NCBI RefSeq assembly: GCF_900089605.1
Contig: NZ_LT594324.1
Span: forward strand, 6,076,001-6,140,000
Direction of reading: 5' to 3'
DNA from: Micromonospora narathiwatensis
GTDB lineage: Bacteria > Actinomycetota > Actinomycetes > Mycobacteriales > Micromonosporaceae
Length of the DNA stretch: 64,000 nt
The stretch's first letter is position 1. Each line of letters starts with the position of its first letter. The notes under the pieces were generated by a model. The model had not been told where the DNA came from. It ran no database searches and worked only from the letters and a program-made list of their open reading frames with translations. Below are positions 1 to 64,000 of this stretch, piece after piece. A program made the translations under genes and the position numbers.

Positions 1-674
1 CCCGGCAGGACAAGAAGCACCGGGGCCGGGAGCCGATCTCGGCGCGGCTGGTGGCCGACCTGCTGAAGACCGCGGGTGCCAACCGGATCCTCACGGTCGA
101 CCTGCACACCGCGCAGATCCAGGGCTTCTTCGACGGCCCGGTGGACCACCTGTTCGCGATGGACGTGCTCGCCGAGTACGTGGAGCACAAGTACGCGGGC
201 CGTCCGATGACGGTGGTGGCGCCGGACTCGGGCCGGGTACGGGTGGCGGAGCGCTGGACGGACCGGCTGGGCGGTTGCCCGCTGGCCTTCATCCACAAGA
301 CCCGGGACCCGCTGAAGCCGAACCAGGTGGTGGCGAACCGGGTGGTCGGTGAGGTGGAGGGCCGGGTCTGCCTGATCGTCGACGACATGATCGACACCGG
401 TGGCACGATCACCAAGGCCGCCGACATCCTGAAGGATTCCGGTGCCGCGGAGATCCTGGTCGCGTCCACCCACGCGCTGCTGTCGGACCCGGCGACCGAG
501 CGGCTGAAGAACAGCCCGATCAGCGAGGTCGTGGTGACCAACACGCTGCCGCTGCCGCCCGAGAAGCAGCTCGACAAGCTCACCGTACTGTCGATCGCGC
601 CGCTGCTGGCCCGGGCGATCCGGGAGGTCTTCGACGACGGGTCGGTGACCACCCTCTTCGGTGGCCTGAGCTGA
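1..674 (+). CDS. prs: Ribose-phosphate pyrophosphokinase, 3' part (cut by window edge)
   Basis: Makes PRPP from ribose 5-phosphate and ATP in the cytoplasm, feeding purine, pyrimidine, histidine and tryptophan synthesis. The reading frame is open from base 3, so the 5' end lies outside the window. About 223 residues remain of a family that is normally about 320 long. The visible start RQDKKHRGREPIS is the conserved Prs loop. The PRPP-binding signature VDDMIDTGGT is at bases 378-407. The neighbours rplY and pth match the usual actinobacterial order. Confidence 0.96.
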   Translation, partial: RQDKKHRGREPISARLVADLLKTAGANRILTVDLHTAQIQGFFDGPVDHLFAMDVLAEYVEHKYAGRPMTVVAPDSGRVRVAERWTDRLGGCPLAFIHKTRDPLKPNQVVANRVVGEVEGRVCLIVDDMIDTGGTITKAADILKDSGAAEILVASTHALLSDPATERLKNSPISEVVVTNTLPLPPEKQLDKLTVLSIAPLLARAIREVFDDGSVTTLFGGLS

Positions 675-788
675 CTCTCCGCCGCCCGGCGGTCGTCGCG
701 GACGGCCGCCGGCGGTGCGGCGGTTGCCCTGCGGCCCCGTCGGAACGGTGATATGGGGGACTGCCGGAAAGCTCGGAATCGGCTCGGG

Positions 789-794
789 TAGACT
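789..794 (+). promoter_or_regulatory. Possible -10 element for rplY
   Basis: TAGACT fits the actinobacterial TANNNT -10 pattern and lies in the 296-bp gap between prs and rplY. No convincing -35 is seen. It would give a leader of about 175 nt. Confidence 0.3.
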
Positions 795-855
795 GGTGCG
801 GTTGCCACGGCGAGGGTGCCCTGCGGGCCGCTGAAGAAGCGCCGCACGGAGGCGC

Positions 856-893
856 CGTCATCGACGCGGTGCTCCGGGCAGTCGATCATGACG
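856..893 (+). other. Hairpin in the presumed rplY leader
   Basis: CGTCATCGAC (856-865) pairs with GTCGATCATGACG (881-893), a 10-bp stem with a one-base bulge and a 15-nt loop. It lies about 80 nt upstream of rplY, within the prs-rplY gap. The rest of that gap (675-970) holds no gene I can support. A role in control of the ribosomal protein is possible but not shown. Confidence 0.3.
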
Positions 894-970
894 CATGAGC
901 CCCCAGCGAGCCCCTCGCCCAGCACCGCCAGACGACAAGCCGCCAGCAGCGAAGCATCAGGAGTTTCCCC

Positions 971-1666
971 GTGTCCGAGGTAAAGATCAGCGCCGAGCCC
1001 CGTACCGAGTTCGGCAAGGGTGGTGCCCGTCGTACCCGCCGGGCCGGCAAGGTGCCCGCCGTGCTGTACGGCCACGGCGAGAAGCCCAAGCACATCGCGC
1101 TCCCGGCGCGTGAGTTCGCCGCCGCGATCCGCAAGGGCGGGGCGAACCAGCTCTTCGCGATCGAGGTCAGCGACGGCACCCAGGTGCTGGCGCTGCCGAA
1201 GGCGATCCAGCGTGACCCGATCAAGGACACCTTCGAGCACGTCGACCTGCTGCTGGTCCGCCGCGGCGAGAAGGTCACCGTCGAGGTTCCGGTCGAGCTG
1301 ACCGGCGAGGCCGCGCAGGACACCCTGATCGTGCACGACCACGACACCCTCTCGGTGACCGCCGACGCCACCAAGGTGCCGGACCACCTGGAGGCCTCGA
1401 TCGCGGGCGCCGAGCCGGGCGTCCAGGTCACCGCCGCTGACGTCCAGCTGCCGGCCGGTGTCGAGCTGGCCGCCGACCCGGAGCTGCCGGTCGCCACGGT
1501 GACCGCCGCCCCGACCGCCGAGCAGCTTGAGGCGACCCTCCCCGAGGTCGAGGAGGCCGCCGAGGAGGCCGAGGCGGAGGTCGGCGAGGAGACCGCCGAG
1601 GCGCCCGAGGGCGTGCCGGCCGCCGAGGCCGAGGAGGCCGCGGCCGAGGCGAAGACCGAGGCCTGA
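971..1666 (+). CDS. rplY: 50S ribosomal protein L25/general stress protein Ctc
   Basis: L25/CTC protein that binds 5S rRNA in the large subunit. It is the long form (231 residues). The N-terminal L25 domain covers about residues 5-95 (ISAEPRTEFGKGGARRTRRAGKVPAVLYG is cut short here; the RRAGKVPAVLYG block is diagnostic). A TL5-type C-terminal domain covers about 100-185, followed by a Glu/Ala-rich acidic tail typical of actinobacterial CTC. The GTG start at 971 has CAGGAG 7 nt upstream. A strong hairpin terminator follows at 1685-1717. Confidence 0.95.
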   Translation: MSEVKISAEPRTEFGKGGARRTRRAGKVPAVLYGHGEKPKHIALPAREFAAAIRKGGANQLFAIEVSDGTQVLALPKAIQRDPIKDTFEHVDLLLVRRGEKVTVEVPVELTGEAAQDTLIVHDHDTLSVTADATKVPDHLEASIAGAEPGVQVTAADVQLPAGVELAADPELPVATVTAAPTAEQLEATLPEVEEAAEEAEAEVGEETAEAPEGVPAAEAEEAAAEAKTEA

Positions 1667-1684
1667 TCGGTCCACTGGCTGTGC

Positions 1685-1717
1685 GACAGGCGTCCCCGGT
1701 TCCCGGGGGCGCCTGTC
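1685..1717 (+). terminator. Terminator after rplY
   Basis: GACAGGCG (1685-1692) pairs with CGCCTGTC (1710-1717). The stem continues inward as CCCCGG with CCGGGG, giving about 15 bp with a 3-nt loop. It lies 18 nt after the rplY stop. There is no long T-run, as is common in this GC range. Confidence 0.75.
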
Positions 1718-1754
1718 GGCGTATCGGGGACGGCCGCCGGGTGACGGCCCGCGC

Positions 1755-1846
1755 GACGGCTTCCGGCCGTGGCGCGGCGGCGGACGCGCCGGGCCGGGGT
1801 GGTCGGACGACGGCTTCGAGGGCGTGGCGCGGCGACGGACGCGCCG
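1755..1846. repeat. Two imperfect copies of a 37-bp sequence upstream of pth
   Basis: A unit starting GACGGCTTC and ending CGGACGCGCCG occurs at about 1755-1791 and again at about 1809-1846. The copies differ over five central bases, by one base at the end, and by a one-base length change. They sit in the 213-bp rplY-pth gap, which otherwise holds only the terminator. Confidence 0.5.
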
Positions 1847-1879
1847 AGCTGTCGTCGCAGGTGACGGAAGGGGCGAGGC

Positions 1880-2470
1880 GTGACGGACGAGGCGGGGCCG
1901 TGGCTGGTGGTCGGCCTGGGCAACCCCGGCCGGGAGTACGCGGGTAACCGGCACAACGTCGGCTTCATGGTGGCCGACCTGCTGGCCGGCCGGGTAGGGG
2001 CCAGGTTCGGGCGGCACAAGCGCGTGGTGGCGGAGGCCGCCGAGGGGCGGCTCGGGTTCGGCGGGCCGAAGCTGGTGCTGGTGAAGCCGCTGACGTACAT
2101 GAATCTTTCCGGCGGCCCGGTGGCCGGGCTGGCGCAGTTCCACAAGATCCCGCCGGCGCGGGTGATCGCCGTGCACGACGAGCTGGACATCCCGTACGGG
2201 CAGGTGCGGGTGAAGTGCGGCGGCGGCGAGGGCGGGCACAACGGTCTGCGCTCGATGTCGAAGTCGCTGGGCACGAAGGACTACGTGCGGGTGCGGTTCG
2301 GCGTCGGCCGGCCGCCGGGGCGGCAGGATCCGGCCGACTTCGTGCTGTCGGACTTCTCCTCGGTGGAGCGCAAGGAGTTGGAGTTCCTGGTCGACCGGGC
2401 GGCCGACGTGGTGGAGTCGGTGGTCACCCGCGGGGTGGAGCCGACGCAGAACCTGTACCACGGCGGGTGA
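1880..2470 (+). CDS. pth: Peptidyl-tRNA hydrolase
   Basis: Hydrolyses the ester bond of peptidyl-tRNA released from stalled ribosomes, recycling tRNA. At 196 residues it has family length. The signature GLGNPGREY (12-20) is followed by the catalytic His25 in NRHNVGF. Also visible are the PLTYMNLSG block with Asn75, Asp100 in HDELD, and GGHNGLRS with Asn121. The GTG start at 1880 follows GGAAGGGGCGAGG. It follows rplY, as is usual in actinobacteria. Confidence 0.97.
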
Positions 2471-2570
2471 GTTCCGGGCGGGCCTGCCTGGTCCGGCGGG
2501 TACGGGCCGATAGTCTGCGCCTTTCCGCCGGCTGAACGGCCGGCTGACGGCGGACGACGGGAGCGGAACC

Positions 2571-3404
2571 ATGGGCAGTCCTCCGATGATCGACGGAGCG
2601 TTCGCCCGGTGGCTGGCGGCGCGGGCCGGGCAGGCGCTGATGAACCTGCGTGCGGAGATGGGCTTCGCGGACCCGGGGGCGTTGAAGTCGGCCGGGGACA
2701 AGGTCTCGCACGACCTGATCCGTACCGAGCTGGCGAGGTGGCGGCCGGCGGACGCGGTGCTGTCGGAGGAGGACGAGGGCTCCCGGCTGGCCTGGACCGC
2801 CGAGGTGAGTTCCGACGTGGTGTCCCGGCTGACCGCGGACCGGGTGTGGATCATCGATCCGCTGGACGGTACCCGGGAGTTCGCCGAGGACGGCCGGTCG
2901 GACTGGGCGGTGCACGTGGCGCTCTGGGCGCGGAGCGCGCCGACGCCGCACGGCCTGGTCGCGGGCGCGGTGGGGCTGCCGGCGCAGCACCGGGTGCTGG
3001 GCACCGACTACCCGCCGGCGTACCCCCCGATGACGTTGGAGGCGGCGACCTCGGGCGGCGCGCGGACCATCCGGTTGGCGGCGAGTCGTAGCCGTCCGCC
3101 GGTATTCCTGACCGATCTGGCAGCGGACGTCGGCGCTCATCTGGTGCCGATGGGCTCCGCGGGGGCGAAGATCGCCGCTGTGGTCACCGGTGAGGTCGAC
3201 GCGTACATCCACGCCGGCGGCCAGTACGAGTGGGACTCGGCCGCCCCGGTCGCTGTGGCGACGGCCACCGGACTGCACGCTTCCCGGATCGACGGTTCTG
3301 CGCTGAAATACAACGAGGCCGATCCCCGCCTGCCGGACCTGTTGGTCTGCCGGAAGGATCTCGCCAGCCGGTTGCTTGCAGCGTTGCAGCGGCATTCCGG
3401 GTAG
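2571..3404 (+). CDS. cysQ: 3'(2'),5'-bisphosphate nucleotidase (inositol monophosphatase family)
   Basis: Probably removes the 3'-phosphate of PAP/PAPS formed in sulfate assimilation. The 277 residues show the IMPase/FBPase fold signatures: SEEDEG (65-70), WIIDPLDGTREF (93-104) and the second metal motif WDSAAP near residue 222. Placement just upstream of cysDN favours CysQ over a true inositol monophosphatase, but substrate cannot be fixed from sequence. The ATG at 2571 follows GGGAG. Confidence 0.85.
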   Translation: MGSPPMIDGAFARWLAARAGQALMNLRAEMGFADPGALKSAGDKVSHDLIRTELARWRPADAVLSEEDEGSRLAWTAEVSSDVVSRLTADRVWIIDPLDGTREFAEDGRSDWAVHVALWARSAPTPHGLVAGAVGLPAQHRVLGTDYPPAYPPMTLEAATSGGARTIRLAASRSRPPVFLTDLAADVGAHLVPMGSAGAKIAAVVTGEVDAYIHAGGQYEWDSAAPVAVATATGLHASRIDGSALKYNEADPRLPDLLVCRKDLASRLLAALQRHSG

Positions 3405-3452
3405 CCTGAGCGTTCATCTTTACGACTCCGACCGGAAAGGTCTGGAATCCCG

Positions 3453-3488
3453 ATGTGCGGATCCGAGCGAAGCGAGTTCGTGTCATGA
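3453..3488 (+). CDS. Possible cysD leader peptide (uORF)
   Basis: An 11-codon frame ATG-TGC-GGA... encodes MCGSERSEFVS. Its TGA (3486-3488) overlaps the cysD ATG (3485-3487) in an ATGA arrangement. The second codon is Cys, and the frame could couple translation of cysD to ribosome passage. A TAGCCT -10-like box lies at 3402-3407. No good Shine-Dalgarno site precedes the uORF, so this is a suggestion only. Confidence 0.3.
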   Translation: MCGSERSEFVS

Positions 3489-4396
3489 CGTCCCCCGCCG
3501 CGTACCAGGTATCCCACCTCGACGCGCTGGAGGCGGAGAGCATCTTCGTGATGCGTGAGGTCGTCGCCGAGATGGAGCGTCCCGTGCTCCTCTTCTCCGG
3601 CGGCAAGGACTCGATCGTGATGCTCCGGCTGGCTCAGAAGGCGTTCGCCCCGGCCAACATCCCGTTCCCGGTGATGCACGTCGACACCGGGCACAACTTC
3701 CCCGAGGTCCTGGAATACCGGGACCAGCGGGTCGCCGAGCTGGGCCTGCAACTCATCGTGGCTAGCGTGCCGGAGGCCCTGGCCAAGGGCCTCGTGCGCG
3801 AGTCGGCGGACGGGATGCGCAACCGGATCCAGACGCCGGTGCTGCTCGACGCGGTGGAGAAGCACCGCTTCGACGCGCTCTTCGGCGGCGCCCGCCGGGA
3901 CGAGGAGAAGGCCCGGGCCAAGGAGCGGGTGTTCAGCTTCCGGGACGAGTTCGGCCAGTGGGACCCGAAGAACCAGCGCCCGGAACTGTGGGCGCTCTAC
4001 AACGGCCGGCACCACCCGGGCGAGTCGATCCGGGTCTTCCCGCTGTCCAACTGGACCGAGCTGGACGTCTGGCACTACATCGCCCGCGAGCGGATCCCGC
4101 TGCCGTCGATCTACTACGCGCACGAGCGTGAGGTGATCGAGCGCGACGGCATGCTGTACGCGGTCAACGAGTTCTTCCGGGCGCGTTCCGGTGAGCAGCC
4201 GGTCAAGGCCCAGGTGCGGTACCGGACGGTGGGCGACGCCTCCTGCACCGCGGCGGTCAGCTCGGAGGCCGACACCGTGGAGAAGGTGATCGAGGAGGTG
4301 GCCGCCACCCGGATCACCGAACGCGGCGCGACCCGCGGCGACGACCGGGTCAGCGAGGCCGCCATGGAGGACCGCAAGCGGGAGGGCTACTTCTGA
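3485..4396 (+). CDS. cysD: Sulfate adenylyltransferase subunit 2
   Basis: The ATP sulfurylase catalytic subunit makes adenosine 5'-phosphosulfate from sulfate and ATP, with GTP hydrolysis by CysN. The 303 residues show the PP-loop SGGKDS (38-43) in VLLFSGGKDSIVML and the typical C-terminus DRKREGYF. I chose ATG 3485 because homologues begin with Y.(V/L)SHLDALE close to the N-terminus. An in-frame GTG at 3455 would add ten arginine-rich residues. The stop overlaps the cysN start (TGATG). Confidence 0.95.
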   Translation: MTSPAAYQVSHLDALEAESIFVMREVVAEMERPVLLFSGGKDSIVMLRLAQKAFAPANIPFPVMHVDTGHNFPEVLEYRDQRVAELGLQLIVASVPEALAKGLVRESADGMRNRIQTPVLLDAVEKHRFDALFGGARRDEEKARAKERVFSFRDEFGQWDPKNQRPELWALYNGRHHPGESIRVFPLSNWTELDVWHYIARERIPLPSIYYAHEREVIERDGMLYAVNEFFRARSGEQPVKAQVRYRTVGDASCTAAVSSEADTVEKVIEEVAATRITERGATRGDDRVSEAAMEDRKREGYF

Positions 4397-5709
4397 TGAG
4401 CACCGAGACGCTGGCCACGGACGCCCGGGCTGCCGCCGGGCCGGAGTCCCGGCCGATGGATTTGCTGCGGTTCGCCACCGCCGGCAGCGTCGACGACGGC
4501 AAGTCGACCCTGATCGGCCGGCTGTTGTACGACACCAAGTCGCTCTTCACCGACCAGCTCGCCGCCGTCGAGGCGGTCAGCGCGGCCCGGGGCGACGAAT
4601 ACACCAACCTGGCGCTGCTCACCGACGGCCTGCGCGCCGAGCGGGAACAGGGCATCACCATCGACGTGGCGTACCGCTACTTCGCCACGCCGCGGCGGAA
4701 GTTCATCATCGCCGACACCCCCGGGCACATCCAGTACACCCGGAACATGGTCACCGGCGCGTCGACCGCCGACCTGGCGCTGATCCTGGTGGACGCGCGC
4801 AAGGGCCTGGTGGAGCAGTCCCGGCGGCACGCGTTCCTCTGCTCGTTGCTGCGGGTGCCGCACCTGGTTCTCTGTGTCAACAAGATGGACCTGGTCGACT
4901 GGTCGCAGGAGGTGTTCGAGCGGATCGCCGACGAGTTCACCGCGTTCGCCGCGAAGCTCGACGTGCCGGACCTGACCGTGGTGCCGATCTCCGCGCTCCG
5001 GGGCGACAACATCGTCGCCCGCTCGGAGCACATGCCCTGGTACGAAGGCCCGTCGCTGCTGCACCACCTGGAGCGGGTGCACATCGCCTCCGACCGCAAC
5101 CTGGTCGACGTGCGGTTCCCGGTGCAGTACGTGATCCGGCCGCAGTCCACCACGGTCACCGACTACCGGGGGTACGCGGGCCAGGTGGCCTCGGGCGTGC
5201 TCAAACCCGGCGACGAGGTGATGGTGCTGCCGTCCGGCTTCACGAGCCGGATCGCCTCGGTGGAGACGGCCGACGGTCCGGTCGACGAGGCGTTCCCGCC
5301 GATGTCGGTGACGGTCCGGCTGACCGACGAGATCGACATCTCGCGCGGCGACATGATCTGCCGGCCGAACAACTCCCCGGCGGTCGCGCAGGACATCGAG
5401 GCGATGGTCTGCTGGATGGACGAGACCCGTCCGCTCCAGGTCGGCGGCAAGTACGCCATCAAGCACACCACCCGTTCGGCGCGGGCGATCGTGCGCGGGC
5501 TGCACTATCGGCTGGACATCAACTCGCTGCACCGGGACGAGGCGGCCGGCGAGCTGAGGCTCAACGAGATCGGCCGGGTCCGGCTGCGCACCACCGTCCC
5601 GCTGCTCGCCGACGAGTACCGGCGCAACCGCACCACCGGCGGCTTCGTGATCATCGACGAGGCCACCAACCGTACGGTCGGCGCCGGCATGATCGTCGAA
5701 GCCGGCTGA
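4396..5709 (+). CDS. cysN: Sulfate adenylyltransferase subunit 1 (GTPase)
   Basis: EF-Tu-like GTPase partner of CysD that couples GTP hydrolysis to APS formation. P-loop GSVDDGKS is at 30-37, switch DTPGH at 107-111 and NKMD at 162-165, followed by elongation-factor beta-barrel domains. It is 437 residues with no C-terminal APS kinase domain, so it is a stand-alone CysN rather than a CysNC fusion. It shares one base with the cysD stop and is thus translationally coupled. Confidence 0.95.
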   Translation: MSTETLATDARAAAGPESRPMDLLRFATAGSVDDGKSTLIGRLLYDTKSLFTDQLAAVEAVSAARGDEYTNLALLTDGLRAEREQGITIDVAYRYFATPRRKFIIADTPGHIQYTRNMVTGASTADLALILVDARKGLVEQSRRHAFLCSLLRVPHLVLCVNKMDLVDWSQEVFERIADEFTAFAAKLDVPDLTVVPISALRGDNIVARSEHMPWYEGPSLLHHLERVHIASDRNLVDVRFPVQYVIRPQSTTVTDYRGYAGQVASGVLKPGDEVMVLPSGFTSRIASVETADGPVDEAFPPMSVTVRLTDEIDISRGDMICRPNNSPAVAQDIEAMVCWMDETRPLQVGGKYAIKHTTRSARAIVRGLHYRLDINSLHRDEAAGELRLNEIGRVRLRTTVPLLADEYRRNRTTGGFVIIDEATNRTVGAGMIVEAG

Positions 5710-5725
5710 CCCACCACGCTCCGCC

Positions 5726-5758
5726 AAGGCCCGTGCCGGGTTCCCCGGCGCGGGCCTT
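5726..5758. terminator. Bidirectional terminator between cysN and galK
   Basis: AAGGCCCGTGCCGGG pairs with CCCGGCGCGGGCCTT (15 bp, one G-U) around a very short loop, and T residues follow on the plus strand. It lies between convergent genes and can serve both. Confidence 0.8.
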
Positions 5759-5786
5759 TCGGCGCGGGCCCCGCGCGGCGCGCGGG

Positions 5787-6986
5787 TCAGCCGAGGCGGG
5801 CGGCTCCGTCGGCGGGGAGGACGGTCAGGGTGCCGGGGGCGGCGAAGCCGCGCTCGGCGTACGCGGTGGTGACGGCGTCGGCGACCGCCGGGGCGCGGTC
5901 GGCGTCGACCAGGGCGAGCACACAGCCGCCGAAGCCGCCGCCGGTCATCCGGGCGCCGTACGCCCCGGCGGCCAGGGCCGCGTCGACGGCGGTGTCCACC
6001 TCGGGCACGGTGATCTCGAAGTCGTCGCGCATCGAGGCGTGCGAGGCGGTCAGCAGGGGGCCGGTGTCGCGTACCCGGCCGGCGCGTAGCAGCTCGACGG
6101 CGTCGAGCACCCGCTGGTTCTCGGTGACCACGTGCCGGACCCGCCGTCGGGTCTCGCCGTCGGGCAGTTTCCCCAGCGCCGCGTCGAGCTCGGCGACGGT
6201 CACGTCGCGCAGGGCGGGCACGCCGAGGATCCGCGCCGCCTCCTCGCAGGACGCGCGGCGGGCGGCGTACTCGCCGTCGGCGTGCCGGTGCGGGGCGCGG
6301 CTGTCGACGACCAGCACGGCCAGCCCGGCGCTGTCCAGGTCGAACGGGATCTGCTCGACCTCCTCGCTGCGGCAGTCGAGGAAGAGGGCGTGCCCCGCCC
6401 GCCCACGGATCACCGCGGACTGGTCCATGATCCCGGTGGGCGCGCCGACGTAGCCGTTCTCGGCGCGTTGGGCGAGCCGGGGCCACCGGTCGGTGGGCAG
6501 GTCCAGCCCGCCCAGCTCGACCAGGGCGGCGAGCACCGCCGCCTCGACGGCCGCCGATGAGGAGAGCCCGGAGCCGACCGGCACGTCGGAGGCGACGGCC
6601 AGCCGGGCGCCGGGGACGGCCTGCCCGGCGGCGCGCAGCGACCAGACCACCCCGGCCACGTAGGCGGCCCAGCCGGTGACCCGACCGGGCTCGTCGACCT
6701 CGGCCGGGCCGAACTCGACCGGGTCGCTGGATAGCTCCGACCAGACCGTCCAGCGTTCGTCGTCCCGCGGTGCCGCGGCGACCACGGTACGCAGTGGCAG
6801 CGCGAAGGGCAGCACGAAGCCGTCGTTGTAGTCGGTGTGCTCGCCGATCAGGTTGACCCGGCCGGGAGCCGCCCAGCGGCCCGCCGGCTGCACGCCGTAC
6901 CGCTGCCGGAAGCCGGCGGTGGCGCGGGCCGCGACGTCGCCCGGCGTCGCGGTCGGCGTCGCGGTGGCCGCGGTCCGGCCGGTCAC
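5787..6986 (-). CDS. galK: Galactokinase
   Basis: Phosphorylates galactose to galactose 1-phosphate (Leloir pathway). It is a GHMO kinase of 399 residues with the galactokinase signature GEHTDYNDG (48-56), the ATP loop PVGSGLSSSAA (136-146) and the third motif MTGGGFGGC near the C-terminus. Its GTG start overlaps the galE stop by 4 nt (GTGA), so the two genes are co-translated. No galT is next to them in this window. Confidence 0.95.
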   Translation of the reverse strand: MTGRTAATATPTATPGDVAARATAGFRQRYGVQPAGRWAAPGRVNLIGEHTDYNDGFVLPFALPLRTVVAAAPRDDERWTVWSELSSDPVEFGPAEVDEPGRVTGWAAYVAGVVWSLRAAGQAVPGARLAVASDVPVGSGLSSSAAVEAAVLAALVELGGLDLPTDRWPRLAQRAENGYVGAPTGIMDQSAVIRGRAGHALFLDCRSEEVEQIPFDLDSAGLAVLVVDSRAPHRHADGEYAARRASCEEAARILGVPALRDVTVAELDAALGKLPDGETRRRVRHVVTENQRVLDAVELLRAGRVRDTGPLLTASHASMRDDFEITVPEVDTAVDAALAAGAYGARMTGGGFGGCVLALVDADRAPAVADAVTTAYAERGFAAPGTLTVLPADGAARLG

Positions 6987-7966
6987 CGTTGCCCCAGCAC
7001 GTGCTCGCGGTAGAAGGCCCAGGCGTCGCCGACCATGTCGTGCAGGGTGGGCTTCTCCGGCACCCAGCCCAGCTCCTTTCGGGCCAGCGCCGAGGAGGCG
7101 ACCAGCTCGGCCGGGTCGCCCTCGCGGCGGGGGGCCACCTCGACCGGTACGGGGTGGCCGGTGACCTCGCGGACCACCTCGATCACCTGCCGGTTGGTGA
7201 AGCCGTTGCCGTTGCCGAGGTTGTAGATCCGGTGCCGGCCGGGTGTCGCGGTGGTGAGCGCCAGCAGGTGCGCCCGGGCCAGGTCCGCGACGTGGATGTA
7301 GTCGCGGACGCAGGTGCCGTCGACGGTCGGGTAGTCGTCGCCGAAGAGTTGGAGCTTGTCGCGCCGGCCGGCCGCCACGTCGAGGGCGAGCGGGATGAGG
7401 TGGGTCTCCGGGTCGTGCCGTTCGCCGATGGCCCGCCCGTCGTGCAGGTACGCCCCGGCGACGTTGAAGTAGCGCAGCGAGACGGCCGCGAGGTCGTGCG
7501 CGATCGCCTCGGAGGTGAGCGCCATGTCGACGGCCAGCTTGGTCGCCCCGTAGGTGTTGGTGGGGGCCTTGACGGCGGTCTCCGGGATGGGCACCTCGGT
7601 GGGGTTGCCGTAGACGGCGGCGGTGGAGGAGAAGACCAGCCGGGGCACCCGGGCGGCGCGTACCGCGTCGAGCAGGGCGAGTGAGCCGACGGTGTTGTTC
7701 TGCCAGTAGAGCTCCGGCTTGACCATCGACTCGCCGGCGGCGATCAGCGCGGCGAAGTGCAGCACGCCGTCGAAGCCGGCGTCGGGGGTGAGGACGCGGG
7801 CGGCCTCGTGCACCGGCAGGTCGACGTGGGTCGCCTCGGGGGCGAGGGCCGCGCGGTGGCCGGTGCGCAGGTCGTCCAGGACAATCACCTCGTGGCCGTG
7901 GTCCAGCAGCATCCGGGTCACCACGCTGCCGATGTAGCCGGCGCCGCCGGTGACGAGCAGTCTCAC
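6983..7966 (-). CDS. galE: UDP-glucose 4-epimerase
   Basis: Interconverts UDP-galactose and UDP-glucose. Extended SDR of 327 residues with the Rossmann motif GGAGYIG (7-13), catalytic Ser in FSSTAAVYG (112-120) and YGATK (139-143). The GTG start at 7966 has a full AGGAGG (complement of 7975-7980) with 8-nt spacing. It is the first gene of the galE-galK operon. Confidence 0.94.
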   Translation of the reverse strand: MRLLVTGGAGYIGSVVTRMLLDHGHEVIVLDDLRTGHRAALAPEATHVDLPVHEAARVLTPDAGFDGVLHFAALIAAGESMVKPELYWQNNTVGSLALLDAVRAARVPRLVFSSTAAVYGNPTEVPIPETAVKAPTNTYGATKLAVDMALTSEAIAHDLAAVSLRYFNVAGAYLHDGRAIGERHDPETHLIPLALDVAAGRRDKLQLFGDDYPTVDGTCVRDYIHVADLARAHLLALTTATPGRHRIYNLGNGNGFTNRQVIEVVREVTGHPVPVEVAPRREGDPAELVASSALARKELGWVPEKPTLHDMVGDAWAFYREHVLGQR

Positions 7967-8127
7967 GTCGGATTCCTCCTGCCTGGCCGCGTCCTGCGGC
8001 GGCCGTCCGTGATCACCCTACGGCCGCCGGCTGTGCCGCGGCTGGCCATGACCCTCGGCGATTCAATCACGATCCATCATGACCGAACAGATGCGAACAT
8101 GGGCCGGAGCGCTCGGCGTCCGCTGTC

Positions 8128-8133
8128 TACCAT
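8128..8133 (+). promoter_or_regulatory. -10 element for the CBS/CorC gene, leaderless start
   Basis: TACCAT lies six bases before the ATG at 8140, and no Shine-Dalgarno sequence is present. Transcription would begin at or next to the start codon. Confidence 0.5.
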
Positions 8134-8139
8134 CCATTC

Positions 8140-9162
8140 ATGGAGGCAGGCGGTCCCCGACTCCGGCGACGCCCGTCGGGGCGGCCGCGACGCGAACCGG
8201 GGCCGCTCGCCCGGACCGTGGCCCGGCTCGTGGTCCGCGCCGCCGACGGCGCCACCCGGCTGGTCACCGATCTGCTCGGCGCCAGCCCGGCGGCCGGCCG
8301 GGAGCGGATCAGCGAAGCCGAGCTGCGGGACCTGGTCGCGGCCAACACGGTGCTCGACCCGGACGAGCGGCGGATCATCGACGAGGTGCTGGCGGCCGGG
8401 GCACGCCTGGTCCGCGAGGTGATGGTGCCGCGTACCGAGGTGGTGTTCCTCTCCGCGGGGCTGACCGTCGTCGAGGCGGAGCGGCTGGTCCGGGCCGAGC
8501 CGCACACCCGCTATCCGGTCGTCGACGGCACCCACGACGACGTGGTCGGCTTCGTCCACCTGCGCGACGTGCTGCTCCGCCCCGAGCAGGAGAGCCGCGT
8601 CGGCGTCTGGGAGCTGACCCGCGAGGTGAAGCGGCTGCCCGGCAGCAAGCGGGTGCTGGCCGCGCTCACCGAGATGCGCCGGGAGGGGCACCACCTGGCG
8701 GTGGTGGTCGACGAGTACGGCGGCACCGCCGGCATCGTCACCTGCGAGGACCTGGTCGAGGAGCTGGTCGGGGAGATCCACGACGAGTACCACGCCCCGC
8801 CCGACCCGGCGCACGCCGGCCTGCCCGCCGTCGTCGACGGCCGGCTCAACCTGGTCGACTTCGCCGACCGCACCGGGGTGCCGCTGCCCGCCGGACCGTA
8901 CGAGACGGTCGGCGGCTTCGTGATGGCCGCCCTGGGCCGGCTCCCGGTCGCCGGGGACGAGGTGCCGGTGACCCCCGCCCCGGAGGGCCCGGGCGGACCC
9001 GATCCGGATGACCCGCCGGGCGGCTGGCTGCTGCGGGTGCTCGCCCTGGAGGGGCGGCGGGTGTCCCGGCTTGCGGTCTCCGCCGCGCGCCTGCCTGAGC
9101 AGCGGCGCGAGGTCACCGCCCGGGTCACGGTCGCCGAGAACGGATCCACCGGCCCGTCATGA
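8140..9162 (+). CDS. CBS-pair/CorC-HlyC domain protein lacking the DUF21 membrane domain
   Basis: Members of the CorC/HlyC (CNNM-like) family are thought to act in divalent cation handling. A basic N-terminal segment (1-30) leads to ARLVVRAADGATRLVTDLLG, which resembles the linker after the membrane domain of full-length relatives. Then come two CBS motifs: about 88-150 (VMVPRTEV...) and about 155-215 (VVVDEYGGTAGIVTCEDLVEEL is cut short here; EYGGTAG is diagnostic). A CorC_HlyC domain follows to about 320. The usual N-terminal DUF21 transmembrane region (about 180 residues) is absent, and the 173 bp upstream cannot hold it. The product should be soluble. Leaderless start. Confidence 0.82.
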   Translation: MEAGGPRLRRRPSGRPRREPGPLARTVARLVVRAADGATRLVTDLLGASPAAGRERISEAELRDLVAANTVLDPDERRIIDEVLAAGARLVREVMVPRTEVVFLSAGLTVVEAERLVRAEPHTRYPVVDGTHDDVVGFVHLRDVLLRPEQESRVGVWELTREVKRLPGSKRVLAALTEMRREGHHLAVVVDEYGGTAGIVTCEDLVEELVGEIHDEYHAPPDPAHAGLPAVVDGRLNLVDFADRTGVPLPAGPYETVGGFVMAALGRLPVAGDEVPVTPAPEGPGGPDPDDPPGGWLLRVLALEGRRVSRLAVSAARLPEQRREVTARVTVAENGSTGPS

Positions 9163-10221
<1,059 letters not shown>

Positions 10222-10257
10222 CGGCCCGGGCACGTCGGGAGAGGGTGTACACAGCCG

Positions 10258-10827
10258 GTGGCGGGAGGGGTGGCGGGGAGCGTGGATCGCAGGGACGGGG
10301 TGCCGGACACCGGCGACACCATCGAGATCGGGATCGCGGTGGACATCCCCGAGCCGTGGGGCGGGATGCTCACCCGTCGCCGGGTCGAGGCCGGTGACCC
10401 GCAGGTCGTCCCGGCCCACGTCACCCTGCTCGGGCCCACCGAGATCCCGCTGCGGGCGCTGCCCGCCGTCGAGGAGCACCTGGCCCGGGTGGCCGCCGCG
10501 CACCTGCCGTTCACCCTGCACCTGCGGGGCACCGGCACGTTCCGCCCGGTCACCCAGGTGGTCTTCGTGGCGGTGGCGGCCGGGATCAGCGAGTGCGAGC
10601 TGCTCGCCGCCGCGATCAACTCGGCGCCCGAGCTGCACCGGGAGGCCCGTTTCCCGTACCACCCGCATGTCACGGTGGCCCAGGACGTCCCGCCCGAGGC
10701 GCTCGACAAGGCGTACGAGGACCTGGCCGACTTCTCGGCGCTGTTCGAGGTCGAGGCGTTCACCCTCTTCTCGCACAGCGGCGCGACCCGGTGGCAGCCG
10801 CGCCGCGACTTCCGGTTGGGCGGTTGA
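10258..10827 (+). CDS. 2'-5' RNA ligase/cyclic phosphodiesterase family protein
   Basis: Member of the 2H phosphoesterase superfamily, 189 residues. The paired HxT motifs are visible as HVTLLGPT (about 56-63) and HPHVTVAQ (about 137-144), about 80 residues apart as expected. The natural substrate in actinobacteria is not established. The start is uncertain: GTG 10258 has GGAGAGGG 12 nt upstream. In-frame GTGs at 10282 and 10300 are alternatives, and the conserved domain begins only near residue 20. Confidence 0.75.
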   Translation: MAGGVAGSVDRRDGVPDTGDTIEIGIAVDIPEPWGGMLTRRRVEAGDPQVVPAHVTLLGPTEIPLRALPAVEEHLARVAAAHLPFTLHLRGTGTFRPVTQVVFVAVAAGISECELLAAAINSAPELHREARFPYHPHVTVAQDVPPEALDKAYEDLADFSALFEVEAFTLFSHSGATRWQPRRDFRLGG

Positions 10828-10881
10828 GCTGAGTGCGCGACCGGCCTGCCCGGGTCCGGGCGGGGGAGCGGTGAGGACGAC

Positions 10882-11820
10882 GTGCTGAACGTGTTCGGCC
10901 GGGTCGAGGCCGCGCTGGGCCGCCGGATCGACGCGGCCCGGGACCGGCTGCCGGTCTTCGACCACCTGTGGCGGGCCGGGACGCTCTACGCCGGGGTGCT
11001 CGGCGGCCGGCTCGCGGCGGCGATCGCCTACTACGGCTTCTTCGCGGTCTTCGCGCTCGCCCTGGTCGTGTACGCCGTCTTCGGCGCGGTCCTGGAGGAC
11101 AACGACGAGGTCAGCCGGGCCGCCGCCGACTTCCTCGAGAAGAACCTGCCGTTCCTCGATCCGCAGCAGATCGCGCAGAGCAGCAACACCGTCGGGGTGG
11201 TCGGCCTGGTCATCCTGGTCTTCACCGGGATCGGCTGGGTGGAGGCGATCCGCTCCTCGCAGCGGCTGATGTACGGCCTCAACCAGCAGCCCGGCAATCT
11301 GGTGCTCCGTCGCCTGGTCGACCTGGGGGTGCTGGTCGCGGTCTTCCTGCTGCTCGGCGTCTCGGTGGCCGCCGTCGACGCGCTGGGGTCGGTGCTGCGG
11401 TTCCTGCTGCGCAGCACCGGGTCGGTCGGCCTGACCACGGTCAGCGCGCTGCTCAGCGTCCTGATCAACGTGGTGCTGGCCGCGGCGTTGCTGGTGGCGG
11501 TGCCCCGGCTGCGGATGAGCCGTCGCCGGCTGCGCCCGGTCGTGCTCGTGGTCGCGATCGGCATCACCCTGCTCAACACGGTGGGGCGCTACTACGTGGT
11601 CCGCACCGAGCGGAACCCGGCGTACGCGGTGGTCACCACCGCGGTCGGGCTGCTGCTCTACCTCTACCTGCTCAACCAACTGGTGCTGTTCGGGGCGGCG
11701 CTCTGCGCGACCAGCCGGTACGGCCGGGTGGTCGACCTGGCCGAGGGCGGCGCGGCCCGGGAGGTGGACGTGGAGGCCGACGAGGTGATCGAACCGGGCA
11801 CGCCGGGCGGCGCGGGCTGA
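10882..11820 (+). CDS. YihY/BrkB-type inner membrane protein
   Basis: Integral membrane protein of 312 residues with about six hydrophobic segments: near 38-70, 104-125, 145-172, 180-210, 217-237 and 250-275. The family blocks AIAYYGFFAVFALAL and GLNQQPGN...RRLVDLG are present. The family was once annotated as ribonuclease BN, but its function is unknown. An acidic C-terminal tail is probably cytosolic. The GTG start follows GAGGA with 5-nt spacing. Confidence 0.85.
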   Translation: MLNVFGRVEAALGRRIDAARDRLPVFDHLWRAGTLYAGVLGGRLAAAIAYYGFFAVFALALVVYAVFGAVLEDNDEVSRAAADFLEKNLPFLDPQQIAQSSNTVGVVGLVILVFTGIGWVEAIRSSQRLMYGLNQQPGNLVLRRLVDLGVLVAVFLLLGVSVAAVDALGSVLRFLLRSTGSVGLTTVSALLSVLINVVLAAALLVAVPRLRMSRRRLRPVVLVVAIGITLLNTVGRYYVVRTERNPAYAVVTTAVGLLLYLYLLNQLVLFGAALCATSRYGRVVDLAEGGAAREVDVEADEVIEPGTPGGAG

Positions 11821-11877
11821 CCACTCAGGTCAACGCCGTGGCCGGCGGACCACTCTTTCCGTGCAACAGTGCGGATC

Positions 11878-12360
11878 ATGGGTACGGCCCGCGGCGGTGG
11901 TGACGATGATGAGCCGGTGGGCGCGCTTGTGACACTGGACCTGCCGGACGACTCGCCGATGCTCGGCCTGCCGTGGATCATCACCTTCGGCCCGCTCGGC
12001 GACGACGACGAGTGGGAACCGGTGGTCTGCGGCCCGTACGAGCGGCCGCACGCGCTCGCCCTGGCCGAGGCGGTGGTCGCCGAGGAGCAGTTGATGGCGG
12101 TGGTCGAGCCGCTGCTGCCGGCGCTGACGCCGGAGGAGATCCGTGGCGAGATCGCCGCGGCGCAGCTTGCCGCCGAGGACGAGGCGGCCCAAGTCGACCA
12201 GGCGGACCTCTACGGCGACTTCGAGGACACCATCGACGAGGAGCTGGAACTGGCCGCCGAGCGGGAGCCGGTGGCGGCGCCGAGGACCGCGCCGAGCCGG
12301 GACGAGGTGCGGGCGGGGTTCGCCCGGATCGCCGGACTGCTCACCAGCCGGGGCGCCTGA
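11878..12360 (+). CDS. Acidic protein of unknown function
   Basis: I do not recognise this protein. About 160 residues, rich in Asp/Glu, with no signal peptide or membrane segment. It has an ordered start (ALVTLDLPDDSPMLGLPWIITFG is cut short here; GLPWIITFGP is central), a helical middle with ALALAEAVVAEEQLMAVVEPLLPAL-type heptads, and a long acidic stretch from about 100 to 135. ATG 11878 is preferred over GTG 11869; neither has a Shine-Dalgarno site. It is followed by a strong hairpin. Confidence 0.7.
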   Translation: MGTARGGGDDDEPVGALVTLDLPDDSPMLGLPWIITFGPLGDDDEWEPVVCGPYERPHALALAEAVVAEEQLMAVVEPLLPALTPEEIRGEIAAAQLAAEDEAAQVDQADLYGDFEDTIDEELELAAEREPVAAPRTAPSRDEVRAGFARIAGLLTSRGA

Positions 12361-12378
12361 GCGGCCGTCCCAGATGGA

Positions 12379-12418
12379 CGCCGGCACCTCGGGAAGCGGA
12401 CTCCCCGAGGTGCCGGCG
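12379..12418. terminator. Hairpin terminator between convergent genes
   Basis: A perfect 15-bp stem: CGCCGGCACCTCGGG (12379-12393) with CCCGAGGTGCCGGCG (12404-12418), and a 10-nt loop. It lies between the acidic-protein gene and the alpha-glucosidase gene and can serve both strands. Confidence 0.75.
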
Positions 12419-12510
12419 CCACCTCACCCCCCACCACAAGGGGTCGGTAGCCCAGCCGCCCGTCGGCGCGGGGCACAACGGACGACCAGGTCAATGGGTG
12501 GTTACCCGGC

Positions 12511-14145
12511 TCACCGCCGTTCGAACCACGCAGCTGAGTCCACCGGCAGGACGTGTCCGTCGCCCCGCTCGGTGAGGTCGGTGCTGGCGGCGATCGGCCG
12601 GCCGTGGCCGGCGATCGTGACCTCGGCGCCGCTGAGGTTGACCACGCAGGTCAGCTCGACGCCCTCGGCGGTGCGGCGGAAGGCCAGCACCCCGGGCTCG
12701 GTCTCCAACCAGGTGATGCCGGCGAGGCCGGCCAGCGCCGGGTGCTCGTGCCGGATCCGCAGGGCGGTCCGGTAGAGCTCCAGCGTCGAGCCGGGCACGC
12801 CGGTCTGGGCGGCCACCGAGAGGGCCCGCCAGGTCGCCGGGGCCGGCAGCCAGCTCAGCTCGCTGCCGGCCGGGCCGAACCCGTACGGGGGCAGCTCGCC
12901 GCCCCACGGGATCGGCACCCGGCAGCCGTCCCGGCTCTCGCCGGTGCGCAGGAACGCCGGGTCCTGGCGCAGTTCGTCGGGGAGGTCCAGCACCTCCGGC
13001 AGGCCCAGTTCCTCGCCCTGGTAGACGTACGCGCAGCCGGGCAGAGAGAGCATCAGCAGGGCGGCGGCCCGGGCGCGGCGCAGGCCGACCTCGCCGTCGC
13101 CGTACCGGGTGACGTGCCGCTGCCGGTCGTGGTTGGAGAGCACCCAGGTGGTCGGGGCGCCGACGATGGTCGACTCGGCGAGCGCGGTGTCGATCACCTT
13201 GCGGAACGAGTCGGCCGACCAGGTGGCGTCGAGGAAGTCGAAGCTGAACGCCTGGTGCAGCTCGTCCGGGCCGATGTAGCGGGCCAGCCGCTGCGGGGTC
13301 TCCGCCCACGCCTCGGCCACCGCCATCCGGCCGCCCGGGTAGCTGTCCAGGATCGGCCGCCAGGCGCGGTAGATGTCGTGCACCTCGTCCTGGTCGAAGT
13401 ACGGCAACTGGCCCTTGCCCAGCAGCTCGGACTGGCGCCGCCCGGTGGTCATCGAGTTGAAGCCGACGTCCGGCAGCCCCTCGGCCTTGATCATTCCGTG
13501 CGCCACGTCGATCCGGAAGCCGTCCACGCCCCGGTCCAGCCAGAACCGCAGGACGTCCTCGAACTCGGCGCGTACCTCGGGGTGGCGCCAGTTCAGGTCG
13601 GGCTGGGCCGGGTCGAACAGGTGCAGGTACCACTGGCCGTCGGCGGTCCGCGTCCAGGCGGGGCCGCCGAAGATGCTCTCCCAGTCGTTCGGCGGCAGCT
13701 CACCCGCCTCGCCCTTGCCGTCGGCGAACAGGTAACGCTCGCGTTCGGGCGAGCCGGGTCCGGCGGCGAGGGCCGCCTGGAACCAGGGGTGCCGGCTGGA
13801 CGTGTGGTTGGGGACCAGGTCCACGATGATGCGCAGGCCCAGGGCGTGCGCGTCGGTGATCATCGCGTCGAAGTCGGCGAGGTCGCCGAAGAGGGGGTCC
13901 ACGTCCCGGTAGTCGGCCACGTCGTAGCCGGCGTCGACCTGGGGCGAGGTGTAGAAGGGGGTCAGCCAGAGGGCGTCCACCCCGAGGTCGCGCAGGTGGG
14001 GCAGGCGTTCCCGGATGCCCTGGAGGTCACCGACACCGTCGCCGTTCGCGTCCGCGAAGCTGCGGACGTAGACCTGGTAGACGACTGCGGATCGCCACCA
14101 GTCGTCGTCGGAGGTCAGCGGCGTGGGATGGGTGGCGGCGGTCAT
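12511..14145 (-). CDS. Alpha-glucosidase (GH13)
   Basis: Cytoplasmic GH13 enzyme (544 residues) that probably releases glucose from maltose, trehalose-type or other short alpha-glucosides. Conserved regions: DLVPNHTS (109-116), GFRIDVAHG with nucleophile Asp213 (209-217), VAEAW with acid/base Glu278 and WVLSNHD with Asp340. No signal peptide. I use ATG 14145 (MTAATHPTPL), preceded by GGGATCG. An upstream in-frame ATG would add 32 arginine-rich residues through the operator region. It sits next to a LacI regulator and malEFG. Confidence 0.9.
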   Translation of the reverse strand: MTAATHPTPLTSDDDWWRSAVVYQVYVRSFADANGDGVGDLQGIRERLPHLRDLGVDALWLTPFYTSPQVDAGYDVADYRDVDPLFGDLADFDAMITDAHALGLRIIVDLVPNHTSSRHPWFQAALAAGPGSPERERYLFADGKGEAGELPPNDWESIFGGPAWTRTADGQWYLHLFDPAQPDLNWRHPEVRAEFEDVLRFWLDRGVDGFRIDVAHGMIKAEGLPDVGFNSMTTGRRQSELLGKGQLPYFDQDEVHDIYRAWRPILDSYPGGRMAVAEAWAETPQRLARYIGPDELHQAFSFDFLDATWSADSFRKVIDTALAESTIVGAPTTWVLSNHDRQRHVTRYGDGEVGLRRARAAALLMLSLPGCAYVYQGEELGLPEVLDLPDELRQDPAFLRTGESRDGCRVPIPWGGELPPYGFGPAGSELSWLPAPATWRALSVAAQTGVPGSTLELYRTALRIRHEHPALAGLAGITWLETEPGVLAFRRTAEGVELTCVVNLSGAEVTIAGHGRPIAASTDLTERGDGHVLPVDSAAWFERR

Positions 14146-14242
14146 CGGTGACGATCCCCGTTTCTTCGGCGCGGGACGGCGGCACCCACGCCGGTGCGAC
14201 GCGCGGGGGTGTCTGAGCAGAATGCCGCTGGAACGCTGCAAG

Positions 14243-14265
14243 AGTCAAGCAAACCTTGCGCAAGG
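14243..14265 (-). promoter_or_regulatory. LacI-type operator and possible -35 upstream of the alpha-glucosidase gene
   Basis: CCTTGCGCAAGG (14254-14265) is a perfect 12-bp palindrome with the central CG typical of LacI-family operators. TTGACT (complement of 14243-14248) beside it could be the -35 of the alpha-glucosidase promoter, so bound repressor would block polymerase. It lies between the gene's start and the end of the LacI gene. Confidence 0.65.
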
Positions 14266-14375
14266 AATGGTACCGACCAAGTCCGGTCGGGCCTCGCCCG
14301 CCTCCGGTTCGTCGATGTGGCGGTGTCGGAGCCGGGTGGATACCGCGACGTCGGCAATGTGGTCGTGCCCGGCGG

Positions 14376-15449
14376 TCAGGCCGGGACGGCGAACGAGGAG
14401 GGGGCCGGGCGCTGGGGCTTGGCGCCGGTGCCGCCCTGCCGGACCACCGCGGTGGAGCCGCGTACCACCAGCTCCGGCCGGAACAGGTACTCCGAGTGCG
14501 GGGCGGGGTGGCCGTTGATCTCGTCGACCAGGGCCCGGACCGCGGCCACCGCCATGGCGGTCACCGGCTGGCGCATCGTGGTCAGCGGCGGGTCGGTGAA
14601 GGCCATCAGCGGGGAGTCGTCGTAACCGACAACCGAGACGTCGCCGGGTACGGAGAGACCGCGCTGGCGGGCGGCCCGGATCGCGCCGAGCGCCATCAGG
14701 TCGGAGCCGCAGACGACGCCGGTGACCCCGCGTTCGATCAGCCGGCCGGCGGCGGCCTCGCCGCCCTCGACGCCGAACAGGGACAGCTCGGCCAGTTCCC
14801 CGACCTCCGCCTCGGTCGTGCCGACCAGCCGGGTCATCGCGGTCCGGAAGCCGGCCACCCGGCGCTGCACCGGTACGAACCGGTCCGGGCCGGTGATCAG
14901 GCCGATCCGCCGGTGGCCCAGGGCAACCAGGTGCGCGACGGCCAGTTCGGTGGCCTCGCCGTCGTCGCAGGAGACGAAGGGCGCGGCGATGCCGGGCGCG
15001 TACCCGTTGATCATGACGATCGGCAGCGGGCGGCCGATCAGCGCCCGGTACCGGTCGTGGTTGGCGGCGGTGTCGGCGTGCAGGCCGGAGACGAAGACGA
15101 TCCCGGAGACCTGCCGGTCCAGCAGCATCTCGACGTACTCGTCCTCGGTGACCCCGCCGGGGGTCTGGGTGCACAGCACGGGGGTGAAGCCGCTCTGCGC
15201 CAGCGTCGACTCGATGACCTGGGCGAAGGCCGGGAAGATCGGGTTGTCCAACTCAGGCACCACCAGGCCGACCAGCCCGGCGCTGCGCTTGCGCAGCCGG
15301 GCGGGGCGCTCGTACCCGAGCACGTCGAGGGCGGTCAGGACGGCCTGCCGGGTCTCCGGGGCCACTCCGGGGCGGTCGTTGAGCACCCGCGACACCGTGG
15401 CCTCGCTGACTTCGGCCTGTTGGGCGATGTCGGACAGTCGAGCGCGCAT
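14376..15449 (-). CDS. LacI-family transcriptional regulator
   Basis: Probable repressor of the maltodextrin genes on both sides. 357 residues. The N-terminal LacI HTH is RLSDIAQQAEVSEATVSRVL (4-23) with the hinge near 45-60. It is followed by a periplasmic-binding-protein-like effector domain (GLVVPELDNPIF, DRQVSGIVF, GYDDSPLMAFTDPPLTT). The ATG is 197 bp from the divergent malE start. The effector is likely maltose or a maltodextrin by context, not proven. Confidence 0.92.
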   Translation of the reverse strand: MRARLSDIAQQAEVSEATVSRVLNDRPGVAPETRQAVLTALDVLGYERPARLRKRSAGLVGLVVPELDNPIFPAFAQVIESTLAQSGFTPVLCTQTPGGVTEDEYVEMLLDRQVSGIVFVSGLHADTAANHDRYRALIGRPLPIVMINGYAPGIAAPFVSCDDGEATELAVAHLVALGHRRIGLITGPDRFVPVQRRVAGFRTAMTRLVGTTEAEVGELAELSLFGVEGGEAAAGRLIERGVTGVVCGSDLMALGAIRAARQRGLSVPGDVSVVGYDDSPLMAFTDPPLTTMRQPVTAMAVAAVRALVDEINGHPAPHSEYLFRPELVVRGSTAVVRQGGTGAKPQRPAPSSFAVPA

Positions 15450-15477
15450 GGCGGCACTTTAGCTCACGGGAAAGTTC

Positions 15478-15536
15478 TTGCGTACACTTCTGCAATACCT
15501 TCCATTCTCTGCAACGCCTTGCTAACGTCCCCGCAA
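15478..15536. promoter_or_regulatory. Cluster of TTGC/GCAA half-sites between lacI and malE
   Basis: TTGC (15478-15481) and GCAA (15492-15495) are spaced 10 bp apart. GCAA-CGCC-TTGC (15511-15522) and another GCAA (15533-15536) follow. The half-sites match those in the palindrome at 14254-14265, so the LacI protein may act here on both the divergent malE operon and its own gene. Confidence 0.45.
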
Positions 15537-15646
15537 CACGCGAGAGCAGCGGCGCAACACCCAGCGCCGGTCAGCAAGAAATTTCAGAGGTTTCCACTGG
15601 CGGGCCGTCCCTCCCCCGGCGGGCCGCCATGACGACAGGAGTACCG

Positions 15647-16897
15647 ATGCGCATCCGTACCGCGGGTGTGGTCGCTGTCCTCGGCCTGGCGCTCGCCGCC
15701 TCCGGCTGCGGTGGCAGTGGCAGCGACAAGCCGGCAGCCAAGGAATCCAGCAAGGCGACCGGCGGCAAGCTGGTCATCTGGGCCGACGACAAGCGGACCG
15801 CGGCCCTCAAGCCGTTCGCCGAGGCGTTCGGCAAGGAGAACGGCGTCACCGTCGAGGTCCAGGCCGTCTCCAAGGACCTGCAGACGAACTTCGTCACCGC
15901 CTCGCAGCAGGGCAGCGGGCCGGACGTCGTGGTCGGCGCGCACGACTGGATCGGCAACCTGGTCCAGAACGGCGCCATCGACCCGGTGCAGCTCGCCGCC
16001 GACCAGAAGAGCGCGTTCAACGAGGTCGCGATCAAGGCGGTGACCTTCAACGGCCAGCTCTACGGCGTCCCCTACGCCACCGAGAACGTCGCGCTGATCC
16101 GCAACACCGAGCTGGCCCCCGAGGCGCCGAAGACCATCGAGGAGCTGGTCGAGACCGGCAAGAAGCTCAAGGCCGAGAAGAAGGCCAGCGAGATCCTCTG
16201 CCTCCAGTCCGGCCAGAACGGCGACGCCTACCACATCTACCCGCTGTACACCTCCGGCGGCGGCTACCTGTTCGGCACCGCGGCCAACGGCGACTACGAC
16301 CCGAAGGACCTGGGCGTGGGCAAGCCGGAGTCGATCGCGGCCTTCCAGAAGATCGCGAAGCTCGGTGAGAAGGGCGACGGCGCGCTGAAGCGCTCCATCA
16401 CCGGCGAGAACTCCATCGCCACCTTCACCGGCAAGAAGTGCGCCTTCCTGGTCTCCGGCCCGTGGGCCATCGCCGACGCCAAGAAGGCCGACATCAAGTA
16501 CGACATCTCCCCGGTCCCCGGTTTCGCCGGTGGCAAGGAGGCCCAGCCGTTCGTGGGCGTCCAGGCGTTCTACGTCGCCGCCAAGGGCCAGAACAAGGCG
16601 CTGGCCCAGGAGTTCGTCACCAACTACGTGACCAAGCCCGACCTGGCCGTCGCGCTCTACCAGGCCGAGCCGCGCCCGCCGGCGCTGACCGCCGCCTTTG
16701 ACCAGGTGAAGGGCGAGGACCCGGACCTGGCCAAGTTCCAGGAGGCCGGCAAGAACGGCCAGGTGCTCCCGGCGATCCCGGCCATGGCCGCGATCTGGGA
16801 CCCGTTCGGCAAGGCGGAGGCCGCCATCATCGGTGGCGCCGACCCGGCCACCACCATCACCGCCGCCGGCAAGACCATCGCCGGCCAGATCAAGTAA
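15647..16897 (+). CDS. malE: Maltose/maltodextrin-binding lipoprotein
   Basis: Extracytoplasmic solute-binding protein of the sugar ABC importer, 416 residues. The signal peptide ends in the lipobox LAASGC with Cys21 for lipid attachment. It is then a family 1 (MalE-like) binding protein: KLVIWADDKR, GPDVVVGAHDWIGNLVQNGAI, YGVPYATEN, FTGKKCAFLVSGPWA (the longer blocks are split for brevity). ATG 15647 has AGGAG (15637-15641) at 5 nt and gives a proper signal peptide; an upstream ATG at 15629 would not. The stop overlaps malF. Confidence 0.93.
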   Translation: MRIRTAGVVAVLGLALAASGCGGSGSDKPAAKESSKATGGKLVIWADDKRTAALKPFAEAFGKENGVTVEVQAVSKDLQTNFVTASQQGSGPDVVVGAHDWIGNLVQNGAIDPVQLAADQKSAFNEVAIKAVTFNGQLYGVPYATENVALIRNTELAPEAPKTIEELVETGKKLKAEKKASEILCLQSGQNGDAYHIYPLYTSGGGYLFGTAANGDYDPKDLGVGKPESIAAFQKIAKLGEKGDGALKRSITGENSIATFTGKKCAFLVSGPWAIADAKKADIKYDISPVPGFAGGKEAQPFVGVQAFYVAAKGQNKALAQEFVTNYVTKPDLAVALYQAEPRPPALTAAFDQVKGEDPDLAKFQEAGKNGQVLPAIPAMAAIWDPFGKAEAAIIGGADPATTITAAGKTIAGQIK

Positions 16898-18537
16898 TGA
16901 GCACGCCGCTGCCCGGCCCGGGGTCTGCCACGCAGACCCCGGGCCGGGAGCCCGTTCGGAGCGGGCTCCCGGGCAAGTCCCGTACCGCGCGGCACCACGC
17001 GCCGATCACCGCGACCGGTCTGGTCGTCAAGGTGGTCCTGCTCGGCCTGGCGGCCGGGATCGCGATCTGGGCGGCGTTCCCGCTCGTCGAGGCCGGGCAC
17101 TGGATCGGGCTGGCCATCCTGGCGGCCACCACCGCCGGCCTGTTCTACCTCTATCTCACCCGCCGGCACATCCCGGCCAAGTACCTGGTCCCCGGCACGC
17201 TCTTCCTGATCGCCTTCCAGGTCTTTCCGGTGCTCTACACCGCGAGCACCGCCTTCACGAACTTCGGCGACGGCCACCGCGGCAGCAAGGACGACGCGAT
17301 CGTCGCCATCCAGACCTCCTCGGTCAAGCAGGTCCCCGGCTCGACCGAGTACTCCCTCTCCATCGCCACCAAGGGCGACCCGGCCACCGGCCCGCTGGTC
17401 TTCCTGCTCAGCGACCCGAAGACCCGGGAGGTCTCCGCCGGTGACGCGGACGGGCTGCACCGGCTCGACCCCGGTCAGGTCACGGTCAGCCCGACCGGCA
17501 AGGTCACCGCCGCCGACGGCTACACCGTGCTCAACTTCGGCGAGGCCAGCGTACGGAGCAAGGAGATCACCGACCTGATCGTGCCGACCTCCGGCGGTGC
17601 CATCCGGTCCAACGGCCTGTCCCGCGCCTACGAGGGCACGGCCCTCCGGGCGTACGACGCGGGCTGCGACTGCGTCAAGGACAGCGAGACCGGCAAGACC
17701 TGGACCGCCGACGCCACGACCGGCTCCTTCGTCGCCGCCGACGGCGAACGGCTCGCCCAGGGCTGGAAGGTCAACGTCGGGCTGAAGAACTTCAGCCGGG
17801 TGTTGACCGATCCGGACATCTCCGGCCCGTTCTTCGGCACGCTGCTCTGGAACTTCGCCTTCGCGATCGGCTCGACCGGGCTCACCTTCCTGCTCGGCAT
17901 GGCCATCGCGCTCGCCCTGCACTCGCCCCGGATGCGGGGCACCAACTTCTACCGGGTGCTGCTGATCCTGCCGTACGCCATGCCGTCGTTCGCGATGCTG
18001 CTGGTCTGGCGGGACATGTTCAACACCGACTTCGGCCTGGTCAACAACCTGTTCGGGCTGGGCGTCGACTGGTTCGGCCAGACCTGGTCCGCCCGGGCCG
18101 CGGTGCTGCTGGTGCAGCTCTGGCTCGGCTACCCGTACATGTTCCTGGTGGCCACCGGCGCGCTCCAGGCGATCCCGAGCGAGCTGACCGAGGCCACCTC
18201 GGTCGACGGGGCGACGCCGTGGCAGTCGTTCCGGGCGGTCACCCTGCCGCTGCTGCTGGTCGCGCTCTCGCCGCTGCTGATCGCGTCGTTCGCGTACAAC
18301 TTCAACAACGTCAACGCGATCCTGTTCACCACCGAGGGTGGCCCGTTCGCGCCCGACAACCCGACCAACGGCGCGACCGACCTGCTGATCACCTACACCT
18401 ACCGGCTCGCCTTCGGCGCCCAGGGCGCCGAGTACGGCATGGCCGCCGCGGTCTCGATCTTCATCTTCGCGATCGTGGCCACGGTGTCGGCGATCAGCTT
18501 CTCGCGGACCCGCAAGCAGGAGGAGGTGTACTCGTGA
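16897..18537 (+). CDS. malF: Maltose ABC transporter permease, MalF type
   Basis: Membrane subunit, 546 residues. Like enteric MalF it has extra N-terminal membrane spans (about 42-85, 100-125) and a large extracytoplasmic domain (about 126-300), which contains a CDC pair. The six-span permease core follows, with the EAA loop EATSVDGATPWQSFRAVTLP (20 residues) near 430. The start ATG overlaps the malE TAA by one base. No ATPase gene is in the operon; such actinobacterial importers normally share the MsiK ATPase encoded elsewhere. Confidence 0.93.
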   Translation: MSTPLPGPGSATQTPGREPVRSGLPGKSRTARHHAPITATGLVVKVVLLGLAAGIAIWAAFPLVEAGHWIGLAILAATTAGLFYLYLTRRHIPAKYLVPGTLFLIAFQVFPVLYTASTAFTNFGDGHRGSKDDAIVAIQTSSVKQVPGSTEYSLSIATKGDPATGPLVFLLSDPKTREVSAGDADGLHRLDPGQVTVSPTGKVTAADGYTVLNFGEASVRSKEITDLIVPTSGGAIRSNGLSRAYEGTALRAYDAGCDCVKDSETGKTWTADATTGSFVAADGERLAQGWKVNVGLKNFSRVLTDPDISGPFFGTLLWNFAFAIGSTGLTFLLGMAIALALHSPRMRGTNFYRVLLILPYAMPSFAMLLVWRDMFNTDFGLVNNLFGLGVDWFGQTWSARAAVLLVQLWLGYPYMFLVATGALQAIPSELTEATSVDGATPWQSFRAVTLPLLLVALSPLLIASFAYNFNNVNAILFTTEGGPFAPDNPTNGATDLLITYTYRLAFGAQGAEYGMAAAVSIFIFAIVATVSAISFSRTRKQEEVYS

Positions 18538-19433
18538 CCACCTACGCGGACGCCCCGGTCGCCAACCGCAACTCCGCCAGGAAGTCGAGGAGCCGCTGGT
18601 TTGCCCAGGTGGGCTGGCGGCATGTCGTCGGGGTGCTGGCCGTCGCGTTCAGCCTCTTCCCGATCCTGTTCGTGATCTCGGCGGCGCTGAACCCGCTCGG
18701 CACGCTCTCCTCGACCGAGCTGCTGCCCACCGGCGCCTCGCTGGAGAACTTCAGCAACCTCTTCCGCAAGACCGCCTTCGCCCACTGGTTCCTCAACTCG
18801 CTGCTGCTGGCGGGGGTGGCCAGCTTCGCGTCGATCTTCCTGTCGTCGCTCGCGGCGTACGCGTTCTCCCGGATGCGCTTCGCCGGCCGGCGGGTCGGCC
18901 TGCTCGCGCTGCTGCTGATCCAGATGTTCCCGCAGTTCCTGGCCATCGTGGCGATCTTCCTGATCTTCACGACGATCACCGACCTGTACCCGGCGATCGG
19001 CTTCAACACCCCGTGGGGCCTGTTCCTGCTCTACATGGGTGGTGCGCTGGGCGCGAACACCTGGCTGATGAAGGGCTTCTTCGACACCCTGCCCAAGGAG
19101 CTGGACGAGTCGGCCACCATGGACGGCGCCTCGCACGCGCAGGTCTTCTTCCGGATCATGCTGCCACTGGTGGCGCCGATCCTGGCGGTGACCGGGCTGC
19201 TCGCCTTCATCGGCTCGATCAACGAGTTCATCATCGCCAACGTGTTCCTCACCAACACCGAGTCGAAGACCCTCGCGGTCGGCATGTTCGGCCTGGTGGC
19301 CGGTGAGCGGAACAACAACTTCGGGATGTTCGCGGCGGGCACGCTGCTCACCGCGATCCCCACGGTGCTGGTGTTCCAACTGCTCCAGCGCTACATCGTC
19401 TCCGGCCTCACGGCGGGAGCGGTCAAGGGATAG
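18534..19433 (+). CDS. malG: Maltose ABC transporter permease, MalG type
   Basis: Second permease subunit, 299 residues with six membrane spans. The EAA loop is ELDESATMDGASHAQVFFRI (near residue 190) followed by MLPLVAPIL. GTG 18534 overlaps the malF stop (GTGA) and has AGGAGG at 18521-18526. The C-terminus GLTAGAVKG is the typical MalG end. Confidence 0.93.
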   Translation: MTTYADAPVANRNSARKSRSRWFAQVGWRHVVGVLAVAFSLFPILFVISAALNPLGTLSSTELLPTGASLENFSNLFRKTAFAHWFLNSLLLAGVASFASIFLSSLAAYAFSRMRFAGRRVGLLALLLIQMFPQFLAIVAIFLIFTTITDLYPAIGFNTPWGLFLLYMGGALGANTWLMKGFFDTLPKELDESATMDGASHAQVFFRIMLPLVAPILAVTGLLAFIGSINEFIIANVFLTNTESKTLAVGMFGLVAGERNNNFGMFAAGTLLTAIPTVLVFQLLQRYIVSGLTAGAVKG

Positions 19434-19497
19434 GTCCCGGAAATCACGCTGCGGCAAGGGCGTCGGGTCGACGTACACCGGAGCAGTCACGGGCTGA

Positions 19498-19527
19498 CCG
19501 CCGCGGCCGGGAGACCGGCCGCGGCGG
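19498..19527 (+). terminator. Hairpin between malG and the GH13 gene
   Basis: CCGCCGCGGCCGG (19498-19510) pairs with CCGGCCGCGGCGG (19515-19527), a perfect 13-bp stem with a GAGA loop. It may partly terminate or protect the malEFG message, uncoupling it from the downstream enzyme gene. Confidence 0.6.
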
Positions 19528-19568
19528 GCGACCCCTCCTCTCCTCGTCCGATCGACGAAAGGTTCCCC

Positions 19569-21377
19569 ATGTCCCTGCAGCCGCACCACGACGGATCCGC
19601 CACCTACGTGCCCGAACAGGAGCCCGCGCTCGGGCAGCGGGTCCCGGTCTTCGTCCGGGTGCCGGCCGGCGCCGACGTACGCCAGGTGCACGTGCGCACC
19701 ACCGGCGACGGCGAGCCGCGCTTCGCCGAGGCCGTGGTCGACCGCACCGAGGGCGGTGACGTGTGGTGGCGGGCCGACGTCGAGGTCCGCAACCCGGTCA
19801 GCAACTACCGCTTCATGCTCGACGGGCGTGCGGGCTGCCGCTGGCTCAACGCCGCCGGCCTGGTCGACCACGACGTGCCCGACCACGGGGACTTCAAGCT
19901 GGTCAGCTACGCCCCGCCGCCGGCCTGGGCCCGGGACGCGGTGATCTACCAGATCTTCCCGGACCGGTTCGCCCGCTCCGCCGCCGCCGACGGCCGGACC
20001 GCGCCGGACTGGGCCATCCCCTGCGACTGGGACACGCCGGTGATCGGGCGCGGCCCGGAGACGCCGCACCAGTTCTACGGCGGCGACCTGGACGGCGTCA
20101 CCGAGCACCTGGACCACCTGGACCGGCTCGGGGTGAACACCGTCTACCTCACCCCGGTCTTCCCGGCCCGGTCCAACCACCGGTACGACGCGGCCAGCTT
20201 CGACACCGTCGACCCGCTGCTGGGCGGGGACGCCGCCCTCGCCCGGCTGGCCGACGCGGTGCACGCCCGGGGCTGGCGGCTGCTCGGCGACATCACCAGC
20301 AACCACACCGGCGACGCCCACCAGTGGTTCACCGCTGCCGCCTCCGACGTCACCGCACCCGAGCGGGACCTGTACTACTTCGACCTGGCCGGCGGGGAGT
20401 ACGAGTCCTGGAACGGCGTCAAGTCGCTGCCCAAGCTCAACTGGGGCAGCGCCGAGCTGCGCCGTCGCTTCGCCACCGCCGAGGACTCGCTGCTGCGCCG
20501 CTGGCTGCGCCCGCCGTACGGGTTGGACGGCTGGCGGGTGGACGTGGCGAACATGACCGGCCGGCGGGGCGCGGACGCGTACACCCACGAGGTGGCGCGG
20601 CTGCTGCGCGAGGTGGTCGCCGACACCCGCGCCGACGGGCTGCTGCTCGCCGAGCACGGCCACGACCACACCGGTGACCTGGACCGGGACGGCTGGCACG
20701 GGACCATGAACTACGTCGGCTTCACCGATCCGGTCTGGTCCTGGCTGCGCCACGGCGACGACCCGCTGCCCAACTTCCTCGGCACCCCGGGCGGGGCGCG
20801 CCGGCGGGACGCGGGCGCGGTGCTCGCCACCATGAACACCTACCGGTCGCTGATCTCGTGGCGGTCGTACGTGCACTCGTGGCAGCTCCTCGGCTCGCAC
20901 GACTCGGCCCGGATCCGCACCGTGGTCGGCGACGCCGCCCGGCAGGAGGTGGCCGCCGGCCTGCTCGCCACCATGCCGGGGACCCCGGTGGTCTTCGCCG
21001 GGGACGAGCTGGGGCTGACCGGCACGAACGGGGAGGGGTCGCGTACCCCGATGCCGTGGCACCGGCCGGAGAGCTGGGACCGGCGCATGTTCGAGGCGTA
21101 CCGGTCGCTGCTGGCGCTGCGCCGCGCGGAGCCGGCGCTGCGGCACGGCGGCCTGCGCTGGGTGCACGCGGACACGGACACGCTGGTCTTCCTGCGCGAG
21201 GCGCCGACCGGCACGGTGCTGGTGCTGGCCCGCCGCGCGCCCGGCACCCCGGTCCGGTTCGCCGGTCTGCCGGCGGGCGAGAACCTGTACGGCGGCGCCC
21301 CGGCGCTGCGCCCCGACGCCGACGGCGCGGTGACCCTCCCCGCCGCCGGCCCCACCTTCCAGGTCTGGCGGATGTGA
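19569..21377 (+). CDS. GH13 maltodextrin hydrolase (neopullulanase/maltogenic amylase type)
   Basis: 602-residue enzyme with an N-terminal beta domain (about 1-115, CBM34-like), then the GH13 barrel. Conserved regions: DITSNHTGD (241-249), GWRVDVANM with nucleophile Asp325, LLLAEHGHD with acid/base Glu362, and LLGSHDSAR. No signal peptide, so it probably hydrolyses imported maltodextrins in the cytoplasm. The start is preceded by GAAAGG. Same strand as malEFG and 135 bp downstream, so probably co-regulated. Confidence 0.9.
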   Translation: MSLQPHHDGSATYVPEQEPALGQRVPVFVRVPAGADVRQVHVRTTGDGEPRFAEAVVDRTEGGDVWWRADVEVRNPVSNYRFMLDGRAGCRWLNAAGLVDHDVPDHGDFKLVSYAPPPAWARDAVIYQIFPDRFARSAAADGRTAPDWAIPCDWDTPVIGRGPETPHQFYGGDLDGVTEHLDHLDRLGVNTVYLTPVFPARSNHRYDAASFDTVDPLLGGDAALARLADAVHARGWRLLGDITSNHTGDAHQWFTAAASDVTAPERDLYYFDLAGGEYESWNGVKSLPKLNWGSAELRRRFATAEDSLLRRWLRPPYGLDGWRVDVANMTGRRGADAYTHEVARLLREVVADTRADGLLLAEHGHDHTGDLDRDGWHGTMNYVGFTDPVWSWLRHGDDPLPNFLGTPGGARRRDAGAVLATMNTYRSLISWRSYVHSWQLLGSHDSARIRTVVGDAARQEVAAGLLATMPGTPVVFAGDELGLTGTNGEGSRTPMPWHRPESWDRRMFEAYRSLLALRRAEPALRHGGLRWVHADTDTLVFLREAPTGTVLVLARRAPGTPVRFAGLPAGENLYGGAPALRPDADGAVTLPAAGPTFQVWRM

Positions 21378-21387
21378 GGTAGGCAGG

Positions 21388-21422
21388 GCCCCCTGTCAAC
21401 GGATTCGATTGCGCAGGGGGCC
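21388..21422. terminator. Terminator between GH13 gene and tetR
   Basis: GGCCCCCTG (21388-21396) pairs with CAGGGGGCC (21414-21422), with a 17-nt loop holding a small CAA/TTG inner pair. It lies between convergent genes. Its sequence resembles the hairpin cluster at 60972-61028. Confidence 0.65.
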
Positions 21423-21433
21423 TCGCCGACCGG

Positions 21434-22024
21434 TCACCCGGCGAGCAGCGTGCGGACGCCCGCGAGGTAGCTGGCGCGGTTGGGGGAGCCGGTCAGGATG
21501 CGTTGCATGAAATAGCCGGGGACCAGGCCGAACAGGGCCGTCCCGACCGCCGCCGGGTCGGCCTCCGGGGGCAGCTCACCGGCGTCGCGGGCGCGCCGGG
21601 CCATCGCCACGAAGTGCTCCCGGAAACCGGTGTACGTCGTCCGGACGAACTCGGCGAGCGCGGGATCGCGCAGCGACTCGCTCCAGACCTGGATCGCCAG
21701 CCGGAGTACGCCGTCCTCGCCGGTCTGGCTGTCCACGTAGGTCAGGGCCCGCTCCAGCACCTCGCTGAGGGGTAGCGGTGGCTCGTGCCGGGCCAGCTCG
21801 GCGAAGATCTCGTCCGCGCCGCCGATCACCGTCTGGGCGATCGAGGTGATCAGGTCGTTCTTGCTCGGGAAGTAGCGGTAGACCGCGCCCACCGACAGCC
21901 CCGCCTCGGCGATCACGTCCTGCATCGAGGTGTTGTGGAAGCCGTCGCGCAGGAAGCATCGCCGGGCCGCGTCGAGGATCTGCTGACGGCGGGCCGCGAG
22001 GTGTTCGTCCGATACGCGCGGCAT
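21434..22024 (-). CDS. TetR-family regulator
   Basis: 196 residues from ATG 22024. N-terminal TetR HTH with TSMQDVIAEAGLSVGAVYRY (20 residues) and FPSKNDL. The C-terminal ligand domain ends GLVPGYFMQRILTGSPNRAS. I prefer ATG 22024 to ATG 22036 because a TATGCT -10 box (22037-22032) sits exactly seven bases ahead of it, making a leaderless message; neither has a Shine-Dalgarno site. It diverges from the membrane protein at 22122 and probably represses both genes. Confidence 0.9.
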   Translation of the reverse strand: MPRVSDEHLAARRQQILDAARRCFLRDGFHNTSMQDVIAEAGLSVGAVYRYFPSKNDLITSIAQTVIGGADEIFAELARHEPPLPLSEVLERALTYVDSQTGEDGVLRLAIQVWSESLRDPALAEFVRTTYTGFREHFVAMARRARDAGELPPEADPAAVGTALFGLVPGYFMQRILTGSPNRASYLAGVRTLLAG

Positions 22025-22031
22025 GACGCCC

Positions 22032-22037
22032 AGCATA
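22032..22037 (-). promoter_or_regulatory. -10 element of tetR
   Basis: TATGCT on the minus strand, seven bases from the ATG at 22024, with an operator immediately upstream at 22039-22052. This implies a leaderless transcript and steric autorepression. Confidence 0.55.
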
Positions 22038-22038
22038 A

Positions 22039-22052
22039 AACGAGCGTTCGTT
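22039..22052. promoter_or_regulatory. TetR operator 1
   Basis: AACGAGCGTTCGTT, a 14-bp palindrome with one mismatch, directly beside the tetR -10. It matches operator 2 at 22095-22108 in 13 of 14 bases. Confidence 0.75.
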
Positions 22053-22094
22053 CTTGACCGGGGGCCGGTCCGGGGCGCACTCTCACCCTAAGAG

Positions 22095-22108
22095 AACGAA
22101 CGTTCGTT
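22095..22108. promoter_or_regulatory. TetR operator 2
   Basis: AACGAACGTTCGTT, a perfect 14-bp palindrome ending 13 bases before the ATG of the divergent membrane protein and just ahead of its AGGAGG. The two operators are 56 bp apart centre to centre. Confidence 0.78.
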
Positions 22109-22121
22109 TTAGGAGGCGGAG

Positions 22122-23129
22122 ATGTCCGCTCACCCGTTCCGGGTCCGCTCGCCCTGGCTGCTCGCCGTCCTGCTCGCCGCCCTGGCGGTGGCGGTGCAGG
22201 CGCTGCTCGTACCGCTCTTCGCCGCGCCGGCGGCGAACCTGGCACCGCGCGACCTGCCGGTCGCCGTGGCCGGGCCGCCGCCCGCGGCGACCGAACTGGC
22301 CGATCGGCTCGCCGCCGCCCGGCCCGGCGCGTTCGAGGTGACCACGCTGCCCGACGCGGCGGCCGCCGACCGGGCGCTGCGCGACCGGAAGGTGTACGCG
22401 GCCTTCGTCGCCGGCCCGGACGGGATCGCCCTGCACACCGCCCCGGCCGCCAGCCCCACCGTCGCCGCGCTGCTCGCCGAGGCCGCCGCCCAGCTCTCCG
22501 CCGGCCGTCCGGTGCCCGTGGTGCAGGTCGTGCCGGCCGCCCCGGACGACCCGCGCGGCGCCGGTTTCGCCGCCGGCTTCCTGCCGTTGGCGCTGACCAG
22601 CATGCTGGCCGGGGCGCTGCTCACCTTCCTGGTCGCCGGTCGCGGCGCCCGGCTGCTGGGGCTGCTCGGCTACGCGGTCCTGGCCGGCCTGGCCGGGGCG
22701 GCGGTGCTGCACGGGTGGCTCGGCGTCCTGACCGGCGACCCCGTACGCGAGGCGGGCGCGATCGCCCTCTTCGCGCTGGCCGCCGCCGGCCTCGTGGCCG
22801 GGCTCGGGGCGTTGCTCGGCGCCCCCGGCGTCGGCCTCGGCGCGCTGCTGGTGTTCCTGGTCGGCAACCCGCTCTCGGCGGTGAGCGCCGCCCCCGAACT
22901 GCTGCCGCAGCCGTGGGGGCTGGTCGGGCAGTTCCTCCCGGTCGGGGCCGGCGGCACGCTGCTGCGCTCGACGGCGTACTTCGACGGCGCGGGCGCGTAC
23001 CGGCCCCTCGCCGTGCTGGCCGGCTACGCCCTGCTCGGCCTGCTGCTGGTGCTGGCCGGTCGGTTCCGCACGGGCGGGGCCGCCGCCCCGGTGGCGGACC
23101 CGGGCCGACCTGCGGAGATCACGATATGA
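22122..23129 (+). CDS. Membrane protein, YhgE/ABC-2 permease-like
   Basis: 335 residues. One N-terminal span (about 13-35), an extracytoplasmic domain of about 120 residues (PVAVAGPPPAATELADRLAA, DRKVYAAFVAGPDG), then about five spans (155-180, 188-210, 218-245, 250-270, 300-318). The layout is that of ABC-2/YhgE-Pip type proteins that are often under TetR control and linked to export. No ATPase is adjacent. AGGAGG at 22111-22116. The preceding operator suggests induction when the TetR ligand is present. Confidence 0.7.
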   Translation: MSAHPFRVRSPWLLAVLLAALAVAVQALLVPLFAAPAANLAPRDLPVAVAGPPPAATELADRLAAARPGAFEVTTLPDAAAADRALRDRKVYAAFVAGPDGIALHTAPAASPTVAALLAEAAAQLSAGRPVPVVQVVPAAPDDPRGAGFAAGFLPLALTSMLAGALLTFLVAGRGARLLGLLGYAVLAGLAGAAVLHGWLGVLTGDPVREAGAIALFALAAAGLVAGLGALLGAPGVGLGALLVFLVGNPLSAVSAAPELLPQPWGLVGQFLPVGAGGTLLRSTAYFDGAGAYRPLAVLAGYALLGLLLVLAGRFRTGGAAAPVADPGRPAEITI

Positions 23130-23186
23130 CGGCAGCTCGGCGCGCGGGCTACTACGAGTCGTCGTTGATGAGGGAGGATGGGCCCC

Positions 23187-23528
23187 GTGGAAGCTCTTCG
23201 GCTGGTACTTCTCTACGTCCATCTGATCGGGTTCGCGATGCTGCTCGGCGGCTCGATCGCCCAGTACGTCAGTGGCCGGCTGCGGATCAACGCGGCGATG
23301 CTCTGGGGCTCGGTGATCGGGCTGCTGACCGGCTTCGGTCTGGCCGCGCCGCTGCGTAACGGGCACGAGCCGGACCCGGCGAAACTTGTTACCAAGTTGG
23401 TGCTCGCGCTGCTGATCTTCGTCATGGTCTTCTTCTCCCGGAAACGGGAGTCGGTCAACCGTGGTCACTTCCTCGCCATCATCGGGTTGACCCTGGTCAA
23501 CGCGGCCGTGGCGGTCTTCTGGCGGTAG
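23187..23528 (+). CDS. Small membrane protein, four spans
   Basis: 113 residues with four hydrophobic segments (VLLYVHLIGFAMLLGG, MLWGSVIGLLTGFGLA, LVTKLVLALLIFVMVFF, FLAIIGLTLVNAAVAVF). I recognise no function. GTG 23187 has AGGGAGG (23171-23177) at 9 nt and is preferred. ATG 23178 abuts the same ribosome site and is too close. It lies 57 bp after the TetR-controlled membrane gene. Confidence 0.75.
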   Translation: MEALRLVLLYVHLIGFAMLLGGSIAQYVSGRLRINAAMLWGSVIGLLTGFGLAAPLRNGHEPDPAKLVTKLVLALLIFVMVFFSRKRESVNRGHFLAIIGLTLVNAAVAVFWR

Positions 23529-23621
23529 CACCGGCAGCAGCGGAAACGCCACGGGAAACGGACGTTCGCGACACCGGAGCGGAAGCGTACCGGCGGCCAA
23601 AGTGATTTGCCCCACGCAACG

Positions 23622-23637
23622 GTTACGTAGGGGTAAC
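23622..23637. promoter_or_regulatory. Inverted repeat upstream of the BMP lipoprotein gene
   Basis: GTTAC-N6-GTAAC within the 258-bp gap before the nucleoside transporter operon. It could be a regulator site. I see no clear -35/-10 pair in the gap. Confidence 0.3.
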
Positions 23638-23786
23638 GGACGCTCAACAGTCGTGCACGATTGTCGGCCGGTGGGTGGGCGCGGGCGTACGCTCCCGTCC
23701 GTAACGTGGGACGCCGGCGGCACACCGCAGGCCGGCGCAAGGGCTGCCACCGCGCACGACGCGGTGTGCAATGGGAAGGAGACGTC

Positions 23787-24875
23787 TTGCGCTCTGTGCG
23801 TGGGATGCGGATCGCCTCCGCCTTCGTGGCGGGTGGCCTCGTGCTTGGCGCCGCCGCGTGTGGTGAGGCCCCCAAGGACGACAACGCCGGTGGCACCGGC
23901 GCCAAGAAGTACAGCGCCTGCATGGTGACCGACGTCGGCGGCATCGACGACAAGTCGTTCAACACCTCTGCCTGGGCCGGCCTCCAGGAGGCCAAGAAGG
24001 CCAACGACAACATCGACATCAAGTACGTCGCGTCGAAGGCCGAGGCGGACTACGAGGTCAACCTGACCGGTTTCGTCAACCAGAAGTGCGACTTCATCCT
24101 GGCCGTCGGTGGCCTGATGTCCGACGCCACCAAGAAGGCCGCCGAGGCGAACCCGAAGCAGCAGTTCGGCATCGTGGACGCCAACCCGGGTGTTGACAAC
24201 ATCTACCCGATGCAGTTCGACACCGCTCAGGCCGCCTTCCAGGCCGGTTACCTGGCCGCCGGGATGAGCAAGAACGGCAAGGTGGGCACCTACGGCGCGA
24301 TTCCGATCCCGCCGGTGACCATCTTCATGGACGGCTTCGCCGACGGCGTGGCCTACTACAACCAGGCCAAGGGCAAGAGCGTCCAGCTCCTCGGTTGGGA
24401 CAAGGCGACCCAGAAGGGCTCCTTCTCCAACTCCTTCGACAAGCAGGACGACGGCAAGAAGGTCTCCGACGCGCTGGTCGCCCAGGGTGCGGACATCATC
24501 ATGCCGGTCGCCGGTGGCGCGGGCCTCGGCACCACCGCCGCCGCCCAGGCCTCCGGTGGCAAGTACTCGGCGATCTGGGTCGACTCGGACGGCTGCGAGA
24601 GCACCCCGAACTGCCCGGCGCTGCTGACCACGGTCGTCAAGAACATCCGGGACGCCGTCAAGGAGGCCGTGCTCAAGGCCGCCGGTGGCGAGCAGCTCCC
24701 GGCGACGCCGGGCTTCGTCGGCACCCTGGCCAACAACGGCGTGTCGCTCGCCCCGTACCACGACTTCGACAGCAAGGTCCCGGCCGAGCTGAAGGGCGAG
24801 GTCGACAAGATCAAGGCGGACATCGCCGCCGGCACCATCAAGGTCACCTCGAAGGCCCAGCCGACCACGGAGTGA
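23787..24875 (+). CDS. BMP-family substrate-binding lipoprotein (nucleoside importer)
   Basis: 362 residues. The signal peptide ends in the lipobox LGAAAC (Cys25). The Bmp/Med domain is clear: KYSACMVTDVGGIDDKSFN (19 residues), NPGVDNIYPMQFDTAQAAFQ (20 residues), GAIPIPPVTIFMDGFADG. In characterised homologues this family binds nucleosides. I choose TTG 23787, which has GGAAGGAG (23774-23781) at 5 nt and gives a proper signal peptide; ATG 23805 is the alternative. The transporter genes follow. Confidence 0.92.
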   Translation: MRSVRGMRIASAFVAGGLVLGAAACGEAPKDDNAGGTGAKKYSACMVTDVGGIDDKSFNTSAWAGLQEAKKANDNIDIKYVASKAEADYEVNLTGFVNQKCDFILAVGGLMSDATKKAAEANPKQQFGIVDANPGVDNIYPMQFDTAQAAFQAGYLAAGMSKNGKVGTYGAIPIPPVTIFMDGFADGVAYYNQAKGKSVQLLGWDKATQKGSFSNSFDKQDDGKKVSDALVAQGADIIMPVAGGAGLGTTAAAQASGGKYSAIWVDSDGCESTPNCPALLTTVVKNIRDAVKEAVLKAAGGEQLPATPGFVGTLANNGVSLAPYHDFDSKVPAELKGEVDKIKADIAAGTIKVTSKAQPTTE

Positions 24876-24880
24876 CCGGT

Positions 24881-24924
24881 CCGCCGGCCGCCGTACCGAG
24901 GGCATCGGTGGCGGAGGCCGGCGG
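24881..24924 (+). terminator. Attenuating hairpin after the binding-protein gene
   Basis: CCGCCGGCC (24881-24889) pairs with GGCCGGCGG (24916-24924), with an inner CCGA/TCGG stem. It lies six bases after the stop in a 205-bp gap. Such structures commonly let the binding protein be made in excess over the membrane parts. Confidence 0.55.
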
Positions 24925-25080
24925 CCCACCAGCACCACAGACCGGCCGCCTCGACGTACGCGGGCAGATGACCCACGGCGTCGGGGCGGCCGGTGACCTT
25001 ACCCCGAGGAACCGCTCCGGCTCGATGGCCGGCGCGGCAGCAGCTACGCTGCACCATCGCTCGCACTCCAGGAGGTTGCG

Positions 25081-26664
25081 CTGAGACTCGAACTGCGCGG
25101 CATCACCAAACGGTTCGGTGATCTGGTCGCCAACGACCACATCGACCTGACGGTGGAGCCTGGAGAGATCCACGCCCTGCTCGGTGAGAACGGCGCCGGC
25201 AAGTCGACCCTGATGAACGTGCTCTACGGGCTCTATCAGCCCGACGAGGGCGAGATCCTGGTCGACGGTCAGCCGCTGAAGCTGAAGGGCCCGTCGGACG
25301 CCATCGCCGCCGGGATCGGCATGGTGCACCAGCACTTCATGCTGGTGCCGGTGTTCACCGTGGCCGAGAACGTCATGCTCGGCGCCGAGCAGGTCAAGGG
25401 TGGCTTCACCGGCTTCCTCGACCGCCGGCGTGCCCGCCGTGAGGTGGCCGAGGTCTCCGAGCGGTACAACCTCCGGGTCGACCCGGACGCGGTGATCGAG
25501 GACCTGCCGGTCGGCATCCAGCAGCGGGTGGAGATCGTCAAGGCGCTCACCCGCGACGTCGACCTGCTGATCCTCGACGAGCCGACCGCGGTGCTCACCC
25601 CGCAGGAGACCGAGGAACTGCTCGCCGTGATGCGGTCGCTCAAGGCCGCCGGCAAGTCGATCGTCTTCATCACCCACAAGCTGGGCGAGGTGAAGGCCAT
25701 CGCGGACCGGATCACGGTCATCCGGCGCGGGAAGACGGTCGGCACCGCCGAGCCGAGTGCCAGCCGGGACGAGTTGGCCGCGCTGATGGTGGGCCGCAGC
25801 GTCCGGCTGACCGTCGACAAGCAGCCGGCCACCCCGGGCGAGCCGATCCTCGAGGTCTCCGGCCTGGTCGTCGACGACGACCGGCAGGTACGCGCGGTCG
25901 ACGGCGTCGACCTGACCGTGCACGCCGGTGAGGTGCTCGGCATCGCGGGCGTGCAGGGCAACGGCCAGACCGAGCTGATCGAGGCGATCATGGGCCTGCG
26001 GCCCGCGCTCGCCGGCACCGTCACCCTCGACGGCGAGGCCGTGCACGGCTGGCCGACCAAGAAGGTGCTCCGCGCCGGCGTCGGCTACGTGCCGGAGGAC
26101 CGCAGCGTCGACGGCCTGGTCAAGGAGTTCTCCGTCGCGGAGAACCTGGTGCTGGACATCTACGACCAGCCGCCCTTCGGCAAGGGTCTGTCGCTCAAGC
26201 CGGACGCCATCGCGAAGTCGGCGAAGGAGCGGATCGAGCAGTTCGACGTCCGTACCTCCTCGGCGGACACGCCGGTGGGCACCCTGTCCGGCGGTAACCA
26301 GCAGAAGGTGATCGTGGCCCGGGAGCTTTCCCGGCCGCTGAAGCTCTTCATCGCCGCGCAGCCCACCCGGGGCGTCGACGTCGGCTCGATCGAGTTCATC
26401 CACAGCCGGGTGATCCGCGAACGGGACATCGGCACCGCCGTCATGGTGGTCTCCAGCGAACTGGACGAGGTGATCGGCCTGGCCGACCGGATCGCGGTGA
26501 TGTACCGCGGCCGGATCATCGGCGTGGTCGGCCCGGACACCCCACGCGAGGAGATCGGCCTGCTGATGGCCGGCATCACCCCGGACAGCGCCACGGCGAC
26601 CGACGGCACCGGCGGCGCGGCGGCCCCCGCCCCCGACGGCCCTGGCAACGAGGAAAAGGCATGA
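25081..26664 (+). CDS. Nucleoside ABC transporter ATPase, two nucleotide-binding domains
   Basis: 527 residues. First NBD: Walker [10 protein letters not shown] (35-43), signature [11 protein letters not shown], Walker [12 protein letters not shown]. Second NBD: the degenerate GVQGNGQTE in place of Walker A, signature LSGGNQQKV, and [12 protein letters not shown] in place of the usual Walker B. This is the sugar/nucleoside (RbsA, NupO-like) type. The start appears to be CTG 25081: AGGAGG (25070-25075) is 5 nt upstream, no ATG/GTG/TTG is in frame nearby, and [13 protein letters not shown] is the normal family N-terminus. ATGA overlap with the next gene. Confidence 0.93.
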
Positions 26665-28016
26665 GCAACCCCAACCCGGTGTCGGGCTCCCCGGACAAGG
26701 AACCGGCGACCGAGACGCAGGAGGCGCGGAGCGAGGCGCGGGCCAACCCGACCGCGCCCGCCGGCGACGCCGAGCGTGCCGTGACCGCCACCGCGACCAA
26801 GGAGCCCCCCGCCGAGCCTCGCCCGTCGCTGGGCCGGCTGTTCCTGGAGAACCTCTGGGCGGCGAACACGGTCACCGTGACGGTGCTCGCCGTGCTGCTG
26901 GCGATGCTGGTCGGCGCGGTGCTGATCATCATCTCCGACCCGGAGGTGCTGGCGACCTACAGCTACATCACCGCCCGGCCGTCGGACGCGCTCAACTCGA
27001 GCTGGACCGTGGTCAGCGAGGCGTACGCGAACCTGTTCAAGGGTGCCGTCTTCGACCCGGACGCCACCGGCTTCACCGCCGCGCTGAGCCCGATCTCGGA
27101 GACGCTCACCTACACCGCGCCGCTGGTCTTCACCGGCCTGGCGGTGGCGCTCGCCTTCCGGGGCGGCCTGTTCAACATCGGCGCCCAGGGCCAGGCGACG
27201 ATCGGTGTCATCCTCGCCGCCGCCGCCGGCTTCGCGCTGCCGCTGCCGCCGGGGCTGCACCTGCTCGTCGCGCTGCTCGCCGGCGCGGCCGGCGGCGCGC
27301 TCTGGGGCTTCATCCCGGGCATCCTCAAGGCGCGGACCGGCGCCCACGAGGTGATCAACACGATCATGCTCAACTACGTGGCGGTCTACTTCCTGGCCTG
27401 GATCATCATCCAGGACGGCGTGCAGAACCCGCGGCGCGCCGACGCGATCAGCAAGCCGGTCGACGCCTCCGCCCAACTGCCCCGGCTGCTCGGCGACAAC
27501 CTGCGGGTGCACGCCGGCATCCTGCTCGCCGTGCTGGCCGCCGCGTTCGTCGCCTGGCTGCTGAACCGCTCGACGCTCGGCTTCGAGCTGCGCGCGGTCG
27601 GCGCGAACCCGGACGCCGCCCGGACCGCGGGCATCAGCGTCACGAAGACGTACGTGCTGGTCATGGTGATCGCCGGCGTGCTGGCCGGCCTCGGCGGCTC
27701 GAACATGGTGCTCGGCTCGACGGCGGACTCGCTCACCCCGCAGGTGGTCGCGCAGATCGGTTTCGACGGCATCCTGGTCGCACTGCTCGGCCGGGTGAAA
27801 CCGTGGGGCGTGCTGATGGCCGCGCTGCTGTTCGGCGCGCTCCAGGCCGGCGGCAACCGGATGCAGTCGTACTCCGGGATCTCGCTGGAGCTGGTCACCG
27901 TGCTCCAGGCGCTCATCGTCATCTTCATCGCCGCGCCGGCCCTGGTGAAGGCGATCTTCCAGCTCCGGGCGGCCCGCGCGGCCCGGCTGCAGACGAGCCT
28001 CGCGAAGGGCTGGTGA
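26661..28016 (+). CDS. Nucleoside ABC transporter permease 1
   Basis: 451 residues. A hydrophilic, low-complexity N-terminus of about 60 residues precedes the BPD_transp_2 fold with about nine to ten spans. Family blocks: [34 protein letters not shown] (20 residues) and [20 protein letters not shown] (20 residues). Starts within the stop of the ATPase gene. It forms the channel with the next gene. Confidence 0.92.
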
Positions 28017-28019
28017 GGC

Positions 28020-29300
28020 ATGTCCACCATGGCTGTCCCCGAGGTCGCCGTCACCGCGGTCGACGAGGGTTTCTGGACGCGCGCCCGCAAGACCGGAACG
28101 GTCCTGCTGGGGCTGGGCGTGCTCGCGGCGGTGCTCTTCGGCGCGCTCGCCACCGGCCAGCAGGCCCGGTTCACGCTCAGCGAGACCGAGGGCGGTGCCG
28201 CCCTGGCGATCCAGGGCACGACCGGCGCGATCCTGTTCGGGATCATCGCCGCCGGGGCTGGCGGCGCCCTGCTCGCCGGGGTGCCGAAGCGCTGGTTCAC
28301 CCTGCTGCTCGGCGTCGGGCTGGTCGCCTTCGTGGTGAGCTTCCTGTGCTGGCAGGTCTCCGCCGCTCCCGACGGTCGCAACTTCATGCCGCTGGTCAAC
28401 GTCGTCCGCGGCACGTTCCTGCTGGCCCTGCCGCTGATCTTCGGTGCGCTGGCCGGGGTGCTCTGTGAGCGGTCCGGCGTGGTCAACGTGGCGATCGAGG
28501 GCCAGCTGCTGATGGGCGCCTTCTCCGGCGCGCTCTTCGGCAGCCTCTCCGGCAACGTCTGGGTCGGGCTGGTCGCCGCCGCGATCGGCGGCGCGTTCAT
28601 CTCGCTGCTGCTCGCCGTCTTCGCCATCCGCTACCTGGTCGACCAGGTGGTCATGGGCATCGTGCTCAACCTGCTGGCGGTCGGCGTGACCGGCTTCCTC
28701 TACGAGCGGCTGATGCAGCGGGACGCGACGAAGTACAACAGCGCTCCCCGGTTCAGCAACTGGGAGATCCCGCTGCTCAAGGACATCCCGCTGATCGGTC
28801 CGGCGCTGTTCCGGGGCAACATCTTCCTCTACCTCGGCCTGCTGCTGGTGCTGGTCATCCACATCGCGCTGTTCCGTACCCGGTGGGGCCTGCGGACCCG
28901 GTCGGTGGGTGAGCACCCGACCGCTGCCGACACCCTGGGCGTGAAGGTGCTGCGGCTGCGCTACCGCAACGTCATCATGGCGGGGCTGGTGGCCGGCGTG
29001 GGTGGTGCCTCGTACACCCTGGCGCTGTACTCGTTCACCAAGAACATGATCGGCGGTAAGGGCTTCATCGCCCTCGCCGCGCTGATCTTCGGCCGGTGGA
29101 GTCCGACCGGGGCGCTGCTCGCGGCGCTCTTCTTCGGCTTCGCCGACCAGCTTGCGACGTATCTCGGCGCGATCGGCAGCAGCATCCCCAGCCAGTTCCT
29201 GGCGATGCTGCCGTACCTGGCGACGATCCTGGCCGTGGCCGGGCTGGTCGGCCGGGTGCGGGCCCCGGCGGCCGACGGCAAGCCGTACATCAAGGGCTGA
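28020..29300 (+). CDS. Nucleoside ABC transporter permease 2
   Basis: 426 residues, the second BPD_transp_2 subunit, with about four more N-terminal hydrophobic residue blocks than typical partners (spans near 28-48, 73-95, 98-115). Core motifs are CERSGVVNVAIEGQLLMGA (19 residues), VDQVVMGIVLNLLAVG and GFIALAALIFGRWSPTGALL (20 residues). It starts 3 nt after permease 1. It is the last gene before the SARP/secreted-protein insertion; cdd lies 2.2 kb downstream. Confidence 0.92.
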   Translation: MSTMAVPEVAVTAVDEGFWTRARKTGTVLLGLGVLAAVLFGALATGQQARFTLSETEGGAALAIQGTTGAILFGIIAAGAGGALLAGVPKRWFTLLLGVGLVAFVVSFLCWQVSAAPDGRNFMPLVNVVRGTFLLALPLIFGALAGVLCERSGVVNVAIEGQLLMGAFSGALFGSLSGNVWVGLVAAAIGGAFISLLLAVFAIRYLVDQVVMGIVLNLLAVGVTGFLYERLMQRDATKYNSAPRFSNWEIPLLKDIPLIGPALFRGNIFLYLGLLLVLVIHIALFRTRWGLRTRSVGEHPTAADTLGVKVLRLRYRNVIMAGLVAGVGGASYTLALYSFTKNMIGGKGFIALAALIFGRWSPTGALLAALFFGFADQLATYLGAIGSSIPSQFLAMLPYLATILAVAGLVGRVRAPAADGKPYIKG

Positions 29301-29333
29301 TGTGACGACGGTCGGGTGGCCTGGTCGACAGCG

Positions 29334-30287
29334 CTAGGCCACCCGGCTGTGCCCCGAAAGGCGCTCGACGGCGGAGCCCGCGCGGCTTGGTAGGAGTGAA
29401 TAGGCCGCGTGAATGTGGGACACGGCCTCTTGAAGATGGCGTAGCAGATCCCACTCCTGGCTCGTCGCATCGGTGGGGTGCCGTCGGACCGACACGAGAG
29501 TCATCAGGTCGCGGTCGGTTCGAGCCGGCGAGTCTCCTGCGGTGGGCGGCAGGCCGTCGTCGCGCAGCGCCTCGTGAATCCGCCGCTCCGCAGCTCGCGC
29601 CGCAGGGCCCGGACGGGTGCCGAGCTCGTCCGCCAGGCTCCTCGCGAAGTCGCGATAGGCGGCCAGGGCCTCCGGGTGCCGGTGGCACAGCAGCAGGGCG
29701 TCCACCAGAAGCACCATGAATCGTTCGCCCGTCGGATTCAAACGGGTCAGACACCGCAAGTCGGCCACTGCCTCGTCCAGCCGCCCGAGCTCGATCTGCG
29801 TCTCGATCAGCCGTTCGGTAGCGGCCGCCCGGAGCTCGTCGAGGCGGTGTGCGTGGGCTCGAAGCTCGACTCCGTCCAGACCGTCGAGTGCGGGGCCGCT
29901 CCACAGCGCGAGAGCGTCACGATAGGTCGCCACCCCCGCTTCCGGCTGGCCCGCGGCGAGGTGTTCGGCGGCGGCACGCACATCCCGTTCGAAGCAGTGG
30001 GCGTCAATCTCGCTCGGATCGGCATTGAGCTGGTAGCCTCGCCCGCTTCGGCTGATGGTGACACCGTTCGCCCCGCCGAAACCCCGCCGAAGCATCGACA
30101 CGCAGTTTTGGACCTGCTCACGAGCGGTGACGGGTGGACGCTTCTCCCAAACGGCGTCGACCAAGCGGTCCACCGAGACGCTCTTGTTGACGTTGGCCAC
30201 CAGCATCGCCGCCAGCATGCTGGTGCGGCGTCCGCTCACCCCGGGAGCGTCCTCGATGCGTAGTGTGCCCAAGATTCTGAAACGCAT
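29334..30287 (-). CDS. SARP-type transcriptional activator (OmpR-like HTH + BTAD)
   Basis: 317 residues. Residues 1-90 are an OmpR/PhoB-like winged helix (MRFRILGTLRIED, VSVDRLVDAVWEKRPPVTA, RSGRGYQLN); about 95-245 are the bacterial transcriptional activation domain (DAHCFERDVRAAAEHLAAGQ is 20 residues; ALWSGPALDG; GERFMVLLVDALL). It is a small SARP (AfsR/DnrI class) without an ATPase domain. ATG 30287 has GGGGGTAAGG upstream. It reads against the transporter operon. The C-terminal about 70 residues are not recognised. SARPs often activate nearby secondary-metabolite genes, but none is seen here. Confidence 0.88.
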   Translation of the reverse strand: MRFRILGTLRIEDAPGVSGRRTSMLAAMLVANVNKSVSVDRLVDAVWEKRPPVTAREQVQNCVSMLRRGFGGANGVTISRSGRGYQLNADPSEIDAHCFERDVRAAAEHLAAGQPEAGVATYRDALALWSGPALDGLDGVELRAHAHRLDELRAAATERLIETQIELGRLDEAVADLRCLTRLNPTGERFMVLLVDALLLCHRHPEALAAYRDFARSLADELGTRPGPAARAAERRIHEALRDDGLPPTAGDSPARTDRDLMTLVSVRRHPTDATSQEWDLLRHLQEAVSHIHAAYSLLPSRAGSAVERLSGHSRVA

Positions 30288-30335
30288 GGCCTTACCCCCG
30301 TCTCGTACCGGCCCATGCATAGCCGGACTGGAGTC

Positions 30336-30364
30336 ATCCTGCGGGCGCCCCTACCGGCTGTCAA
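30336..30364 (-). promoter_or_regulatory. Promoter of the SARP gene
   Basis: On the minus strand, TTGACA (complement of 30359-30364), then exactly 17 bp, then CAGGAT (complement of 30336-30341). It gives a leader of about 42 nt to the SARP ATG. This is the best consensus promoter in the window. Confidence 0.65.
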
Positions 30365-30837
30365 GATTCATTTACGGGGGGAAATGCGGCCTGGGAGAGC
30401 GGCTCCATGCGGCCTGACCGGCGGATGGAGGGTGGCCGGGCGAAAACTGGCCGCGCTCGACCAAGCGATCCGCCTGGCGAGGCTCGCGTCAGGTCGACGT
30501 CGGCCGGCGGGGTGGCGGTCCGACCAGAGGGCGACGGCGGTGCCGGAGCGCTGGGCTCGACTCGTACGAGGTTGAAGCCTGGCGATTTGTCCGGTGCGCG
30601 CGGGCCTGCGGGGCCTGGCTGTAGCCACGCGGATAGGGTGAATTCCGCCAGCGGCCGTTGTGCTGGGAGACGGGGAGCGGCGGTCGTTCAATTGATATGT
30701 CGAACTCACCCATTTCTGGGATTCCAAACCTCGGCGAATGCCATCGGAGGCGATGCCGAATGACACGGTCGGACGAACCGCCCCTCCACTGCGCCGCAAT
30801 CAAAACGCCATCGCTCCCGACTGAGGCGGAAGTTAGC
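30365..30837. other. Non-coding stretch between SARP and secreted-protein genes
   Basis: No gene I can support. The part from about 30660 to 30840 is clearly less GC-rich than its surroundings (for example TTCAATTGATATG and CATTTCTGGGATTCC). It contains partly inverted CATCG/CGATG and GCATTCG-like repeats around 30733-30765. A short frame on the plus strand (30407-30763) has arginine/glycine-rich shadow composition and no ribosome site. Confidence 0.5.
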
Positions 30838-30841
30838 GTTG

Positions 30842-30879
30842 CGATGGCTGTTCGATGGGCAGCGTTCCTACCTTGTTCC
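30842..30879 (+). promoter_or_regulatory. 11-bp-spaced direct repeats upstream of the secreted-protein gene
   Basis: CGATGG occurs at 30842 and 30853, and GTTCC at 30864 and 30875, each pair 11 bp apart. SARP activators bind heptamer-like direct repeats at 11- or 22-bp spacing near -35, so this may be the target of the adjacent SARP. No clear -10 follows. Confidence 0.35.
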
Positions 30880-30917
30880 GGACGACGAGACGTCGATCTC
30901 AGCGGCAAGGAGGAAAG

Positions 30918-31403
30918 ATGAAGAAGGCAATGTTTGGTCGGCGCGTGGCCAGCGCTCTTCTGGTGGTCGGGGCGATCGTAGGGTTCACCGTGGTGGCGGC
31001 ACCGGCCACTCCGGCCTCGGCGGCCTGCAGCAGCGTGGTCGACGCGAAGTACGTGACGTTGAACGGCTCGATCATCAAGGGGTGGAAGCTCGCCCAGAGC
31101 ACCGACTGCAACCAGCGCTGGGGGCAGATCGTCATCGACTACGTGGCGTCGGCGTTCGACACCCCGCTCGCCATCAAGATCGAGCGACAGATCAAGTCCC
31201 CCTACGGCTACTTCCTCGACGAGGCGAGCACCAAGACGAAGCTCTCGGCGCAGGGCCTGGAGGGCACCTGGAACACCACTCACATCACCAACTCTTCGGG
31301 CGACGCTGACAAGCACCGTATCTGCTACGGCTACGGGGTGAAGAGCGGCACCAGCTGGGTGCTCCCCTCGACCTGGGACGGCTGCACCAGTTGGGTGTAC
31401 TGA
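30918..31403 (+). CDS. Small secreted cysteine-containing protein, unknown function
   Basis: 161 residues. Signal peptide with a basic start (MKKAMFGRRV), hydrophobic core and ASA cleavage after residue 35. The mature protein of 126 residues has four cysteines (37, 64, 136, 156), so two disulfides are likely, and ends in aromatic-rich GCTSWVY. I do not recognise the family; spacing of Cys and Trp is faintly like small DUF2690/YjfA-type secreted proteins. Strong AAGGAGG at 5 nt fixes ATG 30918. It lies opposite the SARP gene. Confidence 0.8.
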   Translation: MKKAMFGRRVASALLVVGAIVGFTVVAAPATPASAACSSVVDAKYVTLNGSIIKGWKLAQSTDCNQRWGQIVIDYVASAFDTPLAIKIERQIKSPYGYFLDEASTKTKLSAQGLEGTWNTTHITNSSGDADKHRICYGYGVKSGTSWVLPSTWDGCTSWVY

Positions 31404-31532
31404 CCCGATAGGGCGTACTGGCCCGATCCACCGCGTTGGTCGGCCGGGGCTGCCCGGTCGGCCAACGCGTGTCGTGGGCGGCGCACGGAACGCCCCGTGC
31501 CAGCGAGAATCGGCATTCGGCAGAATGGCAGG

Positions 31533-32237
31533 ATGACCGAGATTGACTGGGAGCGGCTGCGGGCCGCCGCCGTTGAGGTGATGCGGCACGCGTACGTGCC
31601 GTACTCGAAGTTCCCGGTCGGGGCGGCCGCCCTGGTCGACGACGGCCGGGTGGTGGTCGGCTGCAACGTGGAGAACGCCGCGTACGGCGTGGTGCTCTGC
31701 GCCGAGTGCGGGGTGGTCTCCTCGCTGCACGCCACCGGCGGTGGCCGGATCGTCGCCCTTTCCTGCGTCGACGCCACCGGTGAGCCGCTGATGCCCTGCG
31801 GCCGGTGCCGCCAGCTGCTGTGGGAGCAGGGCGGCCCGGAGTGCCTGATCGAGGCCAAGGGCGGCCCGCTGCGGATGGCCGAGCTGCTGCCGCACGCGTT
31901 CGACGTGGCCGACCTCGACGCGGTGACCGGCGAGCACCCGGTGCCCGTGGTGCCGGACCGGCTGGCCGCCTGGCGGGGGCGGGGCACGGTCTTCGTGCAC
32001 CCGGACCTCTCCGCCGGGCAGCAGGTCTGGACGGCGTACTGGGAGCGGTCGGCCGGGGACAGTGAGGGCGCCGAGACCGGCGTGCTGGAGGAGGGCCCGA
32101 CCTGGGACGACCCGGCCGAGGCGATCACCTGGGGGTTGGCTCGGACACCGCGTGTGGTGGTGGTTGACGCGTCGGGCACCATCTTCTGGGCCGGTGAGGG
32201 TGAGCCTCCGCTGGAGATTCCGGTCCGCTGGGGTTGA
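31533..32237 (+). CDS. cdd: Cytidine deaminase with a C-terminal extension
   Basis: Deaminates (deoxy)cytidine to (deoxy)uridine. Residues 1-130 are a standard Cdd: NVENA (45-49), zinc/catalytic CAE (57-59) and PCGRC (89-92 region). Residues about 131-234 are an extra acidic, tryptophan-rich segment not found in the usual 130-150-residue enzyme (VFVHPDLSAGQQVWTAYWER is 20 residues; VVVVDASGTIFWAGEG). I use ATG 31533. An upstream in-frame GTG has no support. It leads the salvage genes cdd-deoA. Confidence 0.9.
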   Translation: MTEIDWERLRAAAVEVMRHAYVPYSKFPVGAAALVDDGRVVVGCNVENAAYGVVLCAECGVVSSLHATGGGRIVALSCVDATGEPLMPCGRCRQLLWEQGGPECLIEAKGGPLRMAELLPHAFDVADLDAVTGEHPVPVVPDRLAAWRGRGTVFVHPDLSAGQQVWTAYWERSAGDSEGAETGVLEEGPTWDDPAEAITWGLARTPRVVVVDASGTIFWAGEGEPPLEIPVRWG

Positions 32238-32366
32238 GCTTGGGGGATGGGGCCGACCGCGCCCGGCTCCGGGCGGTCAGGCTTGATCCCTCCGCCGGTC
32301 ACGGTCGGCCCCCTCGGTGGTCGCGGTACGCGGATCGGTTTCGCAACGACTAGGAAAGATCATCTG

Positions 32367-33647
32367 ATGAGTGCTTTTACGGCGGTTGACGTCATCCGGG
32401 CCAAGCGGGACGGGGGTGTGCTGAGCGACGGGCAGATCGACTGGGTCGTCGACGCGTACACCAAGGGGCTGGTGGCCGACGAGCAGATGTCGGCGCTGGC
32501 CATGGCGATCCTGCTGCGCGGCATGACCGGGCCGGAGATCGCCCGGTGGACCGCCGCGATGATCGCCAGCGGGGAGCGGCTGGACCTTTCGTCGGTGACC
32601 CGGCCGACCGTGGACAAGCACTCCACCGGCGGTGTCGGCGACAAGATCACCCTGCCGCTCACCCCGCTCGTCGCCGCCTGCGGCGCGGCGGTACCGCAGC
32701 TTTCCGGTCGGGGCCTCGGCCACACCGGCGGCACGCTGGACAAGCTGGAGTCGATTCCCGGCTGGCGGGCCGCGCTGAGCAACGCGGAGTTCATCGCCCA
32801 GCTCCGCGACGTCGGCGCGGTGATCTGCGCGGCCGGCGACGGGCTGGCCCCGGCCGACCGCAAGCTGTACGCGCTGCGCGACGTCACCGGCACGGTGGAG
32901 GCGATCCCGCTGATCGCCAGCTCGATCATGAGCAAGAAGATCGCCGAGGGGACCGGCGCGCTGGTGCTCGACGTGAAGGTGGGCTCCGGCGCCTTCATGA
33001 AGACCGTCGACGACGCCCGCGAGCTGGCCCGGACCATGGTGGAGCTGGGCAAGGCGCACGGGGTGCGGACGGCGGCCCTGCTCACCGACATGTCCACCCC
33101 GCTCGGCCTGGCCATCGGCAACGCGGTCGAGGTGACCGAGTCGGTCGAGGTGCTCGCCGGTGGCGGCCCGGCCGACGTGGTGGAGCTGACCCTGGCGCTG
33201 GCCCGGGAGATGCTCGACGCCGCGGGCCTGCCGGACGCCGACCCGGCGGCGGCGCTGCGCGACGGCCGGGCGATGGACTCCTGGCGGGCGATGATCCGGG
33301 CACAGGGCGGCGACCCGGACGCCCCGATGCCCACGGCGAACGAGGTCGAGGTGGTCCACGCCGACGCCGACGGCTACGTCGCCGGGATCGACGCGTACGC
33401 CATCGGAGTGGCCGCCTGGCGGCTCGGCGCCGGCCGGGCCCGCAAGGAGGACCCGGTGAGCATCCCGTCCGGCGTGGTGTTGCACAAGCGCCCCGGCGAC
33501 CCGGTACGCGCCGGCGAACCCCTGTACGAGCTGCGCGCCGAGCACGCGGAGCGCATTCCGGCCGCGCTGGCCGAGGCGCGGCAGGCGGTCCGGATCGCCC
33601 CGGACGCTCCGGCCGCGCCACCGCTGGTGATCGAGCGGATCGGCTGA
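32367..33647 (+). CDS. deoA: Thymidine phosphorylase
   Basis: Phosphorolyses thymidine/deoxyuridine to base and deoxyribose 1-phosphate. 426 residues of the pyrimidine-nucleoside phosphorylase family: DVIRAKRDGG, KHSTGGVGDK with the signature SGRGLGHTGGTLDKLE, and VKVGSGAFMK. ATG 32367 has AGGAAAG 9 nt upstream. Its product feeds DeoC after mutase action. Confidence 0.95.
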   Translation: MSAFTAVDVIRAKRDGGVLSDGQIDWVVDAYTKGLVADEQMSALAMAILLRGMTGPEIARWTAAMIASGERLDLSSVTRPTVDKHSTGGVGDKITLPLTPLVAACGAAVPQLSGRGLGHTGGTLDKLESIPGWRAALSNAEFIAQLRDVGAVICAAGDGLAPADRKLYALRDVTGTVEAIPLIASSIMSKKIAEGTGALVLDVKVGSGAFMKTVDDARELARTMVELGKAHGVRTAALLTDMSTPLGLAIGNAVEVTESVEVLAGGGPADVVELTLALAREMLDAAGLPDADPAAALRDGRAMDSWRAMIRAQGGDPDAPMPTANEVEVVHADADGYVAGIDAYAIGVAAWRLGAGRARKEDPVSIPSGVVLHKRPGDPVRAGEPLYELRAEHAERIPAALAEARQAVRIAPDAPAAPPLVIERIG

Positions 33648-33693
33648 TCGTTTCCGTTCGGTTCCGGCCGTGGTGCTGGCCTCGTCGACCGGC

Positions 33694-33699
33694 TATTCT
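33694..33699 (+). promoter_or_regulatory. -10 element for the DUF4272 gene
   Basis: TATTCT lies 60 nt ahead of the GTG at 33759, in an otherwise GC-rich 111-bp gap after deoA. No clear -35. Confidence 0.4.
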
Positions 33700-33758
33700 C
33701 CCTGGCCAGGGGGACCCGATCGGCGATGAGCCGACGCGAGCAGACAGGGACCTGAGCC

Positions 33759-34439
33759 GTGCGCGTATCCGCCCCGGATCCCCGGGCCGTCCGTGAGGCG
33801 AGCCTCGACGAGTTGTCCCGGCTGGGTCTGCCGCTGCCCCCGGCGCAGTTCCCGCTCGTGTGGGAGCCGGGGGACGAGGTCGAGCTGCGTCCCACCGCCG
33901 AGATCGAGGCGCGGATCGCGGTGCTGCACCTGATCCTGGCCCGGTGCTTCGGGATGCCCGCGCAGGCGGCGATGAGCTGGCTGCTGGAGTCGCACCTGGT
34001 CGACACGGTGACTCCGCCCGAGTGGCAGTTCGTCATGGGCGGCAAGGGCGACCACCGCTCCTTCGTACTGCACCACGACGCGCTCTTCTCGCTGGCCTGG
34101 GTGCTGGGGCTGGCCAAGGAGCTGGACCCGACGGTGCCGGTCGACGAGCGGCTGGTCGAGCGGATGCCGAACCTGGTCGCCCGGGAGACCTTCCCGCAGT
34201 GGCGGGCCCGCATCCTGGCCGCGCCGCAGCATCCCGTCGACGCCGCCGCGCTGCTCGACCTGCACTACTGCCTGGACTGGGCGTACCTGGAGTCGGAGCA
34301 CACCGGCCGGGCGCTGCCCGGGCTGGTGGACGCGAACGCGATCGGGCAGCGCCGGTGGGCGCTGGAGTGGGCGGTGGTGCTGCGTGGGCCGTACCACGAC
34401 GAGCCGCCCGGCTGGGAAGAGGTCGACCTGTCCACCTGA
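33759..34439 (+). CDS. DUF4272 domain protein
   Basis: 226 residues, no signal or membrane segment. The order VREASLDELSRLGLPLP, ELRPTAEIEARIAVLHLILA (20 residues), then FSLAWVLGLAKEL and LDLHYCLDWAYLES fits the DUF4272 pattern, a family of unknown function. GTG 33759 follows AGGGACC. Its place among nucleoside genes does not by itself suggest a role. Confidence 0.7.
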   Translation: MRVSAPDPRAVREASLDELSRLGLPLPPAQFPLVWEPGDEVELRPTAEIEARIAVLHLILARCFGMPAQAAMSWLLESHLVDTVTPPEWQFVMGGKGDHRSFVLHHDALFSLAWVLGLAKELDPTVPVDERLVERMPNLVARETFPQWRARILAAPQHPVDAAALLDLHYCLDWAYLESEHTGRALPGLVDANAIGQRRWALEWAVVLRGPYHDEPPGWEEVDLST

Positions 34440-34476
34440 GCGTGGTCCGCCGCTCGGGCGCGGCTCCGGAGCGCGG

Positions 34477-35394
34477 TCAGCGCGGCCGGTGCACGCCGAG
34501 CCGGACGGCGAGGGTCACCGGCACCGGCTCGGGCAGCGCGCCGATGCGCTCGGCCAGCCGGGCCGGGTCGGTGTGCCAGGCGCTCGGGCCCATCCCCACC
34601 AGGGTCGCCACCTCGGCGCGGCGCAGCGCCAGCCGGGCCCGGTGCTCGGTGGCCGACTCCTCGGTGAAGTGCGTGCCCAGGCTGCCGGCCACCCGGTCCG
34701 CCTTGGCCGGGTCCACCCGGAGCAGGTCGAGCGCGTCGACCAACTCGGCGAGGTGGTCTGCGGCCGGGGTGAGCACCAGCAGCGCGCCGGCCGGGTCGAG
34801 CACCCGGTGGAACTCCGGGCCGTTGCGCGGCGCGAAGACGTTCAGCAGCAGGGCGGCGGAGTGGTCGGCCAGGGGCAGCCGCTGCCAGGTGTCGGCGAGC
34901 GCCGCCGCCGCACGCGGGTGCGCCCGGGCCGCCCGGCGCAGCGCCGGCTTGGCGACGTCCAGGGCCAGGCCGACGGCGTCCGGCAGCGCCGCCAGCACCG
35001 CCGCGAGATACCAGCCGGTCCCGGCCCCGGCGTCCACCACCAGGGGGTACGCGGTCCCCGCCGCGCCGATCTCAGCCTGGCCGGGCGGCATGTCGGTGCG
35101 GCGCGGCCCGGCCGCCCGTACCCCGTCGACCACCTCGGCCGCGGTGGCGGCGAGCGCGGCGGCGACGGTGTCGTAGTGGCCGGCGGCGAGGAAGTCGGCG
35201 CGCGCGGCGACCATCTCGGCGCTGTCCCCGCTGTGCGGGGCGCGGCCGGCGAGCAGGTTGACGTACCCCTGGCGGGCGATGTCGAAGCTGTGCCGGCGCG
35301 GGCAGCGCAGCGCGCGGGCGGTGCCGGCGGTGGTCTCGGCAAGCGGCTCGGCGCAGACCGGGCAGCGCAGCCGGTCGAGGATCCGGGGGTCCAC
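34477..35394 (-). CDS. 23S rRNA (guanine-N1)-methyltransferase, RlmA family
   Basis: 305 residues. A zinc site formed by C11, C14, C31 and H35 (CPVC...CPRRH) and the following SFDIARQGYVNLL are diagnostic of RlmA. SAM-binding motif I is VVDAGAGTGWYL. In Gram-positive relatives (RlmA-II/TlrB) the enzyme methylates G748 of 23S rRNA, which contributes to tylosin-type macrolide resistance. RlmA-I modifies G745; I cannot tell which from sequence alone. GTG start with GGAG at 7 nt. Confidence 0.85.
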   Translation of the reverse strand: MDPRILDRLRCPVCAEPLAETTAGTARALRCPRRHSFDIARQGYVNLLAGRAPHSGDSAEMVAARADFLAAGHYDTVAAALAATAAEVVDGVRAAGPRRTDMPPGQAEIGAAGTAYPLVVDAGAGTGWYLAAVLAALPDAVGLALDVAKPALRRAARAHPRAAAALADTWQRLPLADHSAALLLNVFAPRNGPEFHRVLDPAGALLVLTPAADHLAELVDALDLLRVDPAKADRVAGSLGTHFTEESATEHRARLALRRAEVATLVGMGPSAWHTDPARLAERIGALPEPVPVTLAVRLGVHRPR

Positions 35395-35573
35395 GTCAGA
35401 ACTCCGGCGGACCTGCGGTTGATGACATGTCGACCAGTCTGCCGGCTCGGCCGGTCCGGTTCCCGCTCGGGCTGGCCCGCGTCGGCGCCGGCGTGGCGTT
35501 GCCGCTCCGCACGGACCCGGCTGGCGGTCCCGGGCCAGGGCCGGTCCAGTTTCGGGGCCGGACCGCCGGTGAC

Positions 35574-35579
35574 TAGTGT
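35574..35579 (+). promoter_or_regulatory. -10 element for add, leaderless start
   Basis: TAGTGT lies six bases before the ATG at 35586, with no Shine-Dalgarno sequence. Confidence 0.5.
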
Positions 35580-35585
35580 CTGAGC

Positions 35586-36662
35586 ATGGTCGCTATCCGT
35601 TACGAGGACATCGTCAAGGTCCCGAAGGCGCTGCTGCACGATCACCTCGACGGCGGTCTGCGGCCCGCGACGATCGTCGAGCTGGCCGCCGAGGTCGGCC
35701 ACGAGCTGCCCGCCACCGATCCGGAGGCGCTCGGTCGCTGGTTCGTCGAGGCGGCGAACTCAGGCTCGCTGGAGCGTTACCTGGAGACGTTCGCGCACAC
35801 CGTGGCGGTCATGCAGACCGCGCCCGCGCTGCGCCGGGTCGCCCGCGAGTGCGCGCTCGACCTGGCCGCCGACGGCGTGGTGTACGCGGAGGTCCGGTTC
35901 GCCCCGGAGCAGCACCTGGAAAAGAACCTGACCCTGGACGAGGTGGTCGAGGCCGTGGTGGCCGGCTTCGCGGAGGGCAGCGCCCTGGCCGCCGAGGCGG
36001 GCACCCCGATCCGGATCGGCACCCTGCTCACCGCGATGCGGCACGCCGCCCGCTCGCAGGAGATCGCCGAGCTGGCCGTCCGGCACCGGGACACCGGCGT
36101 GGTCGGCTTCGACATCGCCGGCGCGGAGGCGGGCTTCCCGCCCACCCGGCACCTGGACGCCTTCGAGTACCTCCAGCGGGAGAACTTCCACTTCACCATC
36201 CACGCAGGCGAGGCGTTCGGGCTGCCGTCGATCTGGCAGGCGATCCAGTGGTGCGGCGCTGACCGGCTCGGCCACGGCGTCCGGATCGTCGACGACATCA
36301 CCCCGGGGCCGCCGCCGGTGCTGGGCCGGCTGGCCGCGTACGTCCGGGACAAGCGGATCCCGCTGGAGCTGTGCCCGTCGTCGAACGTGCAGACCGGGGC
36401 GGCGCCGTCGATCGCCGAGCACCCGATCGGGCTGCTGCGCGACCTGCGTTTCCGGGTGACCGTCAACACCGACAACCGGTTGATGAGCGGCACCTCGATG
36501 TCCCGGGAGATGGCGCTGCTGGTGGAGGCCTTCGGCTACGGCTGGAAGGAACTCCAGTGGTTCACGATCAACGCGATGAAGAGCGCCTTCATCCCGTTCG
36601 ACGAACGACTGAAGATCATCGACGAGGTGATCAAGCCGGCGTACGCCAAGCTGCTCGGCTGA
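35586..36662 (+). CDS. add: Adenosine deaminase
   Basis: Deaminates (deoxy)adenosine to (deoxy)inosine. 358 residues with zinc ligands in HDHLDGG (H18, H20), then IHAGEAFG (His and catalytic Glu), DRLGHGVRI, and [10 protein letters not shown] with the final metal Asp. Part of the salvage set fed by the nucleoside transporter. Its stop abuts the udk stop on the other strand (TGATCA) with no space for a terminator. Confidence 0.95.
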
Positions 36663-37271
36663 TCACGGCTGCGCGTGCGGGTGGCCGGCGAGCAGGGCGG
36701 CCACCCGGCGCAGCACCTCACCGGCCCGGGCCGCCTCGGCGCCCAGTCCGGTCTGCCGGCGCAGCACGGCCGGCTCGCTACGCAGCAGCGTGATTCCGCG
36801 CCGGATCAGCAACCGGGGTGCCTTGCGCTGCTCGGACAGGTCGCGGGCGAGCCGGCGGACGAAGGTCGCCCCGCGCGGCCGGCGCAGCGCGTACGCCCCG
36901 GCGAGCAGGCCGCGGCGGCGGCACTCCTCGACGATCTCGGCGGCGAAGATCCCTTCGGCCACGAACAGTGGCGATCCGGCGAGATCGAATGGCCGGGTGG
37001 ACACCCTGCGGTCCGCGCCGATCGCATAAACCGGCACTTCGGCCTTGCCGTCCTGGACCAGTCGGGCAATGGTTTCCACCGCTGCGGCCGCATCCCAGGA
37101 CAGTGGTGACTCCCAGTCCACCTGTCCGTTTCGGAGTGGGCACGTAGGGTCATCGCCGTCCTTGTAGAAGTCGTCCAAGCACAGCACTGGAAGTCCGGTT
37201 CGTTGTGCGATGTACGACTTTCCGGAGCCGGAGGGGCCAGCAAGGAGGACGACGTGATGAGGGTGCTTCAT
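36663..37271 (-). CDS. udk: Uridine kinase family protein
   Basis: 202 residues. Walker A GPSGSGKS (12-19) in VVLLAGPSGSGKSYIA, then LDDFYKDGDDP as in uridine/cytidine kinases, VDWESPLSWD, and FVAEGIFAAEIV. It probably phosphorylates uridine and/or cytidine. It is shorter than the enteric Udk but typical for actinobacterial versions. ATG 37271 with AAGG upstream. Convergent with add, divergent from the conservon. Confidence 0.82.
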   Translation of the reverse strand: MKHPHHVVLLAGPSGSGKSYIAQRTGLPVLCLDDFYKDGDDPTCPLRNGQVDWESPLSWDAAAAVETIARLVQDGKAEVPVYAIGADRRVSTRPFDLAGSPLFVAEGIFAAEIVEECRRRGLLAGAYALRRPRGATFVRRLARDLSEQRKAPRLLIRRGITLLRSEPAVLRRQTGLGAEAARAGEVLRRVAALLAGHPHAQP

Positions 37272-37464
37272 TACCTTGGGTTACTCCGGACAGACGGATT
37301 GCTATCAAATTGCATCAACATCTCATCACACCTCCGGTGAGGGACAACCTGGGCTTTCTCTTTGCGGGGCGGCGTGATGGAATCTCGGAGGTCCGACCCG
37401 CCGGGTCGGTCGCTCGGCGTTGCCCACAGGCAACGTCCGGACGCGGTAATGCGAGGGCGGTGAC

Positions 37465-40400
37465 GTGAGCAAACGGCCAAAGACGGCGGGCTCCTTCCTG
37501 TCGCGTCTACGCCGGCCGGCCAGCCGGCTTCGCGACATGCCGATCTGGTCCAAGCTCGGGCTGATCATGATCGTGCCGACCATCGCCACGGTCGTGGTCG
37601 GCACCAGCGGTCTGGTCGACCACCTGGGCACTCTCAACGATGCCAACCGGGCCGGCAACCTGGCCAACCTGATCGGCTACTCGGGTGACCTGGTCGACAC
37701 CCTGCAGGACGAGCGGGTCACGGCCGTGCTCTTCCTCAACGCGGATCGCCCGGGCCAGACCGAGGCCGAGCGGGTCCAGACCAGGGCCCAGTACCAGGAG
37801 GCCTACAGTCGGGCCAACTCCCGGGTCGACCAGCGGAAGGGGCCCTACTCCCGGCAGCGGACCTCGATCAACGGCCTGCCGAAGAACTTCGAGGTTCTGC
37901 TCGACCGGATCGACCAGAACCTCTCCGACCTGCCGGGCACCCGCAGCCAGGTCTTCAACGGCAAGCTCACCATCACCGCCGTGGAGAAGGCGTACGAGGG
38001 TCTGATCAACGACCTGCTCGCGATCCGCGACTCGGCCACCCAGATGGCCGGCGACAACGACCTGAGTGACCGCATGCGCGCCGCCGCCGCGGTCGCCCGG
38101 CAGCGGGAATACCTCTCCCAGCGCCGCGTGGTCGTGCACCAGGCCCTGGTGGGCAAGCGCCTCACCCCGAATCTGCGCGAGCAGTTCATCGCCAGCGAAA
38201 CCGGCCAGTCGCAGGCGTTGCAGAGCTTCAAGGCGGTCGCCACCACGGCCGACGCCGACTACTACGACCAGGTCGTGGCCGGCCCAGACCTGCGCCAGTT
38301 GACCAACTACTCCTCCCAGGTCAACGAGTACCAGGATGGCAGCCTGGCCCGCGTGACGTTCGGACCGGACCAGTGGGACGCCACGGTGGTGGCCAACACC
38401 GGTTTGATCCGGACGGTCGAGGCGAAGCTCGACGACAACGTGGTACGCCAGGCCGACCAGCTCCGCTCGGACACGCAGCGCCAGGTGCTCCTGGAGAGCG
38501 GCCTGCTGTTCGCCATGCTGGTGCTGTCCATCCTCTTCGCCTACCTGGTCGCCCGGTCGATGGCCCGGTCGCTGCGCGAGCTGCGGCAGGGCGCCCTCTC
38601 GGTGGCCCAGTACGGCCTGCCGCAGGCGGTGGCCCGACTGCGCGATCCGCAGGTCACCGGCCAGCTCTCTCCGATCCAGCTGGCCAACCAGATCGCCGAG
38701 CCGCTGCCGGTCCGCAGCAAGGACGAGTTCGGTCAGGTGACCGAGGCGTTCAACGCCGTCCACCTGGAGGCCGTCCGGACCGCCGCCGAGCAGGCCGCCC
38801 TCCGGGCGTCCGTCGCGACGATGTTCGTCAACCTGGCCCGCCGATCGCAGATCCTGGTCGACCGGCTGATCGGCCACCTCGACCGGCTGGAGCGCGGCGA
38901 GGAGGACCCGGACCGGCTGGCCGAGCTGTTCCAGCTCGACCACCTGGCCACCCGGATGCGCCGCAACGACGAGAACCTGCTGGTCCTCGCCGGTGCGGAC
39001 TCCACCCGCGTGCAGCGCGAGCCGGCCGCCCTCATCGACGTGCTCCGCGCCGCCCAGTCCGAGGTCGAGCACTACACCCGGATCGAGTTCGGCGTGATCG
39101 ACCGGGACATCGAGGTCGCGGCCCACGCGGTCAACGACATGGTGCACCTGGTCGCCGAGCTGTTCGACAACGCCACCGCCTTCTCCCCGCCGGACTCGCA
39201 CGTCATGGTGGAGGCCCGGCGGGTGGGCGACCGCGCCTCGCTCTACGTCGAGGACCGGGGCATCGGCATCAGCGGCGAACAGCTGCGTGAGCTGAACGAC
39301 CGGCTCGCCACGCCGCCGCAGGTGGACGTCGCGGTCTCCCGGATGATGGGTCTGGTCGTGGTCGCCCGACTGGCGTCCCGGCACGGGGTCAAGGTCGAGC
39401 TGCGGCCCGGTGCCGACCGGGGCACGGTGGCGGACGTCACACTGCCTACCTCGGTCCTGGTGCCGCGGGCCCTCTCCGGCCGGGGGCAGCAGGTGGCCGC
39501 CCTCCCGGCTGCGGCGAGCAGCCAGCAGCAGGCCGGCGGCCCGGCCCCGGCGTTCGGTGCCCTCGCCGCCTTCGGCAGCGGCCCGAACACCCCGCCGGCC
39601 CCGCGCCCCAGCGCGTCCGGCAACCAGGTGACGCTGGGCGGCCGCTCCTTCGATCCGACGCCGTCCAACGGCTCCGGCATTCCGGCCGCCGCCAGCGGTG
39701 GGCGGTCGATGCCGGCCTGGTCCGACCTCACCGGGGCGACCGGCGGGAGCGGCTTCGCCGGCGGCGAGGCGTTCGCCCCGCGGACGCCTAACGGCCAGCC
39801 GATCGACCCGCTGCCGCAGCGGCGCAGCCCGTCCGAGAGCGACCCGACCGGCACCGGCCAGCAGCCGGCCATCCCGCGCCAGCTGCCGAGCAGCCCCGAG
39901 GCTCGCCCGTACAGCCCGCCGCCGGTCTCCGCGCCGCCGCTGCCGCCGATCTCCGGGGTACCCGTCTCCGCCTCGCCGGTCTCGGGCCAGCCCGTCTCCG
40001 CCGCGCCGGTCTCCGTGCCGCCGCGTCCGGCCCCGCCGGCCCCCGCGCCGAGCTTCGGCGCCCCGCCGGCCTGGCCACCGGTCGCCGCGCCCGATCCGGC
40101 CGCCGCCCCACCGGTGCCGGAGCGTCTCGCCGCCGGCCTCGACATGACCACCGAGCTGCCCCGGGTCGCCCGCCCGGAGATGCCGCCGGCCGTCAACCGG
40201 CCGATGCCGGCGCCGGCGGCTCCGCAGCCGGCTACCCCGCAGCAGGGGGCCAACCGCCAGCGGTACGCGGACGAGACGATGGAGCTGCCGATCTTCCGCG
40301 AGCTCGAGTCGAACTGGTTCCGTACCCGCCGGCCGGGGCCGGAGGAGTCGGCCGCGGCACCTACCCCGGCGGCGAGCGGTGCCCCGACCCAGCAGTTCGC

Positions 40401-40917
40401 CAGGGTCGACGCCGCCGGCCGGGCCGTCCAGCAGACAACACCCGGGACGACAGGTAACACGCCGATGGCACACACTCCGACGGCCGGCGGAGCGCCGTAC
40501 GACAACGGACCGGCGAGCGGGGGCGGGCGTCCCGGTTATGCCGAGGAACTGCCGAACCGGCGGGTGCCACAGCAGTCCGCTGGCTGGCAGACGGCGGCGG
40601 ACGACGGTTGGCGGGCCGCCTCGGCTGCCACCGAGGTGCCGGTCGCCGAGACCACCCAGAAGGGCCTGCCCAAGCGGGTGCCGATGGCGCAGCTCGTCCC
40701 CGGTGGCGTCGAGAAGCCGAGCACGTCGGTGCAGCGCCGGACGCCGGAGGGTGTTCGGGGTCTGCTCTCGGCCTACCATCGGGGCGTACAGCGGGGGCGT
40801 AACCACCCGTCCGACAGCAACTCGGCCGGCCCGGAGGCGACTCTGGGCGGGCAGCAGTCTTCGCAGTCTGGCTCAGGCCCGGTGGCCGGGAGCGGGCAGA
40901 AGGAGCAACAACGATGA
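37465..40917 (+). CDS. Conservon sensor histidine kinase-like protein (CvnA) with NIT domain
   Basis: First component of a conservon (CvnA type), 1150 residues. Span 1 is about 31-50. An extracytoplasmic nitrate/nitrite-sensing-like domain covers about 55-335, with span 2 about 340-365. A HAMP segment follows, then [20 protein letters not shown] (20 residues) with candidate His493, and an HATPase domain (about 550-670; ELFDNA, DRGIGI). A Pro/Ala-rich linker of about 270 residues leads to a conserved tail: [19 protein letters not shown] and [18 protein letters not shown] 37465 with GAGGG. ATGA overlap with cvnB. Confidence 0.92.
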
Positions 40918-41318
40918 CTAGTACGCAGGATCTCGGATGGCTGCTCGCCAACTTCGCCGACCGGGTGCCCGGTGTGGCGCACGCGGTCGCGGTCTCGGCC
41001 GACGGCCTGCTCCTCGCTTCGTCCCGTGACCTTCCGCGGGACCGTGCGGACCAGCTCGCGGCCATCGCGTCCGGCCTGGTCAGCCTGACGCAGGGCGCGG
41101 CCCGTTGCTTCGAGGGCGGGGCGGTGCTGCAGACAGTCGTCGAGATGGACAACGGCTTTCTGTTTCTCATGTCCATTTCGGACGGTTCCTCGTTCGCGGT
41201 GCTCGCCGCGCGGAGTTCCGACGTCGGCCAGGTCGGTTACGAGATGGCTCTGCTCGTCGACCGGGTGGGCGACGCCCTGACCCCGCAGCCGCGTTCGGCT
41301 GTCGGGATGATGGGCTGA
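40914..41318 (+). CDS. Roadblock/LC7 domain protein (CvnB)
   Basis: 134 residues, a single roadblock/LC7 domain ([20 protein letters not shown] is 20 residues; [11 protein letters not shown]). In conservons CvnB binds CvnA and the GTPase CvnD, resembling the regulatory subunits of bacterial small GTPases. It starts inside the cvnA stop codon with AGAAGGAG about 10 nt upstream. Confidence 0.92.
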
Positions 41319-41418
41319 TCGACGCGCTGACCAGTGGGTCAGGAGCGGCAACAACTACGACAACGACGGGTGTCACCGGAACGAGCCGGTACCGGATACG
41401 AAGGAGGTGAGCGGCGAC

Positions 41419-41796
41419 ATGGTCGATCGTGACGAGCCGACCGGCGCGTTGGTCCGTCCATACGCCGTGACCCGAGGTCGTACCCGTCCCCGACTCGAGA
41501 TCGCCTTGGAGGCGCTCGTCGAGACGACGGTGCGCGGCCGGGCCATTGCCACTGGCAATGGCGGCCAGAGCCGTGAGCACCAGTACATCGCCGCGCTGTG
41601 TGACGGACGCGTGCAATCGCTCGCCGAGATCGCGGCGCGGATGCAGCTTCCGCTGGGCGTGGCCCGGGTGCTCATCGCCGACATGGCGACGGACGGCCTG
41701 GTCGCGGTGCACGAGCCGACCATTTTGGACGACTCCGACGACGCGGTGGGCACTGAACTGCTGGAGAGGGTGCTGAGTGGACTTCGCAGGCTCTGA
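41419..41796 (+). CDS. DUF742 protein (CvnC)
   Basis: 125 residues, DUF742: LVRPYAVTRGRTRPRLEIAL (20 residues), then a winged-helix-like part, QYIAALCDGRVQSLAEIAAR (20 residues), MQLPLGVARVLIADMATDGL (20 residues). Third conservon component. ATG 41419 is preferred because AAGGAGG (41401-41407) overlaps the alternative GTG at 41407. Its end overlaps cvnD by 20 nt. Confidence 0.9.
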   Translation: MVDRDEPTGALVRPYAVTRGRTRPRLEIALEALVETTVRGRAIATGNGGQSREHQYIAALCDGRVQSLAEIAARMQLPLGVARVLIADMATDGLVAVHEPTILDDSDDAVGTELLERVLSGLRRL

Positions 41797-42391
41797 CATG
41801 TCGCACCGGCCGCCGGCCCAGAGCGGGCGCGTGACGTCGGCGAAGATCGTTATCGCCGGTGGATTCGGCGTTGGCAAGACGACGCTGGTCGGCTCGGTCT
41901 CGGAGATCACGCCGCTGACCACCGAGGCGATCATGACTTCCGCCGGCGTGGGCGTCGACGACACCCGGCAGGTGCCGGGCAAGACGACGACCACGGTGGC
42001 GATGGACTTCGGTCGTATCTCGATAGACCGTGATCTGATCCTGTACCTTTTCGGTACGCCGGGTCAGACCCGGTTCTGGTTCATGTGGGACGAGTTGGTC
42101 CGCGGTGCCATCGGCGCCGTGGTGCTGGTCGACACCCGTCGACTGGCCGACTGCTTCGCCGCCATCGACTTCTTCGAGCACCGGCGGCTGCCGTACCTGG
42201 TGGCCATCAACTGCTTCGACGGCATGCAGTACCACAACCCGCAGGACGTCCGGGACGCGCTGGCCATCTCCAGCGACGTGCCGGTGGTGGCGTGCGACGC
42301 CCGGAACCGGGAGTCGACCAAGCACGTGCTGATCTCGCTGGTCGAGTACGTGCTCACCATGCGGCGTTCGCGGGCGGTCGCACCCGCCTGA
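41777..42391 (+). CDS. Ras-like small GTPase (CvnD)
   Basis: 204 residues. P-loop GGFGVGKTT (28-36), switch-II region FGTPGQTRFWFMWDE, and CDARNRES as a G5-like loop. The G4 motif reads NCFD, so the Lys of canonical NKxD is Cys. GTG 41777 has GGAGAGGG at 6 nt and is preferred over ATG 41798. It is the output element of the conservon; its effectors are unknown here. A strong terminator follows. Confidence 0.92.
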   Translation: MDFAGSDMSHRPPAQSGRVTSAKIVIAGGFGVGKTTLVGSVSEITPLTTEAIMTSAGVGVDDTRQVPGKTTTTVAMDFGRISIDRDLILYLFGTPGQTRFWFMWDELVRGAIGAVVLVDTRRLADCFAAIDFFEHRRLPYLVAINCFDGMQYHNPQDVRDALAISSDVPVVACDARNRESTKHVLISLVEYVLTMRRSRAVAPA

Positions 42392-42403
42392 CCGGCGTGC
42401 CGA

Positions 42404-42436
42404 AGCGCCCGGTGACCTCGCTGGTCACCGGGCGCT
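42404..42436. terminator. Terminator after cvnD
   Basis: A perfect 14-bp stem: AGCGCCCGGTGACC (42404-42417) with GGTCACCGGGCGCT (42423-42436), and a 5-nt loop. It lies between convergent units, so it may serve both. Confidence 0.85.
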
Positions 42437-42512
42437 GAGTGCTGCCCGCAGAACGCCGGCCGGGCCCGGAGGACGGGGTGGTGTCGGGCTCGGCGCCGGC
42501 CGGATCGGACGG

Positions 42513-43733
42513 TCAGGAGTACCGGCTCCAGGCGGCCCGGCTGACCACGTAGACGGCGAGCGAGTCCCGTTCCATGCCGCCGTGGCGGATCGGGGCGAAG
42601 GCGTACCCGCCGGCGATGCCCTCGGTCACCTGGGTCTGGAGGTACGCCCGCAGCCGGCCACGGTCGACGCTGCTCGCCGATCGGGCCGCCGCGGCGAGCA
42701 ACTGGACCGCGTCCGAGCCGTACGGGGCGAAGCCGCTGAAGCTGCCGTGCCGCTGGATGTAGCGGTAGGTGAAGTCCCGTCGGGCCAGTTCCGCGGTGGT
42801 GGTCGCGGTCAGCGTGCTGGCGGCGAGGCAGGACGGGTGCACGGCGTACGCCCCTTCGACGGCGGCGGCGTTGGCCCCGGAGAGGGTGTCCTCGGCGACC
42901 GCGCCCGGGTCGAAGAAGATCGGACCCCGGTGGCCGGCCCGTCGCAGTTCCCGGGCCGCGGCACCGGAGTCCGGGGCGGTGCCCCAGACGATGATCCCGT
43001 CCGGCTCGCCGGCCGTCGTCCGACGGGCGACGGAGGTGAAGCTCCGGCCCGAGGCGGGCAACCGGACGGTGCGTACCAGTGCCACGTCGACGTCGCGCAG
43101 CGCGCTGCGCACCGCCTGCACGCCCGAGTCGCCGTGCAGCCCGGCGGCGGCCAGCACGGCGACCCGCCGGATCCCCAGTGACTCGATCAGGCGGGCCATC
43201 CGGCGGGCCACGTCGCCCGCGTCCGGGGTGAGCTTGTAGATGTACGTGCGCTGAGCCAGCGGAAGTACGATGTCGTCCCCGGCGGCCAGCGACACGAACG
43301 GCACCTGGAGCTTCTGGGCGACCTCGACGATGGCCATGGAGTTCTCCGTGGAGGTGCCGCCGACCAGCGCGTGCACCTGGGTCCGCCGGGTCAGCTCGGT
43401 GGCCTGCCGGGCCGCCTCCTGGGGGTCGCTGCGGTTGTCCCGGAACTCCACCCGGACCGTACGCCGCAGGTTGCCGACCGGGATGCCGGTGAGGTTCAGC
43501 TCCTCCACGGTGATCTCCATGGCCCGTTGCTGAAGTACGCCGAGAGCCGCCCCCTTGCCGGTCAGCTCCAGGCTGGCGCCGATCACCAACTCGTGGCTGT
43601 TGGGCGCGGAGTTGTCGCCGGTCCGGCCGTCGTCCGATTGCTGCCCGCACCCGGCCAGCAGCAGGCTGCCGGCTGCGGCGGCGAGGACGCCCCGACGGGT
43701 AAGCACGGAGGAGTCGAATGCCGGTGTCGCCAT
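42513..43733 (-). CDS. ABC-type ligand-binding lipoprotein (branched-chain amino-acid receptor fold)
   Basis: 406 residues. The N-terminus LTRRGVLAAAAGSLLLAGC combines a twin-arginine-like motif (R13-R14) with a lipobox (LAGC, Cys29), suggesting a Tat-exported lipoprotein. The rest is a Peripla_BP_6 (Leu/Ile/Val receptor-like) domain: ASLELTGKGAALG, VHALVGGTSTENSMAI, VPFVSLAAGDD. No permease or ATPase is nearby, so a sensing role rather than transport is likely. I use ATG 43733. The next gene in the same direction is the 789-residue conservon-tail protein. Confidence 0.85.
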   Translation of the reverse strand: MATPAFDSSVLTRRGVLAAAAGSLLLAGCGQQSDDGRTGDNSAPNSHELVIGASLELTGKGAALGVLQQRAMEITVEELNLTGIPVGNLRRTVRVEFRDNRSDPQEAARQATELTRRTQVHALVGGTSTENSMAIVEVAQKLQVPFVSLAAGDDIVLPLAQRTYIYKLTPDAGDVARRMARLIESLGIRRVAVLAAAGLHGDSGVQAVRSALRDVDVALVRTVRLPASGRSFTSVARRTTAGEPDGIIVWGTAPDSGAAARELRRAGHRGPIFFDPGAVAEDTLSGANAAAVEGAYAVHPSCLAASTLTATTTAELARRDFTYRYIQRHGSFSGFAPYGSDAVQLLAAAARSASSVDRGRLRAYLQTQVTEGIAGGYAFAPIRHGGMERDSLAVYVVSRAAWSRYS

Positions 43734-43862
43734 TGGAATCGCCTTCCCACCCCGGCGACGTCCGCCGCCGGCTGTTCCGCCGGTATGCTCCCGGCCGGCC
43801 CAACCCGGCGTCAAATTATCCGGGTGTGGGCAGAAACACGCAGGTGGGTAGGGCGATTCCGA

Positions 43863-46232
43863 TCAGGACCGGTAGCCGGCGGAACGGTACTCGTATTCCC
43901 GCTCGTCGTCGCGGTCGCCGGTGTCGCGGCTGAAGTCCCAGCCACCGGCGGCCTCCCGCCCCGGACGACCGCCGACGGCGAAGCCGCCGATCTCCTGGCC
44001 GCGACGCCAACCGCGGAAGTAGCCCGTGGTGTTCTCGGCGAGGCTGGCCGCGTTCCGCACGATCCGCAGTGGCCGCTCGTCGCGCAGCGGCGAGCCCGGC
44101 ACCAGGTTGGCCTGCGGGACGCGCTTCGGCAGGCCGGCCTTGGTCTCCGAGCCCACCGCCGGGCGGGCCGCCTGCTCGGCGGCCTGCCAGCCGGTGTCGG
44201 CGGTGCTCGACCAGTCCAGATCGGCGTCGTCGCCGTGCCCGACGAACCAGGCGGACTTCGCCTGGGCGAAGATCAACAGGTCGCCGTCGCCCTCGTCGGA
44301 GACCGGCGGCGGCCGGTGCTCCTTCGGCGCGGGCGGCTGCTCCTGGTCGCGGCGCGGCGCCAGACGTGCCGAGTTGGCGTGGTCGAGGCGCTCCGGCGCG
44401 GCGGGCAGGTCGGCGCGGGGTGCGGGCCGGCCGGACCGGTCGGCCCGCTGCTGGTCGACCAGCCGCAGCGACCGGGCGTCCAGACCTGGGTCGGTCGGCG
44501 GGTCCAACTCCGCACGCAGCGCCCGGTCGGCCAGCGGTGGTGGCTCCACCAGCCGCAGCATCGGTGGCTCCTGGGGCAGGTCGTCGGCGAGCCACGGCGG
44601 GGTGACCCGGCTGGTGCCGGGATCGCTCGGCGCGTCCACGCTCCGGTCGCCGTACGGGTAGCCGGCCGGCGCCTCCACGGCGCGATCGTCCTGCTCGTTG
44701 TTGACCAGCGGCCAGTTGGCGCGGGAACCCGGGGGAGCGGCCTCCTGCCCGGGGCGCGGCGTCGGCACCGGGACGTTCAGATCGGTGGCACTGAAGCCGC
44801 CGGTCGGTGGCTCCTGGGTGGTCTTGGGGCGCGGTGGGATGACCGTGCGCTGGCGCTCGGCGCGGGCCTTGTTGATCGCCGCGGTGGTCAGCGTCGGGCG
44901 GAACGGCTCGCCGGCCTCGGCCGGCGGCACCTTGCTCCGCTGCGCCGGGGCGATCGGGGTGATCCCGGGGGGCGGGGGAGGCGGCGCGGAGATCGGCCGG
45001 TTGGTAGGTCCGTCCACGCGCTGGGGCATCGGCGCGCCGGTCGGCTCGGGACGCGACGGCGGAGCCGAGGTCGGCCGGCCGGCCGCGGCGGCCGGGACGA
45101 CCGGCGCGGGGGCGACGGGCGGCGGTGCGACCGGTGGCGGGGCGACCGGAGGCGGGCCGAGCGGCCGAGGCGACGCCGGTGCGGCCGGCCCGGAGACCGG
45201 CTCGGGGCGGCCGCGTCGGCCCACCGGCTCGGGCTCCGTCGGCCGGACCGACCGCAGACCGGCGCCGGCGTTGGTGGTCTCGGGTCGCTCCTCGACCGAC
45301 TCGCCGCGCCGGGCGGCGGCCCGGCGGCCGGGTGCCGGGGCGGGCGTGCCGACCCGGGCGCTGAGCGCACCCACCAGGGCCTCGCAGCCGGCGTCGCAGG
45401 CCCGTACGGAGGAGACCGCCTGCCGCACCGTCTCGGCGACGGCGGCGGTGAGCGCCCGGTTGACGGTGGCCCGCCGGGGCGTCTCGGCGATGGCGACCCG
45501 CAGCGCGGTCACCGCGTCGTTGATGGTGTCGGCGTCGGCGACGCCCTCGGCCGCCAGGTGCGCGGCGACGGCGTCCGCGGCGACCGACACCTCGCGGCCC
45601 CGGGCCACCGTGCCGCTGAGCATGCCCGGCTCCGGCAGCGCGTCGAGGACGGCCAGGGAGACCGGCTCGGCCGGGTCCGGGTAGGCCCGGAGGGCGGCCG
45701 GGTAGAGCTCGCGGAGCACCTCGCGCAGCGCCACGGCGGCGGAGTGCCGCCCGCTGGCCAGCGCGGCGTGCGCGGCGAGGACCTGCTTGAAGCCGGCCAG
45801 GTCGCGGGGCGCCGGCAGGGTGACCGCGGAGAGGGCGCCGGCCTGCAACGCCCGGGCCAGCCCGACCGCCCGCCGCTCGGCGGGCGGGGACTGCATCTCC
45901 TCCAGCGAGTCGTCGTCGGCGAAGCGCTCGGCGAAGTCGTCGACGGAGTCGTCGTCGGCGATCGCCAGCGGCCGGCCGGCCGCGCTGAGCAGCGAGGTGA
46001 CCGTGTGGTCGTCACTGTCGGCAGCGATGGCCGCACCGCTCGGCCCGCCCGACCGCTCCACGAGCAGCGCGACCAGCTGGGCGTAGCCAGCGGGGTCGTC
46101 GCCGATCTCGCAGACATGCAGCAGACGGCCTGCGTCGTCGACCACAGCGGACGTCAGCGCCGAACCGGCCGAAGCCGGCTGGTCGGCCGGATCCGCCGAG
46201 GCCAGACCGCAGTACACGCGCACGAGCGCCAC
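43863..46232 (-). CDS. Conservon-tail protein with a degenerate IS110-like N-terminal domain
   Basis: 789 residues. About 1-215 read like an IS110/DEDD transposase RuvC-fold domain: LTSAVVDDAGRLLHVCEI, LLSAAGRPLAIADDDSVDDF (20 residues), VGLARALQAGALSAVTLPAP (20 residues), LREVLRELYPAALRAY. The positions expected to hold D, E, D, D are lost: VYCGLAS at the first, IAADSDD at the second, PAERRAVGLA at the last two. About 300-640 is a Pro-rich linker. The end carries the CvnA tail motifs: LLIFAQAKSAWF, GWQAAEQA, GLPKRVPQANLVPG. GTG 46232 follows GGAGGAGG. No signal or span, so cytosolic. Confidence 0.75.
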   Translation of the reverse strand: MALVRVYCGLASADPADQPASAGSALTSAVVDDAGRLLHVCEIGDDPAGYAQLVALLVERSGGPSGAAIAADSDDHTVTSLLSAAGRPLAIADDDSVDDFAERFADDDSLEEMQSPPAERRAVGLARALQAGALSAVTLPAPRDLAGFKQVLAAHAALASGRHSAAVALREVLRELYPAALRAYPDPAEPVSLAVLDALPEPGMLSGTVARGREVSVAADAVAAHLAAEGVADADTINDAVTALRVAIAETPRRATVNRALTAAVAETVRQAVSSVRACDAGCEALVGALSARVGTPAPAPGRRAAARRGESVEERPETTNAGAGLRSVRPTEPEPVGRRGRPEPVSGPAAPASPRPLGPPPVAPPPVAPPPVAPAPVVPAAAAGRPTSAPPSRPEPTGAPMPQRVDGPTNRPISAPPPPPPGITPIAPAQRSKVPPAEAGEPFRPTLTTAAINKARAERQRTVIPPRPKTTQEPPTGGFSATDLNVPVPTPRPGQEAAPPGSRANWPLVNNEQDDRAVEAPAGYPYGDRSVDAPSDPGTSRVTPPWLADDLPQEPPMLRLVEPPPLADRALRAELDPPTDPGLDARSLRLVDQQRADRSGRPAPRADLPAAPERLDHANSARLAPRRDQEQPPAPKEHRPPPVSDEGDGDLLIFAQAKSAWFVGHGDDADLDWSSTADTGWQAAEQAARPAVGSETKAGLPKRVPQANLVPGSPLRDERPLRIVRNAASLAENTTGYFRGWRRGQEIGGFAVGGRPGREAAGGWDFSRDTGDRDDEREYEYRSAGYRS

Positions 46233-46295
46233 GGCGTCGTCCTCCTCCCGGACACAGGGCTTGCTCTGCCAGAGACTGATGCTCCCCGCTACGGG

Positions 46296-47252
46296 TCAGT
46301 CGCGCCAGTCCACAACAGCAGAGATCTTGCCGACAATGGTGCGCCAACCCAAACTTGCGGTCTGTGCCCCGATTTTCTTCAGTCGGCGTCGACCCAGGAA
46401 ACCGCCGATCCCGCCGTTGGTCGTCGCCCGCAGGGCCTCGTCCAGGTCGTCGAGGCTGGAGCCGGCGGAGAGCATGTCCAGTACGGCTGGTAGCCGCAGC
46501 CCGTACGCCACGTCACGGGCGATCTCGCCGGCCTCGATGAGGAGCGTGGCATCCCAGGCGTCGTGGCCGCCGCGGAGGTTCTCCACCACGAGGTCGAGCT
46601 CGTAGGTGTCCTCGTCCAGCGGCGCGATGTCGGCCGGCTCCACCCGTTCGGACAGTTCATTCCAACTGTCCAGTTGAGACAGGTCGTTGGGCGCACCGGA
46701 ACGGACGAAACTGACCAGGGACTCCGGGGTCTTGAACAGCAGCAGCCGGCCACGGTGGCTGAGGAAGATCGGGACCTCCTCGTCGCCGGCGTCGTCTGCC
46801 TCGTCCTCGTCCTCTTCGCCGTCCTCGTCCGCAGCCTCGTCGTCCTCGTCGGCGTCCGTGGCCTCGGCCCCGGCGCGCCGGCGTCCCTTCGGCCGCCCCT
46901 TCCCGGCCTCCTCGTCCTCCTCGGCGGAGAGCGCGGCGAACTCCTCGTCGAGGATCACCACCTCCTCGTCGTCCTCGGTCTCGACGACCTGGCGACGGGC
47001 GAGGAAGGGGTCCTCCTGGTCGCGTTCGGCAACGTCCGTCGGCGTCAGCTCCCGCGCCGGCCGGTACGCCCGGAGGGTGAAGCCGGTGCCGGCGGGCAGG
47101 GCGATCTCCACCGGGTCGATCCGCAGCTCATCCCAGAGCGTGCGGTCCGGGGCCGGGCGATCGGCCTCGACCTCGTCTTCGGCGGCCGACGCGGTGGTGT
47201 CGTCGAGCTCGGGCTCGTCGGCGTCGGGCCGTTGGGGCGACTGGCGGGCCAC
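46296..47252 (-). CDS. Highly acidic conserved protein, unknown function
   Basis: 318 residues. I do not recognise the family. The first half is disordered and acidic, with an Asp/Glu run around 125-165 interrupted by a basic KGRPKGRRRAG patch. The second half is folded: VPIFLSHRGRLLLFKTPESL (20 residues), SWNELSERVEPADI, AWDATLLIEAGEIARDVAYG (20 residues), and a basic GRRRLKKIG near the end. GTG 47252 has GGAGG at 5 nt and is chosen over ATG 47321, which lies on the -10 box. Same direction as the 789-residue gene, 63 bp away. Confidence 0.78.
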   Translation of the reverse strand: MARQSPQRPDADEPELDDTTASAAEDEVEADRPAPDRTLWDELRIDPVEIALPAGTGFTLRAYRPARELTPTDVAERDQEDPFLARRQVVETEDDEEVVILDEEFAALSAEEDEEAGKGRPKGRRRAGAEATDADEDDEAADEDGEEDEDEADDAGDEEVPIFLSHRGRLLLFKTPESLVSFVRSGAPNDLSQLDSWNELSERVEPADIAPLDEDTYELDLVVENLRGGHDAWDATLLIEAGEIARDVAYGLRLPAVLDMLSAGSSLDDLDEALRATTNGGIGGFLGRRRLKKIGAQTASLGWRTIVGKISAVVDWRD

Positions 47253-47321
47253 GCTGACCTCCGTGTGCTTCGGGTTGCCCACCCGGCGACGCCTCCGGCC
47301 GCCGAGTGACTCTGCGCACAT

Positions 47322-47327
47322 ACCCTA
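47322..47327 (-). promoter_or_regulatory. -10 element for the acidic-protein gene
   Basis: TAGGGT on the minus strand, giving a leader of about 60 nt to GTG 47252. It supports moving the start downstream of the ATG at 47321. No clear -35. Confidence 0.45.
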
Positions 47328-47383
47328 GTGGGCGACCCGGTGGGCCGGGAGTCCACCCCGGTGGCGTCCCGGCCAGCAGACAA

Positions 47384-47396
47384 GTAGCCTTGCTAC
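47384..47396. promoter_or_regulatory. Dyad and -10 element at the padR promoter
   Basis: GTAGC-CTT-GCTAC overlaps TAGCCT (47385-47390), a -10 box eight bases before the padR ATG. This placement suits autorepression of a leaderless gene. A near copy (GTAGCCTGCCTAC, 11 of 13 identical) lies upstream of cydA at 54618-54630. Confidence 0.5.
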
Positions 47397-47398
47397 GT

Positions 47399-47740
47399 AT
47401 GAAGGCGCAGGCGCTGCACGGACACCTGGACGCGCTGCTGCTGGCGGTGCTGGAGCAGGGCGCCCTGCACGGCTACGCGATCATCGAGGCGCTCCGGGCA
47501 CGCAGCGGGGGCAGCCTGGACCTGCCCACCGGCACCATCTACCCGGCACTGCGCCGCCTGGAGCGCGCCGGCTACGTGGCCAGCTCGTGGAGCACGGTCA
47601 ACGGTCGGGAACGACGCACCTACCAGCTCACCGAGGCCGGCGGCCGGGCGCTGGCCGGCGAGCGGGCCGGCTGGCGCGAGTTCAGCGCGACGGTGGGCCG
47701 CTTCCTCGGCGCCGACGAGCCGCCCGCCACGCCGGCCTGA
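47399..47740 (+). CDS. PadR-family transcriptional regulator
   Basis: 113 residues. Winged helix of PadR type: LEQGALHGYAIIEALRARSG (20 residues), LPTGTIYPALRRLERAGYV (19 residues), GRERRTYQLTEAGGRAL. Short class without a long dimerisation tail. ATG 47399 appears leaderless. It faces the permease-prefix gene convergently, its usual partner type. Confidence 0.9.
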   Translation: MKAQALHGHLDALLLAVLEQGALHGYAIIEALRARSGGSLDLPTGTIYPALRRLERAGYVASSWSTVNGRERRTYQLTEAGGRALAGERAGWREFSATVGRFLGADEPPATPA

Positions 47741-47780
47741 CCGCACCCGCCCGATCGGGCCGGGACCCGCCCCCGCCCCC

Positions 47781-47820
47781 GGGTCTGTCCGCATCCGCCC
47801 AGGTCTGCCCGCATCCGCCC
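47781..47820. repeat. Tandem pair of 20-bp repeats
   Basis: GGGTCTGTCCGCATCCGCCC (47781-47800) is followed directly by AGGTCTGCCCGCATCCGCCC (47801-47820), 18 of 20 identical. They are in the gap between convergent padR and the membrane gene, which has no clear hairpin terminator. Confidence 0.6.
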
Positions 47821-47846
47821 GCCGCAGGACTGCCCGGCGGGGACCG

Positions 47847-48518
47847 TCAGCAGGCGCTCAGCAACCAGCAGCGGGTCGCCCGGGCGAGCGCGAACCAGCC
47901 GGTGCCGACCAGCATCGCGCCGATGATCATCGGTGGCCAGGTCAGGGCCGCCTCCCAGAGGCCGACCGACCAGCCGAACAGGGCGGTGCCGGCGAGCGCA
48001 CCGCCCGCCAACCCGCCGGTCAGCCCGTAGCCCACCGCGCGGGCCAGCCGGTTGAGGCGGGACGACCCGTACCGGGCGGCCAGGAAACCGAGCAGCAGCC
48101 CGGCCACCGCCAGGCCGGCGACCAGCACCCAGATCCCGTTCAGCGAGGCGTGGAGCACCAGGTAGCCCGCCGGTGGCCGGGGTCCCTCGCTCCAGCTCGA
48201 TCCGCGCCAGGTCAGGTCGCCGCCGGCCATCAGCGCCACCGCCACCACCAGCGCCCGCAGCGCCAGCCCGCGCAGCGCGCCCGCCGCCAGCTCGGCCTGG
48301 TAGCCGGGGACCAGCTGGGTCGGGCTGCCGAACTCGGCCACCGCCCGCCGCTCGGCCTCCGCCGGCGACAGGCCACCCTCCCGGTACGCCTCGACGGCGT
48401 CCAGCAACGCGTGTCGCGCCTCGGTGAGCAGGTCGGCCTTGAGGCGGGCCGGGCCGCGTAACCGGCCGGCCAGCTCGCCCAGCCGCTGCTCCACGAGCAC
48501 GTCCTGGTAGCCCCGCAT
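47847..48518 (-). CDS. Permease-prefix domain membrane protein
   Basis: 223 residues. The N-terminal cytosolic segment LTEARHALLDAVEAYREGGL (20 residues) with AERRAVAEFGSP is the permease-prefix (DUF1700-like) pattern commonly paired with PadR regulators. About four membrane spans follow (83-100, 127-150, 165-190, 195-215). Unknown function. ATG 48518. Confidence 0.78.
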   Translation of the reverse strand: MRGYQDVLVEQRLGELAGRLRGPARLKADLLTEARHALLDAVEAYREGGLSPAEAERRAVAEFGSPTQLVPGYQAELAAGALRGLALRALVVAVALMAGGDLTWRGSSWSEGPRPPAGYLVLHASLNGIWVLVAGLAVAGLLLGFLAARYGSSRLNRLARAVGYGLTGGLAGGALAGTALFGWSVGLWEAALTWPPMIIGAMLVGTGWFALARATRCWLLSAC

Positions 48519-48575
48519 GCCACCACCCTGCCATCCGGCGGCGGTGGCCGCGTCCGGGGATTTCCCGGACCGCGC

Positions 48576-50630
48576 TCAGGGGGCGAGGGCCAGATAGCCG
48601 CGCTCGGCCGCCGCCTGGAGCAGCCACTGGTCGCGGTACCAGCCCGGCTGCGCCACCAGTTCGTCGTGCCGGCCGCGCTGCACCACTCGGCCGGCGTCGA
48701 GCACCACGATCTCGTCGAGCCCGGCCAGGCCGCTGAGCCGATGGCTGATCAGCAGGACGGAGTGACCGGTCGGGGTGGCGGCCAGCGCCGAGGCGAGCAC
48801 GGCGTCCGCGGCGGCCGGGTCGAGGCCCTCCATCGGCTCGTCCAGCACCAGTACGGCCGGGGCGGCCAGCAGCGCCCGGGCCAGCGCGAGGCGCTGCCGC
48901 TGGCCGCCGGAGAGCTGCCCGCCCTGCTCGCCGACCACGGTGTCCCAGCCGTCGGGCTGGGCGCGTACCCAGTCCAGCAGGCCGGCCGCCCGGGCGGCGG
49001 CGGTCAGCTCCTCCTCGTCGGCCCGCGGCCGGCCGAGCAGCAGGTTGTCCCGTACCGAGGCGTGGAAGACGTACGCCTCGGCGAGCAGGCCGCCGACCAT
49101 CCGGGGCAGTTCCTCGGCCGGGTACGCGGACACGTCCACCCCGTCGAGGGTGACCCGACCGGCATCGGGGCGTACCGCGCCGGTGAGCACGGCGGCCAGG
49201 GTGCTCTTGCCGGCGCCGCTCGGCCCGACCACGGCCACCCGGCGACCCGCGGGCAGGTCCAGGTCGACCCCGTCGAGGGCGGGTGCCGCCCCCTCCCGGT
49301 ACCGCACGGTCACCCCGGCGAACCGCAGGTCGTGCCCGGCGGTCGCCGGGGTGCCCCCGGGGCCGGGACCCGGGCCGGGAGCGGGTGTCGGCGCGGAAGC
49401 GGGCGACGGGCCCGGAGCGGAGGCCGGGGCGGGAGTGGACGGCGGGACGGGCGCGGTCAGGAGGGCGGCCACCCGGGCCAGGCCGGCCCGGAGCTGGGTG
49501 CGCTGCCGGGCGGCCCCGACGAGGGCGAGGGCGATCTCGACGGCGGCCAGGGTGCCGACGGCCAGGACGCCGACCAGCACCCCGCCGACACCCGCGCGCA
49601 GCGCCACCACGACCACGGCCGCGGCGGTCAGCCCGCTCACCAGTACCCCGGTCGCGTCGACCGCGAAGCCGGTCGCGGCGAGCCGGCGTTCCAGCCGGGC
49701 GAGCCGGCGGGCCCGCCCCTCGGCGGCGGTCAGCGCGGTGGCGGTGGCACCGAACGCGGCCAGGTCGGCGGCGCCGTGGGTCAGGTCGACCGCGTCCACG
49801 GCGAGCGCGCCGCGCAGCGGGGCCACCTCGTCGGCGGCACGCCGGGTGAGCGCGGTGGCCAGCGCGGGCAGCCCCACCCCGGCGACCAGCAGCCCGACGG
49901 CGAGCACCCCGGCCGCGGCCGGCGAGATCAGTGCGGCGCCCCCGACGGCGAGCAGGCTGACCAGCGCGGCGGCCGCCCCCGGGACGAGCACCCGGAGCAG
50001 CAGGTCCTGCACCGCCTCCACGTCGGAGACGAGCCGGCTCAGCGCGTCCCCGGTCCGCCGGGCGGCGGTGTCCCGCCGGGTGGTCAGGGTGGCGAAGACC
50101 CGGGCCCGGACGTCGGTGATCATGCGGAGCACCGCGTCGTGCCCGGCGAGTCGTTCGGTGTAGCGGAACACGCCCCGGCTGACGGCGAGGGCCCGGACCG
50201 CGACGATGGCGACGGTCAGCCGGTCCAGCGTCGGCCGCCCGGCGGCGGTCATCAGCAGCCAGGTGGCGGTGGCCATCAGGGCCAGCCCGGCGAACTCGGT
50301 GGCCGCGGCGAGCAGCCCGGCCCCCAGCAGCCGGCCCAGGTACGGTCGCGCCAGCCGCAGCACCGCCCGCTCGGCCCGCGCCCGGCGGTCGCGGGCGGCA
50401 CCGGCGCGCAGGCCGGTCGGGGCCAGCTCGGACGGGTTCGGCTCGGCGGCGGTCGGCGCGCCCGAGTCGCGGGCGGCCGGGCTCACCCCGTCCCGGGAGA
50501 CGCCCCCCGGCACGGCCCGCACCGGCTGGTCGGGGCGCCCCGGCACGACCTCGCCGCCGGAGACGACCTCCGGCTGCGCGGGCCGCCCGGGTGCCGGACC
50601 GTCCCCGGGCTGGTCGGAGCCTCGGCTCAT
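48576..50630 (-). CDS. cydC: Cytochrome bd assembly ABC exporter, CydC subunit
   Basis: 684 residues. With CydD it forms the heterodimeric thiol exporter needed for cytochrome bd assembly. A Pro/Gly-rich N-terminal extension of about 85 residues precedes the membrane domain (about 95-370), then a Pro/Ala-rich linker and the NBD: Walker A GPSGAGKST, signature LSGGQRQRLALARAL and Walker B VLVLDEP. ATG 50630 overlaps the cydD stop (ATGA). Confidence 0.92.
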   Translation of the reverse strand: MSRGSDQPGDGPAPGRPAQPEVVSGGEVVPGRPDQPVRAVPGGVSRDGVSPAARDSGAPTAAEPNPSELAPTGLRAGAARDRRARAERAVLRLARPYLGRLLGAGLLAAATEFAGLALMATATWLLMTAAGRPTLDRLTVAIVAVRALAVSRGVFRYTERLAGHDAVLRMITDVRARVFATLTTRRDTAARRTGDALSRLVSDVEAVQDLLLRVLVPGAAAALVSLLAVGGAALISPAAAGVLAVGLLVAGVGLPALATALTRRAADEVAPLRGALAVDAVDLTHGAADLAAFGATATALTAAEGRARRLARLERRLAATGFAVDATGVLVSGLTAAAVVVVALRAGVGGVLVGVLAVGTLAAVEIALALVGAARQRTQLRAGLARVAALLTAPVPPSTPAPASAPGPSPASAPTPAPGPGPGPGGTPATAGHDLRFAGVTVRYREGAAPALDGVDLDLPAGRRVAVVGPSGAGKSTLAAVLTGAVRPDAGRVTLDGVDVSAYPAEELPRMVGGLLAEAYVFHASVRDNLLLGRPRADEEELTAAARAAGLLDWVRAQPDGWDTVVGEQGGQLSGGQRQRLALARALLAAPAVLVLDEPMEGLDPAAADAVLASALAATPTGHSVLLISHRLSGLAGLDEIVVLDAGRVVQRGRHDELVAQPGWYRDQWLLQAAAERGYLALAP

Positions 50631-52306
50631 CCCGCCACCTTTCCCGCCGGCACCGGGCTCAGCTCGGTCACCCGGCCGTCCTCGACCCGCAGGATCCGGT
50701 CGGCGTCCTCCAGCAGCGCAGGCCGGTGCGCGACCAGCAGCGCGGTACGCCCGGCGACCAGCCGCCGGGTTGCCGCCAGCACGACCGCCTCGCTGGCGGT
50801 GTCCAGCCGGGCGGTCGGCTCGTCGAGGAGCACCAGCGGGGCGTCCCGGACGAACGCGCGGGCCAGCGCCACCCGCTGCCGCTGCCCGCTGGACAGGCCG
50901 TGCCCGCGCTCGCCGAGCGTGGTGGCCAGCCCGTCGGGCAGGGCGGCGACCACCTCGTCCAGCGCCGCGTCGGTGACCGCGCGGGCGAGCGCGGCGTCCG
51001 GGGTGTCGGGCGCGCCGAGGCGGATGTTGTCGGCCAGCGAGCCGGCGAAGAGGTGGGCTCGCTGCGGCACCCAGGCCACCTGGCGCCGCCAGGCGTCGAG
51101 GTCGACGTCGGCGAGGTCCACCCCGTCGACGGTGACCCGGCCGGCGGTCGGGGTGACGAACCCGAGCAGCAGGCCGAGCAGGGTGCTCTTGCCGGCGCCG
51201 CTGGGCCCGATGACGGCGACCCGCTCGCCGGGGCGGATGGTGAGGGTCACGTCCCGCAGCGCGGTGGTCCGCTCGTACTCGACGGTGACGCCCTCGAAAC
51301 GGATCTCGCCGGACCCGGCCGGGGCCGGCCGCCGCCCGCCGGTCGGCGCGGTGGGCGCCGGCCCGGCGGAGACGCTGAGCGCCTCGTCCAGCGCGGTCAG
51401 CCCCTCCATGCTGGCGTGGAACCGGCTCCCCGCCGCCCGCAGCGGCAGGTACGCCTCCGGCGTGAGCAGCAGCACCAGCAGTGCGGTGGAGAGGGTGATC
51501 CCGCCGCCGAGCAGCCGGATGCCCACCGGCACCGCGACCAGCGCCACCGAGAGGGTGGCGACCAGTTCGAGGACCAGCGCGGAGAGGAATGCGATCCGCA
51601 GCGTCTTCATGGTGGCCTGGCGGTGCCCGTCGGCCATCCGGCGTACCACGTCGACCTGGGCCCGGGCCCGGCCGAACGCGCGCAGCGTGGGCAGCCCGGC
51701 CACCATGTCGAGGAAGTGCCCGCCGAGCAGCGACAGCCGCCGCCACTGCCGCTCGGTGGCGGCCTGCGCCTGCCAGCCGAGCAGGGCGCCGAAGATCGGG
51801 ATGAGCGGGATGGTCAGCGCGATGATCACCGCCGAACTCCAGTCGGCGAGGACGATCCGGGCCAGCACGGCCAGCGGCACGGTCACGCTCAGCACGAGCT
51901 GCGGCAGGTAGCCGGTGAAGTAGGGGTCGAGCGCGTCCAGCCCGCGCCCGGCGAGGGTGGCGAGCTGCCCGGCCCGCTGGCCGGCCACCCAGGTGGGCCC
52001 GTGCCGGCCGACCGCGCCGAGCAGGTCGGCGCGGAGCGTGGCCTTCACCGTCGCCGCCGCCCGGGCCGCCACCGTGCCCTGCGCCCAGCTCACCAGCGCC
52101 CGGCCGGCGACCGCCGCCACGAAGCCGGCCAGCGCCGGCCGGTGCAGCCGCCCGTCGACCGCCGCCGCCAGCAGCGTGGCCAGCGCGGTGGCCTGCGCGA
52201 CCACCAGCAGCGCGGTCAACCCGCCCGACACCGCGAGCATGGCGAGGTCGCGCCGGGCCGCGGGGACCCGGCGCAGCAGCCGCGGGTCGAACGGACGGCG
52301 GTTCAC
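50627..52306 (-). CDS. cydD: Cytochrome bd assembly ABC exporter, CydD subunit
   Basis: 559 residues. Membrane domain about 20-320, then NBD: Walker A GPSGAGKST, Q-loop WVPQRAHLF, signature LSSGQRQRVALARAF, Walker B LVLLDEPTARL. I use GTG 52306, which overlaps the cydB stop in GTGA; upstream frames would run into cydB. Third gene of cydABDC. Confidence 0.93.
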   Translation of the reverse strand: MNRRPFDPRLLRRVPAARRDLAMLAVSGGLTALLVVAQATALATLLAAAVDGRLHRPALAGFVAAVAGRALVSWAQGTVAARAAATVKATLRADLLGAVGRHGPTWVAGQRAGQLATLAGRGLDALDPYFTGYLPQLVLSVTVPLAVLARIVLADWSSAVIIALTIPLIPIFGALLGWQAQAATERQWRRLSLLGGHFLDMVAGLPTLRAFGRARAQVDVVRRMADGHRQATMKTLRIAFLSALVLELVATLSVALVAVPVGIRLLGGGITLSTALLVLLLTPEAYLPLRAAGSRFHASMEGLTALDEALSVSAGPAPTAPTGGRRPAPAGSGEIRFEGVTVEYERTTALRDVTLTIRPGERVAVIGPSGAGKSTLLGLLLGFVTPTAGRVTVDGVDLADVDLDAWRRQVAWVPQRAHLFAGSLADNIRLGAPDTPDAALARAVTDAALDEVVAALPDGLATTLGERGHGLSSGQRQRVALARAFVRDAPLVLLDEPTARLDTASEAVVLAATRRLVAGRTALLVAHRPALLEDADRILRVEDGRVTELSPVPAGKVAG

Positions 52307-53310
52307 CAGTACACCGGTGCCCTGCCGTCGGTCCGTCCCCGGAACACCCACCAGCACATCGCCTGAAAGCCTAGTAGGGCCGGCAGCAGCGGCAGCACGA
52401 GCCAGCCGAGCAGGGACAGCGTGGGCCCGCTCGCCGCGGCGTCGGCGACGGTCAACGAGATGCCCGGGTCGCCGGTGGAGACCAGCACCCGGGGCCAGAG
52501 GGCGGCGCCGACCAGCACCACCGGCAGCGCCAGCGCGGCGCTGCTCGCCGCGAAGGACACCCCGGGTCGGCCCCGGCCGAGCGCCGCACGGGCCACCAGC
52601 AGCGCCGCGACCAGCGCCAACGGCAGGAGTACGGCGACCGCCGGCCGCGCCACGGCGGCGCGTACCCGATCGGAGAGCAGGCCCAGGACGGTGGCCGTGG
52701 CGACCGCGGCGAGCGCCGCCGGCACCAGGCCGCGGGCCAGCCGGGCGACCGGCGGTACGTCGGCGGCCGGCAGCCGGAGGGTGAGGAAGGTCGCACCGTG
52801 CACGGCGATCAGCGCCAGCATCGCGAGCGCGGTGGCGGCCACGAACGGGGTGAAGAGGTGGGCCACCCCGGCGACGTGCCCGTCGGATCGCAGCGGTACC
52901 CCTTGCAGCAGCCCGCCGAGCAGGGCACCCCAGCCGAGGGCGGCGAGCGCGCTGCCGGCCACCACCGTCCGGTCCCAGCCGGCGCGGGCCGACTCGGCGC
53001 GTGGCCGGCTGCGCAGTTGCACCCCGGCGGTCACCAGCACCACCCCGGTGACCGCGCCGAGCACGGCCGGGTAGAAGCCGGCGAGCAGTTCGCCCTCCAG
53101 CGTCGGGAAAGCGCCGAAAAGGATGCCGACGGCGGCCACCAGCCAGACCTCGTTGCCGAGGAAGAACGGCCCGACGGCGGTGAGTGCGGCGCGTCGGGCG
53201 GCCGGGGCCGCGCCGCGGGCGAGCAGCAGCCCGACACCGTAGTCGTAGCCGCCGAGGACGAGGTAGCCGGCGAAGAAGAGGCCGAGCAGGGCGTACCAGG
53301 CGAGTTCCAC
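52303..53310 (-). CDS. cydB: Cytochrome bd ubiquinol/menaquinol oxidase subunit II
   Basis: 335 residues, about nine membrane spans. The N-terminal pattern WYALLGLFFAGYLVLGGYDY (20 residues), then GPFFLGNEVWLVAAVG and the C-terminal FQAMCWWVFRGR. Heterodimer partner of CydA in the high-affinity terminal oxidase. ATG 53310 lies 10 bp after the cydA stop. Confidence 0.94.
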   Translation of the reverse strand: MELAWYALLGLFFAGYLVLGGYDYGVGLLLARGAAPAARRAALTAVGPFFLGNEVWLVAAVGILFGAFPTLEGELLAGFYPAVLGAVTGVVLVTAGVQLRSRPRAESARAGWDRTVVAGSALAALGWGALLGGLLQGVPLRSDGHVAGVAHLFTPFVAATALAMLALIAVHGATFLTLRLPAADVPPVARLARGLVPAALAAVATATVLGLLSDRVRAAVARPAVAVLLPLALVAALLVARAALGRGRPGVSFAASSAALALPVVLVGAALWPRVLVSTGDPGISLTVADAAASGPTLSLLGWLVLPLLPALLGFQAMCWWVFRGRTDGRAPVYW

Positions 53311-53320
53311 GGCGGGCTCC

Positions 53321-54568
53321 TCAGGCGAACACGGGGTCGGGGCGGTGGTCGGTGTCCGGCGCGGGCGGCCGGCCGAGGGCCGGGTCGTGTGCGCCCCGGG
53401 CGGCGTGCCGGGCCAGCAGCACCCAGTTGCCGACGGCGAGGGCGCCGAGCAGCAGGCTGAAGCCGATCAGCGAGGTGAGCATCAGGCCGGCGCCGACCGG
53501 TGAGACGGCCTGCCCGGTCGGCAGCAGCCCGTACGCGGCCCAGGGCTGGCGGCCGACCTCGCGGGCGATCCAGCCGAGGATCACCGCGACGAAGGGCAGC
53601 GGCAGGGCGAGCAGGACCAGCCAGAGCGGGAAGCGCAGCCGGATGATCCAGTCCCGCCAGAGCAGTGGCACCACCAGGATGCCGAAGAAGAGCGCCATTC
53701 CGATGAGGATCATGAAGCCGAGCCCGTCGTTGGACAGCGCCGGCGGGGCGTAGTCGCCCGGACCGAACCTCGTCGTCCACTCGGCGACCAGCGCGTCCCG
53801 GTCCGCACCCCCGCCGAACTTGGTGGGCTGGACCTGCCCGACCGAACCGAACTGGGCGAAGCCGAACCCGATCAGGAAGACCACCGCGACCGCGAAGGTG
53901 AGCAGCCCGAGCCGCAGCGACTTGCGGAAGAGCGCGAAGTCCGGGGTACGCCGGATCAGGTGCCAGGCGCTGACCGCCGCCATCAGCATCCCGCCGGTGA
54001 CCAGGCTCGCCGAGACCACGTGCCCGAACGCGAAGCCGAGGGTGGGGTTGGTGAGCAGCGCGCCGAAGTCGGTGAGGTGCGCCACGCCGTCGCGGAGTTC
54101 GTAGCCGACCGGGTGCTGGAGCCAGGAGTTGGCGACCATGATCCAGAACGCCGAGGCGTACGCGGTGAGCGCGACGCCCCAGAGCAGCGCGAGGTGGACG
54201 CCCCGACGCAGCCGGTGCCAACCGAAGATCCACATGCCGAGGAACGTGGACTCCAGGAAGAAGGCGACCAGCGTCTCGATGGCCAGTGGTGCGCCGAAGA
54301 CGTTGCCGACGTAGCGCGACAGGCCGCTCCAGTTCAGCCCGAACTGGAACTCCATCACGATTCCGGTGGCGATGCCGAGCACGTAGTTGATTACGTAGAG
54401 CTGGCCCCAGAACCGGGTCAGTCGCTCGTACACCGGTTTGCCGGTGACGAAGCCGGCGGTCTGCAACCCGACCAGCAGGGTGACCAGGCCGAGGGTGACC
54501 ACCACGAACAGGAAATGGATCGAGGTGGTGGTGGCGAACTGAAGGCGGGCGAGGAGCAGGGGGTCCAT
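53321..54568 (-). CDS. cydA: Cytochrome bd oxidase subunit I
   Basis: 415 residues from ATG 54568. Carries the hemes and quinol site: LLARLQFATTTSIHFLFVV (19 residues, with the conserved His), GIVMEFQFGLNWS, ETLVAFFLESTFLGMWIFGW (20 residues). A short Q-loop fits the actinobacterial/Bacillus type. ATG 54568 has GGGAG at 7 nt. ATG 54604 sits only four bases from the -10 box. No Rex-type operator was seen upstream. Confidence 0.94.
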   Translation of the reverse strand: MDPLLLARLQFATTTSIHFLFVVVTLGLVTLLVGLQTAGFVTGKPVYERLTRFWGQLYVINYVLGIATGIVMEFQFGLNWSGLSRYVGNVFGAPLAIETLVAFFLESTFLGMWIFGWHRLRRGVHLALLWGVALTAYASAFWIMVANSWLQHPVGYELRDGVAHLTDFGALLTNPTLGFAFGHVVSASLVTGGMLMAAVSAWHLIRRTPDFALFRKSLRLGLLTFAVAVVFLIGFGFAQFGSVGQVQPTKFGGGADRDALVAEWTTRFGPGDYAPPALSNDGLGFMILIGMALFFGILVVPLLWRDWIIRLRFPLWLVLLALPLPFVAVILGWIAREVGRQPWAAYGLLPTGQAVSPVGAGLMLTSLIGFSLLLGALAVGNWVLLARHAARGAHDPALGRPPAPDTDHRPDPVFA

Positions 54569-54608
54569 GCCGTTCTCCCACGGACGGGTTGACTCGCTTG
54601 TCATAGGG

Positions 54609-54614
54609 AGCCTA
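54609..54614 (-). promoter_or_regulatory. -10 element of the cyd operon
   Basis: TAGGCT on the minus strand, giving a leader of about 35 nt to ATG 54568. The padR-like dyad at 54618-54630 lies directly upstream. Confidence 0.45.
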
Positions 54615-54617
54615 CAC

Positions 54618-54630
54618 GTAGCCTGCCTAC
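54618..54630. promoter_or_regulatory. padR-like dyad upstream of cydA
   Basis: GTAGCCTGCCTAC matches GTAGCCTTGCTAC at the padR promoter in 11 of 13 positions. It sits in the -10/-35 spacer of the presumed cyd promoter, a typical repressor position. Confidence 0.4.
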
Positions 54631-54673
54631 CTATTGGCGCGCCACCATGGCGAGTCCGCGAACCAGGGGACGG

Positions 54674-55579
54674 TCAGCTCAGGAAGAGGGAGATCGGCAG
54701 GCCGGCCACGGTGGTCGCGACGGCCAGCGCGGTGGCGCCGAGCAGCCGGGGCGTCCGGTCCGGGACCAGCAGCCGCTGCACCCGTACGTCGAGGTCGCGG
54801 TCGCCGAGGCCGAGCGCGCCGGCCGGGGTGATCCGGTGCCCGGCGGCGGCGAACCGGCGCAACGCCCCGGCCAGCGGCGCCTCGGCGTGCAGCTCGCGGG
54901 CCTTGTCGTCGGCCCGCATCTCGACCAGCAGCGCCACCCGCTCGTGTGCGTGGCGCACCCAGCCGAACCAGGGCAGGGCCCGGCAGAGCGCCGTGAACGG
55001 CAGCAGCACCAGGTCGTGCCGCTCCTCGGCGTGCGCCCGCTCGTGGGTGAGCACCGCGGCCAGCTCGGCGCGGTCCAACAGGCTGAGCGTGCCGGCGCTG
55101 ACCACCACCCGGGGCCGCACCCCCGGCAGGCAGTACGCGGCCGCGCTCGGGTGGTCGAGCACCAGCGCGCCCGGCACGGTCGGGTCCCGCCGGGCGACCA
55201 GGCTGAGCAGCTCCCGGTGCCGGCGCTGGGCGCGGATGGTGCCGTGAATGCTGCGGACCGTGGTGGTGAGCAGCACCGCGCCGATGCCGAAGCCGACCCC
55301 GACCAGGCCGAGGTGGACCACCCCGACCCCGGCCGGCAGGCTGCCGTGGGCCAGGTCGGTGGCGAGCGCGAGCAGCGCGCTCCCGGTCGGCCGGTCGTAG
55401 GCGGTCAGGCCGAGCGCCATCGGCAGGCCCATCGCGGAGAGACCGAGCGCCAGTCCGATCGCCTGCCAGCAGACGATCGCCACGCGCGGGGCCTGCCAGG
55501 TCCACTTCGAAACGGCGAGGACCTGCGCGGTCAACCAGCAGGCCAGGATGCTCGCGGCGAAGTGCACGGCGTACGCCAC
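54674..55579 (-). CDS. M56-family membrane metallopeptidase (BlaR1-like, no sensor domain)
   Basis: 301 residues with membrane spans near 5-22, 32-60, 86-106 and at the C-terminus. The HExxH zinc motif is HERAH (179-183) in LTHERAHAEERHD, with a candidate third ligand region LLVEMRADDKARE. It lacks the penicillin-binding sensor of BlaR1. Pairing with BlaI 10 bp upstream suggests it inactivates that repressor on a signal. GTG start. Confidence 0.87.
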   Translation of the reverse strand: MAYAVHFAASILACWLTAQVLAVSKWTWQAPRVAIVCWQAIGLALGLSAMGLPMALGLTAYDRPTGSALLALATDLAHGSLPAGVGVVHLGLVGVGFGIGAVLLTTTVRSIHGTIRAQRRHRELLSLVARRDPTVPGALVLDHPSAAAYCLPGVRPRVVVSAGTLSLLDRAELAAVLTHERAHAEERHDLVLLPFTALCRALPWFGWVRHAHERVALLVEMRADDKARELHAEAPLAGALRRFAAAGHRITPAGALGLGDRDLDVRVQRLLVPDRTPRLLGATALAVATTVAGLPISLFLS

Positions 55580-55589
55580 GGCCGCCGCC

Positions 55590-56021
55590 CTACCGGTCCG
55601 TCGCCTCGTCGGCCAGCGCCGGCCGCCCGGCCCGCGGGTCCTCGACCCGGTCCGTCAGCCCGGCCTCGGCGCTCAGCGCCGCGCGCAGCACCTCCGCCTC
55701 GGTGCCGGTCACGGAGCGGGCGAAGCGCACCAGCGCGGCGTCCCGGCTGCCGCCGAGATCGAGGGCGTCGAGCATGAGCTGGGCGATGTGCGCCTCCCGG
55801 CTGGCCGCGGCCCGGTAACGCCAGGCCCGCCCCTCCCGCCGGCGCTGCACCATGCCCTTGCCGGCGAGCCGGTCCAGCACGGTCATCACCGTGGTGTACG
55901 CCAGCTCCCGCCCGTCCAGGGCATCGGCCACCTCGCGCACGGTCACCCCGTCCGACGTGCCCGGGTCCATGTCCCACAGCACGTCCATCACCGCACGCTC
56001 AAGATCGCCCAGCCGAGTCAC
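55590..56021 (-). CDS. BlaI/MecI-family repressor
   Basis: 143 residues. Winged helix: LGDLERAVMDVLWDMDPG, VREVADALDGRELAYTTVMT (20 residues), VLDRLAGKGMVQRRREGRAW (20 residues). The C-terminal part is the dimer domain. GTG 56021 has a TAGGAT -10 box six bases ahead, so it looks leaderless. A TACTAC half-site (complement of 56041-56046) just upstream resembles known BlaI half-sites and could be its operator. Confidence 0.9.
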   Translation of the reverse strand: MTRLGDLERAVMDVLWDMDPGTSDGVTVREVADALDGRELAYTTVMTVLDRLAGKGMVQRRREGRAWRYRAAASREAHIAQLMLDALDLGGSRDAALVRFARSVTGTEAEVLRAALSAEAGLTDRVEDPRAGRPALADEATDR

Positions 56022-56027
56022 CCCCCA

Positions 56028-56046
56028 ATCCTACCCCCCGTAGTAG
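56028..56046 (-). promoter_or_regulatory. blaI -10 element and possible BlaI half-site
   Basis: TAGGAT (complement of 56028-56033) is six bases from GTG 56021. TACTAC (complement of 56041-56046) is 7 bp further upstream, with GTAG between them giving a partial dyad. Confidence 0.45.
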
Positions 56047-56082
56047 ATTCCCTCGGCCGGTAGGTACGGAGGGCCCTCAGAT

Positions 56083-56126
56083 ACGGAAAGAGTGGCCATC
56101 CGACGTGCGGCGGCCACTCTTTCCGT
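56083..56126 (-). terminator. Terminator of the deoC-aldehyde dehydrogenase operon
   Basis: ACGGAAAGAGTGGCC (56083-56097) pairs perfectly over 15 bp with GGCCACTCTTTCCGT (56112-56126), with a 14-nt loop. It lies 40 bp beyond the last dehydrogenase stop and before the blaI promoter. Confidence 0.75.
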
Positions 56127-56166
56127 GAGCTGGTGCAGATCTTGGACCTCGGGCGGCCCGCCCGGG

Positions 56167-56991
56167 TCAGACGCCCTTGGGGTGCCAGACGGTCTTGGTC
56201 TCCAGGAGGGCGGTCATCCGGGTGACGCCCGGATCGGTGGACCAGTCCTGGTCGGCCGGGGCCGGCCGGAGCACCCGCTTGAGATTCTCCGCCGCCTTGG
56301 CCTCCAGCTCCGCCGCCAGCTCGGCGTCGGCCACCCCGGTCAGGTCGATCGCGTTGACGTCCATGTGCCCGGCCAGCGTCGGCACCGTCTCGGTGATCCG
56401 GCCGGTGAGGATGTTGACCACCCCGCCCGGCAGGTCGGACGTGGCCAGCACCTCGGCCAGGGTCACCGCGGCCAGCGGCGCGGCCGGCGAGGCCGCCACC
56501 ACGACGGTGTTGCCGGTGACGATCGCCGGGGCGATCACGCTGACCAGGCCGAGCAGCGCCGGCGCCTCGGGGGCCACCACGGCCACCACGCCGGTCGGCT
56601 CGGGCGCCGACAGGTTGAAGTACGGCCCGGCCACCGGGTTCGCGCCCCCGTACACCTGGGGGAGCTTGTCCGACCAGCCGGCGTACCAGACCCAGCGGTC
56701 GATCGCCGCGTCCACCTCGTCGGCCGGTACGCCGAGCGCGACGAACTGCTCGCGGCGGCCCTCCAGCATCTCGGCGACCCGGTAGAGGATCTGACCCCGG
56801 TTGTACGCGGTCGCCCCGGCCCAGCCCTTCACCGCGGCCCGGGCGGCGACGACCGCGTCCCGGGCGTCCTTGCGGGAGGCCAGGGAGACGTTGGAGTCCT
56901 GCACGATGTACGACCGTCCCGACTCGCTGCGCGGGAACTTCCCGCCGATGAAGAGCTTGTACGTCTTGCGTACCGCGACCCGCTCAGACAT
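56167..56991 (-). CDS. Truncated aldehyde dehydrogenase-like protein
   Basis: 274 residues covering only the NAD-binding half of the fold (KLFIGGKFPRSESGRSY, VVAVVAPEAPALLGLVSVIA is 20 residues, PAIVTGNTVVVAASPAAPLA is 20 residues, LPGGVVNILTG). It stops before the catalytic region, so no catalytic Cys and no ELGGK Glu. It overlaps the full-length dehydrogenase by 8 nt and is probably a partner or structural subunit. The layout matches the two-domain ALDH16 class split into two genes. Confidence 0.82.
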   Translation of the reverse strand: MSERVAVRKTYKLFIGGKFPRSESGRSYIVQDSNVSLASRKDARDAVVAARAAVKGWAGATAYNRGQILYRVAEMLEGRREQFVALGVPADEVDAAIDRWVWYAGWSDKLPQVYGGANPVAGPYFNLSAPEPTGVVAVVAPEAPALLGLVSVIAPAIVTGNTVVVAASPAAPLAAVTLAEVLATSDLPGGVVNILTGRITETVPTLAGHMDVNAIDLTGVADAELAAELEAKAAENLKRVLRPAPADQDWSTDPGVTRMTALLETKTVWHPKGV

Positions 56992-58414
56992 TGAGGTACG
57001 CCTCCAGCCCGTGCCGGCCGCCCTCGCGACCGTAGCCCGACTCCTTGTAGCCGCCGAACGGCGAGGTCGGGTCGAACTTGTTGAACGTGTTGGCCCAGAC
57101 CACGCCGGCGCGGAGCCGGTCGGCCATCCACAGGATCCGGGAACCCTTGTCGGTCCAGATCCCGGCCGACAGCCCGTACGGGGTGTTGTTCGCCTTCTCC
57201 ACCGCCTCGGCCGGGGTGCGGAAGGTCAGCACGGACAGCACCGGGCCGAAGATCTCCTCGCGGGCGATCCGGTGCGCCTGGGTGACCCCGGTGAAGATCG
57301 TCGGGGCGAACCAGAAGCCGCGCTCGGGCAGCTCGCACGGCGGCGACCAGCGCTCGGCGCCCTCGGCGGCCCCGGCCTCGGACAGCTCCCGGATCCGGTC
57401 GAGCTGGGCGGCCGAGTTGATCGCGCCGATGTCGGTGTTCTTGTCCAGCGGGTCACCGACCCGGAGCTGGGCCATCCGGCGCTTGAGCGACTCCAGCACC
57501 CGGTCGGCGACCGACTCCTGAACCAGCAGCCGCGAGCCGGCGCAGCAGACGTGTCCCTGGTTGAAGAAGATGCCGTTGACGATGCCCTCGACGGCCTGGT
57601 CGACCGGGGCGTCGTCGAAGACGATGTTGGCGGCCTTGCCGCCCAGCTCCAGGGTGAGCTTCTTGCGGGTGCCGGCGACCGCGCGGGCGATGGCCTTGCC
57701 GACGTCGGTGGAGCCGGTGAACGCGACCTTGTCGACGCCCGGGTGCTCGACCAGCGCCCGGCCGGTCTCGCCGGCGCCGGTGACGATGTTGACCACGCCG
57801 GCCGGCAGGTCGGCCTGCTGGCAGATCTCGGCGAAGAGCAGCGCGGTCAGCGGGGTGGTCTCCGCCGGCTTCAGCACCACCGTGTTGCCGGCGGCGAGCG
57901 CCGGGGCGATCTTCCAGGCCAGCATGAGCAGCGGGAAGTTCCACGGGATGACCTGGGCGGCCACGCCGAGCGGCTGCGGGTTCGGCCCGAAGCCCGCGTG
58001 GGGCAGCTTGTCGGCCCAGCCGGCGTAGTAGAAGAAGTGCGCGGCGACCAGCGGTACGTCGACGTCCCGGGATTCCTTGATCGGCTTGCCGTTGTCCAGC
58101 GACTCCAGCACGGCCAGCTCGCGGGAGCGCTCCTGGACGATCCGGGCGATCCGGAACAGGTACTTGGCCCGGTCGCGGCCCGGCATCGGGCCCCAGACCT
58201 TCTGGTACGCCTTGCGGGCGGCGCGGACCGCGCGGTCCACGTCCTCGTTGCCGGCCTCGGCGATCTCGGCGAGGACCTCCTCCGAGGCCGGGTTGATCGA
58301 CTTGAAGCTGCCGCCGTCGACCGGGTCGACGAACTTTCCGTCGACGAAGAGCCCGTACGAGGGCTTGATGTCCACCACCGAGCGCGACTCGGGGGCGGGG
58401 GCGTATTCGAACAT
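56984..58414 (-). CDS. Aldehyde dehydrogenase
   Basis: 476 residues, full length. PWNFPLLMLAWKIAPALAAG (20 residues), GETGRALVEHP, TGSTDVGK (233-240), catalytic Glu256 in LELGGK, and FFNQGHVCCAGSR with catalytic Cys near 290. Starts 5 bp after deoC stops. DeoC releases acetaldehyde, so oxidation of acetaldehyde to acetate is the likely job by context. ATG 58414. Confidence 0.92.
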   Translation of the reverse strand: MFEYAPAPESRSVVDIKPSYGLFVDGKFVDPVDGGSFKSINPASEEVLAEIAEAGNEDVDRAVRAARKAYQKVWGPMPGRDRAKYLFRIARIVQERSRELAVLESLDNGKPIKESRDVDVPLVAAHFFYYAGWADKLPHAGFGPNPQPLGVAAQVIPWNFPLLMLAWKIAPALAAGNTVVLKPAETTPLTALLFAEICQQADLPAGVVNIVTGAGETGRALVEHPGVDKVAFTGSTDVGKAIARAVAGTRKKLTLELGGKAANIVFDDAPVDQAVEGIVNGIFFNQGHVCCAGSRLLVQESVADRVLESLKRRMAQLRVGDPLDKNTDIGAINSAAQLDRIRELSEAGAAEGAERWSPPCELPERGFWFAPTIFTGVTQAHRIAREEIFGPVLSVLTFRTPAEAVEKANNTPYGLSAGIWTDKGSRILWMADRLRAGVVWANTFNKFDPTSPFGGYKESGYGREGGRHGLEAYLNV

Positions 58415-58419
58415 CGCGC

Positions 58420-59379
58420 TCAGTCCAGGGTGAAGTAGTCGGGACCGGAGTAGACCCCGGTCTTCAGCTTGGTGCGCTGCATGAGGAGGTCGTTGAGCAG
58501 GCTGGACGCGCCGAACCGGAACCAGTCCGGGTCCAGCCAGTCCGCGCCGACGGTCTCGTTGACCATGACCAGGTACTTGATCGCGTCCTTGGTGGTCTTG
58601 ATACCGCCGGCCGGCTTCACGCCGATCTGCCGCCCGGTGGCGGCGCGGAAGTCGCGGACCGCCTCCAGCATGACCAGGGTCACCGGCAGGGTGGCCGCGA
58701 CCGGGACCTTGCCGGTGGAGGTCTTGATGAAGTCGGCGCCGGCCAGCATGGCCAGCCAGGAGGCCCGCCGCACGTTGTCGTACGTGGTCAGCTCGCCGGT
58801 CTCCAGGATCACCTTGAGGTGGGCGTCCCCGCACGCCTCCTTGGTGGCGACGATCTCGTCGTACACCGCCTGGTAGCGGCCGGCCAGGAAGTCGCCCCGG
58901 TTGATCACCATGTCGATCTCGTCGGCCCCGGCCGCGACCGCCGCCCGGGTGTCGGCGAGCTTGACGTCCAGCGGGGCCTGGCCCGACGGGAAGGCGGTCG
59001 CCACGCTGGCCAGGTGCACGCCACTGCCGCGCAGCACCTCGGCCACGTACGGGACCATGGAGGGATAGACGCAGACGGCGCCGACGTGCGGGCAGGACGG
59101 GTCGGCCGGGTCGGGGCGCAGCGCCTTGGTGGCCAGCGCCCGCACCTTGCCGGGGGTGTCGGCCCCTTCGAGGGTGGTCAGGTCGACCATCCGGATCGCC
59201 AGGTCGATCGCCTGGGCCTTGGCGGTGGTCTTGATGGATCGGGTGCCGAGTTGTGCCGCCCGCTGCTCCGCGCCGACCTGGTCCACGCCGGGTAGGCCGT
59301 GGAGGAAGGTCCGCAGAGCGGTCTCGGATCGTCCCAGCTCGGAGAGGTCCGACCGGGCCGACGTCGCTGTCGCCGTCAT
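58420..59379 (-). CDS. deoC: Deoxyribose-phosphate aldolase
   Basis: Splits 2-deoxyribose 5-phosphate into acetaldehyde and glyceraldehyde 3-phosphate. 319 residues, longer than the about 220-residue short form because of an N-terminal segment (about 1-75). Schiff-base Lys219 in ADFIKTSTG, Lys255 in GVKPAGGIKT, and DEIDMVIN (153-160). ATG 59379 is chosen: TACTAT is exactly seven bases upstream (leaderless); ATG 59397 lies ahead of that box. Confidence 0.94.
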   Translation of the reverse strand: MTATATSARSDLSELGRSETALRTFLHGLPGVDQVGAEQRAAQLGTRSIKTTAKAQAIDLAIRMVDLTTLEGADTPGKVRALATKALRPDPADPSCPHVGAVCVYPSMVPYVAEVLRGSGVHLASVATAFPSGQAPLDVKLADTRAAVAAGADEIDMVINRGDFLAGRYQAVYDEIVATKEACGDAHLKVILETGELTTYDNVRRASWLAMLAGADFIKTSTGKVPVAATLPVTLVMLEAVRDFRAATGRQIGVKPAGGIKTTKDAIKYLVMVNETVGADWLDPDWFRFGASSLLNDLLMQRTKLKTGVYSGPDYFTLD

Positions 59380-59386
59380 GGCGTGA

Positions 59387-59392
59387 ATAGTA
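59387..59392 (-). promoter_or_regulatory. -10 element of deoC, leaderless start
   Basis: TACTAT on the minus strand, seven bases before ATG 59379, with no Shine-Dalgarno sequence. Confidence 0.55.
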
Positions 59393-59501
59393 CGCATCCC
59401 GCCGGGGTGTGATCTTGGTCACGGCGGCCTGGTTGTGGGTGCCACACGTGAGCGAGGTCGCTGGCCAGCCGGCGCGTGCGGTGCGCGGCGAGGCCGCCCG
59501 G

Positions 59502-59507
59502 TAGGTT
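59502..59507 (+). promoter_or_regulatory. -10 element of upp, leaderless start
   Basis: TAGGTT lies eight bases before GTG 59516, and no Shine-Dalgarno sequence is present. Confidence 0.5.
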
Positions 59508-59515
59508 GAGCGTTC

Positions 59516-60148
59516 GTGGACGTACACGTCATTGACCACCCGCTCGCCCAGGCGCGGCTGACCGCCATGCGGGACGCCCGGACCGACTCGCCGTCGTTCC
59601 GGGCCGCGCTGCGCGAACTCACCACCATGCTGGTGTACGAGGCCGCGCGCTCGTTCCCCGTCGAGAAGTACCCGATCCAGACCCCGGTCACCGCCACCGA
59701 GGGCACCCGGCTGGCCAACCCGCCGCTGCTCGTGCCGGTCCTGCGGGCCGGTCTCGGCATGGCCGACGCCGCGCTCGGTCTGCTGCCCGAGTCGTCCATG
59801 GGCTTCGTCGGCCTGGCCCGCGACGAGGAGACGTTCGAGCCGCGCGCCTACATGGAGTCGCTGCCCCGCGTCCTGACCGGCCTGCCGGTGCTGGTGCTCG
59901 ACCCGATGCTGGCCACCGGCGGTTCGCTGGAGCACTGCTGCCGGCTGCTCGCCGACCGCGGCTGCACCGACATCACGGTGCTCTGCGTCCTCGCCGCGCC
60001 GGTCGGCATCGAGCGGCTGGAGCGCTCCGGCCTCCCCCTGCGCCTGGTCACCGCCTCCATCGACGAGGGCCTCAACGACCGGATGTTCATCGTCCCGGGC
60101 CTCGGCGACGCCGGCGACCGCCAGTTCGGCGGCATGCCCCGCTTCTGA
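59516..60148 (+). CDS. upp: Uracil phosphoribosyltransferase
   Basis: Makes UMP from uracil and PRPP. 210 residues: [25 protein letters not shown], and the PRPP loop [11 protein letters not shown]-terminal ending [14 protein letters not shown] (GDAGDR is the family signature). Diverges from deoC and completes pyrimidine base salvage after deoA. Confidence 0.96.
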
Positions 60149-60161
60149 CCCCGCAGCCGGC

Positions 60162-60235
60162 GTCGATCATGGAGTTGTGGCGGCGGACGAGGGCCACAAA
60201 AGCCGGAAAACCGTCGCCACCCGCCCATGATCGAC
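60162..60235. repeat. 74-bp nested palindromic intergenic element
   Basis: GTCGATCATGG (60162-60172) and CCATGATCGAC (60225-60235) are 11-bp perfect terminal inverted repeats. Inside, GTGGCG (60177-60182) pairs with CGCCAC (60215-60220). It lies between upp and the GPP34 gene and resembles a REP/MITE-like unit. It may also terminate upp. Confidence 0.6.
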
Positions 60236-60276
60236 ACGCTGCGGCGCGTTGGCGCCTCGGGGGCGGGGAGAGGCGT

Positions 60277-60282
60277 TAGCGT
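60277..60282 (+). promoter_or_regulatory. -10 element of the GPP34 gene, leaderless start
   Basis: TAGCGT lies eight bases before ATG 60291. No Shine-Dalgarno site. Confidence 0.45.
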
Positions 60283-60290
60283 TCCGGGCC

Positions 60291-60971
60291 ATGACTGGTG
60301 TTGCGCTCGCCGAAGAGCTGCTGCTCCTCGCGTACGACGACGAGACCGGCAAGGCGACCATGCCCCGGATCAGTCTTGATCTCGGGATGGCCGCCGCGGT
60401 GCTGGTCGAGCTGGCCCTGGCCGGCCGGATCGCGTACGCGGATGGCTCCCTGGCGGTGATCGACCCGTCGCCGACCGGCGAGCCGATCGCCGACGAGGTC
60501 CTCGTCCGGATCGCCGCCGACACCCCGCACACCCCGTCGTCGTGGGTGCAGCGGCTGCGGCACGGCCTGCGCGACCGGATCCTCGGCGACCTGTGCGGCC
60601 GGGGCGTGGTCCGGGACGTCGACGAGACCGAGCTGGGCTTCATCCACGTGCACCGGTACCCGGTCGTCGACGCCTCGGTGGAGGCGGACTCCCGCCGCCG
60701 GCTGGCCGAGGCGCTGGCCGCCGGCCAACTCCCCGACGAGCGGACCGCGGCGCTGGCCACCCTGATGGCGGTGCTGCGGATGGAACCGGCGCTCGGCCTG
60801 ACCGGCGAGGGCGCCCGGGACGCCCACCGCCGGCTGGAGGAGATCGCCGGGGTCGCCGGCTTCTCCGGCACCGTCGGCCTGGACGACAGCGTCGTCCGCC
60901 CCTCCGTCAGCCTGGTGGTCGCCGCCCTCGCCCAGGCCGTCGACGCCGCGCTCGGCAAGCGCGAGCCGTGA
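60291..60971 (+). CDS. GPP34 (GOLPH3-like) family protein
   Basis: 226 residues. VALAEELLLLAYDDETGKAT is the family start, followed by DLGMAAAVLVELALAGRIAY (20 residues), WVQRLRHGLRDRILGDLCGR (20 residues) and GVVRDVDETELGF. GPP34 proteins in actinobacteria are widespread and uncharacterised; the eukaryotic GOLPH3 binds phosphatidylinositol 4-phosphate. Cytosolic, no signal. ATG 60291. Confidence 0.88.
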   Translation: MTGVALAEELLLLAYDDETGKATMPRISLDLGMAAAVLVELALAGRIAYADGSLAVIDPSPTGEPIADEVLVRIAADTPHTPSSWVQRLRHGLRDRILGDLCGRGVVRDVDETELGFIHVHRYPVVDASVEADSRRRLAEALAAGQLPDERTAALATLMAVLRMEPALGLTGEGARDAHRRLEEIAGVAGFSGTVGLDDSVVRPSVSLVVAALAQAVDAALGKREP

Positions 60972-60991
60972 GCCCCTGTCGACGCCTCCGG

Positions 60992-61028
60992 TGAGCACGG
61001 GCCCCTTGTCGACAGGGGCCCGTGCTCA
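60992..61028. terminator. Terminator between GPP34 and phospho-sugar mutase genes
   Basis: TGAGCACGGGCCCCT (60992-61006) pairs with AGGGGCCCGTGCTCA (61014-61028) over 15 bp, with a 7-nt loop. An alternative 12-bp stem, GCCCCTGTCGAC (60972-60983) with GTCGACAGGGGC (61008-61019), is mutually exclusive with it and starts one base after the GPP34 stop. Confidence 0.8.
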
Positions 61029-61031
61029 GCG

Positions 61032-62696
61032 CTAGAGGCCGAGGACGGTGGCCACCTCGGTGCGCAGGGCCGCCACCGCGGCCGTCGCGCGGGCGCGGGC
61101 CGCGGGCACGTCGCCGTCCGCGACCGGCTCCACCACCTCCAGGTACGCCTTCAGCTTCGGCTCGGTGCCGGACGGGCGGATCACCACCCGGGCCGTGTCG
61201 GTACGCAGGATCACCACGTCCGCGCCGGGCATCAGGTCGGACGCCTCGGTCACCGGGTGACCGAGCAGCGAGGTCGGGGTGGCCGCCCGGAGTCGCGTCA
61301 TCATCTGCGCGATCAACCGCAGGTCGTCCACCCGCACCGAGAGCTGGTCGGTGTGGTGCACGCCGAACTCGGCGGCCAGCTCGTCCAGCCGGTCGGTGAG
61401 CGTACGGCCCCCGGCCTTGAGGCCGGCCGCCAGTTCGGCGACGGTCAGCGCGGCGGTGATGCCGTCCTTGTCGCGTACGTGCTCCGGCGCGACGCAGTAG
61501 CCGAGCGCCTCCTCGTACCCGAAGACCAGCGGCTGGCTCCCGCCACCGCCCCGGACGATCCACTTGAACCCGGTCAGCGTCTCGTCGTAGGGCAGGTTCC
61601 GGGCCGTGCACATCGCCCGCAGCAGGGACGACGACACGATGGTGGTGGCGTAGAGCCCGGTGACCCCGCGACGCATCAGGTGGTCGGCGAGCAGCGCACC
61701 CACCTCGTCCCCGCGCAGCATCCGCCAGGTGCCGCCCTCCGGTACCGCCACCGCGCAGCGGTCCGCGTCCGGGTCGTTGGCGATGGCGAGGTCCGCGCCG
61801 GTCGAGTCGGCCAGCGCGACCAGCTTGTCCACCGCGCCCGGCTCCTCCGGGTTGGGGAAGTTCACCGTCGGGAACGCCGGATCCGGTTCGGCCTGGTCGG
61901 GCACCACGCCGGGGGTCGGGAACCCGGCCCGGGCGAACGCGGCGGTCAGCACCGTGGCGCCCACCCCGTGCAGCGGCGTGTACGCCACCTTCAGGTCGCG
62001 CGGTCCGGCCGGGTCGACCACCGCGGCGGCCCGTTCCACGTACGCGGCGACCAGGTCGTCGCCGAGCACCTCGCCGGCCGGGCCGAGCGGCACCTTCGCC
62101 AGCGGGCCGACCGCCCGGATGGCCGCCTCGATGCCGGCGTCGGCCGGCGGCACGATCTGCGCGCCCGCGCCGAGTTCCCCGCCGAGCTGCGCGCCGAGGT
62201 AGACCTTGTAGCCGTTGTCCTGCGGCGGATTGTGGCTGGCGGTGACCATGACGCCGGCCACCCCGCCGAGGTGCCGCACCGCGTACGCCAGCACGGGGGT
62301 GGGCAGCGGGCGGGGCAGCACCAGGGCCGGGCGACCCGCGCCGGTGGCGACCTGTGCGGTGCGCTCCGCGAAGGCCCGCGAGCCGTGCCGGGCGTCGTAC
62401 CCGATGACCAGCGGACCCGTGCCGCCCTGCTGGGCGAGCCAGGCGACCAGCCCGGCGGCGGCCTGGGTGACCACCGCGAGGTTCATGCCGTTCGGGCCGG
62501 CGCGCAGCGGGCCGCGCAGCCCGGCGGTGCCGAAGGTCAGTGGCCCGGCGAACCGGTCGGCCAGTTCCGGCGCGCTGCCCGGCAGCCCGTCCAGGACAGC
62601 GCGCAGCTCGTCCCGGCTGGCCGGGTCGGGGTCGTCGTCGAGCCACCGGAGGGCTCGCTCGCGAAGTTCGTCAAGGTCAGTGGTATCCGCCGCCAT
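61032..62696 (-). CDS. Phospho-sugar mutase (phosphomannomutase/phosphoglucomutase family)
   Basis: 554 residues, alpha-D-phosphohexomutase fold: FGTAGLRG (55-62), phosphoserine loop TASHNP (152-157, Ser154), metal loop NDPDADR, sugar loop GYEEALGY, and RPSGTEPKLK. Length and sequence are of the PGM2-like group, which includes phosphopentomutases. Placed with deoC and upp in a genome stretch without deoB, it may interconvert (deoxy)ribose 1- and 5-phosphates; that is inference. I use ATG 62696. The upstream 41 residues of open frame are not protein-like. Confidence 0.88.
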   Translation of the reverse strand: MAADTTDLDELRERALRWLDDDPDPASRDELRAVLDGLPGSAPELADRFAGPLTFGTAGLRGPLRAGPNGMNLAVVTQAAAGLVAWLAQQGGTGPLVIGYDARHGSRAFAERTAQVATGAGRPALVLPRPLPTPVLAYAVRHLGGVAGVMVTASHNPPQDNGYKVYLGAQLGGELGAGAQIVPPADAGIEAAIRAVGPLAKVPLGPAGEVLGDDLVAAYVERAAAVVDPAGPRDLKVAYTPLHGVGATVLTAAFARAGFPTPGVVPDQAEPDPAFPTVNFPNPEEPGAVDKLVALADSTGADLAIANDPDADRCAVAVPEGGTWRMLRGDEVGALLADHLMRRGVTGLYATTIVSSSLLRAMCTARNLPYDETLTGFKWIVRGGGGSQPLVFGYEEALGYCVAPEHVRDKDGITAALTVAELAAGLKAGGRTLTDRLDELAAEFGVHHTDQLSVRVDDLRLIAQMMTRLRAATPTSLLGHPVTEASDLMPGADVVILRTDTARVVIRPSGTEPKLKAYLEVVEPVADGDVPAARARATAAVAALRTEVATVLGL

Positions 62697-62745
62697 TGCC
62701 CCTTGATAGCACGGCGGCGGATCACCACTCTCCGTCGGCCTCGGC

Positions 62746-64000
62746 TCAGTTGCCCCCGGCAATCTGGAACGACTGGACCATCGCGTCGAAGATCGGCTTG
62801 CTCTCGGCGAATCTGGCATCGGTGGAGGAGAGGTAGAACGAGTAGACCTTGCCGTTCTTCACCGCGCCACGCCATACCCCGTGGCGCATGCTGTCGCCCT
62901 CACCGCAGGTGTATTCCAGCTCGCCCGCCGGCTCGCCGGCCAGCTTCTGCTCGGTCACCGACACCTCGGCGTACGGCGCCGGGCAGGTCTTGCTCTCGGC
63001 GGCCTTCTTCCGGAGATTCCGCGAGGCGAACTCCGCCCAGCTGATCGAGTTCCCTTTCCAGTCCTCCGCGAGGACGCGGACCTTGCGTCCGTTGTCCTCG
63101 GGGTCGATGAAGTCGACGTACACGCCGCCGGTCTGCCGCTGCCAGCCCTTGGGCACCTGGACGCTGACGCCCTTGCCCGAGAAAGCCTGCGTCTCCACCG
63201 ACGGAGCCGCGGCGCTGGCGGTGGGCGCCGGGCCCCCGACCGGCGGTTGGGCCTCGTCGCCGCCGCTGTTGAGAGCGATCACGGTGATCAGCAGCAGCAC
63301 GGCGACGCCGCCGGCCACCCCGAGCTGCACCTTGCGCGGCCAGCCCTTGACGGTGCCGACGATCTGGTTGCCCACGCCGCGAGCCTTGCCGAGCGCGCCA
63401 CCGTCGGCCGCCGGGGCCGGGGCGGTGGGCCACGGCTGGCCGCTGCCGGGCACCGACCACTGGGCGCCCGCGTAGACCGGTTGGGTGGCGTCCGCGCCGC
63501 GGCCGTAGACCGGCTGCGTCGCGTCGACCCCGTGACCGTAGACGGGCTGCGTCGCGTCGACCCCGCGGCCGTAGACGGGCTGCGTCGCGTCGGCACCGCG
63601 GCCGTAGACCGGCTGCGTCGCGTCCGGGTGGCCGCCGAGGCGCTGCGTGGCGTCGGGCGAGATGTGCTGGGTGGCATCCGGGGCGGCGGGCATCGCGCCG
63701 GTTGGCGTGTGCAGCGGGCCGGCCAGCGCGTCCGCGCTGGTCTCGTCGAGCGCGGCGGCGGCCGAGCCGGCGCTCGGCTCGGGGCGCTCGCCGCGACGCA
63801 GGGACGCGAGCCGGTCGGTCAGCGACTCGCCGGGGGCGATCATCGCCCGGCCGCCGATCTGGCCGGTGGGCTTCGGCTCGGGCGCGATGATCGCGGGCGG
63901 CGTGGACGGCCGCTGCACCGGCACCACCGCGTACGGGTCGGTGACCGAGTGGACCGCGGTGGCGTTGCTGGTCAGCGGGCCGGCGAGCAGCTCGCGCAGC
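62746..64000 (-). CDS. Membrane-anchored protein with DATQ repeats, cut by the right edge
   Basis: The frame stays open to base 64000, so the N-terminus is missing; about 417 residues are seen. The first visible part (LRELLAGPLTSNATAVHSVT, 20 residues) could be the end of a Ser/Thr kinase domain, but this cannot be confirmed. Then come a Pro/Ala-rich region, seven DATQ motifs (five as an 11-residue DATQPVYGRGA-type repeat), a basic stretch, one span (QLGVAGGVAVLLLITVIAL, 19 residues), and an extracytoplasmic domain of about 150 residues with two Cys (KTCPAP, YTCGEG) ending FDAMVQSFQIAGGN. Confidence 0.75.
   Translation of the reverse strand, partial: LRELLAGPLTSNATAVHSVTDPYAVVPVQRPSTPPAIIAPEPKPTGQIGGRAMIAPGESLTDRLASLRRGERPEPSAGSAAAALDETSADALAGPLHTPTGAMPAAPDATQHISPDATQRLGGHPDATQPVYGRGADATQPVYGRGVDATQPVYGHGVDATQPVYGRGADATQPVYAGAQWSVPGSGQPWPTAPAPAADGGALGKARGVGNQIVGTVKGWPRKVQLGVAGGVAVLLLITVIALNSGGDEAQPPVGGPAPTASAAAPSVETQAFSGKGVSVQVPKGWQRQTGGVYVDFIDPEDNGRKVRVLAEDWKGNSISWAEFASRNLRKKAAESKTCPAPYAEVSVTEQKLAGEPAGELEYTCGEGDSMRHGVWRGAVKNGKVYSFYLSSTDARFAESKPIFDAMVQSFQIAGGN
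63472..63624 (-). repeat. Five 33-bp in-frame repeats (DATQPVY units)
   Basis: Units begin at 63472, 63505, 63538, 63571 and 63604, exactly 33 bp apart, each encoding DATQPVY plus GRGA, GRGV or GHGV (the last ends AGA). They form a juxtamembrane cytosolic segment rich in Thr-Gln sites. They are coding, not a CRISPR. Confidence 0.85.

What the first reader, a model, noticed from the sequence alone, without database searches (positions are those of the whole stretch)
43863..46232. Decayed IS110-like transposase domain fused to a conservon tail
Residues about 1-215 follow the order of an IS110/DEDD domain: a V.DDAGRLL strand, an 'AAGRP..I....V..F' segment, LARAL..G.LSAVTLP.P, then R..L.E.YPA.L.AY. 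Every position where a catalytic D/E/D/D would sit is changed (VYCGLAS, IAADSDD, PAERRAVGLA). The C-terminal Tnp20-like half with its Ser is replaced by a Pro-rich linker and a signalling tail. It therefore looks like a domesticated, inactive transposase fold serving in signal transduction, something I do not know as a described system. Motif comparison was by eye.
Basis: partly seen in the sequence, partly recalled or inferred. Interest (0 to 1): 0.8.

Follow-up and report, generated by a model that had tools for sequence, protein, structure and literature searches.

The report
Tamed transposase beside a G-protein switch
A gene that databases call a transposase has lost its cutting centre, is conserved in nearly every examined genome of one bacterial family, and carries the same tail as the sensor of a neighbouring G-protein switch, so it probably relays signals instead of moving DNA.

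Summary

It is not decaying: 347 of 354 Micromonosporaceae genomes match at E<=1.5e-36, dN/dS is 0.09 (RuvC) and 0.08 (tail), and synteny is strong. In 17 genomes, mostly deep-branching, a roadblock (CvnB-like) gene lies directly downstream, as CvnB follows CvnA. Most likely it is a second input or scaffold that docks a roadblock GAP protein through its tail; the docking is inferred, not shown. The positive charge of the IS110 coiled coil is lost, against RNA-guided action. Six literature searches found no description.

The parts
43863..46232 (-). whole gene: dead IS110 RuvC domain + coiled coil + Pro-rich linker + CvnA-like tail, 789 aa; NCBI names its close relatives 'transposase'
45810..46232 (-). 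residues 1-141: RuvC-like (RNase H fold) domain
45870..46202 (-). span of the four former catalytic columns: A11 (was D), D72 (was E), A118 (was D), R121 (was D)
45351..45809 (-). residues 142-294: long-helix coiled coil matching the IS110 coiled coil, but without its positive charge
44298..45350 (-). residues 295-645: Pro-rich linker (24% Pro), least conserved part; stands where IS110 has its Tnp domain
43968..44297 (-). residues 646-755: CvnA-like tail (LLIF..SAWF box, W..AD.GW.AA box, GLPKRVPQANLVPG box, Y.RG.RRG box)
46241..46248 (-). GGAGGAGG, likely ribosome-binding site
   Evidence: read
46296..47321 (-). conserved upstream neighbour (weak SatS-chaperone-like match, E 2e-10), probably same operon
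   Evidence: adjacent on the same strand in 78 of 78 named loci with at least 1.3 kb upstream
42513..43814 (-). Peripla_BP_6 substrate-binding protein gene, optional neighbour
   Evidence: found in 23 of 58 loci
37465..40917 (+). CvnA-type histidine kinase (NIT, HAMP just under cut-off, HATPase_c); its own tail lies at about 40234-40809
40914..41318 (+). CvnB-type roadblock/LC7 protein; proposed partner of the tail in this genome
41407..41796 (+). CvnC (DUF742)
41777..42391 (+). CvnD small GTPase (best Pfam match ATP_bind_1)

Best explanation
The protein is a domesticated IS110 transposase fragment that works as a component of the actinobacterial G-protein system (conservon). Shown by sequence and model: a RuvC-like domain and coiled coil homologous to IS110 recombinases, catalytic acids lost, no Tnp domain, a long disordered-looking linker, and a conserved tail shared with CvnA. 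Inferred: the tail is a docking segment for the roadblock (CvnB-type, GAP-like) protein, because proteins with this tail are encoded directly upstream of a roadblock gene (CvnA in the conservon, and this protein in 17 genomes). The dead RuvC/coiled-coil head then serves as a protein- or ligand-binding and oligomerising input domain, so the protein competes with or complements CvnA in controlling the GAP and through it the CvnD GTPase. In Micromonospora, where no dedicated roadblock follows, its likely partner is the neighbouring CvnB.
For: Homology to IS110; fold; dead site. Conservation: E<=1.5e-36 in 347 of 354 family genomes, purifying selection strongest in RuvC and tail. Tail shared with CvnA; in the own genome a tail search gives this protein, the adjacent CvnA (E 1.5e-40) and three further hits lying just upstream of a roadblock gene (E 3.5e-24, 1.2e-4, 8.4e-4), plus one hit that I judge to be a wrong frame. 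Dedicated roadblock gene directly downstream: 21 rows from 17 genomes, Robl_LC7 confirmed by Pfam in the two examined. Conservon synteny in 56 of 58 loci. In print, a CvnB homologue (MfpD) is a GAP for its GTPase, and CvnB is proposed as the link between sensor and GTPase (PMC13343842, passages).
Against: No binding data, and no complex could be modelled. In Micromonospora the gene has no roadblock gene beside it and converges on the conservon, so they are not co-transcribed. Only 4 of 9 roadblock genes of the own genome have a detectable tail just upstream. Two loci (L042, L146) have no conservon within about 9 kb downstream, though their genomes hold DUF742 genes elsewhere. Foldseek gives no match with E below 0.001 (best IS621, 0.014), and the family profile finds no PDB sequence at E<=1.
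Confidence: 0.6

Rival explanations
1. An IS110-derived protein that still binds nucleic acid (a guide RNA, or DNA junctions) and acts as a nuclease-dead RNA- or DNA-guided regulator, in the manner of dead TnpB (TldR) or Nop5, with the tail linking it to the G-protein system.
Against: The coiled coil has lost its positive charge: mean net charge -2.4, pI 6.1 in 47 family members, against +6.8, pI 10.6 in 13 IS110s; the RuvC part is also more acidic, -10.8 against -3.8. Flanking gaps are only 63 and 48 bases, too short for a bridge RNA, and Rfam finds nothing at gathering scores (whether Rfam holds bridge RNAs was not checked).
Confidence: 0.15
2. A scaffold with no link to the neighbouring conservon, serving another roadblock/GTPase pair or the upstream SatS-like gene.
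For: The upstream gene is adjacent in 78 of 78 loci, more constant than the conservon; the gene persists without the conservon next door in L042 and L146.
Against: Tail shared with CvnA, and a CvnB-like gene downstream even in those two loci.
Confidence: 0.18
3. A decaying transposase relic fused by chance to a signalling tail, without function.
For: All four catalytic positions are altered; automatic annotation says transposase.
Against: dN/dS 0.09 in RuvC and 0.08 in the tail over 120 pairs of 16 sequences; 347 of 354 genomes; conserved synteny.
Confidence: 0.02

Closest known systems
IS110-family transposases/recombinases (Pfam PF01548 + PF02371; IS621, ISCro4)
   Same: RuvC-like domain and following coiled coil; significant profile and fold match
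   Different: catalytic acids lost, no Tnp domain, one strong chromosomal copy at a syntenic locus, acidic coiled coil, long linker and signalling tail added
CvnA histidine kinases of conservons (actinobacterial G-protein systems)
   Same: C-terminal tail with the same boxes; encoded directly upstream of a roadblock gene (here in 17 genomes, not in Micromonospora)
   Different: no NIT, HAMP or HATPase domain and no transmembrane kinase body; the head is a dead transposase domain instead
CvnE and CvnF accessory proteins (P450, GAF) of conservons
   Same: extra protein associated with the CvnA-D core
   Different: different domain; CvnE/F sit with CvnA proteins that lack a sensory domain (PMC13343842, passages), whereas the CvnA here has a NIT domain
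Other nuclease-dead RuvC proteins: TldR (dead TnpB) and Nop5 of box C/D RNPs
   Same: RuvC fold kept after loss of catalysis
   Different: those act with RNA; here the charge argues against it, and the protein is tied to G-protein signalling (TldR: listing and start of abstract only, PMC13418256; Nop5: passages, PMC12045711)

Membership tests
IS110 transposase | RuvC-like DEDD domain fold and homology | tested here: met
   Pfam itself stays under its cut-off
IS110 transposase | D, E, D, D catalytic acids | tested here: not met
   0 of 131 members keep the first D, none keeps more than two acids; 15 of 16 IS110s keep four, one keeps three
IS110 transposase | C-terminal Tnp domain (PF02371) with catalytic serine | tested here: not met
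   no PF02371 match up to E 10; IS110 homology ends at residue 292
IS110 transposase | mobility (multiple or variably placed copies) | tested here: not met
   one strong match in each of 41 genomes, whereas one of them holds six equal-scoring IS110 copies; fixed synteny
IS110 transposase | bridge RNA in the element's flanks | tested here: inconclusive
   flanking gaps of 63 and 48 bases; no Rfam match; no dedicated RNA model was tried
CvnA histidine kinase | kinase body (HATPase_c, HAMP, NIT) | tested here: not met
CvnA histidine kinase | conserved C-terminal tail as in the neighbouring CvnA (not a published criterion) | tested here: met
Conservon component | genomic association with cvnA-D | tested here: met
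   56 of 58 named loci with at least 9 kb downstream; L190 has three of the four genes, L146 none
Conservon component | physical or genetic interaction with CvnA-D | not testable with these tools
   needs binding or mutant data
CvnE/CvnF accessory protein | P450 or GAF domain | tested here: not met
   no such Pfam match up to E 10

The most novel reading that the evidence does not exclude
A second class of receptor for bacterial Ras-like G-protein systems: a dead IS110 recombinase head replaces the histidine-kinase head of CvnA on the same roadblock-docking tail. In deep-branching Micromonosporaceae it forms its own two-gene module with a dedicated roadblock GAP, and in Micromonospora it shares CvnB with the kinase. 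The head may sense a ligand or the state of DNA or RNA in the cell.
Probability: 0.42. Interest if true: 0.82.

Novelty: new variant of a known kind. Interest (0 to 1): 0.7.

Why it matters
If true, it is a transposase fold recruited into bacterial G-protein signalling, kept in nearly all sampled members of a large antibiotic-producing family and hidden by the automatic label 'transposase'. It gives a concrete handle on an open question, how conservons receive input and how the roadblock protein is docked, because the shared tail can be tested directly. It also adds a dead IS110 head to the known reuse of RuvC folds.

Tried and rejected

Not resolved: of 80 named loci 15 lack the tail motif; 13 of these end within 391 bases of the domain match. 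L122 was not followed. In 6 of 354 family genomes there was no match, and in one more (G376) only IS110-strength matches; whether these are assembly gaps was not tested.

Dropped before counts: one search used members with more than 255 residues and removed those identical in the first 200; one search used 16 of the same-genus loci; IS110 domains were cut at fixed lengths from the motif.

Literature: six searches found no description of this protein. Of papers I saw passages only or the search listing.

Full report
WHAT IS THERE. The ORF is at the stated place: 43863-46232, minus strand, 789 aa. Neighbours: upstream on the same strand a SatS-like gene (46296-47321), downstream a Peripla_BP_6 gene (42513-43814), then, convergent, a complete conservon: CvnA (NIT, HATPase_c), CvnB (roadblock), CvnC (DUF742), CvnD (GTPase).

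HOMOLOGY OF THE HEAD. Pfam sees DEDD_Tnp_IS110 only faintly (12.3 bits, cut-off 29). Residues 1-294 alone, however, hit IS110 transposases of the same order: in 200 genomes 36 matched, of which 24 carry close relatives, 5 distant relatives of the fusion and 7 only IS110s. Four of these IS110s, aligned, find IS621 and ISCro4 in the PDB. Profile-profile comparison of 17 family members with these four gives 99.3%, E 2.8e-20 over residues 3-272; reversed 0.1%, 30 column shuffles at most 0.4%. The alignment reaches residue 292, just before the IS110 Tnp domain.

DEAD SITE. In 131 distinct members the four IS110 acids are: first D kept in 0; E kept as E in 2 and as D in 122; third D kept in 4 (E in 2); fourth D kept in 4, R in 118. 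Acids kept per protein: none in 6, one in 116, two in 9. Of 16 IS110s 15 keep four and one keeps three. The window protein reads A11, D72, A118, R121.

DOMESTICATION. In 354 genomes of the family 348 match; leaving out G376, whose best match is of IS110 strength, 347 match at E 1.5e-36 or better, in 43 of 44 genera by the tool's tally. One genome from most genera was searched again: each of 41 has one strong match, while G491 also holds six equal-scoring IS110 copies. Named loci are all from Micromonosporaceae or unnamed actinobacterial bins. Family and IS110 rows fall on the two sides of a branch with 100/100 support (47 and 17 rows); the tree is unrooted, and that the family came from IS110 and not the reverse is inferred from the loss of the acids and the narrow distribution. 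dN/dS in 16 same-genus genes, 120 pairs: RuvC 0.089, coiled coil 0.190, linker 0.316, tail 0.077. NCBI names most listed close relatives 'transposase'.

TAIL. The last 110 residues resemble the end of the neighbouring CvnA (BLASTP E 2e-9, 41% over 76 aa; alignment). An HMM of the tails alone matched 137 domain rows outside the family ORFs in 86 loci; 119 of them lie in ORFs that BLASTP links to CvnA, the rest are mostly cut-off ORFs and one is the displaced tail of L152. In the own genome the tail profile matched this protein, the adjacent CvnA (1.5e-40) and hits at 4624218 (3.5e-24), 3431843 (1.2e-4), 3264431 (8.4e-4) and 537896 (9.0e-4, a wrong frame by eye). The adjacent CvnA and the first three of these lie just upstream of a roadblock gene; the genome has nine roadblock matches.

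ROADBLOCK PARTNER. These are the deep branches of the tree and L100, sister to the remaining rows, so the pair looks ancestral and the roadblock gene lost once later; this is parsimony by eye. In L041, L044 and L117 both this roadblock gene and the conservon are present. The dedicated roadblock is about 40-43% identical to the window's CvnB, and the own genome has no closer one.

SYNTENY. Of 80 named loci, 78 have at least 1.3 kb upstream and 78 of these have the SatS-like gene; 58 have at least 9 kb downstream, 56 of these have all four cvn genes convergent, L190 three, L146 none; 23 of 58 have the Peripla_BP_6 gene. L146 and L042, without a conservon within about 9 kb downstream, have the roadblock gene, and their genomes have DUF742 genes elsewhere.

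MECHANISM. Shown: architecture, homology, dead site, selection, gene neighbourhood. Inferred: the tail docks a roadblock protein; the head is an input or scaffold. MfpD, a CvnB homologue, is a GAP for its GTPase, and CvnB is thought to link sensor and GTPase (PMC13343842, passages). RNA-guided action is less likely, because the coiled coil's mean net charge falls from +6.8 (13 IS110s) to -2.4 (47 members), there is no room for a bridge RNA in the flanking gaps, and no Rfam match.

NOVELTY. The conservon paper of 2026 does not contain the word transposase in its main text and knows only CvnE and CvnF as accessories. Searches for conservon with transposase gave two papers, neither about such a protein; the other searches gave nothing on it in their listings. 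The library lacks most subscription journals.

Noticed in passing
window 46296-47321: Acid-rich upstream gene with a weak SatS (protein export chaperone) match, adjacent in 78 of 78 named loci; it may be part of the same system.
   Followed up: partly
window 42513-43814: Peripla_BP_6 substrate-binding protein gene between the finding and the conservon, present in 23 of 58 loci; a possible ligand sensor.
   Followed up: partly
L146:10811-11207 and L042:11018-11440 (approximate start in L146): Roadblock/LC7 gene directly downstream of the family gene in deep-branching genera, a CvnB paralogue.
   Followed up: yes
L152: In this Phytohabitans flavus record the family gene's tail lies in a different ORF from its head, so the frame is broken; described only.
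   Followed up: no
window 48576-52366: Two ABC-exporter-like half transporters on the minus strand (by eye, CydDC-like); not scanned.
   Followed up: no
L122: Catelliglobosispora koreensis member of full length (717 aa) in which the GLP-box of the tail was not found by pattern.
   Followed up: no
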